Assembly: GCA_015521565.1 (NCBI GenBank)
Contig: WANX01000132.1
Span: 1 to 50,301, forward strand
Origin: Candidatus Hydrothermarchaeota archaeon
Lineage (GTDB): Archaea > Hydrothermarchaeota > Hydrothermarchaeia > Hydrothermarchaeales > BMS3B
DNA length: 50,301 nt
Reading direction: 5' to 3'
The number at the start of each line of letters is the position of its first letter. The first letter of the stretch is position 1. The notes under the pieces are model-generated. The model did no database searches, was not told the DNA's origin, and was given only the letters and a program-made list of their open reading frames with translations. This document shows positions 1-50,301 of this stretch, in pieces. The position numbers and the translations under genes are program-made.

Positions 1-48
1 CACCTTCTTTCTGCTCGCATTTCCAACTATCTTCGCAGTCCTCAGGGT

Positions 49-354
49 TTAATTTAAAAGGGTGTCGGGGCTTTTAAACCTTTCCCCGGGCGCGAGCACT
101 GTGCCCGTGGCGGAGCACTTCAGCTTCGCCTTAGCCCACAATACCTCATCCCGGAGGTTCTCTGGATGCTTAGCATAAGGCTTCCTCCCGGGTTTTTTGA
201 GTACAGGAACCTCACCAGTCTCCCTGTAGTGCTTAACCAGCAGCTGAACCCTGCGCCGGGTAACTCCAAACTGCCTCGCCACAAACCCCGTACTGAGACC
301 ATAGTCAACCACCCGCTTTACTATCCTCTCTACATCATCCTGAGTCAGCTTCAT
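49..354 (-). pseudogene. Truncated IS481-like transposase/integrase remnant (N-terminal HTH only)
   Basis: N-terminal HTH sequence MKLTQDDVERIVKRVVDYGLSTGFVARQFGVTRRRVQLLVKHYRETGEVPVLKKPGRKP resembles archaeal IS481-type transposases. The ORF ends after about 100 aa without a catalytic domain. Confidence 0.6.
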
Positions 355-460
355 CAAAGGCTCGTGCCTAATACCGCACAAGCGAAATGTTTTGCAGATA
401 ACACACACAACCCCTTAAGCACCGTAAAATTTATATATCCGTAGTGCATCATGAATGAAT

Positions 461-506
461 GCCCTTGGAGTGTTAGGAACTGCTTTTTCTTCTAATCTCC
501 AAGGGC
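461..506. repeat. Perfect 10-bp inverted repeat (gcccttggag ... ctccaagggc) with 26-nt loop
   Basis: Read directly at 461-470 and 497-506, in the intergenic region upstream of the truncated transposase. Confidence 0.7.
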
Positions 507-681
507 CCCCCTCCCCAACACCTCCCTCCCCTTTTTATTATGCCTGATGCCGGTTTTGCGCCGCTGCAGAATTTTCCGCCCCCATACCTGTTTCACCACA
601 TCCATCACAGGCACAACTTCACATCACATGCAGAAGGTTTAATTAGCACCTCTTACAAAGTGGCTGGCAGGGGGTGAGAAG

Positions 682-1317
682 ATGAGGAAGACTGTTTTCG
701 GCGAAGTTGAGATTGTGTGGTTCGGACACGCAAGCTTCATGCTCGCGTGCGATACGGGCCTGGTATACATTGACCCGTATCTGCTGCCTCAGTCACCGGA
801 AAAGGCGGATATAGTGGTAATGACCCACGAGCATGCGGACCACTGTGCCGCTGAAAATGCCTCCAGAATCTCCAGGAATTCAACCATAACACTTACCACA
901 CCTGCGTGCGCGGTTCGCTGCTCTGGCGATGTTCGCACCATCAGGGCCGGCGACGTCGTGGAGGAAGGTGGCATAAAGGTTGAGGCTGTGGAGGCGTACA
1001 ACAGGAACAAGCCCTTTCATCCGCGCGGTCTGGGCTTCGGAGCTGTTGTGGAAATGCAGAAGGTGAGGATATATCATGCCGGCGATACAGACCTCATACC
1101 TGAGATGAAGGGTCTCAATGTACACGTAGCCTTGCTCCCCATTGGAGGCCACTACACCATGGATGAGCGGGAGGCCGCAGAGGCGGCTCTGACCATAAAG
1201 CCCAGAGTTGTTATACCCATGCACTACAACCACATTCCGGGAACAGAGGCGGATCCGGAACTCTTCCGCAGGCTGGTTGAAAACAGGGCTGGCGATATAG
1301 AAGTGCGCATCCTTTAG
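682..1317 (+). CDS. Metallo-beta-lactamase fold hydrolase (UlaG-like)
   Basis: THEHADHC metal-binding motif, HAGDTD, and a 211 aa MBL-fold layout. Confidence 0.85.
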   Translation: MRKTVFGEVEIVWFGHASFMLACDTGLVYIDPYLLPQSPEKADIVVMTHEHADHCAAENASRISRNSTITLTTPACAVRCSGDVRTIRAGDVVEEGGIKVEAVEAYNRNKPFHPRGLGFGAVVEMQKVRIYHAGDTDLIPEMKGLNVHVALLPIGGHYTMDEREAAEAALTIKPRVVIPMHYNHIPGTEADPELFRRLVENRAGDIEVRIL

Positions 1318-1649
1318 TCTGACTTATCGCCCAGTATCTCCCGCTTCATCTCGAGGTACTCTTCCCTGGTTATCTCCCCCCTTGCAAGGCGTCTGTTAAG
1401 GATGTCTATGGCGCTCTCCTGCTTCTCCTCACGTCCGGTGAGGAGCAGATAAAAAAACGCCAGCACAAGCACCCAGAAGGCTATGCCAAAGATGCTGAAT
1501 CCGTATCCAAAAGCGTAGCGTCTGTGCATTTCCATCATACCCCCCCACGCCTGACAAATCCCCCAGGGGTGTCCCGTCTCATACAGCAGGGTGAGCAGCA
1601 GCAGGAAGCCCAGTATCCCGAAGGTTATGTAGCCCAGGTACCTCTTCAT
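1314..1649 (-). CDS. Small membrane protein with C-terminal SHOCT-like domain
   Basis: Two hydrophobic segments, then ILNRRLARGEITREEYLEMKREIL, a SHOCT-like motif. Confidence 0.7.
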   Translation of the reverse strand: MKRYLGYITFGILGFLLLLTLLYETGHPWGICQAWGGMMEMHRRYAFGYGFSIFGIAFWVLVLAFFYLLLTGREEKQESAIDILNRRLARGEITREEYLEMKREILGDKSD

Positions 1650-1720
1650 CAGACAGTCACCATCTATAACTTCTCCTGTCTGCCTTAATACTCTTTCTCA
1701 GAAAAATAAAAAGGGAACGG

Positions 1721-2098
1721 CTACCAGCCATAGCCCATCATGGGGCAGTGGTAGTAGCCGTAGCCGGGCACAGGGGCCGTCTGATTGCCAGCCACCCCGA
1801 ACTTCTGCAGCAGTTTGAGCACCTCTGCACGAATCTCCCAGGGCGGCGCACCCTTCTGCTGCAGCTCACGCACTCTGTCCTGCAGCTCCGCCATCTGCTC
1901 CTCGCTGAGCCCATTTCCGTAGTATCCCCAGCCGTAGTATATCCACGGCGGAAGGGGTGCATATCCCATGCCCATGGGGCCCATCACGGGTGCACCGTAC
2001 CCCCACCCGGGATATCCCCAGCCGCCGTGGGCACTCCCTGTGCCGACCAGAAGCAGCACCACAATTGCAGCAACCGCAACCTTGGCCTTCATTTCCAT
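1721..2098 (-). CDS. Exported Gly/Trp/Tyr/Pro-rich small protein (Spy/ZraP-like helical segment)
   Basis: Signal peptide MEMKAKVAVAAIVVLLLVGTGSA, G/W/Y/P-rich stretch, and LSEEQMAELQDRVRELQQKG helix. Start chosen at the internal Met preceding the signal peptide. Confidence 0.5.
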   Translation of the reverse strand: MEMKAKVAVAAIVVLLLVGTGSAHGGWGYPGWGYGAPVMGPMGMGYAPLPPWIYYGWGYYGNGLSEEQMAELQDRVRELQQKGAPPWEIRAEVLKLLQKFGVAGNQTAPVPGYGYYHCPMMGYGW

Positions 2099-2242
2099 CA
2101 CCGTGAATATTCTCATCGCCAGTGCTGGTATAATTTGCCAGAAGAACCGGATACAGATTCTGTGCAACTGTCCGCGTTTGACACCTGAAAACGTCCATAA
2201 TCGTTCAGAACAGACGACTTATGCACAATATGCGCCATGCAC

Positions 2243-2722
2243 CTATTTTTTTATCCAGTCGGCAATAAAAACTTTATATGTCCTTCCAAGCCTTTCTCTC
2301 GTTATAATTCCTTTCTTTTCAAGATTAAGAAGCAGGGCACTAACCTTGGATTTTGAAAATCCTGTACGAAAACGCAGCGAATCCTGTGTAATTCCCTCAT
2401 TTTCTCTGATTATCTCTATCAGCAGCGCCTCGTCGTCGCTAAGGGCACGCTCAAGTATAGCGTAGCTCTTATCCTTTTTCTCCTCCACATCATCCGGTTT
2501 TGCCCACAGGTAGAAGAGCGCACCTGCAGCTATGCCCGCGATAAAGGAAAGGGTGAGCCGGTACCTTAGAAGAGAGATGTCCTCCTCGGTGAGCAGCAGC
2601 GAGGTCAGCGAATCCAGGCCAAAGTAAACTATGAACACCAGCAGGAAGGTTGCCAGAACCCGCTCATTTTCTGTAGCTGGCTTTTTTATTTTCATCCTGC
2701 TACACCTATTTGCGCCGGTCAT
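2243..2722 (-). CDS. Membrane-anchored winged-helix transcriptional regulator
   Basis: Two N-terminal TM segments and a C-terminal MarR-like wHTH (LIEIIRENEGITQDSLRFRTGFSKSKVSALLLNLEKKGIITRERLGRTYKVF). Confidence 0.7.
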   Translation of the reverse strand: MTGANRCSRMKIKKPATENERVLATFLLVFIVYFGLDSLTSLLLTEEDISLLRYRLTLSFIAGIAAGALFYLWAKPDDVEEKKDKSYAILERALSDDEALLIEIIRENEGITQDSLRFRTGFSKSKVSALLLNLEKKGIITRERLGRTYKVFIADWIKK

Positions 2723-2731
2723 ATAAGAAGC

Positions 2732-3916
2732 CTATGGCAGAGCCCGCCTTATTATCCCCAGCATCTCCACAGCAAAGGCTGTTACAGAGGCGAGCAGGAG
2801 TGCAGAGCCAAGAAGAGAAGCAGCACCGGCGCCCAGGTACATACCTGAAGCGAGCAGCAGTACACCGGCATTGAAAATGTAGAAAATCCATCTGGAGCGG
2901 CTGGCTGAGAAGAGCTCCTTGAAGGAGGCGGGTGCCCTATCCCTCTCCCTGGGCAGAATTCTGGTCCATGTGAGGGTGGGTATTACATGGTAGAGTCCAC
3001 CTATTGCTGTCTGAACCACAAAGCCCAGAGCAGCAAGATGAGCGTGGAGAAGCGTAAGGTCCCTGCCCGGATACAGCGTCCCCAATATTCCAAGTATCAG
3101 CACCATGAGCAGATAACCCAGCGCTGCAAGAAAGAACCTGGCCTCCACCGGCTCCGACTTCACAGGCACCCGCGAAGGCGCTGTATAGCTCTTCACCATG
3201 TCGTATGTGAAAAGAAGTGCCGCAGCGAGCAGGATTAGCCCCCCCGGAAGAACCAGCTGCCTGAAGCCTGAGAAGCCCAGCACCATGATACCGGCGGCAA
3301 GGAGTGTCCCGTAAAATGTGTAGTCCAGCCAGCGGCGGTTGTAGATGTCCTTAACAACCAGCATGGGCAGCATCCAGGACATGGCGCCGAAAATTATCAG
3401 TGTCACACCCCCCACCAGGGCAAGGTGCGCGTGAGAGGCGCGGTAGCTGTATAGCACGGGGTTTAAGGCTATTAAAAAACCCAGGGTAGCGCCCAGGCTG
3501 AGAAGGACGCTGGAAGCTGCATAAAACTTGAAGGCATAGTTTTCTCCCCTGCGTTCTGCCAGAGTTGCCAGGATGTTGTAGGTGAACAGGTAGAAGCCCA
3601 GGAGCATCAGAAGCGCCCCGATGGAGGCTGCAGCAGCACTCGATGGATAGGTTATGGAGAAGAGTAGAAGTCCGGGATTAAATAGCCAGAAGCTTGCCTC
3701 TGCGGCACGCCTGCTGTGCAGCTCTGTTCCTGAGAGAGTTGGAACCTGCTGGTACATTGTGGCAATTATAACCCCGCATACAAATCCCACCAGGGCAAGG
3801 TGCACATGCACCGGTGTGGCGACAGGAAATCCCAGCAGCCCGGCTATACCCAGGAGTATCCCCAGGACAAGGTACACCAGCGCTGCTGCCAGAAAGCGCA
3901 GGACGATGGCGGACAT
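2732..3916 (-). CDS. Polytopic heme-copper oxidase subunit I-like membrane protein
   Basis: About 12 TM segments and three HxHLALxG...P repeats. Start chosen at MSAIVLRF, just after the upstream small gene ends. Confidence 0.6.
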   Translation of the reverse strand: MSAIVLRFLAAALVYLVLGILLGIAGLLGFPVATPVHVHLALVGFVCGVIIATMYQQVPTLSGTELHSRRAAEASFWLFNPGLLLFSITYPSSAAAASIGALLMLLGFYLFTYNILATLAERRGENYAFKFYAASSVLLSLGATLGFLIALNPVLYSYRASHAHLALVGGVTLIIFGAMSWMLPMLVVKDIYNRRWLDYTFYGTLLAAGIMVLGFSGFRQLVLPGGLILLAAALLFTYDMVKSYTAPSRVPVKSEPVEARFFLAALGYLLMVLILGILGTLYPGRDLTLLHAHLAALGFVVQTAIGGLYHVIPTLTWTRILPRERDRAPASFKELFSASRSRWIFYIFNAGVLLLASGMYLGAGAASLLGSALLLASVTAFAVEMLGIIRRALP

Positions 3917-3921
3917 ATCAA

Positions 3922-4041
3922 CTAACCGTGGATGAGCATTGGCAGACACCGGGTGCATATGTAGTGCTTGTCCTGCCTGTGGTAGTACTTAAGAAGGGGG
4001 ACCTCATCCTCACTTCGCTGGCAGTTTTCACATCTCTTCAT
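3922..4041 (-). CDS. 39-aa double CxxC zinc-binding-like small protein
   Basis: MKRCENCQRSEDEVPLLKYYHRQDKHYICTRCLPMLIHG. It lies between the HAO and HCO-like genes on the same strand. Confidence 0.5.
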   Translation of the reverse strand: MKRCENCQRSEDEVPLLKYYHRQDKHYICTRCLPMLIHG

Positions 4042-4112
4042 GTCAGGAAATAGCCTCCTGCAAAATAAAATATTTTTTGCGAACATGTTCAAAAAAGAAA
4101 AAAGATTGGAGC

Positions 4113-5600
4113 TCAGGATCTCCTCCTTCTCCTGAGCATCGCATATACCACAAGAGGCACTGCAGCCAGTGCTGCCACAGATGTGGGACCGCACACGCCC
4201 TTCTGCTTCTCCAGCTTTGCGACGCGCTCCTCAAGCTCCTTCTTCTCCCGCTCCATCTGCAGCCACTCTTCCATCATGTTCAGCTTGTCCATCAGTGTAT
4301 CTACAGCACCGTTCCACTGAGTCCAGTCAGGGCCCATCATACTGGCACCCATCCTCCATCTGCGGCCATCGTGGTGCCAGATGTAGTAGTACATTATCTC
4401 TGGAATCTCATCGATCGGGTTGGACTTGTCGATGAGACCCTCCTCGTAGGCGGTATTCAGGAGCTTTTCGGCGTAGTCGTAGACGGTGTTGTAGTCGCTC
4501 ACAACCTTGTCGAAGCTCTCGAAGTAGCCATCCACCCAGTCGCTGGCGTGGCACACTCTGCACACCTTCTTCATCTCTGCTCTGCCCTTCTTTGCCTGCT
4601 CCTCATCGGGCTTCTGCTCTCCCAGTGGCACCTTGCTGGCATCGTCCCACTGAGGCGTGGACCTCTTTGGCTGCAGCTCCCAGTACAGCCTCGCCCCAAC
4701 GTCGTGGGTGCTCTCAACCACACCGCCGAAGCCGGACATGTGGCAGGTGGCGCAGGTGGGTGCGGCTATGTCCTCCGGTCCCCACTGGCCAGGTGGTACG
4801 TCCCAGTTCCAGCTGTCGCCGCTGCTCTCATATATGTTTCCGTGCTTGCTCTCCTTGTATATCTCTATCTGCGGATGGTCTGGACCCACGTGGCACTGGC
4901 CGCAGGTCTCCGGCTTGCGCGCCTCTGCTATGCTGAACCTGTGTCTGGTGTGACAGGCGGTGCAGGAGCCCATGCTACCGTCGGGATTAATCCTGCCTAT
5001 GCCGTTGTTGGGCCACCCGTCCACCAGCTTCCCGTCCCTGGCAATCACATAGCTGCCGTGGCACTGCATGCAGCCCAGCACCTGGTTCTCCTGATTGTAC
5101 TTCTCATCCTCCAGCAGGCCGATGCGCTTCAGGGCTCCGCTGTCTGGATAGAGGGGTGTGAGCCGTCCCCTTATGAAGTCCCTGGGATTGTTCTCCATGG
5201 CAGTCTCCTGCTTCAGCGGGTCCTTGCCCTGCTTGACCATCTCCTGGTACCATGGCTTCAGCGGACCTATGAAAGCCGCCCAGGCGTGCTTGCTCCTTGA
5301 GAACTCCTCCACCTGCTTGGGGTGGCAGCTCTCGCAGTACCTGGGCGAAACCACGGCTGTCACCCTGTAGCCAAAGTGGTCAAACCCCGAGGGGTCGTCC
5401 TCCTTTGCCTGGTGGCACACGTAGCACTTTACACCCACCTTGCTGTGCTTGCTCTCCTCCCACTGTTTTACTATACCAGGCGTTACCGTATCGTGACAGC
5501 TCAGGCATGGAGCACCCGGTTCTTTGAATTCCTGTGCCTTAACTGTGCTGAGCAACATCGCTGCAGCTATTGCAAAAATTAAGAGATGCTTTAACCTCAT
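4113..5600 (-). CDS. Octaheme c-type cytochrome, hydroxylamine oxidoreductase (HAO)-like, C-terminally anchored
   Basis: Signal peptide; eight CxxCH motifs (CLSCH, CYVCH, CESCH, CMQCH, CTACH, CGQCH, CATCH, CRVCH); C-terminal CGP...TM...RRRRR tail. Confidence 0.85.
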   Translation of the reverse strand: MRLKHLLIFAIAAAMLLSTVKAQEFKEPGAPCLSCHDTVTPGIVKQWEESKHSKVGVKCYVCHQAKEDDPSGFDHFGYRVTAVVSPRYCESCHPKQVEEFSRSKHAWAAFIGPLKPWYQEMVKQGKDPLKQETAMENNPRDFIRGRLTPLYPDSGALKRIGLLEDEKYNQENQVLGCMQCHGSYVIARDGKLVDGWPNNGIGRINPDGSMGSCTACHTRHRFSIAEARKPETCGQCHVGPDHPQIEIYKESKHGNIYESSGDSWNWDVPPGQWGPEDIAAPTCATCHMSGFGGVVESTHDVGARLYWELQPKRSTPQWDDASKVPLGEQKPDEEQAKKGRAEMKKVCRVCHASDWVDGYFESFDKVVSDYNTVYDYAEKLLNTAYEEGLIDKSNPIDEIPEIMYYYIWHHDGRRWRMGASMMGPDWTQWNGAVDTLMDKLNMMEEWLQMEREKKELEERVAKLEKQKGVCGPTSVAALAAVPLVVYAMLRRRRRS

Positions 5601-5692
5601 ATTCTCACCCAGTTAACAATCTCCTAATTCATATATTAAAAAGGTTTTTTTAAAAAGTCATTTAAATAAAGAAAGGGGTGTTAAAATTTAGT

Positions 5693-6793
5693 TTAGATGG
5701 ATACATGTGCATAGCGCCTCAATTCCGGCAGGGGTGAAGAAGCAGCGTACACTGTTCCTGCGCAGGTCTCAACATCCTCATGCCGGTGCACCAGCCTCAC
5801 GGCAGGTTCCCACCCATCACCGCGGCACGTGAGAAGTGCACCGTCTATGAATCCGGAATTTAAAGAAAACTTAATCAGCGCTGTAACAGCACCACCGTCC
5901 TGTCCCGCAGAATCCGCGGTGGAGCGCGCGCCCACTATTCGCCTGAACCTCCCCAGGTACTCCGCCCTCTGTCCGTCCCGGAACAGCGTGTCCTCGAGCA
6001 GTCTTAAGGGAAGCGCTGTTCTGGTGCATGCGGCGTAGCAGAGCTCACAACCCGCCGGGCACCTCCCATTAAGCCTGGGAAGTCCGTTTATCATCTGTAT
6101 CTGTCCGCACACCGCTGCACATGCGCCACAGGCATCGCACACACCCGTGGCCACTATCTCGCGCCACAGCTCCGCGTACCCCTTTCCGCTGGCTAACCGC
6201 AGCACCTGCTGCATGTCCTCCAGATTCCGGGTAGAGTAGTGGGGTACCTCCATCCCCTGCTCAATTCTGGCTTCAATTCTCCTGGCATTCTTCTCCACCT
6301 TGGACCCCGCAACCCGGCTCAGCTCCTCCACGCCATCCTCCAGCTCTATCAGCTCGACAGCACCCTCATCTACCGCCTCATTAAGCAGGATTTCTCCGGT
6401 GCGTGTTCTAACAATCAGGGTGCTCCATCCAGGAGGCGAGCCGGCGCTTCCGGCACTGATATCGGAAAGCTCTGAGGTGAAGTCCACACACAGCCTGCAT
6501 GCCATCCTCGTGTACCTCCTCAGCTCCCTCAGCGGCAGCACCATCTGCATCCTCTTCATTCTCAGTTTCACCACGCCTCCGGAAATCTCCATTCTTGTAA
6601 CCTCAGCAGCGCTTACGCCGTGCTTCTCCAGAAAACCACGCATGCAGGCGTAACTCCAGTTGCCAGTGCAGAACAGCCCAAGCACCAGCTCCACCCTCCC
6701 TATCCACTCTCTCCCGGTGGCTGCCTGCAACGCCTGCAGCTTTCGCAGCCCCTGCACCTGGCATGGAGTTCCCACAAATCCGAGCCTTCTCAC
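5693..6793 (-). CDS. F420 hydrogenase/dehydrogenase beta-subunit (FrhB/FpoF)-like protein with permuted domain order
   Basis: FrhB_C-like VGTPCQVQGLRKL...CRLCVDFTSELSDISAGSAGSPPGWSTLIVRT at the N-terminus, then CDACGACAAVC and CPAGCELCYAAC, then FrhB_N-like QDGGAVTALIKFSLNSGFIDGALL at the C-terminus. GTG start overlaps the napD stop (GTGA). Confidence 0.8.
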   Translation of the reverse strand: MRRLGFVGTPCQVQGLRKLQALQAATGREWIGRVELVLGLFCTGNWSYACMRGFLEKHGVSAAEVTRMEISGGVVKLRMKRMQMVLPLRELRRYTRMACRLCVDFTSELSDISAGSAGSPPGWSTLIVRTRTGEILLNEAVDEGAVELIELEDGVEELSRVAGSKVEKNARRIEARIEQGMEVPHYSTRNLEDMQQVLRLASGKGYAELWREIVATGVCDACGACAAVCGQIQMINGLPRLNGRCPAGCELCYAACTRTALPLRLLEDTLFRDGQRAEYLGRFRRIVGARSTADSAGQDGGAVTALIKFSLNSGFIDGALLTCRGDGWEPAVRLVHRHEDVETCAGTVYAASSPLPELRRYAHVSI

Positions 6794-7035
6794 TCCACCT
6801 CGTCCTCCACGTTCAGATACACCAGCTGGAAGTCCACAACATCCTCCCAGTTTTCTATCCTCTCAGACAGTTTTTTCAGCTCCTTTGTGGTTCTGCCCTC
6901 CATAACCACTGCTATTCCCTTTGCACCCCTGCCCTTGACCTCCACCCCCGGAAGACTCCGGAGGCTCCTCTCAACCTCCTCCTCCCTGCCCGGCACGGGC
7001 ACAACAACTGCTCCGGATATCGGCAAGTGCTTCAC
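6790..7035 (-). CDS. napD: NapD-like chaperone for NapA
   Basis: ISGAVVVPVPGREEEVERSLRSLPGVEVKGRGAKGIAVVMEGRT... matches NapD architecture. GTG start overlaps the napH stop. Confidence 0.7.
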   Translation of the reverse strand: MKHLPISGAVVVPVPGREEEVERSLRSLPGVEVKGRGAKGIAVVMEGRTTKELKKLSERIENWEDVVDFQLVYLNVEDEVE

Positions 7036-7874
7036 CTCCTGATTCTGTAATACAGGGCGCCGGAGGGACATGCATCCCTGCACAGCCCACAATTATCACA
7101 GTCTTTATCGTTGTAATCTTTATCTATACCCAGCTCAACAGGGCGCAGACCGTAGGGGCATACGCGATTGCATTCACCACAGAAGATGCATCTCTCCACC
7201 TTTTTGCCAATTCGCAGCAAACGCTTTGCCCCCAGCGCTGAGAGGAATCCTCCCGCAGGGCACAGAGAGCGGCACCACACCCGCCTCGCTGCCAGCGTGT
7301 CTACCGTTAGCACACCCGCAAGCAGGAGCAGCCCACCGGTGCTCAGGGTACCGTACGTCAGGAGGTAGAAGAGCTCCCTGCCCACAACATGGGGCAGATC
7401 AAAGGCGGAAACAACCGGAGTTGCGAAGAGCAGCGTGAGCAGCAGAGAGAAAACAAGCAGCTGGTAGCGGTGGTCTCCCGCTATGAGCACCAGTCTCCTG
7501 CGCATCCACAGACGCCCCCTCAGCCGCTGGGTGAGCTCCAGGAGAAACCCCGCCGGGCACAGCCAGGAGCAGAATACCCGGCCCATCAGAAGGGTAACCA
7601 GCAGCGGTAAAAGAGCACTGAGAATCAGCGGCAGGTACAAAACCCTGGATGCCAGTACCGCTTCAAGCGCTGCCAGCGGATGGGTGATGCTCACTCCATA
7701 GAAGCTGAAGCTCCATGTATCACCCCATACCCTGGACACCCTCGGGGTTGGAAGCTCGCCCATAGCTATTCTTGAGGGTGCCCATTCTATGGGATTCTGA
7801 GAGTACATGGGCACGGCTATGAGCACCCCGAGCACCAGTAGCTGGAAAATCCGCCTCGCATGCTCTGCCTTCAT
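7032..7874 (-). CDS. napH: NapH-like quinol dehydrogenase membrane ferredoxin protein
   Basis: Four TM segments; FCSWLCPAGFLLEL and WCRSLCPAGGFLSALG motifs; C-terminal CIFCGECNRVCP and CDNCGLCRDACP. Confidence 0.85.
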   Translation of the reverse strand: MKAEHARRIFQLLVLGVLIAVPMYSQNPIEWAPSRIAMGELPTPRVSRVWGDTWSFSFYGVSITHPLAALEAVLASRVLYLPLILSALLPLLVTLLMGRVFCSWLCPAGFLLELTQRLRGRLWMRRRLVLIAGDHRYQLLVFSLLLTLLFATPVVSAFDLPHVVGRELFYLLTYGTLSTGGLLLLAGVLTVDTLAARRVWCRSLCPAGGFLSALGAKRLLRIGKKVERCIFCGECNRVCPYGLRPVELGIDKDYNDKDCDNCGLCRDACPSGALYYRIRR

Positions 7875-7875
7875 A

Positions 7876-8616
7876 CTACAGCCTCTTAACCACCCTAACT
7901 GCAGGCAGCTCAACCCCGGGTCCGGCTCTCCCTATCACATTCCTCACCATGGCTGCATACCTCTCCTCGAAGTAGGTGAGCTTTCTTCCCGGCTCAAGGG
8001 TGGCGCTGGCTATCTTCTCATTTACAGGACACACGTAGTTGCACATCCCGCAGCCAACGCAGTGCTTCTCGTTGACGTAGGGCCGTATCCCCACCGCACC
8101 CTCAATAACCTCGCTGGGGGGATAGTCCAGCATGGCATCATCCCGAAGGGGACAGTTGTAGTAGCATTCACCGCAGGAGTCGTACTGCCAGGCGAGGCAG
8201 ATATCACGGTTGAGCACAGAAACACCCATCTTCAGCTCATCCGGCATAGAGAGCAACGTTTCTCTGGTATTTCTTATTCTCATCAGTGCGCCCGTTGGAC
8301 ATGCTTCCCCGCAGAGCAGATACTCGCCCAGGGGCTCGTCTTTGCCCTCGCCGGTGCGCTTAAGACACAGATAGCACGGAGTCTGCAAGGGGTCTATGTA
8401 GGGTGTGGCAAACAGAGCCCCTGCAGCTATGTCGAAGAACCTTATTGAATCGTAGGGGCACGCCTCACCGCACCTACCACAGCGTATGCAGCGGGCAAGA
8501 AAGTCACGGGTGGCTCCCGGAGGGCGAATCACCTGCCTGCGGACGCCTCCTCCAATACCGGCGAAGCCGAGCAGAAACAGGCTCTTCATGAAGTTCCTGC
8601 GGCTCAGCCTCACCAT
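7876..8616 (-). CDS. napG: NapG-like periplasmic ferredoxin (Tat signal)
   Basis: SRRNFMKSLFLLG Tat motif and multiple 4Fe-4S motifs (CIRCGRCGEACP, CVGCGMCNYVCP). Confidence 0.85.
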   Translation of the reverse strand: MVRLSRRNFMKSLFLLGFAGIGGGVRRQVIRPPGATRDFLARCIRCGRCGEACPYDSIRFFDIAAGALFATPYIDPLQTPCYLCLKRTGEGKDEPLGEYLLCGEACPTGALMRIRNTRETLLSMPDELKMGVSVLNRDICLAWQYDSCGECYYNCPLRDDAMLDYPPSEVIEGAVGIRPYVNEKHCVGCGMCNYVCPVNEKIASATLEPGRKLTYFEERYAAMVRNVIGRAGPGVELPAVRVVKRL

Positions 8617-9041
8617 CCACCCTCCCTTTCAATCTCAACCACCGCCACCTCATAGTGTCTGCCCTTAATCTGATACGGAACCACCACAATACCCCTTACC
8701 CTCACCTCAGCACCCTGCATGGGCATTGTCCCTCTGGTCACAATCCATATATCACCTGTGCCGTCGCTCAGGAGATATGGCTGCTCATCCACAAACTCAA
8801 AGGCAAGTCCGGGTGTCACAGTACCCCTGAGAACCACCTCCTTTCCCTCATACGCCTCCGGATTTTCCAGTATATCTCCTATCCTGAGCTCATCGCCGCT
8901 CTGCTGCAGAATACCTGAAGTAGCCCCCTCGCCCGAAGCATCTGCCCCCTCCACATCTCCGACCATGGCCACCTCCTTCTCCACACAGCCAGGGAGGAGC
9001 AAAAGCATCAGCAGCAGCACAGCAGACCGCATCTCATCCAC
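8610..9041 (-). CDS. OB-fold-like lipoprotein encoded in the nap cluster
   Basis: Lipobox LLLLPGC; DILENPEAYEGKEVVLRGTVTPG...GAEVRVRGIV OB-fold-like strands. Confidence 0.6.
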   Translation of the reverse strand: MDEMRSAVLLLMLLLLPGCVEKEVAMVGDVEGADASGEGATSGILQQSGDELRIGDILENPEAYEGKEVVLRGTVTPGLAFEFVDEQPYLLSDGTGDIWIVTRGTMPMQGAEVRVRGIVVVPYQIKGRHYEVAVVEIEREGGW

Positions 9042-9142
9042 CGGCCTTTTTTAATTTAAATATATTGCATCAATAACTTATAAAGATAATTGTAAAATAA
9101 AATTTAGAAAACCTATTTTTTAAAACCAGAAGGGGCGGTGGC

Positions 9143-11620
9143 CTATGCCCTGGCCACCTTTATCTTGCACACCTTGTAGTCTGGCTCCGCAGCCTTTGAC
9201 CAGCTCTCGGGCACGTCTATGGTCAGGTCGTTTATCAGCCTGTTCTCATCAAACCAGGGCACGAACACCATACCTGGCTGAGCGCGTTCTGTAACCCAGG
9301 CGGGCAGAACTATGCTTCCTCGCGGGGAAATAAGCTTTATCTTTTCCCCGCTCTTAACTCCGAGCTTTCTGGCATCGCTGGGATGAATCTCCACGTACGC
9401 AGCCGGGTTGAGCTCCCGCAGCAGGCGCACCCGCATGGTCATCGTACCCGTATGCCAGTGCTCTATGACCCTGCCCGTGTTAAGCACGAAGGGGTAGCTC
9501 TCGTCGGGCATCTCGTAGTCCAGGGTGGGTGTCAGGGCGCGAATCACAGCCTTGTCCTTGGTGTTCTTGAGCTTGTGCTCCCCGTAGTAGTTGATGGGAC
9601 CGGGGTAGCCCAGCTCCTCCATGTGCTGGTCGTAGAGGGTCACATACCCCGTGGCGTACCTCTTCTTATCCCTTCCGAAGACCCTGATGGCGTAATCGCG
9701 GGAGATGTAGCGCTTGTTGCTTCCCCGGTTTTCAAACTCGGTGCTGGGACACGGCCACTGCACCCCGCCCGCATGGGCCTTGAGCTTCTCGTAGGTGGCA
9801 CCGTACAGGTCAACGTCTCTGCCCCTGGTGAGCACCCTGTACTCGTTCCAGGCTGCCTCTTCGGGAGTCATCTCGCCCCTCTTGACCCGGGGGTCGTCGT
9901 AGAATCCGAGACCGTACACCTCAATGGTGTCCAGTATCTTCAGGGGCTCTTTCCTGTCCCTTATCGCATACCTGACCTTCCTGCCCAGCTTCTCGGATAT
10001 CCTCCTGGCAACCTCGTTTATCTGCCAGAAGTCAGGTCTGGCATCTTCCGGTGGCTCCACCAGCTTCTCGATAAACTGACTCCTCCTGTCGGTCTGTCCC
10101 ATCACGCCCTCCTTCTCCACCCACATGGCGCTGGGAAGCACCACCGTCGCCACCTCGGTGGTGCGGTTCCAGTAAATGTCGCTCACCACAGTGAAGGCCT
10201 TCTTCATAGCCTCCGCATACCTGTCGCAGTTGGGCAGGCTCTGGGCGGGGTTGGTGGTGTTTATCCATATCGCCTTTATGTCACCCTTCTCCAGACGCAT
10301 GAACATGTCCACCGCTGGCCCTGTGGGCTTGGTGGGCATCTGCTCAAACGGCACACCCCACACCTCCGCCACCTCCCTGCGGTGCTGGGGATTCACCAGC
10401 GCCCTGTGCCCCGGCAGGATGTGGGTTAAGCCGCCCTGCTCCCTCGTACCACCGCAGGCGTTGGGCTGCCCCGTGAGGCTCAGGGAGTCGCATCCGGGTT
10501 TGCCTATCTTGCCGGTGAGCAGGTGCAGGTTGTGAACCTGGCAGTTGAGCTCCACACCCTGGGTGCGCTGATTCAGCCCCATGGTCCACATGCTCAGCGC
10601 CGTGTACCCCCTGCGTCCGAACCACCTGGCTGCGAGGCGTATATCTTCGGCATCCACGCCTGTGATGTCCTCCACCTTCTCGGGGGCGTAGTCCTGCAGG
10701 AACTCCCTGAAGGCGTCAAGGTCCATCTCCTCCCCCTTGGGTCCAAGCCCGACTCTGAAGGTGCAGTACTTCAGGTGCTCGTAGTCAACCATGTCCTCTT
10801 CTATTATCACGTACGCCATTGCGTTCAGCAGGTACATGTCGGTGCCTGGCTTGAACTTCAGGTGGAGGTCAGCATACCTCGCCGTTGGCGTGGTTCTGGG
10901 GTCTGCCACAATCACCCTTACCCTATCCGGGTAGGCGCTCTTCCTGTCTATGACCCTGCGGAAGAGCATTGGGTGCTGCTCCGCCATGTTTGAGCCTATG
11001 ATGAAGATGGTGTCGGCGCTGTCAATGTCGTCGTAGCTTCCTGCAGGCTCGTCGGCGCCGAAGGTGTTCAGATACCCGCCCACCGCCGAAGCCATGCACA
11101 GCCTGGGGTTGCCCTCAACGTTTGCGGTGCCAATTATCCCCTTGAAGAGCTTGTTCGCAGCGTACGCCTCCTGGGTGGTGTTCTGCCCCGAGCCGTACCA
11201 GGCGACGCTGTCGGGACCGTACTCCTCTATGTACCTGACAAAGGTGTCAGCGATTAAATCAAGTGCCTCCTCCCAGCTTACCTCCTTATAGGTGCCGTCC
11301 TCCTGCCTGACCAGGGGCCTGGTAAGGCGCTCCTTTCCGCCCCCGCCGTACATGATGTGGGGCAGTGAATACCCCTTCATACACAGCCTGCCGAAGTTTA
11401 TGGGTGAGTTTGCATCGCCCTTCACGGCAACAACTTTACCATCACGAACACCCACAAGTACTGTGCATCCGGTACCGCAGAACCTGCACTGTGCCCGTCC
11501 AAAGGTGATTCCCCCGTCTCCCTGGGCTGCCATTGCGGGAGCACTCATACCGGCAGCAAGCATCGCTGCTGTGGCAGCAGATGTCTTTATAAATTCACGT
11601 CTGCTCATGCTTATTTCCAT
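9143..11620 (-). CDS. napA: Periplasmic nitrate reductase catalytic subunit NapA-like (Tat-exported Mo-bis-MGD enzyme)
   Basis: SRREFIKTSAATAAML Tat signal; CRFCGTGCTVLVGVRDGKVVAVKGDANSPINFGRLCMKGYSLPHIMYG; MGLNQRTQGVELNCQVHNLHLLTGKIGKPGCDSLSLTGQPNACGGTREQGGL and NAC are strongly NapA-like. Confidence 0.9.
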   Translation of the reverse strand: MEISMSRREFIKTSAATAAMLAAGMSAPAMAAQGDGGITFGRAQCRFCGTGCTVLVGVRDGKVVAVKGDANSPINFGRLCMKGYSLPHIMYGGGGKERLTRPLVRQEDGTYKEVSWEEALDLIADTFVRYIEEYGPDSVAWYGSGQNTTQEAYAANKLFKGIIGTANVEGNPRLCMASAVGGYLNTFGADEPAGSYDDIDSADTIFIIGSNMAEQHPMLFRRVIDRKSAYPDRVRVIVADPRTTPTARYADLHLKFKPGTDMYLLNAMAYVIIEEDMVDYEHLKYCTFRVGLGPKGEEMDLDAFREFLQDYAPEKVEDITGVDAEDIRLAARWFGRRGYTALSMWTMGLNQRTQGVELNCQVHNLHLLTGKIGKPGCDSLSLTGQPNACGGTREQGGLTHILPGHRALVNPQHRREVAEVWGVPFEQMPTKPTGPAVDMFMRLEKGDIKAIWINTTNPAQSLPNCDRYAEAMKKAFTVVSDIYWNRTTEVATVVLPSAMWVEKEGVMGQTDRRSQFIEKLVEPPEDARPDFWQINEVARRISEKLGRKVRYAIRDRKEPLKILDTIEVYGLGFYDDPRVKRGEMTPEEAAWNEYRVLTRGRDVDLYGATYEKLKAHAGGVQWPCPSTEFENRGSNKRYISRDYAIRVFGRDKKRYATGYVTLYDQHMEELGYPGPINYYGEHKLKNTKDKAVIRALTPTLDYEMPDESYPFVLNTGRVIEHWHTGTMTMRVRLLRELNPAAYVEIHPSDARKLGVKSGEKIKLISPRGSIVLPAWVTERAQPGMVFVPWFDENRLINDLTIDVPESWSKAAEPDYKVCKIKVARA

Positions 11621-11784
11621 ACTTTCACCTCCGCCTCTCTATAATATTCATGAATTTTAAGGTTAATAAAACCTTTTTTTAAAAATTTTATTTATATCCC
11701 TCCTCCATGTTAAACAAATTTTTATACACCCCCTCGACCAGACCTTTTCAGTTTAATCACATATTTAATTTCAAACGATTGTAT

Positions 11785-12453
11785 TTAAATGTTGCCTTCC
11801 AGTGACAGCATCGTCATGAAGGCCCGCTTTCCCGTGTCGGATATGTAGTAGTGGCGGTTTTCGTCCTGTGCTATCAGCCCCGCCTGCTTTAGCACCCTGA
11901 GGTGGAATCCAAGTTTGGCGGGCTCGTCGATGTTGAGGTAGTTCATAATATCGGTAAAGCGCGCCTTTCCCTTCGCATGGAGGTACTCGATTATCCTGCG
12001 CCTTATGGGGTTGGATAGAGATTTTAGCACATCCTTTCCCGCTTCTCCAGTGCCTGTCTTCTCCCTGAAAACCTCCTCTATCCTGGTCTCCTCAAGAAGC
12101 CGGAGTATCTTGTTCCTTATCTCCTCCACTTTGAAGGGTTTGAGTATGTAGTCGCTGGCACCCATCTTCATGGCCCGCACGGCACTGTCCACAGTACCAA
12201 AGGCGGTGATTATTATCACCTTCGTGAGAGGCGAGTATTTCTTTACGTTCCTCAGCACCTCCATCCCATCGGCTCCGGGCATCACCAGGTCTGTAATAAC
12301 CAAATCGAACTTCTGCTTCTTTATCATGTTTATTGCCTTTACACCATCCTCTGCTATTTTCGGGGAGTATCCCTTCTTCTCCAGCAAGATCTTCAGTCCT
12401 TCCCTGAGCTTCGGGTCATCTTCAACTATCAGTATTTCCTGCATGCGACTCAC
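11785..12453 (-). CDS. Response regulator: REC + ArsR-like wHTH
   Basis: ILIVEDDPKLREGL, DLVITDLVMPGADGMEVL; C-terminal LKSLSNPIRRRIIEYLHAKG wHTH. Confidence 0.9.
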   Translation of the reverse strand: MSRMQEILIVEDDPKLREGLKILLEKKGYSPKIAEDGVKAINMIKKQKFDLVITDLVMPGADGMEVLRNVKKYSPLTKVIIITAFGTVDSAVRAMKMGASDYILKPFKVEEIRNKILRLLEETRIEEVFREKTGTGEAGKDVLKSLSNPIRRRIIEYLHAKGKARFTDIMNYLNIDEPAKLGFHLRVLKQAGLIAQDENRHYYISDTGKRAFMTMLSLEGNI

Positions 12454-13879
12454 CCGGGAGATATATTCTGAAGGTTGTTCCCCTTCCCAGGCTGCTCTCC
12501 ACGTCTATCCTTCCGCCGTGCTTTTCAATTATGCTGTAGGTTATGTAGAGTCCCAGACCGGTGCCCTTGCCCACCTCCTTCGTCGTGAAGAAGGGGTCAA
12601 ATATCCTGCCCAGGTGCTCCTCGGGTATTCCTGTGCCGGTATCGCTGATTTCCACCACCACCTCTCCATCGCTTCTGCGGGTTCGTATGGTGAGCTTTCC
12701 TCCTTCGTCCATGGCATCGATAGCATTTGTTGCAATGTTTATAAACGCATCAAGGAGTTTTGCTGAATCTCCCTTTATTTCCGGAAGCTTCTCGTCCAGG
12801 TCAAGCTCGAGTTTTATATTTTTGTACTGTAATTGGGGTTTAAGGATATTTAACATTTTCCTGATTACCTCGTTAACCTGTGTAACCTCATTTTTAAACT
12901 CCCTCTGCCTTGAGAAATCCAGCAGCCCCTGCACCACTCTGGACGCAAGAGTTGCCTCCTCCTCGATGATTTCCAGCACCTTTTTTGTCTCCCGGTCCTT
13001 CACATCCTCCCTGTGAATCTGTGAGTAGAGGATTATATTGGCCAGCGGATTGTTTATCTGATGCGCTATGCCAGCGGCGAGCTTGCCCACAGTCGCCATT
13101 TTTTCACTCTGTATGACCTGCGCTTCCTTGTTTTTGAGCTCCTCGACCATACTGTTAAAAACCCTTGCAAGCTCTCCGAGTTCATCCTCCTTTTCAACAT
13201 TCACCCTGGCGGAGTAGTCCCGCTTTGAGAGCTTCAAGGCGGCCTCCTTGACCTTTTTGAGGGGTGTGATAACCACAATTCTCATTATTCCAAGTATTGC
13301 AAGCATAATCCCAAGTGAAAGAGCAAAACCGTAGAATATAAGCTGGGTCCGGGTCCTCTCCAGGGATGTTAGAACGTCACTTACAGGTATCTCCACCACA
13401 AGAGCACCGCGCAGGTCGCCCTCCCTGTATCCCTGGTCCACATGACATCTCAGGCACGGCTTCTCGATGTACATGGGCACCGCATATTCATACAGCTCAG
13501 AGGTTACTGTGTACCTCTCCTCGGACACACCCTGCATAAAGTCCAAAAGAGCCTCTCTTTCAAACTCGTCTGCGGGATAGTTCTCGGGGTCTCTGGGCTT
13601 GAAGGTTATCAGCTTTACCTTGTAGTCGTACATTTCATTTGAGAGCTCTGAAAGCTCATAGGTGAGCTCCGCGGGCACGGGCATGACTCTCTCCCTGTTT
13701 TCGGCAGCCCACAGCCTGACAAGCAGTATCTGGTCTGTCACCGTCTTTGCCTGCTGTCTGAGCTGCTCCATTATGTTCCTCTCATGACTTTCACTCATAT
13801 AGTAGAAGATGCTCTGCACTGACAGAAACACTATTACTCCCACGGCAAGCATCACCTTTGTGCCCACGCTTGCCCTCAC
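12422..13879 (-). CDS. Sensor histidine kinase with extracytoplasmic CxxCH (DUF3365-like) domain
   Basis: Two TM segments flanking a domain with KPCLRCHVDQGYREGDLRGALVVEIPV; HAMP; HisKA GIAHQINNPLANI; HATPase GTGLGLYITYSIIEKHGG. Confidence 0.9.
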   Translation of the reverse strand: MRASVGTKVMLAVGVIVFLSVQSIFYYMSESHERNIMEQLRQQAKTVTDQILLVRLWAAENRERVMPVPAELTYELSELSNEMYDYKVKLITFKPRDPENYPADEFEREALLDFMQGVSEERYTVTSELYEYAVPMYIEKPCLRCHVDQGYREGDLRGALVVEIPVSDVLTSLERTRTQLIFYGFALSLGIMLAILGIMRIVVITPLKKVKEAALKLSKRDYSARVNVEKEDELGELARVFNSMVEELKNKEAQVIQSEKMATVGKLAAGIAHQINNPLANIILYSQIHREDVKDRETKKVLEIIEEEATLASRVVQGLLDFSRQREFKNEVTQVNEVIRKMLNILKPQLQYKNIKLELDLDEKLPEIKGDSAKLLDAFINIATNAIDAMDEGGKLTIRTRRSDGEVVVEISDTGTGIPEEHLGRIFDPFFTTKEVGKGTGLGLYITYSIIEKHGGRIDVESSLGRGTTFRIYLPGESHAGNTDS

Positions 13880-14862
13880 CCGTTCACCTCCGGGGGGAAC
13901 ACCTTCACCGGCACGCGCCCTGGAAGCTGACGCAGGTCAAGCACTGCGATGCCCCCGTTGTAGTCTGCCACGTATGCTCTGCCGTCGGAAACCGCTATAC
14001 CATAGGCGTTGCCGGGGGTGTCGTACTCTGCCACCAGCTCCAGGCCACCATCCTCAAGAATCTTCAGAATCGCCACCCCGCGGTTGGCGAGGGTTACCAG
14101 CAGGTAGTCCCCGTATGTTGCCAGCCGCAGTGCAAATCCCGGCAGGGGAATGTTCTGGTGGTGTACCAGTCTGCTGCCGGCCATTCTGTAAACATCCACA
14201 CCGCCATCTGAGCTTGCAACGTATGCGTGGTCGCCTGCTATTACAACGTCATGGGGCACACTGGTGGTGGGCACAAAGTAGAGGAACTCCACGGAGTCGT
14301 TTGTGACTCGCGCAACGTACAGGCGCATGGCGAAGTCGGTCAGGTAGAGCAGCTCATCCTGCACATCAACACTTTTTGGATAGCTGTACTTTACCGGCTT
14401 GTAAAGTCCCACCGGTCTTAGGGTGGATACGTCCAGTATAACCAGACCGGAGGAGACGCAGGCAAGGTATGCTCTTTTCCCTGATATCACAATCCTCTGG
14501 GCTGTGTGGTTCAGCTCCAGTTCTGCAATCTTGCTGGGACGGGAGGGGATGCTAACATCCAGGATATGCAGTCTGCCCAGAGTGTCGCTGACAAAGAGCA
14601 CGCTCCCCGAGAGCGCCAGCGTCTGAGCCTCCCCGGGGGTCTTTACACCTCCAATTCTCCGGAGGCTGCCCGCACCTGTTCTGAAGATGTCCAGCCCCCA
14701 GGGTGAGACCGCATACAGATAATCTCCGTATGCGAGCACATCATAGTAATAGTGAGGCTTTTCTGGCTCCGGATACTGAATCTCAGAATTGCCGCCGGAT
14801 ACACATCCTGCAAATATAACCAGCAGGGATAACGTCCAGTAGATAGTTCTGTGCCCAGACAT
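13876..14862 (-). CDS. LVIVD-repeat beta-propeller lipoprotein
   Basis: Lipobox VIFAGC; repeats such as SGLVILDVSTL, GGVDVYRMAG, RGVAILKILEDG, GGIAVLDLRQLPG. Confidence 0.85.
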   Translation of the reverse strand: MSGHRTIYWTLSLLVIFAGCVSGGNSEIQYPEPEKPHYYYDVLAYGDYLYAVSPWGLDIFRTGAGSLRRIGGVKTPGEAQTLALSGSVLFVSDTLGRLHILDVSIPSRPSKIAELELNHTAQRIVISGKRAYLACVSSGLVILDVSTLRPVGLYKPVKYSYPKSVDVQDELLYLTDFAMRLYVARVTNDSVEFLYFVPTTSVPHDVVIAGDHAYVASSDGGVDVYRMAGSRLVHHQNIPLPGFALRLATYGDYLLVTLANRGVAILKILEDGGLELVAEYDTPGNAYGIAVSDGRAYVADYNGGIAVLDLRQLPGRVPVKVFPPEVNG

Positions 14863-14998
14863 CTTTTCCTCTAACCGTGCTACGGGTTTTTTAAAATTTT
14901 ACTTATTTATCGTTTAATATAAAATTCCCTTTATATAAAATTTCTTTTAAAATAAAGTTTTAAGGACTGAATATTCAAAAGGTGATACAGGTGATATT

Positions 14999-15139
14999 AT
15001 GCTTGTGGGAAACGCTGAGCTCCTGGTGGTGCTTGTGCTGGTGCTCCTTCTTTTCGGAGGGAGCAGGTTGCCCGGGCTTGCGCGCTCCCTGGGCAGAGCC
15101 AGGGTGGAGTTCAGGCGGGGAATGAAGGAAGAGGATTAG
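14999..15139 (+). CDS. tatA: TatA/MttA family Sec-independent translocase component
   Basis: Manual translation MLVGNAELLVVLVLVLLLFGGSRLPGLARSLGRARVEFRRGMKEED. TM plus FGGSRLP...ARSLGRARVEF amphipathic helix. Confidence 0.85.
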   Translation: MLVGNAELLVVLVLVLLLFGGSRLPGLARSLGRARVEFRRGMKEED

Positions 15140-15170
15140 CCGGGTCTGTGGCAATGCATGATGGGGGAAA

Positions 15171-15818
15171 ATGAGCAAAATACTGATAGTTGATGACGAC
15201 AGGCACACAACGGGTGTTCTGGAAAAGGCGCTCCGCAGGAGCGGTTTTGATGTGGTAACTGCGGAAAGTGCTGCCGATGGTATAAACATGCTTATCGAGG
15301 AAAATCCGGATCTGGTGCTGCTCGACCTTGTTTTGCCTGATATGGGCGGCCTCAGGGCTCTTGATGAAATCAGCAGACTTTCGCCGGAGACCAGGGTTAT
15401 AATAATAAGCGCCTTTCCCTCAATCAGCGATGTTGTGGAGGCCATGAAGCTTGGAGCGTGCGATGTGCTCGTGAAGCCCTTCAATGTGGAGGAGCTTATA
15501 AGCATCGTGAAGAAAACCCTGGAGGAAGCCAGGCTTGAGCGCCGAATTGAGGCAAAAATCAGCGACACAGTGATAAAGGCTCTTTCGAATCCAATACGCA
15601 AGAGCATAGCCTTTTACCTTTTATACGCAGGTCTCAGCCGCTTTTCTGAAATAGCCAGGAACATACAAATGGATGACCCCTCCAAGCTGAGCTTTCACCT
15701 TCGCGTCCTGATGGATGCGGGAATAATAAGCAAAAACAGAGCCGGGCAGTATTCTCTTACCGGAAACGGCCGGGCAATAGTTGAGAGGCTGCTTCTCAGG
15801 CTTGAGAAGGGCAGGTAG
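15171..15818 (+). CDS. Response regulator: REC + ArsR-like wHTH (no adjacent kinase on the same strand)
   Basis: ILIVDDDRHTTGVL, DLVLLDLVLPDMGG; IKALSNPIRKSIAFYLLYAGLSRFSEIARNIQ. Confidence 0.9.
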   Translation: MSKILIVDDDRHTTGVLEKALRRSGFDVVTAESAADGINMLIEENPDLVLLDLVLPDMGGLRALDEISRLSPETRVIIISAFPSISDVVEAMKLGACDVLVKPFNVEELISIVKKTLEEARLERRIEAKISDTVIKALSNPIRKSIAFYLLYAGLSRFSEIARNIQMDDPSKLSFHLRVLMDAGIISKNRAGQYSLTGNGRAIVERLLLRLEKGR

Positions 15819-15869
15819 TCAGAGAAGGCAGCGCTGCACCCCGGAAGTGGTACAGATAAAAAGAGCTGC

Positions 15870-16784
15870 TCAGCGCTTAACTGACAGAAACCTCGCCACC
15901 AGTACCAGGACTGGAACCTCTATCACCGGCATAAGAGCGAGGAGAGTGTGGATAAGCGGCATGCCCGGGAATGTGCCCATGGCCACTGCCAGCGCTACCG
16001 GTGAGTTTCGAGCAGAAGTGGTAAAGTAGAGAAGAATCGCCTCCTCCCTCTTGAGGTTGAAAATTCTGCTCAAAAGATGGCTGAGCGGGAGGACCAGGGC
16101 AAAGTAGACGATTGCCAGGCCAAAAACAGGAAAAAGCTCCAGGGTGCTCCGATATATGCTCTGCTGGGATGCGAGTATGCACATCACCGCCAGACTCAGG
16201 AATAGCGTCTGAGCTCTTGAGATGAGCAGATTTAACTTTGACGGAAACACCCTTTTTGAGGCGAACGCCATCAGCAGTGGCAGGAGGAAGAAAAGTAGAA
16301 GGGTCTCTGCAAAAAGCTTCCAGCTGAAGGGCACTGAGGCACCGTAAAAAAGCAGCAGGTATAGGGGGAGGAGTGCAAGCTGAAGTGATAAATTTACCGG
16401 AATCAGGAGAACACCCTGTGCCACGCTGCCCCTTGCCATGGAGGTGAAGGTGAGAAACCAGTCGGTGCATGGGAGAGCAAGGTACAGGAAAAGACCCAGC
16501 ATAAGCTCCGGCTGGGAGGCGAATCTGAGGCTCATCAAAAATGCAAGAACCGGAATTACGGTGAAGTTCACGAGCAGGTTCAAAACCACAACACGTCTGT
16601 TCTGCATCACAGAGAACACTCTTGCCGGAGGAAGGGTGAGCATCGCACCCCAGAGCATGAGTACCAGAAAGACGGGAGCGAGCTTTGAAACATAGCCGGG
16701 AACATGCCCGCTCAGCAAAGCTCCGGCCGCTATGCCCGAGATGAGCAGAACAGGTTCGCGGAGCATGCTATGCGAGCTCCGCAA
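15870..16784 (-). CDS. ACR3/BASS-family transporter (arsenite efflux-like)
   Basis: About 10 TM segments; LALPCTDWFLTFTSMARGSVAQGVLLIPVNLSLQLALLPLYLLL resembles arsenic-resistance/bile-acid symporter family proteins. Confidence 0.65.
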   Translation of the reverse strand: MRSSHSMLREPVLLISGIAAGALLSGHVPGYVSKLAPVFLVLMLWGAMLTLPPARVFSVMQNRRVVVLNLLVNFTVIPVLAFLMSLRFASQPELMLGLFLYLALPCTDWFLTFTSMARGSVAQGVLLIPVNLSLQLALLPLYLLLFYGASVPFSWKLFAETLLLFFLLPLLMAFASKRVFPSKLNLLISRAQTLFLSLAVMCILASQQSIYRSTLELFPVFGLAIVYFALVLPLSHLLSRIFNLKREEAILLYFTTSARNSPVALAVAMGTFPGMPLIHTLLALMPVIEVPVLVLVARFLSVKR

Positions 16785-17427
16785 GCTTGTTTATAGCTTC
16801 CAGTGCCCTCCTGCCCCTGTCTGTGAGTATATATCGCCTGTCTTCATCCTGCACCACGAGCTTTGCTTCTTTAAGTCTCTTGAGATGGAAGTTGAACTTT
16901 GTAGGGTCCCTCTCACCGACGCTTCGCTGGAGCTGGGTGAAGCTCAGCCTCTTCCTGCTTTCAGCGAGGTGGCTGAGTATGAGCCTCCTCAGGGGCGAGT
17001 TCAGAGAGCTTATAACCTCTTCCACCTCTCTGCTGGTGCACAGTTCCCGGAGACTCTTTCTGAATCTGGTCTCCTCCAGGGCGCGTCTCACCACCACGAG
17101 CAGTTCTCTGGTCCTGAAGGGCTTTTCTATGTAATCGCTTGCCCCCCGCCTCATCGCCTCAACGGCGCTGTCTATCGTTGCGAAGGCGGTTATCACAACC
17201 ACCGGCAGGGTGGAGTTTATCTTTTTTGTTTCTCTGAGGAGGTCTATTCCATCCACCTCAGGCATCACCAGGTCGTAGATTGCGATATCATAGATGTTGC
17301 TGCGCAGAAGCTTCAGCGCCTTTATCGGGGAGTTGACTGCATCCACCTCAAAGCCGTTTGAGGCCAGCGTCTGCTTCAAACTTCTGCACACGGCATCGTC
17401 GTCGTCAACCACAAGCACACGGGGCAA
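16768..17427 (-). CDS. Response regulator: REC + wHTH
   Basis: VLVVDDDDAVCRSL, DIAIYDLVMPEVDGIDLL; ISSLNSPLRRLILSHLAESRKRLSFTQLQRSV. Confidence 0.9.
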   Translation of the reverse strand: MPRVLVVDDDDAVCRSLKQTLASNGFEVDAVNSPIKALKLLRSNIYDIAIYDLVMPEVDGIDLLRETKKINSTLPVVVITAFATIDSAVEAMRRGASDYIEKPFRTRELLVVVRRALEETRFRKSLRELCTSREVEEVISSLNSPLRRLILSHLAESRKRLSFTQLQRSVGERDPTKFNFHLKRLKEAKLVVQDEDRRYILTDRGRRALEAINKLAELA

Positions 17428-17433
17428 GCCTTC

Positions 17434-19452
17434 TCACCTCACTGGCAGGCGAAGGGTAAATGTTGTCCCTTCTCCTACTCTGCTCTCAACCTCTATTTTA
17501 CCCTTGTGGCGCTCAACTATGCCGAGACAAATGCTCAGTCCAAGCCCTGTACCCTCGCCCGGCCTCTTCGTGGTAAAGAAGGGATTGAAGATCCTGTTGA
17601 GATGCTCCCCGGGTATGCCAACGCCGGTATCGCTCACACGGGTGATTACTTCTCCGCTTCCCGCCTTAGTTTCCAGGATAAGTCTACCTCCGTCAGGCAT
17701 GGCCTGGGCAGCGTTGAGTATGAGATTCACAAACACCTGCTGAAGCTGAGCAGGGTCCCCATAGATAGGAGGCAGGTTATCCAGCCTTTTCTCAACTTTT
17801 ACCTTTTTAAGCTTCGTTCTGAGCATCTCCAGAGCGTCTTCAATTACCCTGTTCAGGTCCACCTCCCTGGGTTCAAACCCGCTCTGTCGTGAGAACAGGA
17901 GAAGGTTCCTTGTGATTCTCCGAATCCTCTCCACCTGCTTCACTATGCCTTCAGCTATCCCCCTGACCTCGCTGTCATCCGGGTTCTCCTCCAGAATCCG
18001 CTCTGCATCCAGCAGGATGCTTGTGGCAGGGTTGTTTATCTCGTGAGCCACACCGGAGGCAAGGGTGCCTATCGTGGCAAGGCGCTCCGCATGCAGCAGC
18101 TGCCTGGTGCGCTCCTCCACCTTCTTCTCAAGCTCGCGGGAGTATTCCAGAAGCTTCTCCTCAAGCATGGCCTTCTCAACCGCAATACCTGCCTGCGAGG
18201 CAAAGCTGGTGAGCCTCTCTATGTCACCCTCCCTCAGCGGTGTCCTGCTTCCTATTCCGATCACCCCCACAACCCTGTTTTTTGACAGGAGGGGGACTCC
18301 CAGACCATAACGCGCCGGCACCATCTTTGAGATGACCTTCGCGAGAGCCCTTATTTTCGTGTCCCTGGTGTGGAGCTTTATGAGCGCTTCTATGTCATCG
18401 GTTAGAAAAGGTTCTTTTTTTGCGACTATCCCGCTTATCGGGTTTTCAGGCGTGAGTTCCATCTCATAACCGTAGGCTTTACAACCGGTGAGTCTTTCAA
18501 GTTTTTCCACAAGCGCCGAATCCATGTAGTAGCTCCGGCAGATGAGCTTACTGCCCACCAGCAGGTGCACGGCGCAGGAATCATAGCCGAACACCTCCAC
18601 CACACCCCTGGTAATCTCATCCAGTATCTCCTGCATACTTGCACCGCTGTTCAGAAGGTTGTTGACCCTCTGAAGTAGCAGGAGCTCTCTGGTGCGCTCT
18701 TCAACCAGCCTCTCCAGGGAGCTGGAGTATCTCTTCAGCTCCGCCATGTTGGCTTTGAGCTCTGCGGCCATGCTGTTGAAGGCTTCCGCAAGGAGAGCAA
18801 ACTCATCTCTGCTTTTCGGTTTTATCCTGTAGTCAAGCTCTCCCCTTTCCAGAGCCCTTACTCCAGCTTCGAGCTCCTTCATGGGAGAGGTTATAAAGCT
18901 TCCCATCACGTACCCCACACCCACAGCCACGGGTACGAGGAGGAGCACCCAGAGAAATAGCCGCTGCACCGCCTCGGCCACCCTCGCTCTGATGAGCTCT
19001 TCTGTCAGACCCAGGTGAAGCTCCCCTGCCCTGCCTCCGAGCACAGGTATGGCGAAGTCGCGAATGTGCTCTCCTGTCTCGGTTTTTATTGTTGTGACCC
19101 CTCCTCCTATTCTCAGCAGCCCCCGCGGAAAGCCATCAGTGAAGGTGCTCGCAACAACCTCCCCATCACTGTTGAGCACATATAAATAGGCCACATCTTC
19201 CCTGCTGCTTTTAAACTCTCTCAGCATGCGATGCAGGGACACCACATCTTCGGTGAGCAGCGGCTCTGTAATTGCCGTGGCAAGGTTTTCACCCAGCAGA
19301 ATTCCGTCCTTTGCCTGCGCCTCAAGCAGTACCTCCTTCAACAGGGTCTGCATTATAACCGCCGAGAGCAGGCCGAGTACAAAAAGGGCGAGGATTATCG
19401 CAAGAACAAATTTTGCCCTGACCCCAAGCTTTGCGCTATCCGGCATTTCCAT
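17434..19452 (-). CDS. Sensor histidine kinase (extracytoplasmic sensor-HAMP-GAF-HisKA-HATPase)
   Basis: Two TM segments; HAMP-like segment; GAF-like region; GVAHEINNPATSILLDAERI; GTGLGLSICLGIVERHKG. Confidence 0.9.
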   Translation of the reverse strand: MEMPDSAKLGVRAKFVLAIILALFVLGLLSAVIMQTLLKEVLLEAQAKDGILLGENLATAITEPLLTEDVVSLHRMLREFKSSREDVAYLYVLNSDGEVVASTFTDGFPRGLLRIGGGVTTIKTETGEHIRDFAIPVLGGRAGELHLGLTEELIRARVAEAVQRLFLWVLLLVPVAVGVGYVMGSFITSPMKELEAGVRALERGELDYRIKPKSRDEFALLAEAFNSMAAELKANMAELKRYSSSLERLVEERTRELLLLQRVNNLLNSGASMQEILDEITRGVVEVFGYDSCAVHLLVGSKLICRSYYMDSALVEKLERLTGCKAYGYEMELTPENPISGIVAKKEPFLTDDIEALIKLHTRDTKIRALAKVISKMVPARYGLGVPLLSKNRVVGVIGIGSRTPLREGDIERLTSFASQAGIAVEKAMLEEKLLEYSRELEKKVEERTRQLLHAERLATIGTLASGVAHEINNPATSILLDAERILEENPDDSEVRGIAEGIVKQVERIRRITRNLLLFSRQSGFEPREVDLNRVIEDALEMLRTKLKKVKVEKRLDNLPPIYGDPAQLQQVFVNLILNAAQAMPDGGRLILETKAGSGEVITRVSDTGVGIPGEHLNRIFNPFFTTKRPGEGTGLGLSICLGIVERHKGKIEVESRVGEGTTFTLRLPVR

Positions 19453-20344
19453 CTACCACCTCCAGCATCTCTTCTATTGAAGCATAGGATATGTTTTCAG
19501 GTGAGATAAAGCGCTTTATGTGGAGCTTTTCAAGAATCCTTCTCCCTTCCTCATCCCGGTGCATGTTTAGAAGAATTTTCCTTATCTTTTCTGTCAGCTC
19601 TTTATCGCTGTAAGGACTTGCCACAACAGGTGGGATGCCGAAGGGGGGCGAGACGTTGATTATCCTCGTACGCGAGGTAAGCCAGGGCTCGGTTATGTTC
19701 TTGTAGTCCCATATTAAGCTGTCCACTGCAGCGCCGTCCACTATGCCAGAGGCCACAGCCTCGATGCTCTTGTCGTGGCTGTAGGTGTAGAAGTAGTGGG
19801 AGAAAAAGGTGTCCGGGGTCTCGTTCATCCTCGCGAGCAGGTACCTGGGATACAGCTCGCCGGAGTTTGAGAGGGGGTCCGAGAAGGCAAAGCTCCTTCC
19901 GCGGAGCTCTTCGAAGGCGTATATGTCGCTGTCCCTGTTCACTATTATGTAGGAGTAGTAAACAGGTCCCGCATCGTATACCACAGGTACGGCGAGTAGC
20001 TCAAGCCCGAACTGTCTCGCTCCGGAGATGTATGCACGGGAGCAAACAAAGGCTGCGTCCACCCTCCCAAGCCGGAGGAGTTCGTTCATCTCCGCATAGT
20101 TCTTGCGCTGCACCAGCTTTACCTTTTTCCCGAGCTTCTCCGAGAGGTAGCTGAAGAGGTCCTCATAGTAGGCTACAGTTTCCGCCGGAGATAGGATGTT
20201 GGAAACACCTACAATAACCGCATCCTCTTCCATATAATTCATTACCTGAACCCTGTCACTGAAGTTGACCTCAACCGCATTATCCCCAGCAATGCAGGCC
20301 GACAGGAGCATCAGAAGGCCTATGAAGAGCAGATTAAATCGCAT
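19436..20344 (-). CDS. PhnD-like periplasmic oxyanion-binding lipoprotein
   Basis: Lipobox LLSAC; ETVAYYEDLFSYLSEKLGKKVKLVQRKNYAEMNELLRLGRVDAAFVCSRAYI is PhnD/SBP-like. Overlaps the downstream kinase. Confidence 0.8.
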   Translation of the reverse strand: MRFNLLFIGLLMLLSACIAGDNAVEVNFSDRVQVMNYMEEDAVIVGVSNILSPAETVAYYEDLFSYLSEKLGKKVKLVQRKNYAEMNELLRLGRVDAAFVCSRAYISGARQFGLELLAVPVVYDAGPVYYSYIIVNRDSDIYAFEELRGRSFAFSDPLSNSGELYPRYLLARMNETPDTFFSHYFYTYSHDKSIEAVASGIVDGAAVDSLIWDYKNITEPWLTSRTRIINVSPPFGIPPVVASPYSDKELTEKIRKILLNMHRDEEGRRILEKLHIKRFISPENISYASIEEMLEVVDGNAG

Positions 20345-20430
20345 CTCAAAACAAACAAAAAGAGTGACCAGTAAAAATTTTTTAAATTTTTAAAATTGTT
20401 TTATACATCTCGCTGTTCTCCACTGTCGCC

Positions 20431-20607
20431 TCAACCGGCAGTATCTAACTCTGGATTTTTTTCTTTCCCATCCTCCTCTTCCCTCATGCCGCGCTTAAAC
20501 TCCACCCTGGCTCTGCCCAGGGAGCGTGCCAGCTCCGGCAGCCTGCTACCGCCGAAGAGCAGCAGGGCTATGGCGAGGATCACAAGAAGCTCATTCTGCC
20601 CCAGCAT
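20431..20607 (-). CDS. tatA: TatA family translocase component (second copy)
   Basis: Manual translation MLGQNELLVILAIALLLFGGSRLPELARSLGRARVEFKRGMREEEDGKEKNPELDTAG. Confidence 0.85.
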   Translation of the reverse strand: MLGQNELLVILAIALLLFGGSRLPELARSLGRARVEFKRGMREEEDGKEKNPELDTAG

Positions 20608-21154
20608 TGAGCCTCACCTCCTCTACCTTTTCGTAGTAGCCATCGCCTGCGCAGGGCCTGCACACGCCGTCGTGCATAAACCCCTGAGGCTGGAGCTCTC
20701 CGCAGGAGGGGCACCTCGCTATTGGCGTGCGTATTGGCTTCAGGTCCAGGGTCAGCCTTATCCTCTCCACCCTGAAGTAACCAGCGTCCATCTCCAGAAA
20801 GAGCCTGGCGAGAGAATCCCTCTCCTCATGGCTGAGCTTAGCCCTGCGGTACATGAAGGTGTTCAAAGCCTCGCTCTGCGCAGCGGCCTCGCTCTTAAGC
20901 GCCACGCGGTATCCCTCGCCCGAGGGATAGCGTGCTATTGCTAAGGCGAGCTTGCCCAGGTCGTAGATTATGAGATTGCCATTGCCAGGCGTTGTGCCGG
21001 CGACCGCCATGAGAGCATCTGGGAGGCAGACCCTGGTCTCAGCCACACCTGTCAAACCCTTTCCGGGCTTTGGGTTGCCCAGCTTTTGCATGGCAATGCT
21101 CGCCATGCGCACACCCAGCGCTATCCCCGGCGCCAGGTGGCCGTGAATCGCCAC
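20591..21154 (-). CDS. FmdE-family protein with C-terminal zinc ribbon (copy 1)
   Basis: HGHLAPGIALGVRMA...GNGNLIIYDLGKLAL; C-terminal CPSCGELQ...CRPCAGDGYY. True start uncertain and may lie slightly upstream. Confidence 0.8.
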   Translation of the reverse strand: MAIHGHLAPGIALGVRMASIAMQKLGNPKPGKGLTGVAETRVCLPDALMAVAGTTPGNGNLIIYDLGKLALAIARYPSGEGYRVALKSEAAAQSEALNTFMYRRAKLSHEERDSLARLFLEMDAGYFRVERIRLTLDLKPIRTPIARCPSCGELQPQGFMHDGVCRPCAGDGYYEKVEEVRLNAGAE

Positions 21155-21180
21155 CGCGCGCTCCAGCGCCTCCTCAAGCT

Positions 21181-21879
21181 TTACGCCTCTTCCTTCTCCG
21201 CTAATTCCAGAACCTCCTTCAGCTGCTCCGCATCCAGGCTGAGGTAGCCTCTCGTCAGCTTTGCCACGCCGCGGTAAAAGTCGCTCTCAGCCTCCTGGAG
21301 CACAACATCGCAGAACCTGGGGACCCAGGCCAAGATGTGCTCCTCCAGGAAGCTCTTCTGCACCTCGAGCAGGCGCAGCGCCTCTTTTCTGTCGCCCTTC
21401 CTCCAGCTCTCCGCCTCGCGGTAGCTCGCCAGCGCAAGGAATTTAAGCTCTGTGCCTATGTAGTCCGGCGGCCCGCCGTACTCCTCGTTCAGCGCAAACC
21501 CTGCCTTGAGGTACTTGCTCATCACCTTTTGCGTCGCCTCGCCCATCACCCTGTCCTCGCCCAGGTAAACCGACTCGTAGGGCGGCGGAGGGGAGTAGCC
21601 CTTCTTGATGCCCCTGAAGAGCCTCGTGAACTCAACCGCCAGCTCTTCGGTCAGCTTTTCCAGCTCCCTCTCCCTGTTCAGCTTAAGAAACTGCTCCAGG
21701 AGCTCCGCACCTTCCCTCAGCTCTCCCCCGGCAAGCTGCGCCAGCGCCCTGAGCTCCTTCTGAAAGCCCTCACTCAGCATCTTTGCCACAAACTCCTCTT
21801 TTGGCACGGAGTTGTAGAAGCTGCTCAGGAAGGCGTATATCGTACTCCTCCTCAGCGCTATCTCGGCGAACATGCTCAC
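21181..21879 (-). CDS. TorD/DmsD-like molybdoenzyme chaperone
   Basis: RSTIYAFLSSFYNSVPKEEFVAKML...FTRLFRGIKKGYSPPPPYESVYLGEDRVMGE...DYIGTELKFLALA is typical of the TorD family. Confidence 0.9.
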   Translation of the reverse strand: MSMFAEIALRRSTIYAFLSSFYNSVPKEEFVAKMLSEGFQKELRALAQLAGGELREGAELLEQFLKLNRERELEKLTEELAVEFTRLFRGIKKGYSPPPPYESVYLGEDRVMGEATQKVMSKYLKAGFALNEEYGGPPDYIGTELKFLALASYREAESWRKGDRKEALRLLEVQKSFLEEHILAWVPRFCDVVLQEAESDFYRGVAKLTRGYLSLDAEQLKEVLELAEKEEA

Positions 21880-21902
21880 ACCTTAAAAAATTAAAGGGGT
21901 GC

Positions 21903-22322
21903 TCAGGGATTCACCGCACCCTCTACTCCTGCGTTCATGTACAGCTCTCTCGCAGGTCCGTCCTGCTTGTGGCATCCGAGGCAAATAGCCCTGTCCACCA
22001 CGCCAGGAGCACCCCGCACAGGAAGCTTGTACTTCCGCTGGTACAGGAAGTCGTCCGCATAGCCGGAGATGTGGCAGTAGCTGCACTTAAGCCCGAGAAC
22101 CTCCGCATGGATGTTGTGCCACCTCTTGCCAAGCTCCATGCCGTACTCTTCGCCCACGTCTATCTCGCCGCTTCTTATCTTCTCCGCAGTCTCCCAGAGG
22201 TTCACGGGCACCTCCTTCTCAACTTCCCTGACCACCGTCTCCTGCTTCTGGGCGCAGGCTGCGAAGAGCAGCAGCATTGCGATCGCAAGGAGAGCCGCAA
22301 CTTTAAACCTCATCTTTATCAC
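21903..22322 (-). CDS. Diheme c-type cytochrome lipoprotein
   Basis: Lipobox LLLFAAC; CSYCH and CLGCH heme motifs. Confidence 0.85.
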   Translation of the reverse strand: MIKMRFKVAALLAIAMLLLFAACAQKQETVVREVEKEVPVNLWETAEKIRSGEIDVGEEYGMELGKRWHNIHAEVLGLKCSYCHISGYADDFLYQRKYKLPVRGAPGVVDRAICLGCHKQDGPARELYMNAGVEGAVNP

Positions 22323-22323
22323 C

Positions 22324-22983
22324 TCACACCAGGTAGTACACCTGCGGCCTCGTGCCGTACTCCTTCTTGAGCTGAATAGCTCGCCTGCTCGCTATGAGCC
22401 TTGAAACCTCGCTGCTGGGGTCGTCGAGGTCGCCGAAGTACCTCGCTCCTGCGGGGCACACGGGTACGCACGCAGGTGAGGTGTCGTAGTCACTACCCGG
22501 CTTCTTGCCCTCCTTCAACGCCTTCTCGATGCGGTGCCAGCACAGGGTGCACTTCTCGGCAACGCCCGGCTTCTTCCTGTGCAGGGGGTGCCTCGCCTCA
22601 GCTGGCAGAGCCTCGTAGGGCGTCTTCTCGCCGTTGGGGTAGAGGGTCTTCTCCTTGTCTATGAAGTGGATTACTCCGTAGGGACAGGCGGCGATGCAGT
22701 AGCGGTAGCCCCTGCACTTTTCATAGTCTATGAGCACCACGCCGTACTCGTTCTTGCTTATCGCCTTCGCGGGGCACGCCTTAACACAGGGCGGATTCTC
22801 GCAGTGCTGGCAGTTCATTGGCACAAAGATTCTGCGAACGCTGGGATACTTTCCCTGCTCGTACTCGAGCACAAAGTTCCAGTAGTTCCCCGGCTGGACC
22901 ATGTTCTCAACTTTGCACGCGGCGACGCAGCTCCTGCAGCCTATGCACTTCGCCAGGTCTATAACCAGGCCGTATCTCACCAT
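22324..22983 (-). CDS. PsrB/DmsB-like 4x[4Fe-4S] electron-transfer subunit
   Basis: CIGCRSCVAAC, CQHCENPPCVKACP, CRGYRYCIAACPYG, CTLCWHRIEKA. Confidence 0.9.
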   Translation of the reverse strand: MVRYGLVIDLAKCIGCRSCVAACKVENMVQPGNYWNFVLEYEQGKYPSVRRIFVPMNCQHCENPPCVKACPAKAISKNEYGVVLIDYEKCRGYRYCIAACPYGVIHFIDKEKTLYPNGEKTPYEALPAEARHPLHRKKPGVAEKCTLCWHRIEKALKEGKKPGSDYDTSPACVPVCPAGARYFGDLDDPSSEVSRLIASRRAIQLKKEYGTRPQVYYLV

Positions 22984-22996
22984 CTACACCACCTCC

Positions 22997-25702
22997 TCAC
23001 GCCCTGTACACCTTAACCTTGGTGTCCAGGAAGCTGTTGTGCCCTGAAATCATGTCAGGGTGCAGCTCCAGCACCAGGTTTATCGCTGTCCCCTTCCTGG
23101 CATACTCCGGAAAACTCCTTGCAAATCTCCCGTAGTGGTAGCTCACCGCGACGGTGTCCGGGCGAATACCCTCGCTGAGCTTTGCCCTGGCTTTGACCTT
23201 GCCTATCCTGCTCTCTATCCACACCTCGTCGCCGTCCTTGATTCCAAGCTCCTTCGCCTTGGCTGGATTTATGAGCACGTAGTTGTAGCTGGAGTCGTGG
23301 GCAACCTCGTTTAGCACCGGGTTTAGAGCATCTGGATTGGCCTGGTTCCTGTACATGCGCTTGTAGGTTATCAGGTACAGCGGGTACTCCTTGGCCTTCC
23401 TGTGGGGTGTTGGCAATGCATGCTCCTTCCTTGGGAAGGGCGAGAGCTTTATCTCAATGAGCTTCTCAAGCTCGTCGCCACTCGCCTCGTACCACTCTTC
23501 GAAGACCCTCCTGACCCTGCTCTCCCTGCTCATTATCTCCAGCACTTTTTCGCGAGTATGCACCAGCTGCTCCGCATAGAAGTGCATCTTGGGCCTGCCC
23601 TTGCCTCTGAACTTCTCCGCGTCTTTAAGATACCTGTGCTCCACGTCCACAGTCTTCGCAACCAGCCCGTGCTTAAGCGCGTAGTCGAAGGGCTTCTTAG
23701 TTTTCTTCTCCCAGAGTATCTTGACAGAGAGCCTGCTCAGCTCCTCCGCGTCCTTCTTGCCCGCAAGGCTGCCGCCGTTCTTTGCCTTGAGCTCCTGGTA
23801 CCTGCTCCTGAGCGGGTTGAACTCGCCCTTCTTGAACTTCCACTTCTTGTGCATTCCCTCAATGTACCTGTCGAGTATGCCCGCCTTGTCTGCGAGTATC
23901 ATCAGGATATCGAAGTCCTGGTGGGGCAGGTTGTAGGCGTTGACTATGGGCTGGCGTATTGCGCTGTGGCTCGTGCCCGGGGTCCAGCGGGTTGGGGAGA
24001 AGTGCCAGCACTCCAGGTAGCTCTTGTTCGGCAGCACAAGGTCGCTCATCTGTGTCTGCTCGCTCAGCACGATGTCTATTGCTATCTGCTTCACCTTCTT
24101 TGCGCCCTCTATCTGCTTCTCCACGTCCGAGGTGGAGAACAGCCTGTTGGTGGCATAAACTATCTGAAGCTTTGGCTTGTAGGGCAGGCCGTACTTCTCG
24201 GGCTCCAGGTAGGTGAGGTGGGGCTGCTGCGCCACATTGTGCGTCCCATGCGGGTAGAAGACGCTCTCTGAGAGGTCCACCTTACTGGGCGGGTACTCGC
24301 ACTTGCCGGGCTTCATGTTCTTGTAGTCCGGATTGGCCTTGTGCAGCATGAGCCCGCCCACGGCGTCGAAGTTTCCTACCAGCATCTGCACCATGAGCGC
24401 CGCTCGCCAGTTCTGGGTGCCGTACTCTCTGGCGCTCATCCCGCGGAAGGTGTGAATAGCTACAGGACGGTAGCGGAGCTTTTTGCCCTCAAGCTCTATT
24501 GTGGAGCCTATCCTGGCGTGCTCTCCGAACTCCTTTGCCACTCTCATTATCGTCTCCGCGGGTATGCCAGTAATCTCCTCAGCCTCGCTCAGGTCAACGT
24601 TCTGGAACAGGTAGTCCTTGAAGACCCTGAAGGAGGTGCGGTACTCCTTTCCATCGACGGTAACCCTGCCGTCCAGCAGTATCTCCTCCGCCTCGTCGTA
24701 GGGCACCGCCTTCTGGGCATTGCTGTCCCACACCAGGGGGTTGCCGTCCTCGTCCCTGAGGAACTTCCCATCCTCGCCCACAAGATACACCGCGTCGGTG
24801 TACTCCTTCAGGAACTCCTCGTCCACATAGCCTTGAGCTATGAGCTCCCTCGCCATCGCAAGCAGGAAGACCACATCTGAGCCCGGCTTTATGGGTATCC
24901 ACTCCGTAGCCTTGGCAGCGAGGTTGCTCAGCCTGGGCTCAACCACCACCAGCTTCATCCCGTCCTCGACGACGCGCTTCATGCAGACCCTGTCCAGCCA
25001 TCGCGCCCACTGCTCAGCCTCTGTGAAGTTCGCCCCCATGTTAAGGTAGTACTCCGTGTACTCCAGGTCAGGCAGGAAGCCGTGCCCGCCCCAGGTTAGC
25101 TCATCCGCCACGTGGCGCGCGGCCTCGCAGACAGTGGTTCTGTGAACGTTGTTGGGCGAGCCTATGGCCTCGTTTATAAAGGCCTTGAGGAACTTGTCCT
25201 GCACCAGGTACTTGCCGTGCCCCCACAGGAAGGTTATTGAACGCGGGTCGTAGTCCATCGCCTCTTTTATCATCCTTGCAGCCTCTTCGAAGGCCTCCTC
25301 CCAGCTTATCTCCTTCCACTTGGGGTCTGCGTCGGGACTCTTGTCAGGGTTGGTGCGCTTGAGCGGCGCCTTTATCCTGTAGGGGTTGTAAACGTCGAAG
25401 AGACCGCTCTGCCCCTTGGGACACAGGTGCCCCACGTTGTAGGGGCTTGCGGGATTGCCGTAGATGGCGCGTATAACGCCGTTTACCCTGCGCACCCTTA
25501 TTCCGCAGAAGTTTACGCACATTACGTCGGTGCTGGGTATGAGCACGTCTTCGCTTACTGCAGTGGCGACCTGCTTTACACTGCCCTGAGCCCTGCTCGC
25601 TTCGGCAGCTACGCTGCCCAGCGAAACCACCTGCGAGCCAAGAGCAGCCATTCCTGCTATAAGGCTCGACTTTTTTAAAAATTCCCTCCTCGAAAGATTC
25701 AT
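22997..25702 (-). CDS. Tat-exported DMSO reductase family molybdopterin oxidoreductase alpha subunit (Arr/Psr/Ttr-like, substrate unknown)
   Basis: LSRREFLKKSSLIAGMAALG Tat signal; DVMCVNFCGIRVRRVNGVIRAIYGNPASPYNVGHLCPKG; DPKWKEISWEEAFEEAARMI; C-terminal molydopterin-binding domain. Confidence 0.85.
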   Translation of the reverse strand: MNLSRREFLKKSSLIAGMAALGSQVVSLGSVAAEASRAQGSVKQVATAVSEDVLIPSTDVMCVNFCGIRVRRVNGVIRAIYGNPASPYNVGHLCPKGQSGLFDVYNPYRIKAPLKRTNPDKSPDADPKWKEISWEEAFEEAARMIKEAMDYDPRSITFLWGHGKYLVQDKFLKAFINEAIGSPNNVHRTTVCEAARHVADELTWGGHGFLPDLEYTEYYLNMGANFTEAEQWARWLDRVCMKRVVEDGMKLVVVEPRLSNLAAKATEWIPIKPGSDVVFLLAMARELIAQGYVDEEFLKEYTDAVYLVGEDGKFLRDEDGNPLVWDSNAQKAVPYDEAEEILLDGRVTVDGKEYRTSFRVFKDYLFQNVDLSEAEEITGIPAETIMRVAKEFGEHARIGSTIELEGKKLRYRPVAIHTFRGMSAREYGTQNWRAALMVQMLVGNFDAVGGLMLHKANPDYKNMKPGKCEYPPSKVDLSESVFYPHGTHNVAQQPHLTYLEPEKYGLPYKPKLQIVYATNRLFSTSDVEKQIEGAKKVKQIAIDIVLSEQTQMSDLVLPNKSYLECWHFSPTRWTPGTSHSAIRQPIVNAYNLPHQDFDILMILADKAGILDRYIEGMHKKWKFKKGEFNPLRSRYQELKAKNGGSLAGKKDAEELSRLSVKILWEKKTKKPFDYALKHGLVAKTVDVEHRYLKDAEKFRGKGRPKMHFYAEQLVHTREKVLEIMSRESRVRRVFEEWYEASGDELEKLIEIKLSPFPRKEHALPTPHRKAKEYPLYLITYKRMYRNQANPDALNPVLNEVAHDSSYNYVLINPAKAKELGIKDGDEVWIESRIGKVKARAKLSEGIRPDTVAVSYHYGRFARSFPEYARKGTAINLVLELHPDMISGHNSFLDTKVKVYRA

Positions 25703-25999
25703 TCCACCACACTCCTGCCTTCGACATTTTAAAATTTTTATTCAGTCAAATAAAAAGATTTTTAGAAGTATAATTATATAAAATAATTGTGTTTCGACAT
25801 TTGAAACATGATTAAAACTCTTTTATGTATATTATAACAGTTGCATCCTGATAAATGTTTGAAAATAGTGTAAAACATCCTTTAAAAAATTAGTCTGCCG
25901 CTTCACCACTTTATAAAAATTTTTTTATAAAAACCTTTTTATATTAAATCGTTTAAAAAAACTACTGATTTAAATATAAACGTTTACAGGTGGCACCGG
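25703..25999. promoter_or_regulatory. Divergent AT-rich promoter region between the molybdoenzyme operon and moeA
   Basis: About 300 bp intergenic between divergent genes, with several T/A-rich TATA-like boxes and the inverted repeat GTTTC-gacattt-GAAAC at 25791-25807. Confidence 0.55.
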
Positions 26000-27223
26000 A
26001 TGGAAACCCTTGTGCCTCTGCTCAGAGCACGGGAGCTCGTGGATGCCCTGAGAGAAAGGTACTATTTCAACCGTTCCTGTGAAGCTGTGGGGGTGGACAC
26101 CTCCCTCCCGGGCAGGGAGCTTTCAAAGGATGTGGTTGCAGCAGAAGATTCACCGCCCCGGGACATCGCAAGTTACGACGGGTACGCCATGCGCAGCAGC
26201 GATGCGGAGCACTATCCGCTGCGCATCGTGGGAAGCATCTATGCGGGTGATGCCTACGAAACCCTGCCACAGCTTCGCAGGGGCGAGGCGATGTACATCG
26301 CCACCGGAGCGTTTCTGCCTCCGGGTGCTGATTGCGTGCTCCGGCTTGAAGATGCGCGTGTGGAGGGTGACAGGCTGTACGGTGTACCAATCGAGAAGGG
26401 CACAAAGGTGGTGCCCCGGGGGAGCAACTACCGGCGGGGTGAGGTCATCCTGAAGGCTAAAACCAGGATAAGGGCGCAGGAGTTCGGGATTCTGTGCGGC
26501 ATGGGTATAGAAGAGGTTGAGGTGTACCGCAGACCCCGTGTGGCAGTGCTTGCAACAGGCAATGAAATAGCCCGCGGAATAATCAGAGACATAAACTCCT
26601 TTGTGGTGCTCGCGCTGCTGGAGAAGTGGGGGTGCGAGACAGACTATCTGGGTGCAATCCAGGACGATTACGGGGCAACCAGGCGCGCCATCGCAGAGGC
26701 TGCAGAGCACTACGACTGCGTTGTCACGAGCGGCGGTGTAAGTGTGGGGAAGCGGGACTATGTACTCCGCGCTATTGAAGAACTCGGCAGGGTGGTGTTC
26801 TACAAGGTCAGGACGCGGCCCGGCAAGCCCATAGCAGTTGGCGTGGTGGAAAACACGCCCGTGTTTGCGCTGCCGGGCAAGCCCACCGGCGCTCTTGTGG
26901 CTGCTCAGCTTCATCTGCGCAGGTACTTCCTGGGAAGAGTGGAGGAACCCTTCCTCTACGCCAGGATAACAGAAGACATACTGCTCTCCAGAAAAGACAC
27001 CGACTCGCCAGACATCGCAAACCTGGTGTTTGTTCACCTTGAAGACGGCCTCGCAAAGCCGGTTGGCTTCGAAGGAAGCGAGATGCCCCTGATGAAGAGC
27101 GGTGATAAGTATAACGTCTCTGCAATTGCATCCAACCTGCGCAGCGCCCTGGTGGACGGCTATGCCATACTGGAGCGGGATACAAGGCGGGGGGAAAGGG
27201 TGAAGGTTCATCTGTTCATGTGA
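26000..27223 (+). CDS. moeA: Molybdopterin molybdenumtransferase MoeA
   Basis: SYDGYAMRSSD, TGAFLPPGADCVLRLED, TGNEI, SGGVSVGKRDYV, RPGKPIAVG, LPGKPTGA. Confidence 0.95.
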   Translation: METLVPLLRARELVDALRERYYFNRSCEAVGVDTSLPGRELSKDVVAAEDSPPRDIASYDGYAMRSSDAEHYPLRIVGSIYAGDAYETLPQLRRGEAMYIATGAFLPPGADCVLRLEDARVEGDRLYGVPIEKGTKVVPRGSNYRRGEVILKAKTRIRAQEFGILCGMGIEEVEVYRRPRVAVLATGNEIARGIIRDINSFVVLALLEKWGCETDYLGAIQDDYGATRRAIAEAAEHYDCVVTSGGVSVGKRDYVLRAIEELGRVVFYKVRTRPGKPIAVGVVENTPVFALPGKPTGALVAAQLHLRRYFLGRVEEPFLYARITEDILLSRKDTDSPDIANLVFVHLEDGLAKPVGFEGSEMPLMKSGDKYNVSAIASNLRSALVDGYAILERDTRRGERVKVHLFM

Positions 27224-27224
27224 G

Positions 27225-27830
27225 GTGTTGCTCATGGAGCTGAGGGAAGAAGAGGTTGTGGAGCTGGCTGAGAAGCTGCACGGCCACCTGGCGCCGGGGA
27301 TAGCGCTGGGCGTGCGCATGGCCACGCTGGCGCTTAAAAAACTTGGCACCAGGCGGGGGAGCAAGAAGCTCATTGCCATAAGCGAGACAGCTCGCTGTCT
27401 CGCAGACGGCATGCAGGCAGCAACCGGTGCTACGCTGGGGCACGGCAACGCCTTTGTGGAAAACTACGGCAAGCTTGCCCTGACCGTGGGCAGGGTGGAC
27501 ACAGGGCAGGGGTACCGCGTAGCCCTGCGCCGCGACGCATGGAGGCACTCCGCACTCATGAAGAAGTGGATGCTCCGCGAGGGGAAGCTGACCAGGCAAG
27601 AGGAGCACGTGCTTGCGCAGGAGCTCCTGCACCTGGATGAGGAGTGGCTCGATGTGGAGCCGGTGAAGATTGAGATGGAGGCGCTCTTTGAGAACTCAGC
27701 GATAGTACGCTGCTCCTCCTGCGGCGAGCTGGTGCCCGAGAAGCTCAGCATAGGCGAAAACGGCACGCGCATGTGCAGAAGCTGCGCCGGCGTTGGCTAC
27801 TACCGCAGGGCGGAGTGTGTGCTGCCATAG
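27225..27830 (+). CDS. FmdE-family protein with C-terminal zinc ribbon (copy 2)
   Basis: HGHLAPGIALGVRMATLALKKLG; GHGNAFVENYGKLALTVGR; CSSCGELV...CRSCAGVGYY. First ATG may lie a few codons downstream. Confidence 0.85.
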   Translation: MLLMELREEEVVELAEKLHGHLAPGIALGVRMATLALKKLGTRRGSKKLIAISETARCLADGMQAATGATLGHGNAFVENYGKLALTVGRVDTGQGYRVALRRDAWRHSALMKKWMLREGKLTRQEEHVLAQELLHLDEEWLDVEPVKIEMEALFENSAIVRCSSCGELVPEKLSIGENGTRMCRSCAGVGYYRRAECVLP

Positions 27831-27900
27831 GCTGCTCCTTGTGCCCTCCAACCGGGGGCGGTGAGAAAGGTTTTAAAACCATCGCATTATAAAAAGAGCT

Positions 27901-29514
27901 ATGAACCTGCTGGAGTTCGCCGAGGTGGAGGAAGACACCGGCGTAATTAAGGAGATTCTGGAGGAGTTTGGAGAGGAGTGTGTTTTCGACCCCTACTGTC
28001 TGGCAGAGCTCACCAGGAGGGCTCTTTACAGCGGACTTTCCCTTCCGGCCAAGAGGAGGCTGCTGAAGCAGACCTATCGCGTGTGGCATCCCCTTCCCCC
28101 GCCCTGGAACCAGCAGTTTCTCAACCATCTGCTGAAAAACCACGGGGTCTCATCCATAGGCTCGCTGCGAAATTTTCTGAGGTTTGTGGACGAGCCACGC
28201 CCTGCCTATGAGAACCTGAAGCTGATTCTGAGTTCACGCTCCTCCAGGAAGGACGAGCTTGCCTTGATGATTCTCTCAGGGGCACCGCAACTGGCAGATA
28301 AGCTTGCAAAAGAAGAGCCCGAGGTTGCTGTTCGGCTGATGAAGAAGGTGCTGCGAAGCGGGAGAGACTTCGGGGAGCTGCTCAGAAAGGCTGTGCCCAT
28401 TATATACAGCATCGAGAGGAACGATGCCTTTCTCAAAAGCTTCCTGAAGCTGAAACTGAGGAACAGGAGGGAGGAGGAGATTTTTATCGGATTTCTGAAG
28501 GCCTGCAGGGAGTGCGGAGACCTCGCCTTCGTGCGGAGAGCCTTTGACAAAACCATAGAGCGCGTGGGCAAGGTCAGAATCCGCAGGCTGGCCTACATCT
28601 ACGGAGCTGAGGTCTTTGGAGAGGAGTACAGGAAGAGGGCGCTTAAGGACAGAGCTAAAAGTATAAGGAAGTGGGCTGCGGGAGAAAAGCCCAGGAGATG
28701 GAGTCCGGAGGAATACATAAAGAGGGGTATGTGGTATCTGGAGCAGGGCAGGGCAGACTCTGCCCTGAAGTGTGCTGAAACCGCCTGCGAGAAGGGCGCC
28801 GGCGACAGGGCGCTGATTTTGAAGGCGCAGGCTCTCTACGCGCTGGGAGACTTTGCGAGAGCCGAGGCGCTGCTGGACGGGCTGATTCAGAAGCAGAACC
28901 ACGACGCCTACGTGACTAAAGCGCTGCTGCTGCTCAGCTCCGGGAGACTGGAGGAGGCGCTGCGCACCGCAAGGGAGGGTGTGGAGAGGTATCCGGAGAG
29001 CTTCGACCTGAGGATGTGCCTTGCCCAGCTGCTGTACTTCCAGGGGGATGAAGAGTACATGAGAATCCTGGAAGAGCTCCACCGCGAATATCCCTGGCGC
29101 ACAGCAAGCTTCATGCTCACCAGCTGGATGGAGACGCCGCCCCTGGAGGTTATCCGGGAAAGATTTGCGGCCTTCAACACCGCCCTTTTTGGGGGCGAAG
29201 ATGAGCTGAGCGAAGAGGTAATTGAATGGTTCAGGGACATGGGGATGCGGGAACAGTCCCAGGCCCTGAAAGCCATAAAGCTGTGGATGGAGGGAAGGGA
29301 TGAGGAGGCGGAGCAGCTGATTCGCTCCATCCCCGAGAGGTTTGAGTTTCTACCGCTGCACCTGGCGTTTCATCTCAGAAGGGGAAACGCGCAGAAGGCG
29401 CTTCAGGTGCTGGACGCAATAGAGGCGGAGAGGCTCTCAGAAGCTCTGCCGGAGGAAATTCGGGAGATGCTGAAGAAGCTCAGGAGCTTCCTGGAAAGCT
29501 CTACATCACCATGA
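27901..29514 (+). CDS. TPR-repeat protein
   Basis: Multiple TPR-like helices (e.g. GMWYLEQGRADSALKCAETACEKGAGDRALILKAQALYALGDFARAEALLDGLIQ). Confidence 0.75.
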   Translation: MNLLEFAEVEEDTGVIKEILEEFGEECVFDPYCLAELTRRALYSGLSLPAKRRLLKQTYRVWHPLPPPWNQQFLNHLLKNHGVSSIGSLRNFLRFVDEPRPAYENLKLILSSRSSRKDELALMILSGAPQLADKLAKEEPEVAVRLMKKVLRSGRDFGELLRKAVPIIYSIERNDAFLKSFLKLKLRNRREEEIFIGFLKACRECGDLAFVRRAFDKTIERVGKVRIRRLAYIYGAEVFGEEYRKRALKDRAKSIRKWAAGEKPRRWSPEEYIKRGMWYLEQGRADSALKCAETACEKGAGDRALILKAQALYALGDFARAEALLDGLIQKQNHDAYVTKALLLLSSGRLEEALRTAREGVERYPESFDLRMCLAQLLYFQGDEEYMRILEELHREYPWRTASFMLTSWMETPPLEVIRERFAAFNTALFGGEDELSEEVIEWFRDMGMREQSQALKAIKLWMEGRDEEAEQLIRSIPERFEFLPLHLAFHLRRGNAQKALQVLDAIEAERLSEALPEEIREMLKKLRSFLESSTSP

Positions 29515-29908
29515 CCTCACCCTCTCGCGTGATTGCAACCTCAATCTCCGAGAGCACCCTCCTGCCCCTTATCTTCTCTCCGGCACCCTGCTGTATGAGC
29601 ACCGCCAGCGACGGAAAGCTGTAGGATATCCATATCCCCGCCTCATCCGCCCGGCGGTATATTTCACGCACGGCTTCGTTCAGGTCCGTCTCAGGCTTTA
29701 TAACAACACTCAGGGGCGCCTCAAGCATCCTCACAAGCCTCAGGGTGTTCTCAGCACGTCTTATGTTCTCCCTCGCCTTCCTCTCAGTGGCCGAAACATT
29801 TGCCACCGTCGTGCCCAGGCGCCTTGCAATCTCGCTGGTGCTCAGCCCCTGAGCCTTGAGCCTGAGCACCTCAATCTGGCGCTCCGTGAGCACCGTATCA
29901 CGCACCAT
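29501..29908 (-). CDS. tfx: Tfx family DNA-binding protein
   Basis: LTERQIEVLRLKAQGLSTSEIARRLGTTVANVSATERKARENIRRAENTLRL is the Tfx HTH signature. Confidence 0.85.
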   Translation of the reverse strand: MVRDTVLTERQIEVLRLKAQGLSTSEIARRLGTTVANVSATERKARENIRRAENTLRLVRMLEAPLSVVIKPETDLNEAVREIYRRADEAGIWISYSFPSLAVLIQQGAGEKIRGRRVLSEIEVAITREGEVMVM

Positions 29909-30404
29909 GGCGCAGGAACCTCTCCTCAACGAATTCGGCCAGCCTCTCAATGTCGTCGAATCCGAAGACCCGGCACTCCGCCTCCACTTCAGCGTCGCTC
30001 ACCACTGCAACTATCTCACCACCCGCGGCTCCCGTGAAGAGCTTCAGGTCCTCCTCGCCGGTTGCGACCAGTATCTTGGGCGTCTCGGCCCTCGCGTAGC
30101 CTTCGGTTAGCACCACATCCATATCCCCCATGTACCTCCCTACAATATCGGTGAGGAACATTTCCCTGGGGGTAGTGCGCATCAGAACAAGGCGGTCCGG
30201 AGAAGATATCGCCACAACATCTGCACCGGCGGCGGCATGTCTCCAGGTATCCTTGCCAGGCATGTCCATGCTGAATCCATAGTGGATGTGGTGTTTCACA
30301 GTGGCCACGCGGTAGCCTCTCGCCTTGAGCGCCGCGATCAGGCGCTCCATCACGGTGGTCTTCCCGGCCTTCTTCCTGCCTATAACTGAAACTATGGGAG
30401 GCAT
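29898..30404 (-). CDS. mobB: Molybdopterin-guanine dinucleotide biosynthesis protein MobB
   Basis: VIGRKKAGKTTVMERLIAALKARGYRVATVKHHIHYGFSMDMPGKDTWRHAAAGADVV. Confidence 0.95.
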   Translation of the reverse strand: MPPIVSVIGRKKAGKTTVMERLIAALKARGYRVATVKHHIHYGFSMDMPGKDTWRHAAAGADVVAISSPDRLVLMRTTPREMFLTDIVGRYMGDMDVVLTEGYARAETPKILVATGEEDLKLFTGAAGGEIVAVVSDAEVEAECRVFGFDDIERLAEFVEERFLRHGA

Positions 30405-30494
30405 CGTTAAATTATAATGTTTAATTCGATATAAAATTTTCGGACTTTTCCGGGTAAATAAAACAAAAGGATTTAAGCTGGCATCTGTACGGGC

Positions 30495-31178
30495 TCAAAA
30501 GCTGTCCGGAAAGCACAGGTGCAGCCACCTGTCAAAGAAGACCTCGGCCCAGCGGTTGAGCTCCCTCACCCGCTCCTCCAGGTTCTGGAGAATCTCCTCC
30601 CGCCTTTCGGGCACTTCTCCGGACCACTCGCGCACCATCTCCTCCGTGACCTCAAGGTGGAACTGCAGTGCGTAGCTTTTGCGAGCACGGAATGCCTGAT
30701 GGGGATACAGCTCCGAGCTTGCGAGCAACCTGCCTTCGCGCGGAAGGTCGAAGGTTTCACCGTGCCAGTGGAAAACCTCAAGGCGCGGGGGAAAGGCGGA
30801 GAAAACCTCGTCCCTTCTTCCCTCATCGGTCAGCGTTATGGGATACCACCCGAGTTCCTTCTCCTCTCCTGGGTACACCCTCGCCCCGAGGGCGCTGGCA
30901 ATGAGCTGCGACCCCAGGCAGACTCCCAGCACCGGTTTATCAGCCGCCATAGCGCGCTTTATAAGCGCCTCCTCCTCTGCGAGGTAGGGGTACTCCTGCC
31001 TGTCGTTGACGCTCATTGGTCCGCCAAGAATCACAATCAGGTCATACTCCAGAGCACCTTCCAGGCCGTCTCCCCGCCACAGATGGCGGTACTCCACACC
31101 GATACCCCGAGCCTCTGCAAACTCCTCAAAACAGCCTAAGTGCTCCCCCTCCGCATTCTCAAGCGCGAGCAGCCTCAC
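30495..31178 (-). CDS. Class I glutamine amidotransferase (GMP synthase-like)
   Basis: ILGGPMSVNDRQEYPYLAEEEALIKRAMAADKPVLGVCLGSQLIASALGA; FHWHGETFDLP; ALQFHLEVT. Confidence 0.9.
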   Translation of the reverse strand: MRLLALENAEGEHLGCFEEFAEARGIGVEYRHLWRGDGLEGALEYDLIVILGGPMSVNDRQEYPYLAEEEALIKRAMAADKPVLGVCLGSQLIASALGARVYPGEEKELGWYPITLTDEGRRDEVFSAFPPRLEVFHWHGETFDLPREGRLLASSELYPHQAFRARKSYALQFHLEVTEEMVREWSGEVPERREEILQNLEERVRELNRWAEVFFDRWLHLCFPDSF

Positions 31179-31187
31179 GCCACGACC

Positions 31188-31400
31188 TCAGCACGAGCTG
31201 TGTTCTATCGCTCCCTCCGGGCATGCCTCCACGCAGGCGCAGCACTCAATGCAGTCAGCCACGCGCGGGGCGGTGCTCTTACCCTCCACAAGTTCATAAA
31301 CCTCTGCAGGACATACGTCCACACACTCTCCATGACCCTTGCACTTGTCATAGTCTATCTTGATGGTAACATCAGCTTTAAACTCCCTTATGTCCGCCAT
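31188..31400 (-). CDS. 2x[4Fe-4S] ferredoxin
   Basis: CKGHGECVDVCPAEVYEL and CIECCACVEACPEGAI. Confidence 0.9.
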   Translation of the reverse strand: MADIREFKADVTIKIDYDKCKGHGECVDVCPAEVYELVEGKSTAPRVADCIECCACVEACPEGAIEHSSC

Positions 31401-31450
31401 GTCTCCACCTCCTGAATTATTTCCCCCTCCCTCTATTTATACTTGACGCC

Positions 31451-31879
31451 CTACGGGTGTTCCTCCACCCAGACTTCTCCCCCTGCCGTGTACTCCTTCT
31501 TCCAGATGGGCACATGCTTCTTGAGCTCATCTATAACGAAACGGCATGCCTCAAAAGCGTCCTTTCTGTGCTCTGCGGCGGCAACGATCAGCACTATATT
31601 CTCACCTGTCCCCAGCTCTCCATAGCGGTGCACCACCGAGACCTCAATCAGGTCAAACTTCTTTTTTGCGAGCTGGCGAATCTCCTCAAGCTTCTTCTCA
31701 GCCATGCCCGGATAGTACTCAAACTCCAGCTTTTCCACATCCCTGCCGCGAGAGAAGTCGCGCACAGTGCCCAGGAAGGTGACCACACCGCCTATTCGCT
31801 TCGACACCGCCCTCACCCGGTTTATCTCCTCCTCCACCGAGAAGTCCTCCCTCTGCACGCGCACCCATTCGTATGTCAT
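31451..31879 (-). CDS. moaE: Molybdopterin synthase catalytic subunit MoaE
   Basis: GGVVTFLGTVRDFSRGRDVEKLEFEYYPGMAEKKLEEI; VVHRYGELGTGENIVLIVAAAEHRKDAFEACRFVIDELKKHVPIWKKE. Confidence 0.95.
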   Translation of the reverse strand: MTYEWVRVQREDFSVEEEINRVRAVSKRIGGVVTFLGTVRDFSRGRDVEKLEFEYYPGMAEKKLEEIRQLAKKKFDLIEVSVVHRYGELGTGENIVLIVAAAEHRKDAFEACRFVIDELKKHVPIWKKEYTAGGEVWVEEHP

Positions 31880-31990
31880 AGGAGCACCAGAGGTTAAGCG
31901 CAGACTACCGTGGAAAAGTTTGAAATGGGCTTAACCTTAATATAGGGGTTTCTGCATATAATCATGCAGTTCCGGGTGGAGGACTGGTTG

Positions 31991-32983
31991 ATGAAGCCAA
32001 AAATTCTCGTGGTGGATGACGAGGAGCTCATACGGCTGAGCCTGAGGAAGCTTCTGGAAAAGAACGGCTACATGGTGGAGGTGGCCAGCTCTGCCGCAGA
32101 GGCGCTGGAGAAGCTGAAAGCAGACGGGTTCAGAATAGTAATAACCGATATAATGATGCCTGACATGGACGGGGTCGAGCTCCTGAAAAAAATAAAGGAG
32201 CAGGACAGGAGCATTTACGTAATAATGATAACCGCCTATGCAAGTCTGGAGCGCGCCATTGCCAGCCTCAAGTTCGGCGCCGGCGATTTCATTCAGAAGC
32301 CCTATGAGAACAGGGAAATCCTCGAAGCTGTGCAGAAGGCGGTGGAAACTCTTGAGGAAGACGGAAAAAGTGTGGAGCTTGCGGTGTCTGTGAAGCAGGA
32401 GGTGGTAAATGCCTTCCGCTCAACCTGCCACAGGAGCGTGACTGAGCTTGCCAGCGCAGTTAAAAAGATTACCGGAACAGACACAAGCATTAATATAGAG
32501 GGCCCGGTGGTGGAGGAGGTGGAGAACTTCCCCAACCTGGTGGGCGGTGAGGGCATCGCCATGGTTGGCTCCTATGCCAGCCTGTACGGAGCCCTCAGCG
32601 GAAGCGCTACCCTGCTCTTTCCCATAGAGGATGCAATACGTTTTGTGGAGATACTCTCCGGCAAAAAGGTGGACTATGCAGACTTTCCCAATCCTCAGGA
32701 CAGGGAGGTTCTGAAGGAGGTGGGCAGCATAATCTCCGAGGACCACACCAGAAGGCTGAAGGAGCTTGCAAACATCGATGTGAAGATAACCCCTGCCAGC
32801 TTTGTGGACCTGGTGTCAGGAAACTTTGTCTCCTTCCTCGAGCTCCGCACCGGGCGTAAGAGGCAGTACTACTTTGCCCACAGGCTGAACTTCCACATAG
32901 GGGGGGCAAAGCAGATACTGGGCTATCTTCTGTTCATCTTCGACCTTAGAAACATAGGCGTGCTCAACAGTCGATTTTCATAG
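31991..32983 (+). CDS. Response regulator with C-terminal CheC/CheX-like domain
   Basis: ILVVDDEELIRLSL, RIVITDIMMPDMDGVELL; C-terminal GSYASLYGALSGSATLLFPIEDAIRFVEILSGK...EVLKEVGSIISEDHTR. Confidence 0.8.
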   Translation: MKPKILVVDDEELIRLSLRKLLEKNGYMVEVASSAAEALEKLKADGFRIVITDIMMPDMDGVELLKKIKEQDRSIYVIMITAYASLERAIASLKFGAGDFIQKPYENREILEAVQKAVETLEEDGKSVELAVSVKQEVVNAFRSTCHRSVTELASAVKKITGTDTSINIEGPVVEEVENFPNLVGGEGIAMVGSYASLYGALSGSATLLFPIEDAIRFVEILSGKKVDYADFPNPQDREVLKEVGSIISEDHTRRLKELANIDVKITPASFVDLVSGNFVSFLELRTGRKRQYYFAHRLNFHIGGAKQILGYLLFIFDLRNIGVLNSRFS

Positions 32984-33130
32984 ATAACCATCAACTTTTT
33001 ATAGCACCTGTTTTTAAACAGTAGTTGAAGGGCGCAGCAGTTTTCAGTGTTTATTGCGGTCCGGGATGTAGCCTGCAGGGTGGGCATGTGCAGAGCCGGG
33101 TATGAATAATAAAAGCTGCAAGGCGGAAAA

Positions 33131-35740
33131 ATGGATGAAGACCTCAAGAGGGCGATAGAGTATCACAGACGGGGTGAATACGAGAAGGCAAGAGAATACT
33201 ACCTCAGGGCTGTTCACAGAGACCCTGAGAACCCGAGGCTGAGGGTCCTTCTGGGAAACACTTTCTACTACGGTGGACACGTGGAGGAGGGGATTGCCCA
33301 GTACAGGGAGGCGATACGAATTGACCCCGACTACTGTGTGGCCTATTTCAACCTGGCCATCGCCCTGGAGGAAACCGGGGACATACAGGGGGCCATAGAC
33401 AACTACAGGAGGGCAATAGAAAAAAATCCGCAGTATGCGGAGGCGTACGCAAACCTGGGGGCGCTGCTGAAGGAGTGCGGTGAGATAGATGAGGCAATCA
33501 TCTGCCTGCGCAGGGCTCTGGAAATAGACAGAAGCCTTGAGGCACCCCGCAGGAAACTGCAGCAAATCCTCAACGAGGTGCACGAGCAGGTGAGGATGAG
33601 AGAGCGTGTGAGGGAGGCGGAGGAGTACATAAAAGATGGCGACATCTTCGAAGAGGTGGGGGACCTGGACAGGGCCATAGAATGCTACAGGAAGTCCATA
33701 GAGGTGTACCCCAGCATAGTGGCCCACTTTCTGCTCGCCCTTGCCCTTGAAAGGAAGGGAGACTTGAAGGCTGCTACCCGGAACTACAGGGCCCTTCTCA
33801 GTATGGACGTGTCCAACATACGCGACTTCACCTCAGAGACCCTCAACATTCTGGGCAGGAAGCTTGGAAAGATTAAATTCACCAGTGATGACCTGGTAAA
33901 AATGCTGAAGAAGCTGCACTCACAGGTGAAGGAGAGGAGGCAATTCATCTCCATGATAGGATATGTGCTGAAGGAATCTGTGCAGACCGCAGACGACTTC
34001 ATAAGGCTTGGCTCCGAGTACGAGCAGAAGGGCGACCTTCAGACAGCTGTGGACTACTACCGCCGAGCAGTGGAGCTGGAGCCCGTGTCGCCGGTGCCGT
34101 ACTACATCCTTGGCATGGCGCTGGAGAGACTTGGAAGAAAACGCGAGGCGGTGCGCCAGTACCGGCGTGCCCTGGAGCTTGACATAGGCTCGCTGACTCC
34201 TGAGGCTTCCAGGAAGCTGGCTGAAACTCTTGCCAGGCAGATAGGGAGCATGTACGTGAGCTTTCTGGACTCCAGACAGCTTCTCATGGAGTTTAAAGAA
34301 TATGTGAAAAGCAGTGGCGATGCCAGCTTTGAGAACTTTATAAAGCGCAAGCTAACGGGAGAGGTGGAGAGCAAGATCGAGGAGGGCTACATGCTGGACA
34401 GGGAGGGCACCCTTGAGGTGGCGATTCAGAGGTACCAGGAAGCTGTGGAAATAGACCCCCACAATCTCGTCGCTCACTACATCCTGGGCCTCGCACTGGA
34501 GACCAAGGGCGACTACGAGGGTGCCATTCGCAGGTACAGGGAAAGTGAGAAGGTGGACCTGGAGCAGGCCCCCAGGGAGATATCCAGACGGGTTATTGAT
34601 ATCCTGAACAGGTACCTCACCAGGACCACAAAGGACGGCCACAGGGTGGGCACCATACTGATGAGATACTTCGAAATAATCAGCCAGAATCCCGAGAAGA
34701 TGACACAGCTCCTCAGCTACATCGAAGACATAAAGCTGGACACCCTCTCAAAGATTCTCAAGTCCTATGTGGAGAAGGCCATGAAGGATGGTGGAGGCGG
34801 AGTGATAATACGGGATATGGAGGACTTTGCAGAGAACTTTGAAGAGCAGCTTAAAATGAAGAGGTCCGAAGAGCTGAGCCGGGTGAGTGTGAAGCTGGCC
34901 TGGAAGTACAAGACTGGCAGGGCTATAAGGTGTGCCGCCATGTCCTCCGGAGGCGAGGTTATAGCCGGTGGTTCCGAAAACGGCAGGATTTACTTTATCA
35001 GCAGAAAGGGCGAGCTCATCTGGAAGAAAAACAGAGAGGTTATGATAGTGGACCTGGACGTCTCCCCGGATGGGGGGTACATTGCCCTTGGTTTGCAGAG
35101 CGGCATCGTGGAGCTTATAGACTCGGAGGGGGGGCTGGTGTGGAGGAGGGACTTTACTAAAAACGGGGTTACCTGCCTGTCGGTCTCCAGGGGGGCGGAA
35201 TACACCGCTGTCGCCACCAGGGACTCCAGGCTGATTGCCCTGGACAGGTTTGGCGAGGTGGTGTGGGAGCGTTCTGTGGACGGATACTGCACCAGGATGG
35301 ACATCTCCCACAGCGGAAGGGACATAATAGCCTGCTCCGACCTGGGCTACATCCACTTCATAAGAAACGAAGGCATTGTAATACTCGACAGCATGATAGT
35401 TAAAGACACCCCCCACTCGGTAGCAATATCCCCGGACGGTAAATTCTGTGCCTCGGGCTCCACCTCCGGCAGGGTGTACTTCATGAACAGAGAAAAGCAG
35501 GTGCTCTGGAAGCGGGAGACCGGAAGCCCTGTATACGGGCTGGCGGTGAGCGGAAAGGGAAAGAACGTGGCGGCGGGCACATCAGCCGGCAGGGTGTACC
35601 TTTACAACGGAGAGGGGGAGCTTCTGTGGGAGTACCCCACCGGTGTAAACATCTGGGATATCGACATCTCTTCTGACGGCAGCAGCACCATCGCTGCCTG
35701 CGGACTGGTCTTCGGAGACATCTACCACTTTATTACCTGA
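33131..35740 (+). CDS. TPR + C-terminal PQQ/WD-like beta-propeller protein
   Basis: Many TPR units (e.g. DPDYCVAYFNLAIALEETGDIQGAIDNYRRAIEKNPQYAEAYANLGALLKECGEIDEA), then about 7 repeats of GGSENGRIYFISRKGELIWK type. Confidence 0.85.
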   Translation: MDEDLKRAIEYHRRGEYEKAREYYLRAVHRDPENPRLRVLLGNTFYYGGHVEEGIAQYREAIRIDPDYCVAYFNLAIALEETGDIQGAIDNYRRAIEKNPQYAEAYANLGALLKECGEIDEAIICLRRALEIDRSLEAPRRKLQQILNEVHEQVRMRERVREAEEYIKDGDIFEEVGDLDRAIECYRKSIEVYPSIVAHFLLALALERKGDLKAATRNYRALLSMDVSNIRDFTSETLNILGRKLGKIKFTSDDLVKMLKKLHSQVKERRQFISMIGYVLKESVQTADDFIRLGSEYEQKGDLQTAVDYYRRAVELEPVSPVPYYILGMALERLGRKREAVRQYRRALELDIGSLTPEASRKLAETLARQIGSMYVSFLDSRQLLMEFKEYVKSSGDASFENFIKRKLTGEVESKIEEGYMLDREGTLEVAIQRYQEAVEIDPHNLVAHYILGLALETKGDYEGAIRRYRESEKVDLEQAPREISRRVIDILNRYLTRTTKDGHRVGTILMRYFEIISQNPEKMTQLLSYIEDIKLDTLSKILKSYVEKAMKDGGGGVIIRDMEDFAENFEEQLKMKRSEELSRVSVKLAWKYKTGRAIRCAAMSSGGEVIAGGSENGRIYFISRKGELIWKKNREVMIVDLDVSPDGGYIALGLQSGIVELIDSEGGLVWRRDFTKNGVTCLSVSRGAEYTAVATRDSRLIALDRFGEVVWERSVDGYCTRMDISHSGRDIIACSDLGYIHFIRNEGIVILDSMIVKDTPHSVAISPDGKFCASGSTSGRVYFMNREKQVLWKRETGSPVYGLAVSGKGKNVAAGTSAGRVYLYNGEGELLWEYPTGVNIWDIDISSDGSSTIAACGLVFGDIYHFIT

Positions 35741-37379
35741 GTTCCAGCGCCTCCACTTCGAGTTCCATAGCAGCTACGGGAAACTCCAGCTCGAAATTCT
35801 CCAGCACCTCGGGATGGAGCTCCCCGAACAGGCCCGCCTCATCATCACCCACCAGCAGGGAGGCGCACCTTCCGGTGATAAAAGCCGGGTCTTCTGCAGG
35901 CGCCACTCTGTACTCCACACCGAGGTCTCGGAGAAGTCCCTGGAGCAGAGCCTTTATCTCAGTAAAGCTGGCCCTGTCGTGCACTACCGCCACGCCCAGC
36001 CTGCGCCTCCGCGGGGCACCCGCATCACCGTCGAGCAGCACCACATCCCCCAGCTCAAAAATTCGCTGGGGAAGCTCGCGGTGCCTGTTGAGCCTGAGGG
36101 TGCGCAACAGGCCCGGGATGAGGGAGGTCCTCACTATGGTGTGCTCCTCGCTTATAGGGTTTTTTATCCGCACCGCCTCTCCATGACGACGAAGTCTGGA
36201 GAAGTTCTCCCTTTCGTTGGTGAGCATCAGGTTCATCACTTCGGTAAAGCCGTAGCCGAGCATGAGCATGCGCAGCTTTTCGCAGAGCACCTCCAGTGGC
36301 AGCTTCTCACCTGTGGTAAGCACCCCGGGAAGGGAGGCCGGAAAGTTCCCGTAGCCGTAGCCTATGGCAACGTCCTCCACCAGGTCTATCTCATGGAATA
36401 TGTCGCACCTGTAGCAGGGGACGCTCACCAGAAGCTCCTCACCGTTGAGTCCTGCACCGTAGCCCATCCTCTCCAGGCAGGACTTCACCTCCTCGGCTTC
36501 CAGCCTCAGACCGAGCATTCTGTTCACATAGCTCAGGCGCAGCTTCATGTGTCTGGGAGAAAAGTCGGGCGTGGTCAGACTCTGCCGGGGGTACCTGACC
36601 TCCACCTTTCGCACCGTGAAGCCCCGCTCCGCAAGGGCGGTTGCCAGAATGTTGAGTGCCTGGGAAATCAACCTCAAATCGGTGCCGGTAACGTCGATGA
36701 AGAATCTGCGCGTAGCCTCTGTCACCCGGGTGAGCTCTCCATTTATGATGGGAGGGAGGCTGAGCACATTGTTGCGGGAATCCAGGATAACCGGGTAGCG
36801 GTCGAAGGAGGAGATTATGTGGGCATATTCCACGCCCTTGGGGTGCTCCTCCAGTATCTGCCTGGGAGTCATTTCCTCCCGGTAACCCAGAGGCACAAAG
36901 CGTATCCCATCCGGCGCCACGGTGGTGTACCTGTAGGGCGGTGTTACCCGCGACGGGTCGTGCACGCCTATGGAGACCTTCCTCCTGTCCCTCCCCAGAG
37001 CCCAGTGCAGCCTCTCCTGAAGCTCCATGAGCTCCGCAATGAGCTCGTCGGTGAGCCTGACATTCTCAACCTCACACGCTACGACGAAGTCGCGCACACC
37101 TGAGACACTTTCATCTACGATAAGAAAGTTCTTCGCCTCCCCGGCACTGTACTCCTTAAGCCCGGGCTCTATACCGAAGAAGGCCCTGTAGGCCCGGGCG
37201 ATGCCCTCCACGGAGTAGAGGTCAGGGCGATTTGGAAAGTATTCCGCGTAGATATACCTGCCATCGTAGCCCTCAATATCGCAACCCAGCAGCGGGAGCT
37301 TCTCCATGAGTTCGGCGTCGCTCATCTCGGTGCGCATCAGGCGCCTGAGCTCATCACACTCAATTTTTATCACCGGCAT
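35733..37379 (-). CDS. pheT: Phenylalanyl-tRNA synthetase beta subunit
   Basis: MPVIKIECDELRRLM; DVAIGYGYGNFPASLPG; archaeal/eukaryal PheT length and motifs. Confidence 0.95.
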   Translation of the reverse strand: MPVIKIECDELRRLMRTEMSDAELMEKLPLLGCDIEGYDGRYIYAEYFPNRPDLYSVEGIARAYRAFFGIEPGLKEYSAGEAKNFLIVDESVSGVRDFVVACEVENVRLTDELIAELMELQERLHWALGRDRRKVSIGVHDPSRVTPPYRYTTVAPDGIRFVPLGYREEMTPRQILEEHPKGVEYAHIISSFDRYPVILDSRNNVLSLPPIINGELTRVTEATRRFFIDVTGTDLRLISQALNILATALAERGFTVRKVEVRYPRQSLTTPDFSPRHMKLRLSYVNRMLGLRLEAEEVKSCLERMGYGAGLNGEELLVSVPCYRCDIFHEIDLVEDVAIGYGYGNFPASLPGVLTTGEKLPLEVLCEKLRMLMLGYGFTEVMNLMLTNERENFSRLRRHGEAVRIKNPISEEHTIVRTSLIPGLLRTLRLNRHRELPQRIFELGDVVLLDGDAGAPRRRRLGVAVVHDRASFTEIKALLQGLLRDLGVEYRVAPAEDPAFITGRCASLLVGDDEAGLFGELHPEVLENFELEFPVAAMELEVEALELR

Positions 37380-38873
37380 TTATCTCACCCTCGCTCTTCG
37401 CAGCCAGTTGATGTCGCTCATGTAGAGCTCGCGGATGTCCTCCAGACCCAGGCGCAGCATCGCAAGGCGCTCTATTCCGAGGCCCCAGGCCAGGACAGGG
37501 TGGCGTATTCCCAGGGGCTCTGTAACCTCCGGGCGGAATATTCCAGCGCCGCCCAGCTCCAGCCACTTCTCCTTATCCGCAAAGAACACCTCTATTTCAA
37601 GACTCGGCTCAGTGTACGGGAAGTAGCCGGGACGGAAGCGCACCTGCTCAAATCCCATTTTGCTGTAGAACTCGCGGAGCAGCCCAAGCAGATCCGCAAA
37701 GCTCACCTCTCCGACAACTATGCCCTCCACCTGGTGAAACTCCGGAAGGTGTTTGAAGGTTATGCGCTCCTTGCGGAAAACACGGTCAACGCAGAAAACC
37801 TTTATGGGCGGCTTTTGCTCTGCTGCAAGGTGGCGTATTGTAGTCGCGGTTGTATGTGTTCTGAGCAGAGCTGTGCGCGCCAGCTCTTCGCTCCAGGAGT
37901 AGCGCCAGCCCGTTGAGCCGGTACCTGCACCGTTTTCATGGGCGCGTCTCACAGCCTCCACAATCCTCCTATCCGGCAGCTTGAGTCTCGCCGGCTTCTC
38001 CAGGTAGAAGGTATCCTGCATCTCCCGTGCGGGGTGGTCCTGGGGCACAAACAGTGCGTCGAAGTTCCAGAAACTTGACTCCACCAGAGGGCCTGAGATC
38101 TCCTTAAAGCCCATCTGCAGGAAAATGGAGCGGATTTCGTCGATTATTATCCTGAGCGGATGCAGCTTGGCTGGCAGAAGCTCCGGCGCTGGCAGGGTAA
38201 CATCGTAGCGGCGCAGCTTCTTCCCGCGCCAGGTACCGGTTTTTATTATCTGATGGGTGAGCTGGGAAATCTCCTCCTCCAGCTCTATGCCCTTTGCAAA
38301 AAGCTCCTTCCCGCGCCGTGTTAGCCTTGCCTTCCTGAGGCTCCTCTCCTCAATTCTGACGACCTGCTGCCTCCCCCTCAGAAGCTCCAGGGCTGAGCGC
38401 TCTTTCTCTGAAAGCTGGCTCAGCATGAGCTCGCCCTGTGCAAGCCTCTCTAAAAGCTTCTCATCCTCAGTCCTGTCGCCCCTCCTTCCCTCCTCTGTGA
38501 GCGCCAGCCTTCCTCCTGTAATGCTTGCCAGACCCTTTCTGCGCAACCAGCCGAGTGCTATGCTCACCTCGTCCTTATCCAGCACCTCACCCAGTGCCGA
38601 AATCTCAGCCTCACCGCCTTTGCTTCTGAGGTACTCCAGCGCTCTGCGCTCCGGCAGACCCCTCTCCGCATAGAGCCTGCCCTCCTCCCCCAGAGCCACA
38701 GCGCAGTCCTTTTCCTCCTCGACCTCCGCCAGACCTTTGCGCACCAGCCAGTACAGCGCGCGGTTAACGGCACTCACTCTCAGCTTGGTGCGGGATGCTA
38801 TCTCCTCCGGCTCCGCACTGCCCAGCTCTCCCAGCGCCTTTAAAACCAGCTTCTCGTTTCTGCTCAGCTCCAT
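37380..38873 (-). CDS. pheS: Phenylalanyl-tRNA synthetase alpha subunit
   Basis: FLQMGFKEISGPLVESSFWNFDALFVPQDHPAREMQDTFYL; LGGAGIFRPEVTEPLG; N-terminal wHTH domains. Start chosen at MELSRNEKL. Confidence 0.95.
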   Translation of the reverse strand: MELSRNEKLVLKALGELGSAEPEEIASRTKLRVSAVNRALYWLVRKGLAEVEEEKDCAVALGEEGRLYAERGLPERRALEYLRSKGGEAEISALGEVLDKDEVSIALGWLRRKGLASITGGRLALTEEGRRGDRTEDEKLLERLAQGELMLSQLSEKERSALELLRGRQQVVRIEERSLRKARLTRRGKELFAKGIELEEEISQLTHQIIKTGTWRGKKLRRYDVTLPAPELLPAKLHPLRIIIDEIRSIFLQMGFKEISGPLVESSFWNFDALFVPQDHPAREMQDTFYLEKPARLKLPDRRIVEAVRRAHENGAGTGSTGWRYSWSEELARTALLRTHTTATTIRHLAAEQKPPIKVFCVDRVFRKERITFKHLPEFHQVEGIVVGEVSFADLLGLLREFYSKMGFEQVRFRPGYFPYTEPSLEIEVFFADKEKWLELGGAGIFRPEVTEPLGIRHPVLAWGLGIERLAMLRLGLEDIRELYMSDINWLRRARVR

Positions 38874-38874
38874 G

Positions 38875-39132
38875 TTATCCCTGCTCTGCCCTTTTTCCAG
38901 CCCCTTCCTCAAAGTAGAGCATTGCAATCAGCACAAAGAGCACGGCCATGGCTATAAAGTATTCAAAGTTTGGCTGGTTTTTTACAACAGTGTAAACAGA
39001 AATTCCACCAAAGAGGACCCCGAGGCCGGAGAAAAGCCAGAATATCTCAGTTTTCCCGAGCTCCCTCTCCAGATAGTACACGGCAAATATGACGAGGGCA
39101 ACACCCACACCAAAAACCACACGCGCATCCAT
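38875..39132 (-). CDS. Small three-TM membrane protein
   Basis: 85 aa with three hydrophobic segments, directly upstream of pheS on the same strand. Confidence 0.6.
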   Translation of the reverse strand: MDARVVFGVGVALVIFAVYYLERELGKTEIFWLFSGLGVLFGGISVYTVVKNQPNFEYFIAMAVLFVLIAMLYFEEGAGKRAEQG

Positions 39133-39257
39133 TGCAGTGCAGAGTTTATCTAAATGCTATAAAAGCTTTTTCCAGGAAACGGCTGCCACCGGGATGGGTG
39201 TGCTGTCCGCTATCCGCACGGGCAAAATTTATATCCCCCGGGCACAATCTTTTTGCC

Positions 39258-39395
39258 ATGCCCACCTGCGAGATATGCGGCGAGGAGGTGGAGGAGATAT
39301 ACTCCTGCAGGGTCTGCGGCTACCGCTTCTGCGCCAACTGCGGCGACCCCGCGAGCGGAGAGTGCGAGTTCTGCATGGAAGAGGAGGAGCTCTAA
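39258..39395 (+). CDS. 45-aa four-CxxC zinc-binding-like small protein
   Basis: MPTCEICGEEVEEIYSCRVCGYRFCANCGDPASGECEFCMEEEEL. Confidence 0.6.
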   Translation: MPTCEICGEEVEEIYSCRVCGYRFCANCGDPASGECEFCMEEEEL

Positions 39396-40522
39396 CCCAA
39401 AACCTCCACCAGTGCCTCGTAGGGGGCGTCGGTTTTTATGCCCGTGGCCGAGATGTGGGTTCTGCTGGCGCTGTAGCCGCGGCGGTGGAGTTCTTCCAGG
39501 ATTTCCCTCATCGGGGGCAGCTCTCCCAGCGAGAGGCGCCTGGCGAGGTGGTGCACATCGTAGAAGAAGGGCACCTCAAGCTCAGAGGCAATCGCTGCGA
39601 GAAGCTTTGAGCAGCGCTTATCCTCCAGGTATGCCGCCTCTTCAGCCGCCCTCCTCGCGAGCTCCGCATCTTTAAGTTCCCCCAGCCACAGCGCTCCCGC
39701 CACAGCATAGCTCCCGCCGCACGCGCAGCGCTTTTGAGAGGGAAGGGGCGAGGCTTCGCTCTCACGTCTGCCGCAGGCAGGGCAGTAGTAGAGGTAGCCC
39801 AGCTTTGCAAGGGCTTCATCCGCACGCCTCCTGCCGGAGCGCAGCGCCACGAAGGCGCGGAAGTAGTGGTCGGTGGCGTGGGCGAGCAGAACGCGGGCAC
39901 CCCGGCGAAGCTTCGCCGCCTCGCGCACCACGCCTGCGATGAGTATTCTGAGCCCCGCCTCCTTGCACAGCTCGCCTCGCAGAGGAATAGAAAAGTACTT
40001 CCTGAGGCACGCCTTCGGGTAGACGCCGCAAAGCGGCGCGGTGTCTGTTGCGGTTACAGCGAGATACCCGCCCCGCGGTGGGAGCGCCAGCACGGCGTTG
40101 TGGATAAAGGGCACGGGCGTGCCGAAGGGGTCTATGTCTATGAAGTTGAATCTCCCCCGCCGCTCAAGCAGGAAGAGGTTCGCTTCCCTCAGGGAAATGC
40201 CCACCTCCAGGCTGTTAAGCGCCGCGTTCCTCCTTATAAGCTCCACGGCGCTCTCGCTTCCGTCGTTCAGGTGAACCTCCGCTTTTGCCTCCTTCGCCAC
40301 GCGCAGCCCCTTTGCTCCTGTCCCTGCGAGCAGGTCCAGGAACTTTACCTCCTCCCCGGCAGAGAGAAGCGCCCTCACAACGGCGCAGGTTACGTCGCGG
40401 TTGAGCTTCATGCGGGGGTTGAAGAATACGGGAGGGAGGGACTTCTTTATCTCCCGGGGCGATGTCAGGCTGCGCTCTGGTACGAGAAGCTTCGTCCTGC
40501 CCTCCACAATCTCGACGAACAT
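39392..40522 (-). CDS. trm1: tRNA (guanine-N2)-dimethyltransferase Trm1
   Basis: PVFFNPRMKLNRDV; LDLLAGTGAKGLRVAKEA; FIDIDPFGTPVPFIHNAVLALPPRGGYLAVTATDTAPLCG. Confidence 0.95.
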   Translation of the reverse strand: MFVEIVEGRTKLLVPERSLTSPREIKKSLPPVFFNPRMKLNRDVTCAVVRALLSAGEEVKFLDLLAGTGAKGLRVAKEAKAEVHLNDGSESAVELIRRNAALNSLEVGISLREANLFLLERRGRFNFIDIDPFGTPVPFIHNAVLALPPRGGYLAVTATDTAPLCGVYPKACLRKYFSIPLRGELCKEAGLRILIAGVVREAAKLRRGARVLLAHATDHYFRAFVALRSGRRRADEALAKLGYLYYCPACGRRESEASPLPSQKRCACGGSYAVAGALWLGELKDAELARRAAEEAAYLEDKRCSKLLAAIASELEVPFFYDVHHLARRLSLGELPPMREILEELHRRGYSASRTHISATGIKTDAPYEALVEVLG

Positions 40523-40523
40523 G

Positions 40524-41507
40524 CTACAGCTTCATCATCTCTCTAAGCCTGCGCCCCACCTCCTCGATGGGGTGCTCCTTATCCTTTGCGCGGAGGCTGC
40601 TGAGCACCGGCAGGCCCGCGCGGTTCTCCAGAATCCACTCCCGTGCGAACTCCCCGCTCTGAATCTCCCGCAGTATCTTCCTCATCTCCTGCCTTACCTC
40701 GGGGGTTATTATCCGCCTGCCCCGGGTGCGCCCCCCGTACTCTGCGGTGTTTGAGACCCGGCGCCACATGCCCTCTATCCCCTCGCGGTAGTACAGGTCC
40801 ACGATGAGCTTGAGCTCGTGCAGGCACTCGAAGTACGCCACCTCTGGCGAGTAGCCCGCCTCAACCAGGGTTTCAAAAGCGGCCTTTATAAGCTCCGCGC
40901 TGCCCCCGCACAGGTCAACCTGCTCCCCGAAGAGGTCTGTCTCTGTCTCCTCGGCGAAGGTTGTCTCGAGCACGCCCACCCGGGTGGCGCCGTTCGCCTT
41001 CGCAAGCGCTAAAGCGCGCTGCTTCGCCCTGCCGGTGTAGTCCTGCTCCACAGCAATAAGCGCCGGCACGCCTGAGCCCCGCTCAAACTCCCGCCTCACC
41101 ATGGCACCCGGCCCCTTTGGCGCCATCATTATCACATCCACATTGCCAGGAGGCACAATCTGCGAGAAGCGGATGTTGAAGCCGTGGGAGAAGCTCAGGG
41201 CGTTGCCCTCCTCAAGGTTCGCGTGCACGTACTTCCTGTACACCTCGGGCTGGGCCTCGTCGGGGATGAGCATGTGCACAATTGTGCCCCGCTTGGCCGC
41301 TTCCTCTATGCTCAGCACCTCAAAGCCGTCGCGGGAGGCGCGCTCCCAGGAGGCGCCGCCCCTGCGCAGCCCGAGCACAACCTCCAAACCAGAGTCGCGG
41401 AAGTTCTGCGCCTGGGCAGAGCCCTGGATCCCGTAACCTATAACGGCGATAACCTCATCCTTAAGCACGTCCAGGTCCACGTCCCTGTCGTAGTATATCC
41501 TCGCCAT
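40524..41507 (-). CDS. ilvC: Ketol-acid reductoisomerase
   Basis: [78 protein letters not shown]. Confidence 0.97.
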
Positions 41508-41566
41508 TAAACCACCTCGAAGAGAAATAGCGCTGAGAATATTTAAACAATTCGTTGCAGAAAGGC

Positions 41567-41680
41567 TCACCTGCGGTTCCTTTCCCTCTCCCTCAGAAGC
41601 CGCTCCATCTCCCTTTCAAGCGCCTCTCTGCGCAGTTCTATCTCAAGCCATTTCTCTGCAAAGCTCTCTGCTTTACCCAT
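41567..41680 (-). CDS. 37-aa charged helical peptide upstream of ilvC
   Basis: Manual translation [37 protein letters not shown]. Short, so uncertain. Confidence 0.35.
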
Positions 41681-41753
41681 CAATTATAGAAGTTTACCCT
41701 CTGCAATATAAACCTTTCTATACATGCCAGATTACTTTCAGCATCAATAGCAA

Positions 41754-42065
41754 TTGATTATATACATGAAATTTATTTCACATAAACTGGTGAGCGAAGA
41801 CATCTTCAGACTCCTGGGAAGAAGAGGAGTAATCGAACTCCTGTACAGCCTTGAGGGAAAGAGGCGGAAGTACAAGGAGCTTGAAGAGATCATAGGGAAT
41901 CCCTCCACAACAGCACGCCGGCTGAAAAGTCTGGAAAGGCATGGCCTGATCAGGAGAGAAGTTTCCTCTGAGAAGTACCGGCCGGTGTACTACTCCCTCA
42001 CCGAGAAGGGCAGAAAACTTCTTCTTGTGGTGCGGCAGGTTAGGGAGAAGTACGGCGAGGAGTGA
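41754..42065 (+). CDS. Winged-helix transcriptional regulator (HxlR/ArsR-like)
   Basis: LLGRRGVIELLYSLEGKRRKYKELEEIIGNPSTTARRLKSLERHGLIRREVSSEKYRPVYYSLTEKGRKLL. Confidence 0.8.
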   Translation: MIIYMKFISHKLVSEDIFRLLGRRGVIELLYSLEGKRRKYKELEEIIGNPSTTARRLKSLERHGLIRREVSSEKYRPVYYSLTEKGRKLLLVVRQVREKYGEE

Positions 42066-42106
42066 AGCTATAAATATGAGGGAAAATTTAAATTAAATTT
42101 GATAGC

Positions 42107-42919
42107 ATGCCGGCGGTGAGTGTGGTCAGGGATTCCAGGCCTAATGTAAAGAAGGCCCTGGAGTATATCGAGTTTGAGCCGGAAGAGTGTGAGGTGCTTG
42201 TAATAAAGCCCCACCTGTGCTGCTCGAAGCAGTGGTACACCGGCGCCACCACGGACCCGAGAATCCTGGAGCAGCTCTTCAGGCTGTACGAGGGCCTGGC
42301 CGACGAAATCTACGTGGTGGAGAGCGACGGCTACGGAGAGAGCGCCGACGAAATCGCCAGGGAGCTCGGAATAATTGAGCTGTGCGAGCACTACGGCGCG
42401 AGATGGGTTAACCTCTCGCGGGACATCCTCATACCTGTGGAGAGGGACTTTTTAGCTCTTGAGAATCCCTTCCCCACGCCGCGCACAGTGCTGAAGGCAG
42501 ACCTTGTTATAAACGTGCCCAAGATGAAGACCCACAGCATGCTCACCGTTAGCCTGGGGCTTGCGAATATGTTCAGGATAGTGCCGCGTAGGAAGGAGGT
42601 GTACTACCCCAAGATATCCGAGGCGATATGCGACGTGCTCATGATCCGCTCGCCGGAGCTCACTATACTGGACGCGGGCATTGCGATGGAGGGAAACGGC
42701 CCGCTCAAGGGCACGCCAAGGCGTATGGGCTTAACGCTTGCCAGCCGTGACCCGGTTGCGATAGACACCATAGCGTGCAGGATAATGGGGATAAACCCGA
42801 TTCACGTGGAGCACATAGTAAAGGCTGGCTACTACGGCTTCGGCGAGTACGCTGAGAAGCGCATCTCAGTGAGGGGCGAGAGCATAGAGAATGTGCGCAC
42901 CCGCTTCCGCGTGCCCTAA
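42107..42919 (+). CDS. DUF362 domain protein
   Basis: VLVIKPHLCCSKQWYTGATTDPRILEQLFRLY; LVINVPKMKTHSMLTVSLGLANMFRIVP; SRDPVAIDTIACRIMGI. Confidence 0.85.
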   Translation: MPAVSVVRDSRPNVKKALEYIEFEPEECEVLVIKPHLCCSKQWYTGATTDPRILEQLFRLYEGLADEIYVVESDGYGESADEIARELGIIELCEHYGARWVNLSRDILIPVERDFLALENPFPTPRTVLKADLVINVPKMKTHSMLTVSLGLANMFRIVPRRKEVYYPKISEAICDVLMIRSPELTILDAGIAMEGNGPLKGTPRRMGLTLASRDPVAIDTIACRIMGINPIHVEHIVKAGYYGFGEYAEKRISVRGESIENVRTRFRVP

Positions 42920-45591
42920 CGCTCAACCAGCACAACAGCTTCGGGAAGCTCCGGCACGGAAACGCTCTCCACCTCCCTGCCGGCGAGGGAGATTGACCGC
43001 TTCACCTCCTTTATGTGCTCCTGGCGAACCTCAAAGCGCTTCCCGTCGAGGGTGAAGCGGAACACGCCCTCCTCCTCTATCGCACGCGCCACCGCCTCGG
43101 CGCTGGAGCGCAGGTAGCCCGCAACCCTGCCGGCGTCGCCCTTGAACTCGGGTCCAAGAGCTGCGAAGTTTGGCACCACCTCGAGCACGCGCTCCTGCGC
43201 CGCAACTGGCTCTGAGGTTATCTCCACTCTCCCTATCTGAAGGGTGCCCTCTATGGTGTCCACACCCCGCCTGAGCGACTCAGCCACCTCCAGCGGGGCG
43301 CTTACGGTGAGCGCCTTCAGCGGAGCGTTGAGCGCCATCCCGCGCTCCGCCTTGTACCGCCGCACCGCAGCCACGAGCGCAACGATGCGCTCCGCCTCCT
43401 CCTCAAGAGAGGGGCGTATCAGGTCGCGTCTCGGCTTGGGCCAGGTGTCCGCGTGGATGCTGCGCTGGGGCTCGCGCTTTGCGTAGTAGCTCTGGTATAT
43501 CTCCTCGGTTATGTGGGGCGCAAAAGGTGCAAGGAGCTTGAGCGAGATGAGGAGCACCCTGTACAGCGCGTACTGCGCACTCCGCCTCGCATCCTCGCCG
43601 TACTTCTCCGGGTTGTACAGCCTGGCCTTAACCATCTCCAGGTAGTTGTCGCAGAACTGCGAGAGGAAGAAGTTCACCGCCGCCTTCTTCGCCTTTGAGT
43701 AGCGGTACTCCTCGAAGTAGGCGGTGCACCTCTCAACCAGGCGGTACGCCTTGGAGAGTATCCAGGCGTCTATTATGTTGAGCTCCTCCGGCTTCTCGCC
43801 GTGGTAGTCCTGCAGATGAGCCAGAGCGAAGCGCGAGGCGTTCCACAGCTTGTTCAGGAAGCGCTGCGCCGCAACCAGGTCCTTCTCTTTAAAGGGCAGG
43901 TCCTCGCCCAGCTTGCTCTCCGCCGCCCACAAACGCAAAGCGTCGGCGGAGTACTTTTTCAAAACGTACTCCGGCTCTATAACGTTTCCCTTGCTCTTGC
44001 TCATCTTCTTGCCCTGCGGGTCAAGCGCCCAGCCGCTTATCATGGCGTTGTACCAGGGAATCTCGCCGCGGTGGAGCAGGCCTTTTACCACCGTGTTGAA
44101 GAGCCAGAAGGTTATTATGTCGTGCGCCTGGGGGCGGAGAGACATGGGGTAGAGCTTTCTGCGCACCTCCTCGTCCTCAATGAGCTCCGCCGCGATTATG
44201 GGGGTGAGCGAACTCGTGGCCCAGGTGTCGAGCACATCTTGCTCTGGGACGTACTCCTCGCTGCCGCAGCGCGGACACGGCGAGGGCGGAGGGTCGATGG
44301 TGGGGTCAACGGGCAGGTCCTGCTCCCTCGCCAGGATTACCTCCCCGCAGGCCTTGCAGTACCACACCGGGAAGGGCACGCCGAAGTAGCGCTGGCGGGA
44401 GATGCACCAGTCCCAGCGCAGCCCGTGAATCCAGTTCTCGTAGCGGGAGCGCATGTGCTCCGGGTGCCAGCGTATGCGCCTGCCCGCCTCAAGAAGCTGC
44501 TCCTTCATGTCCAGGTAGCGGATGAACCACTGCTTTGTGTTCAGAATCTCTATCTCTGTACCGCAGCGCTCGTGCACATTCACCACGTGGGTAATCTTCT
44601 TTGAGCGCACCAGAAGCTTTGCCTTTTTCAAATCCTCTATAATCGCCGCCCTTGCCTCCTTTACCTTCATACCTTTATACTTCCCCGCCAGAGCCGTCAT
44701 GCGCCCGTCCCTGGTAATCGCCACCTTTAGCGGGAGGTTGTGCTCCATGTACCACTCTATGTCCTGCATATCTCCAAAGGTGCAGCACATCACTATGCCC
44801 GTGCCCTTCTCAGGGTCCACGCGCGGGTCTGGCTTTATCTCCACCCAGTGCTCGAAGAGCGGCACCCGGGCGCGCTTCCCGAAGAGGTGTTTGTATCTCC
44901 CGTCCTCGGGGTGGGCGAATATCGCAACGCACGCCGGGAGAAGCTCTGGTCTCGTGGTGGCGATTACCACCTCGCCTCCGTCCTCAAGCTTGAAGATTAT
45001 GTCGTTGAAGCTGCCCTCCACCTCGCGGTCCTCCAGCTCAACCTGGGCGATGGCTGTCTCGCAGCTGGGGCACCACAGGAAGGGCGTCTCCTTCCGGTAC
45101 TCCCTGCCCATGCGGTAGAGCTCGATGAAGGAGCGCTGGGAGATTCGCCTGCAGTGCTCGTCTATGGTGGAGTACGCCAGCGACCAGTCCACACTTATGC
45201 CTATCCGCTTCCAGTCCGCAACGAAGCTCGGGCGAATCTCCTCCAGCGTGCTCAGGCACAGCTTTATGAAGTCGTCGCGCTTCATCTCCTTCGCCCTGAC
45301 GTTCTTCAGGCGCTCCACCAGGCGCTCCGTGGGCAAGCCGTTGTCGTCGGTGCCAAAGGGGTAGAAGAGGTTGTAGCCCTGCATTCGCCTGAAGCGGGCG
45401 ATGAAGTCCATCTGGGAGTAGGAGAATGCGTGCCCCAGGTGCATGCGCCCGCTCACAGTGGGCGGGGGGGTGTCTATTGAGAAAATCGGCTTCCCGCTCC
45501 TGGGGTCGAAGCGGTAGATGCCCTGCTCCTCCCACCAGCGCTGCCACCTGGGCTCAATCTCCTTGGGGTTGTAGTTTTTCGGGAGCATCAC
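42916..45591 (-). CDS. valS: Valyl-tRNA synthetase
   Basis: PPPTVSGRMHLGHAFSYSQMDFIARFRRMQGYN; GKKMSKSKGNVIEP; DVLDTWATSSLTP. Confidence 0.97.
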   Translation of the reverse strand: MMLPKNYNPKEIEPRWQRWWEEQGIYRFDPRSGKPIFSIDTPPPTVSGRMHLGHAFSYSQMDFIARFRRMQGYNLFYPFGTDDNGLPTERLVERLKNVRAKEMKRDDFIKLCLSTLEEIRPSFVADWKRIGISVDWSLAYSTIDEHCRRISQRSFIELYRMGREYRKETPFLWCPSCETAIAQVELEDREVEGSFNDIIFKLEDGGEVVIATTRPELLPACVAIFAHPEDGRYKHLFGKRARVPLFEHWVEIKPDPRVDPEKGTGIVMCCTFGDMQDIEWYMEHNLPLKVAITRDGRMTALAGKYKGMKVKEARAAIIEDLKKAKLLVRSKKITHVVNVHERCGTEIEILNTKQWFIRYLDMKEQLLEAGRRIRWHPEHMRSRYENWIHGLRWDWCISRQRYFGVPFPVWYCKACGEVILAREQDLPVDPTIDPPPSPCPRCGSEEYVPEQDVLDTWATSSLTPIIAAELIEDEEVRRKLYPMSLRPQAHDIITFWLFNTVVKGLLHRGEIPWYNAMISGWALDPQGKKMSKSKGNVIEPEYVLKKYSADALRLWAAESKLGEDLPFKEKDLVAAQRFLNKLWNASRFALAHLQDYHGEKPEELNIIDAWILSKAYRLVERCTAYFEEYRYSKAKKAAVNFFLSQFCDNYLEMVKARLYNPEKYGEDARRSAQYALYRVLLISLKLLAPFAPHITEEIYQSYYAKREPQRSIHADTWPKPRRDLIRPSLEEEAERIVALVAAVRRYKAERGMALNAPLKALTVSAPLEVAESLRRGVDTIEGTLQIGRVEITSEPVAAQERVLEVVPNFAALGPEFKGDAGRVAGYLRSSAEAVARAIEEEGVFRFTLDGKRFEVRQEHIKEVKRSISLAGREVESVSVPELPEAVVLVER

Positions 45592-46364
45592 CGCACCTCT
45601 ATCTCATCGCCAACCGCAATGCGCATAAAATCCTTCGCCGCAACCGTTGCCACGCCGGTCTCGCGCTCAACGCGCCTGGCCTCCCTGTCGGCGATGCCTA
45701 TCATAGCCATGCCGAAGTGGTTCATTACAGCAAGCTCAGGCTTTACCTCGTGCAGAATTTTTATAACATCCTCGGTGCACAGGTGCCAGGGTATCCGCCT
45801 GTTCGAGGGGCGGATGACGTTTATAATCAGAACCCTCGCCTCTGCATACGCCTCTTCTATTCCAGGGAAGTACTCTGTGTCGCTTATGTAACCCACCACC
45901 CCCTCCTCATAGAGGAAGTTAAGACCGACGTTGGTGGGGTCGCTGTGCCTCGTCTGCGCAGCCTCCACGGCGAGGCCGTTGATGCTCACACGCTTTCCCG
46001 GCTCCAGCACCTGCAGCTCCTTCACCCTGGAGGCGTGGTACCTGGAGAGCACCGGACCTATATCCTCAACGCCCTCCACGGCACTTTTGCTGCCGGTGAA
46101 GGTGCCCCGCGTGGTGCGCATGCCGCGCGTCATCGCCTCGACCAGAATCTCGGCATCGTTGTAGTGGTCCGGGTGCGAGTGGCTCACCACAACCGCATCG
46201 GTGCGCAGGGCGCTTATTCCGGCGTGGGCGATGTTGACTATCGCACCGGGACCCGGATCCAGGTGGATTCTGCTCTCCCCGTGTAGTCTTATCCCGCCGG
46301 TGCGCAGCCTCTGCATGAGCGTGGTCCAGCGTCCGCCGCCGGTGCCGAGAAATATTATCTCCAT
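45588..46364 (-). CDS. MBL-fold metal-dependent hydrolase
   Basis: SHSHPDHYND; GTGGGRWTT; LNFLYEEGVVGYISDTEYFPGI. Confidence 0.85.
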   Translation of the reverse strand: MEIIFLGTGGGRWTTLMQRLRTGGIRLHGESRIHLDPGPGAIVNIAHAGISALRTDAVVVSHSHPDHYNDAEILVEAMTRGMRTTRGTFTGSKSAVEGVEDIGPVLSRYHASRVKELQVLEPGKRVSINGLAVEAAQTRHSDPTNVGLNFLYEEGVVGYISDTEYFPGIEEAYAEARVLIINVIRPSNRRIPWHLCTEDVIKILHEVKPELAVMNHFGMAMIGIADREARRVERETGVATVAAKDFMRIAVGDEIEVR

Positions 46365-46385
46365 AACAGAAGAAAGAGTCTTGGC

Positions 46386-47261
46386 TCACATAAACTTTTT
46401 TGCCCTCTCGATAACCCAGGCCGCGTCTCCGCGCACATTCTCCTTTTCGTGGGCGAGAAGCCTCTCAAAGGCTCCGTGAAGCTTCCGGAGCATCTCCGGT
46501 CTTGCTCTGAAAAGCTCCTCCAGGGCGAGCATCGCACCCATCTTAACCCGCATGCTGCTGTCGGCGATGAGCCCGACCAGCACCTCTGCTACAGCAGCGT
46601 CCCGGGCGGCCCACTCCCCCGCCTTTTCCGCCAAACCCCGGGCAAGCATCTGCCTCACCACCTCCGCACGCCTCCGCCGGTCGAGCACCGCCTCCACCGC
46701 ATCTGTTATCTCCCTCAGGGAAGCGTCGCCCTCAAGCTTTAGCTTGCCGTCAACCACAAGCGTTGGAGCAGCTGTGACCTCGTACTCCTCCCTCAGCTTC
46801 TCCTCCACAAGCGCGTCCACCACCACGCTTCTAATCCAGCTTTCCCTTAGCGCCAGCATGTTGCAGCGCTTCACCACCCTTGCACAGCGGGGGCATGAGC
46901 TGGTGACGAACACTAAGAGCTCCACCTCCTGCTCTGGTTTCAGGGGCTTCAGCACAACCTCGGGCAGGCTATTTCCACCCGCCGCCTTCAGGGTTTCCAG
47001 AAATGGTGTGAGCTCCCTTCCCACAGGCAGCGTGCGGTACACCACCGCTTTTCTTCCGGCCTTTTCGACCGCCAGTGCAGGGGCGTTTGCGCTGCCCTCT
47101 TCCACCCTCAGCTTTATCATGTCGCTTATGCGTGTGAGCTGGCGGGCAAGCTCCTCCATCCTATTCCCCGCATCTCCATTTCTCAGCACCACCAGGGTGA
47201 CCTCGCCCTTCAGCGAGTGCAGCACGCGCCTGGCCCTGTTCAGCTCCGCATCGCTTAGCAT
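46386..47261 (-). CDS. Thioredoxin/PDO-like protein with CPRC motif fused to HEAT-like C-terminus
   Basis: LVFVTSSCPRCARVVKRCNMLAL; YEVTAAPTLVVDGKLKLEG; C-terminal VLVGLIADSSMRVKMGAMLALEELFRARPEM...ENVRGDAAWVIERAKKF. Confidence 0.7.
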   Translation of the reverse strand: MLSDAELNRARRVLHSLKGEVTLVVLRNGDAGNRMEELARQLTRISDMIKLRVEEGSANAPALAVEKAGRKAVVYRTLPVGRELTPFLETLKAAGGNSLPEVVLKPLKPEQEVELLVFVTSSCPRCARVVKRCNMLALRESWIRSVVVDALVEEKLREEYEVTAAPTLVVDGKLKLEGDASLREITDAVEAVLDRRRRAEVVRQMLARGLAEKAGEWAARDAAVAEVLVGLIADSSMRVKMGAMLALEELFRARPEMLRKLHGAFERLLAHEKENVRGDAAWVIERAKKFM

Positions 47262-47331
47262 GGAACCACCTCTTCACAAAAGTTTTAGACGGGAAGGTTT
47301 GTAACAAGGGAAGTCTTGAGAGGTGTTAGGT

Positions 47332-47517
47332 ATGAGCAAGGGCACTCCTTCGATGGGCAAGAGAAACAAGCTCCTGCACGTGCGCTGCCGCAGGTGCGGG
47401 AGGAACGCGTACCACGTGAAGAAGAAGCGCTGCGCCGCCTGCGGCTTCGGGAGGACGCGCAGGATAAGGAGCTACTCCTGGCAGAACAAAAAGGTCAACC
47501 GCATGCGCAGAGTTTAA
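47332..47517 (+). CDS. rpl37e: Ribosomal protein L37e
   Basis: [61 protein letters not shown]. Confidence 0.97.
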
Positions 47518-47580
47518 TGACGTAAGCTTTATTAGTATTTTTTGCCTACTTAAGAGCATTCAAGGAGAGAGGTTTCCAGC

Positions 47581-48987
47581 TTGCTACGCGACAGGTGCGG
47601 CGTGGTGGGAATACACTCGCCTGACGATGAGAGGGTCTCCTACTACATATTCTACGCCCTGCTTGCTCTCCAGCACCGCGGGCAGGAGTCCTGCGGCATT
47701 ACCATGCGCACCGGCGGAGAGTTCATCTCGGAGAAGGGGATGGGGCTGGTAAATGAGGTGTTCTCCCTGGATAAGCTGAACAAGCTTGAGGGGAATGCCG
47801 GAATAGGGCACGTGCGCTACTCCACGACGGGCGAGTCTGAGCTCTTCAACGCCCAGCCCTTTGTGGTGGGACACTCGAAGGGTACAATTGCGATAGCGCA
47901 CAACGGCAACATAGTCAACGCCGAGGAGCTCCGGGAGAAGCTGAAGGCGAGCGGCCAGGCCTTCGTTTCGACGAGCGACACCGAGGTTATCGCCCACCTG
48001 ATAGTGAGGGAGTACCTTAGAAGCGGGGACATGGTGCATGCGATAGCAATGACGATGAGGAAGCTCGTCGGCTCCTACTCGCTGGCTATCCTCACCGACG
48101 ACGCGCTCATAGCGGTGCGCGACCCCCTTGGCATACGCCCCCTCTCCCTCGGAAGAACCCGCGACGGGGGCTACATCTTCGCCTCTGAAAGCGTGGCCTT
48201 CGATGTGATAAACGCAAGCTTTGAGCGCGACATTAAACCGGGTGAGATATTTGTGGTGTCAGAGAGCGGGGCGAAGAGCCACCGCCCCTACAAGCTTCCC
48301 CGGAGGGCGCACTGCATGTTCGAGTACGTGTACTTCTCCCGTCCCGACTCTGTGCTCAACGGCATACCCGTGTACGAGGTTAGGGAGAAGCTGGGCATGC
48401 TCATGGCAGAGCGCGACGAAGTCGAGGCTGACCTGGTCACGCCTATTCCCGACTCGGCCATACCCTTCGCCCTGGGCTATGCGCGCGCCAGGGGTATACC
48501 CTACCGCGAGGGCTTGATACGCAACCGCTACGTGGGGAGAACCTTCATCCTGCCCAGCCAGAAGGCCAGGGAGCTGGCGGTGAAGCTCAAGCTCAACCCG
48601 CTCGCGAGGCAGATCGCGGGCAAGCGCGTGGTGCTCTTCGACGACAGCATCGTGCGCGGCACCACCTCGCGCAGGATAATCTCCATCCTCAAGGAGGCAG
48701 GCGCAAGGGAGGTGCACATGCGCGTGGGCTGCCCGCCCATCCGCTCGCCCTGCAAGCTGGGCATAGACATGCCCACCCATGAGGAGCTCATTGCAAGTTC
48801 CCGAAGCGTCGAGGAGATACGCCTTGCAATAGGCGCTGATACGCTGAAGTACACGCGGATTGAGGACCTGATAGAAGCGATAGGCCTGGGGGAGAACAGA
48901 CTGTGCCTGGGCTGCCTCACGGGCAGGTACCCCGTGGAGATTGCCAGGTACGAGCAGCTGCGCCTGCCCGTGTATCTTAAAAAGTAA
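47581..48987 (+). CDS. purF: Amidophosphoribosyltransferase PurF
   Basis: RDRCGVVGIHSPDD; LALQHRGQESCGI; VVLFDDSIVRGTTSRRI. The ORF track marks 47581 (TTG start) as Met. Confidence 0.97.
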   Translation: MLRDRCGVVGIHSPDDERVSYYIFYALLALQHRGQESCGITMRTGGEFISEKGMGLVNEVFSLDKLNKLEGNAGIGHVRYSTTGESELFNAQPFVVGHSKGTIAIAHNGNIVNAEELREKLKASGQAFVSTSDTEVIAHLIVREYLRSGDMVHAIAMTMRKLVGSYSLAILTDDALIAVRDPLGIRPLSLGRTRDGGYIFASESVAFDVINASFERDIKPGEIFVVSESGAKSHRPYKLPRRAHCMFEYVYFSRPDSVLNGIPVYEVREKLGMLMAERDEVEADLVTPIPDSAIPFALGYARARGIPYREGLIRNRYVGRTFILPSQKARELAVKLKLNPLARQIAGKRVVLFDDSIVRGTTSRRIISILKEAGAREVHMRVGCPPIRSPCKLGIDMPTHEELIASSRSVEEIRLAIGADTLKYTRIEDLIEAIGLGENRLCLGCLTGRYPVEIARYEQLRLPVYLKK

Positions 48988-49055
48988 AAAATCACCCTGC
49001 GAGTTGCACTCTCCAGGAGCACAACCCTTATTAACCTTCCTGCCAACTCTCTGCT

Positions 49056-50093
49056 ATGGAAGAGGGAATGACCTACGCAAAGGCGGGGGTTGACATAGAC
49101 AGGGAAAGCCTCGCGATTCGCGCGCTCGCGGAGCGGCTCAGGGCTACCCTCGCCCTGAGGAAGGGCAGAGCCGGGGAGAGCCTTCTCGGCGTTGGGCACT
49201 TCGCTGCGCTGGTGAAGCTTGATGATACGCGGGTGCTCGCCCTCTCCGCGGACGGTGTTGGCACCAAGATTCTCGTCGCCAGGGCGATGCAGAAGTACGA
49301 CACCATAGGCATAGACCTCGTGGCAATGAACGCCAACGACATAATCTGCGTGGGTGCGGAGCCGCTTGTATTGCTGGACTACCTCGCCGTGGAGGAGCCC
49401 GACCCGGAGATAACCGCCCAGATAGCAGAGGGCCTTGCGAGGGGTGCGGAGCTCGCCGGGATAAGCATCCCGGGCGGAGAGCTCGCAACTCTTCCCGAGA
49501 TCGTCGAAGGCTTCGACCTCGCGGGCTTAATCGTCGGGATGGTGGAGGCAGACAAGATAATCACAGGCGAGAGGGTGGAGCCGGGTGACGTTGTAATAGG
49601 TCTCGAGAGCTCCGGCATACACAGCAACGGCTTAACCCTTGCCAGGAAGGTGATACTGGAGCACTACCGCATAGATGAGGAGATATTCCCGGGGAGAAAG
49701 GCGGGCGAGGAGCTTCTCGAACCCACGAAGATTTATGTGCGCGAGGTGCTGGAGTGCATCACCAGAGCTGAGGTTCATGGTCTTGCGAACATCACCGGCG
49801 GCGGGCTCGCGAACCTCACCAGAATAACACGGCACGGCTTTTACCTGGACAACCTGCCCGAGCCACCGCGCATCTTCGGGCTGATTCAGGAGCTGGGCCG
49901 CGTGCCCGAGCGGGAGATGTACAGGACCTTCAACATGGGTGTGGGCTTCTGCATAGTTACAAGCGAGGAGGAGAGCGAAAAGGTGGTCGAGATATGCCGC
50001 CGGCACGGCACCAACGCGAGCGTAATTGGGCGTGTGGTGGCTGGAGAAAACGTGGTCAAAATCAAGGGCAAGGACTTTGCGCTGAGCTACTGA
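49056..50093 (+). CDS. purM: Phosphoribosylformylglycinamidine cyclo-ligase PurM
   Basis: TYAKAGVDID; LSADGVGTKILVARAMQKYDTIGIDLVAMNANDIICVGAEPLVLLDYLA; GLESSGIHSNGLTLAR; ITGGGLANL. Confidence 0.97.
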   Translation: MEEGMTYAKAGVDIDRESLAIRALAERLRATLALRKGRAGESLLGVGHFAALVKLDDTRVLALSADGVGTKILVARAMQKYDTIGIDLVAMNANDIICVGAEPLVLLDYLAVEEPDPEITAQIAEGLARGAELAGISIPGGELATLPEIVEGFDLAGLIVGMVEADKIITGERVEPGDVVIGLESSGIHSNGLTLARKVILEHYRIDEEIFPGRKAGEELLEPTKIYVREVLECITRAEVHGLANITGGGLANLTRITRHGFYLDNLPEPPRIFGLIQELGRVPEREMYRTFNMGVGFCIVTSEEESEKVVEICRRHGTNASVIGRVVAGENVVKIKGKDFALSY

Positions 50094-50281
50094 CGGCGTG
50101 CCCTGTACAGGAAGCGCCTCCCGTCCCAGCGCCTCTCCACCAGGCCGAGCTGGTAGAGCTCCTCCAGCAGTCTGCGCGTCTTGCTCCTGTTGCTGAAGGT
50201 CGCACTTGAAAGGGTATCCAGGTCCATGTACGCGCTTCCGAGCAGCCTCAAAACAAAGGTGTGGTCCATGCTGAGCTTCAT
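50087..50281 (-). CDS. Small winged-helix protein
   Basis: LLGSAYMDLDTLSSATFSNRSKTRRLLEELYQLGLVERRWDGRRFLYRARRQ. Confidence 0.65.
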   Translation of the reverse strand: MKLSMDHTFVLRLLGSAYMDLDTLSSATFSNRSKTRRLLEELYQLGLVERRWDGRRFLYRARRQ

Positions 50282-50301
50282 AGCCTCACCTCACATAAAG
50301 A

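Follow-up and report, generated by a model that had tools for sequence, protein, structure and literature searches.

A gene at positions 5693..6793 on the minus strand of the window (i.e., the whole 50,301-nt stretch of DNA analyzed here), directly adjoining napD in a nap operon, encodes a 366-aa FrhB/FpoF-like flavoprotein, hereafter the nap-type protein, which represents a complete FpoF-like chain (ferredoxin segment, N domain, C domain; Fd-N-C) circularly permuted to C-Fd-N. This protein is one of an old permuted subfamily found with POR, Mtd, glutamate synthase, and Nap as partner enzymes. We give about even chances to its being the cytoplasmic FAD/[4Fe-4S] electron-entry subunit of Nap, most likely carrying electrons from F420H2 to NapH.

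The gene call is based on the ORF, the order of the Pfam domains, and orthologs in five genomes. The gene reads from 6793 to 5693 and starts with GTG, overlapping the napD stop codon by 4 nt (6790–6793). Reading back from this GTG to the preceding stop lengthens the frame by only some 23 codons, which overlap napD (open frame of 389 aa), and the alignment of orthologs begins at this same start; the overlap, the short upstream frame, and the ortholog alignment thus make the GTG start credible, in agreement with an earlier note on this DNA, made from the letters alone, that had taken this N-terminus to be real. An N-terminal domain missed upstream was considered and ruled out, as the upstream frame merely overlaps napD.

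The motifs quoted in the earlier note, which had proposed a clean circular permutation to be checked by the order of PF04422 and PF04432, are all present in the ORF. In the FrhB/FdhB superfamily the N domain precedes the C domain; here, the FrhB_FdhB_C domain (PF04432; aa 2–153, 6335..6790, minus strand; E = 1.7e-41, 142 bits versus a cut-off of 23.3), also identified by matches to chains of solved structures, comes before the FrhB_FdhB_N domain with its QDGG flavin motif (PF04422; aa 288–357, 5723..5932, minus strand; E = 2.6e-15, 56.7 bits versus a cut-off of 22), also supported by sequence comparison. Between them lie, on the same strand, the joined old termini, consisting of the long C-terminal helix (aa 154–178) and a linker (aa 179–203; together 6185..6334, from junction mapping on 8rja_E and DSSP of the model), and a ferredoxin-type segment recognized from its sequence (about aa 204–262, 6008..6184; 2x[4Fe-4S]) with two CxxCxxCxxxC-like motifs (C219, C222, C225, C229 and C245, C249, C252, C256). 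A phmmer search against solved structures matched residues 2–177 to residues 178–352 of 8rja_E and residues 204–359 to residues 3–170 of the same chain, and close relatives among the solved structures presented the same swapped two-stretch pattern. It follows from the swapped stretches that about 26 residues link the old ends, and that the new ends lie where the normal-order chain has an 8-residue gap between the two matches, within the loop that connects its N domain to its C domain. An AlphaFold2 model built on an alignment of permuted proteins presented a single compact fold (pLDDT 91.6, pTM 0.92), so that the order of the domains, the mapped junction, and this confident model of one fold all agree on the permutation. 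Foldseek matches to this model included FrhB, CODH zeta, FwdI, and Fsr; they span about 170–200 residues, with deviations of 1.4–3.7 Å for most of them, which is about half of the chain and what would be expected of a sequential aligner given a permuted order.

Upstream of the permuted gene, the nap gene run (all on the minus strand) includes napD (6790..7035; PF03927), encoding 81 aa if read from the GTG at 7035 (the ORF as listed begins further upstream, at 7092, and the same 81-aa start is found in genome G002); a napH-like gene for a membrane ferredoxin-type subunit with C-terminal 2[4Fe-4S] (7032..7913; TIGR02163, below the curated cut-off); a napG-like gene for a ferredoxin-type protein (7876..8616; PRK09476, below the curated cut-off); a gene kept in the operon that encodes a lipoprotein-like 143-aa protein (8610..9041; ORF and synteny), labeled "OB" merely for working purposes; and a napA-like gene for an 825-aa catalytic subunit with a TAT signal (9143..11620), for which NapA models score best, yet below their curated cut-off. 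No napF, napB, or napC was seen in this gene run. The gene next downstream of the permuted frhB, wherever the contig reaches, encodes an octaheme cytochrome with eight CxxCH motifs (4113..5600, minus strand; PF13447, synteny in G001–G003). This c-type cytochrome shows weak similarity to hydrazine dehydrogenase/HAO and 86–90% identity across the genus; encoded next to nap, it is a candidate nitrite or hydroxylamine enzyme. Nap genes of Hydrothermarchaeota were already reported in PMC6775978. The window comes from a MAG of this phylum, from an uncultured, heat-loving archaeon close to Ca. Pyrohabitans.

Colinear nap-type orthologs follow napA-OB-napG-napH-napD in five of five genomes of the genus (Ca. 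Pyrohabitans, Hydrothermarchaeota), where the earlier note had suggested looking for proteins of the same order beside nap genes; those in the four other genomes occupy the same place with 52–60% identity and, being full-length and colinear, are therefore permuted as well. The order regulator-napA-lipoprotein-like-napG-napH-napD-permuted FrhB-octaheme cytochrome-COX1-like is shared by G000–G003, and the contig of G004 ends inside the permuted frhB gene. Of 41 genomes, the five that carry napH are also the five that carry the nap-type gene; in the remaining 36, this search gave neither a napH match nor a nap-type copy. The nap-type gene is clearly under purifying selection, with dN/dS of 0.28 (G000/G003) and 0.17 (G001/G002); neighboring genes in the G000/G003 pair presented dN/dS of 0.05–0.16, i.e., the nap-type gene is the fastest-evolving of the run.

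By alignment, C11, C42, C99, and C102 correspond to C104, C134, C192, and C195 of FrhB, named as core [4Fe-4S] cluster ligands in PMC3591093, and these four cysteines are kept in all 29 aligned rows, bar one unread residue. The nap-type copies also keep all eight ferredoxin cysteines, for a total of twelve cluster cysteines, together with QDGG (QNGG in one copy), the FAD-loop tyrosine Y349, and the GSxGSP loop (S116). The retained cluster ligands, QDGG, and Y349 therefore make electron transfer via FAD and three [4Fe-4S] clusters likely. K75-Y76 of the FrhB FAD loop corresponds to V348-Y349; K75 is replaced in the POR, Mtd, and nap types and kept in the glutamate synthase type. The FrhB loop 163-IGKGK, whose K165 and K167 were suggested in PMC3591093 to contact the F420 phosphate, reads ISGGV here and ISGDR or ISGYE in nap-type orthologs (K165 to G; K167 to V, R, or E). 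Most POR- and Mtd-type proteins have IKKGK or a similar sequence in this loop, and some of the proposed F420 lysines are absent from the glutamate synthase type as well. Since the proposed phosphate lysines are missing, F420 use by the nap copy remains a proposal.

The function we propose would begin with a two-electron donor, most likely F420H2, reducing an FAD predicted to be bound by the nap-type protein. Electrons would then pass singly from FAD to the C-domain cluster and on to the two ferredoxin clusters, and from these to the cytoplasmic [4Fe-4S] domain of NapH, the proposed acceptor and putative docking site; NapH would pass them to NapG and NapA, directly or via quinone, on a path that would run downhill in potential. 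In bacterial Nap, the C-terminal 2[4Fe-4S] domain of NapH is on the cytoplasmic side, as is NapD, and the same arrangement is expected here; the nap-type protein has no evident signal peptide in its sequence. F420 is expected in this organism because its genome encodes the F420 ligase CofE and Mtd; it also encodes a CODH-linked FrhB. Coupling of partner oxidation to F420 reduction has been shown for the FrhB-type subunits of CODH and Fwd in PMC11493965. The earlier note's suggestion that F420H2 or ferredoxin electrons are fed into nitrate reduction thus seems plausible, given the fidelity to the operon and the conserved cluster ligands. Points against an F420-entry role include the missing lysines, the change of K75 to V, and faster evolution than that of the neighboring genes, and a search for biochemical data on any nap-type member found none.

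These points bear on several other readings. The nap-type protein could be an F420-independent module in which FAD and the clusters remain but F420 is no longer bound, and which connects NapH to ferredoxin or a different donor; we regard this as possible if somewhat unlikely; the lysines of the IGKGK loop are gone in all nap-type copies, and HCAR, a plant FrhB-family enzyme that works with ferredoxin, is among the Foldseek matches (E of about 1e-3). However, the residues of the flavin/F420 face (QDGG, Y349, and the S116 loop) are kept, and some of these lysines are gone also from the glutamate synthase type, whose enzyme is taken to depend on F420. We consider it unlikely that the protein is a NapF-like accessory, i.e., a cytoplasmic Fe-S flavoprotein that, with NapD, matures the NapA precursor or keeps it reduced and carries no respiratory electrons. 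While the absence of napF from the gene run and the 4-nt overlap with napD, which suggests that napD and the permuted frhB are translated together, would fit such a role, the close relatives sit with catalytic enzymes (POR and glutamate synthase), which points to electron transfer, and NapF-type maturation needs neither FAD nor the FrhB fold.

Fast evolution within the run would also suit a declining passenger, that is, a permuted copy that arose by duplication, stayed in the nap operon, and does little there; a dN/dS well below 1, twelve retained cluster cysteines, and presence in all five nap operons argue against this reading and leave it improbable. An assembly error joining two partial frhB genes, which the earlier note had named among the things that would overturn the permutation, has a negligible probability and was ruled out: the same order occurs in independent genomes and contigs at 52–61% identity, two more permuted paralogs are found within the same genome, and nothing was found in its favor.

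Among known systems, the nap-type protein has close parallels in FpoF/FqoF, the FrhB-type subunit of CODH (ACDS zeta, 8riu), and FwdI (8rja), which have the same three parts (a 2[4Fe-4S] ferredoxin, FrhB N, and FrhB C), the same cluster ligands, and partner-specific electron coupling, but present the order Fd-N-C rather than C-Fd-N. The family models for FpoF/FqoF (NF040616, 112.6 versus 475 bits; PRK09326, 114.9 versus 444) and for FrhB of hydrogenase (TIGR03289, 181.6 versus 331.5 bits) are matched below their thresholds. FrhB of the F420-reducing hydrogenase (3zfs, 4omf) shares the N and C domains and the four core ligands but is of normal order and without a ferredoxin segment, and its K75, K165, and K167 are replaced in the nap-type protein. 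FdhB, the formate dehydrogenase beta subunit, has the same cyclic order cut elsewhere (N-C-Fd, according to PMC3448663) and weak sequence similarity to the nap-type protein; with Fd-N-C in FpoF and Fsr and C-Fd-N here, all three rotations of one cyclic order exist. The FrhB-like subunit of the putative F420-dependent glutamate synthase of Methanobacteriales has the same C-Fd-N order, but a different partner, a retained K75, and about 28–33% identity to the nap-type protein. The bacterial NapGH quinol dehydrogenase with NapF has napG-, napH-, napD-, and napA-like genes in common with the operon described here, which has a permuted FrhB-like gene where napF, napB, and napC were not seen.

The nap-type protein matches other permuted proteins colinearly over its full length, and full-length colinear homologs were found in more than 20 genomes overall. 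Its own genome encodes five FrhB-like proteins, including three permuted ones (nap, POR, and Mtd types) and two of normal order, one beside CODH alpha and one beside methyltransferase-like genes. The POR-type gene of this genome lies directly before the 2-oxoacid:ferredoxin oxidoreductase gamma, alpha, and beta genes; this type occurs throughout the phylum, where permuted FrhB-porG-porD-porA-porB is the usual gene order, and was found once in an Archaeoglobaceae MAG. In POR-type proteins of the Pyrohabitans family (L012 6906–8069, L022, L066, L067, and L071), four of the eight ferredoxin cysteines are missing and, with them, probably one cluster; the positions of C219, C222, C225, and C256 (nap numbering) are kept in all rows. 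The Mtd-type protein of the same genome (487 aa, with a C-terminal extension) is encoded directly before mtd; the loci with a permuted FrhB of this kind, its C-terminal extension roughly 90 aa long, directly before mtd are L011 (5351–6814 and 4533–5354), L035, L063, and L064. Mtd has no Fe-S cluster, and a pair of permuted FrhB and Mtd may make F420H2 from ferredoxin beside its user. A POR-like permuted protein also precedes mtd at L052. A lone divergent permuted protein (L055, 5255–6385, in G012; 29% identity to the POR type), encoded beside glycosyltransferase-like genes, stands outside the four operon types.

The fourth permuted type is encoded amid genes for glutamate synthase (glutaminase-type GATase, GXGXG, and GltB-like). 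Near-full-length matches to a profile of permuted proteins were found in 128 of 154 Methanobacteriota genomes, counted as genomes with a best E < 1e-100; all 30 fetched loci are permuted at the ORF level, and 19 of these have a glutamate synthase gene within a short 1.5-kb flank. From this context, the Methanobacteriota loci appear to encode the MTH193/MTBMA_c06440-type subunit, given as subunit 4 of the putative F420-dependent glutamate synthase in PMC3087415. Among 397 Halobacteriota genomes, with four candidates scored per genome, a full-length profile match was found only in the Archaeoglobaceae one. FrhB6 of ANME-1, an FrhB paralog in a PFOR cluster like the POR-type paralogs here, is described without mention of a permuted order in the available text of PMC9012536. 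Searches for permuted proteins in two smaller groups found none. Full-length profile matches in another archaeal phylum were taken up as candidate permuted proteins and rejected, as in these nine genomes the profile reads through a stop across two adjacent, head-to-tail FrhB-like genes of normal order.

The earlier note had also suggested that the permutation possibly placed the termini for docking on NapG/NapH. As a cause of the permutation, such docking found no support: permuted proteins of this order also accompany POR, Mtd, and glutamate synthase, which makes an origin of the permutation for the sake of Nap highly improbable, and a nap-specific permutation was ruled out by the permuted paralogs in the same genome and by the glutamate synthase type. 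In a 68-row tree built on the concatenated N and C domains, the glutamate synthase type forms one group (support 100/100), the POR, Mtd, and nap types form a second (83/82) that includes one long-branch normal-order row, and one lone permuted row falls outside both. The best tree has four label changes between permuted and normal order, and a single permuted clade is not rejected (p-AU 0.369); the sequences would thus fit one, two, or three origins of the permuted order, between which the tree does not distinguish. Tandem duplication followed by truncation, as proposed earlier, is a plausible route judging from the sequences: fusion of a head-to-tail pair of normal-order genes and trimming of both ends would yield C-Fd-N. 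The five head-to-tail loci examined (L244 901–3537, L245, L246, L247, and L248), with the two genes in frame and 12–39 nt apart (the in-frame state being partly an artefact of a search that read a single frame), may picture the step before permutation; we make no claim of ancestry. It is possible, though less likely than not, that a permutation made once, long ago, gave rise to a separate class of archaeal F420-coupling subunits since fitted to at least four unrelated enzymes, and that in Ca. Pyrohabitans it joins the cytoplasmic F420H2 pool to a periplasmic-type nitrate reductase, an F420H2:nitrate respiratory module not known before.

That FrhB paralogs occur next to genes for PFOR, CODH, and glutamate synthase is already known from PMC9012536, PMC3448663, and PMC3087415. 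In the literature searched, which covered the accessible text of non-subscription titles, no description was found of the permuted order or of an FrhB-like gene in a nap operon; the permuted order was apparently not described before, and priority is not firmly claimed. A natural circular permutation of a three-cluster flavoprotein that is kept across phyla and four operon types is unusual, and the three rotations represented by FpoF, FdhB, and the nap-type protein open the placement of termini relative to partner docking to study. Annotation is affected as well: most Methanobacteriales have a permuted glutamate synthase subunit, yet it is named plain FrhB. If the nap copy does use F420H2, it would represent a new electron input for nitrate respiration.

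Other redox genes were observed in these genomes. On contig C18 of G000 (L242, 2908–11604), a membrane operon resembling that of complex I/Fqo has, by appearance, the genes N, M, L, K, J, I, H, and CD; there is no FqoF-type gene on this contig. In the window, positions 2732–3958 encode a COX1-like membrane protein (408 aa, short for a full oxidase subunit I) that is kept beside nap in the genus, and positions 20591–25702 contain a second TAT-type molybdopterin oxidoreductase operon, encoding a 901-aa protein, an Fe-S subunit, and, by appearance, a TorD-like chaperone.
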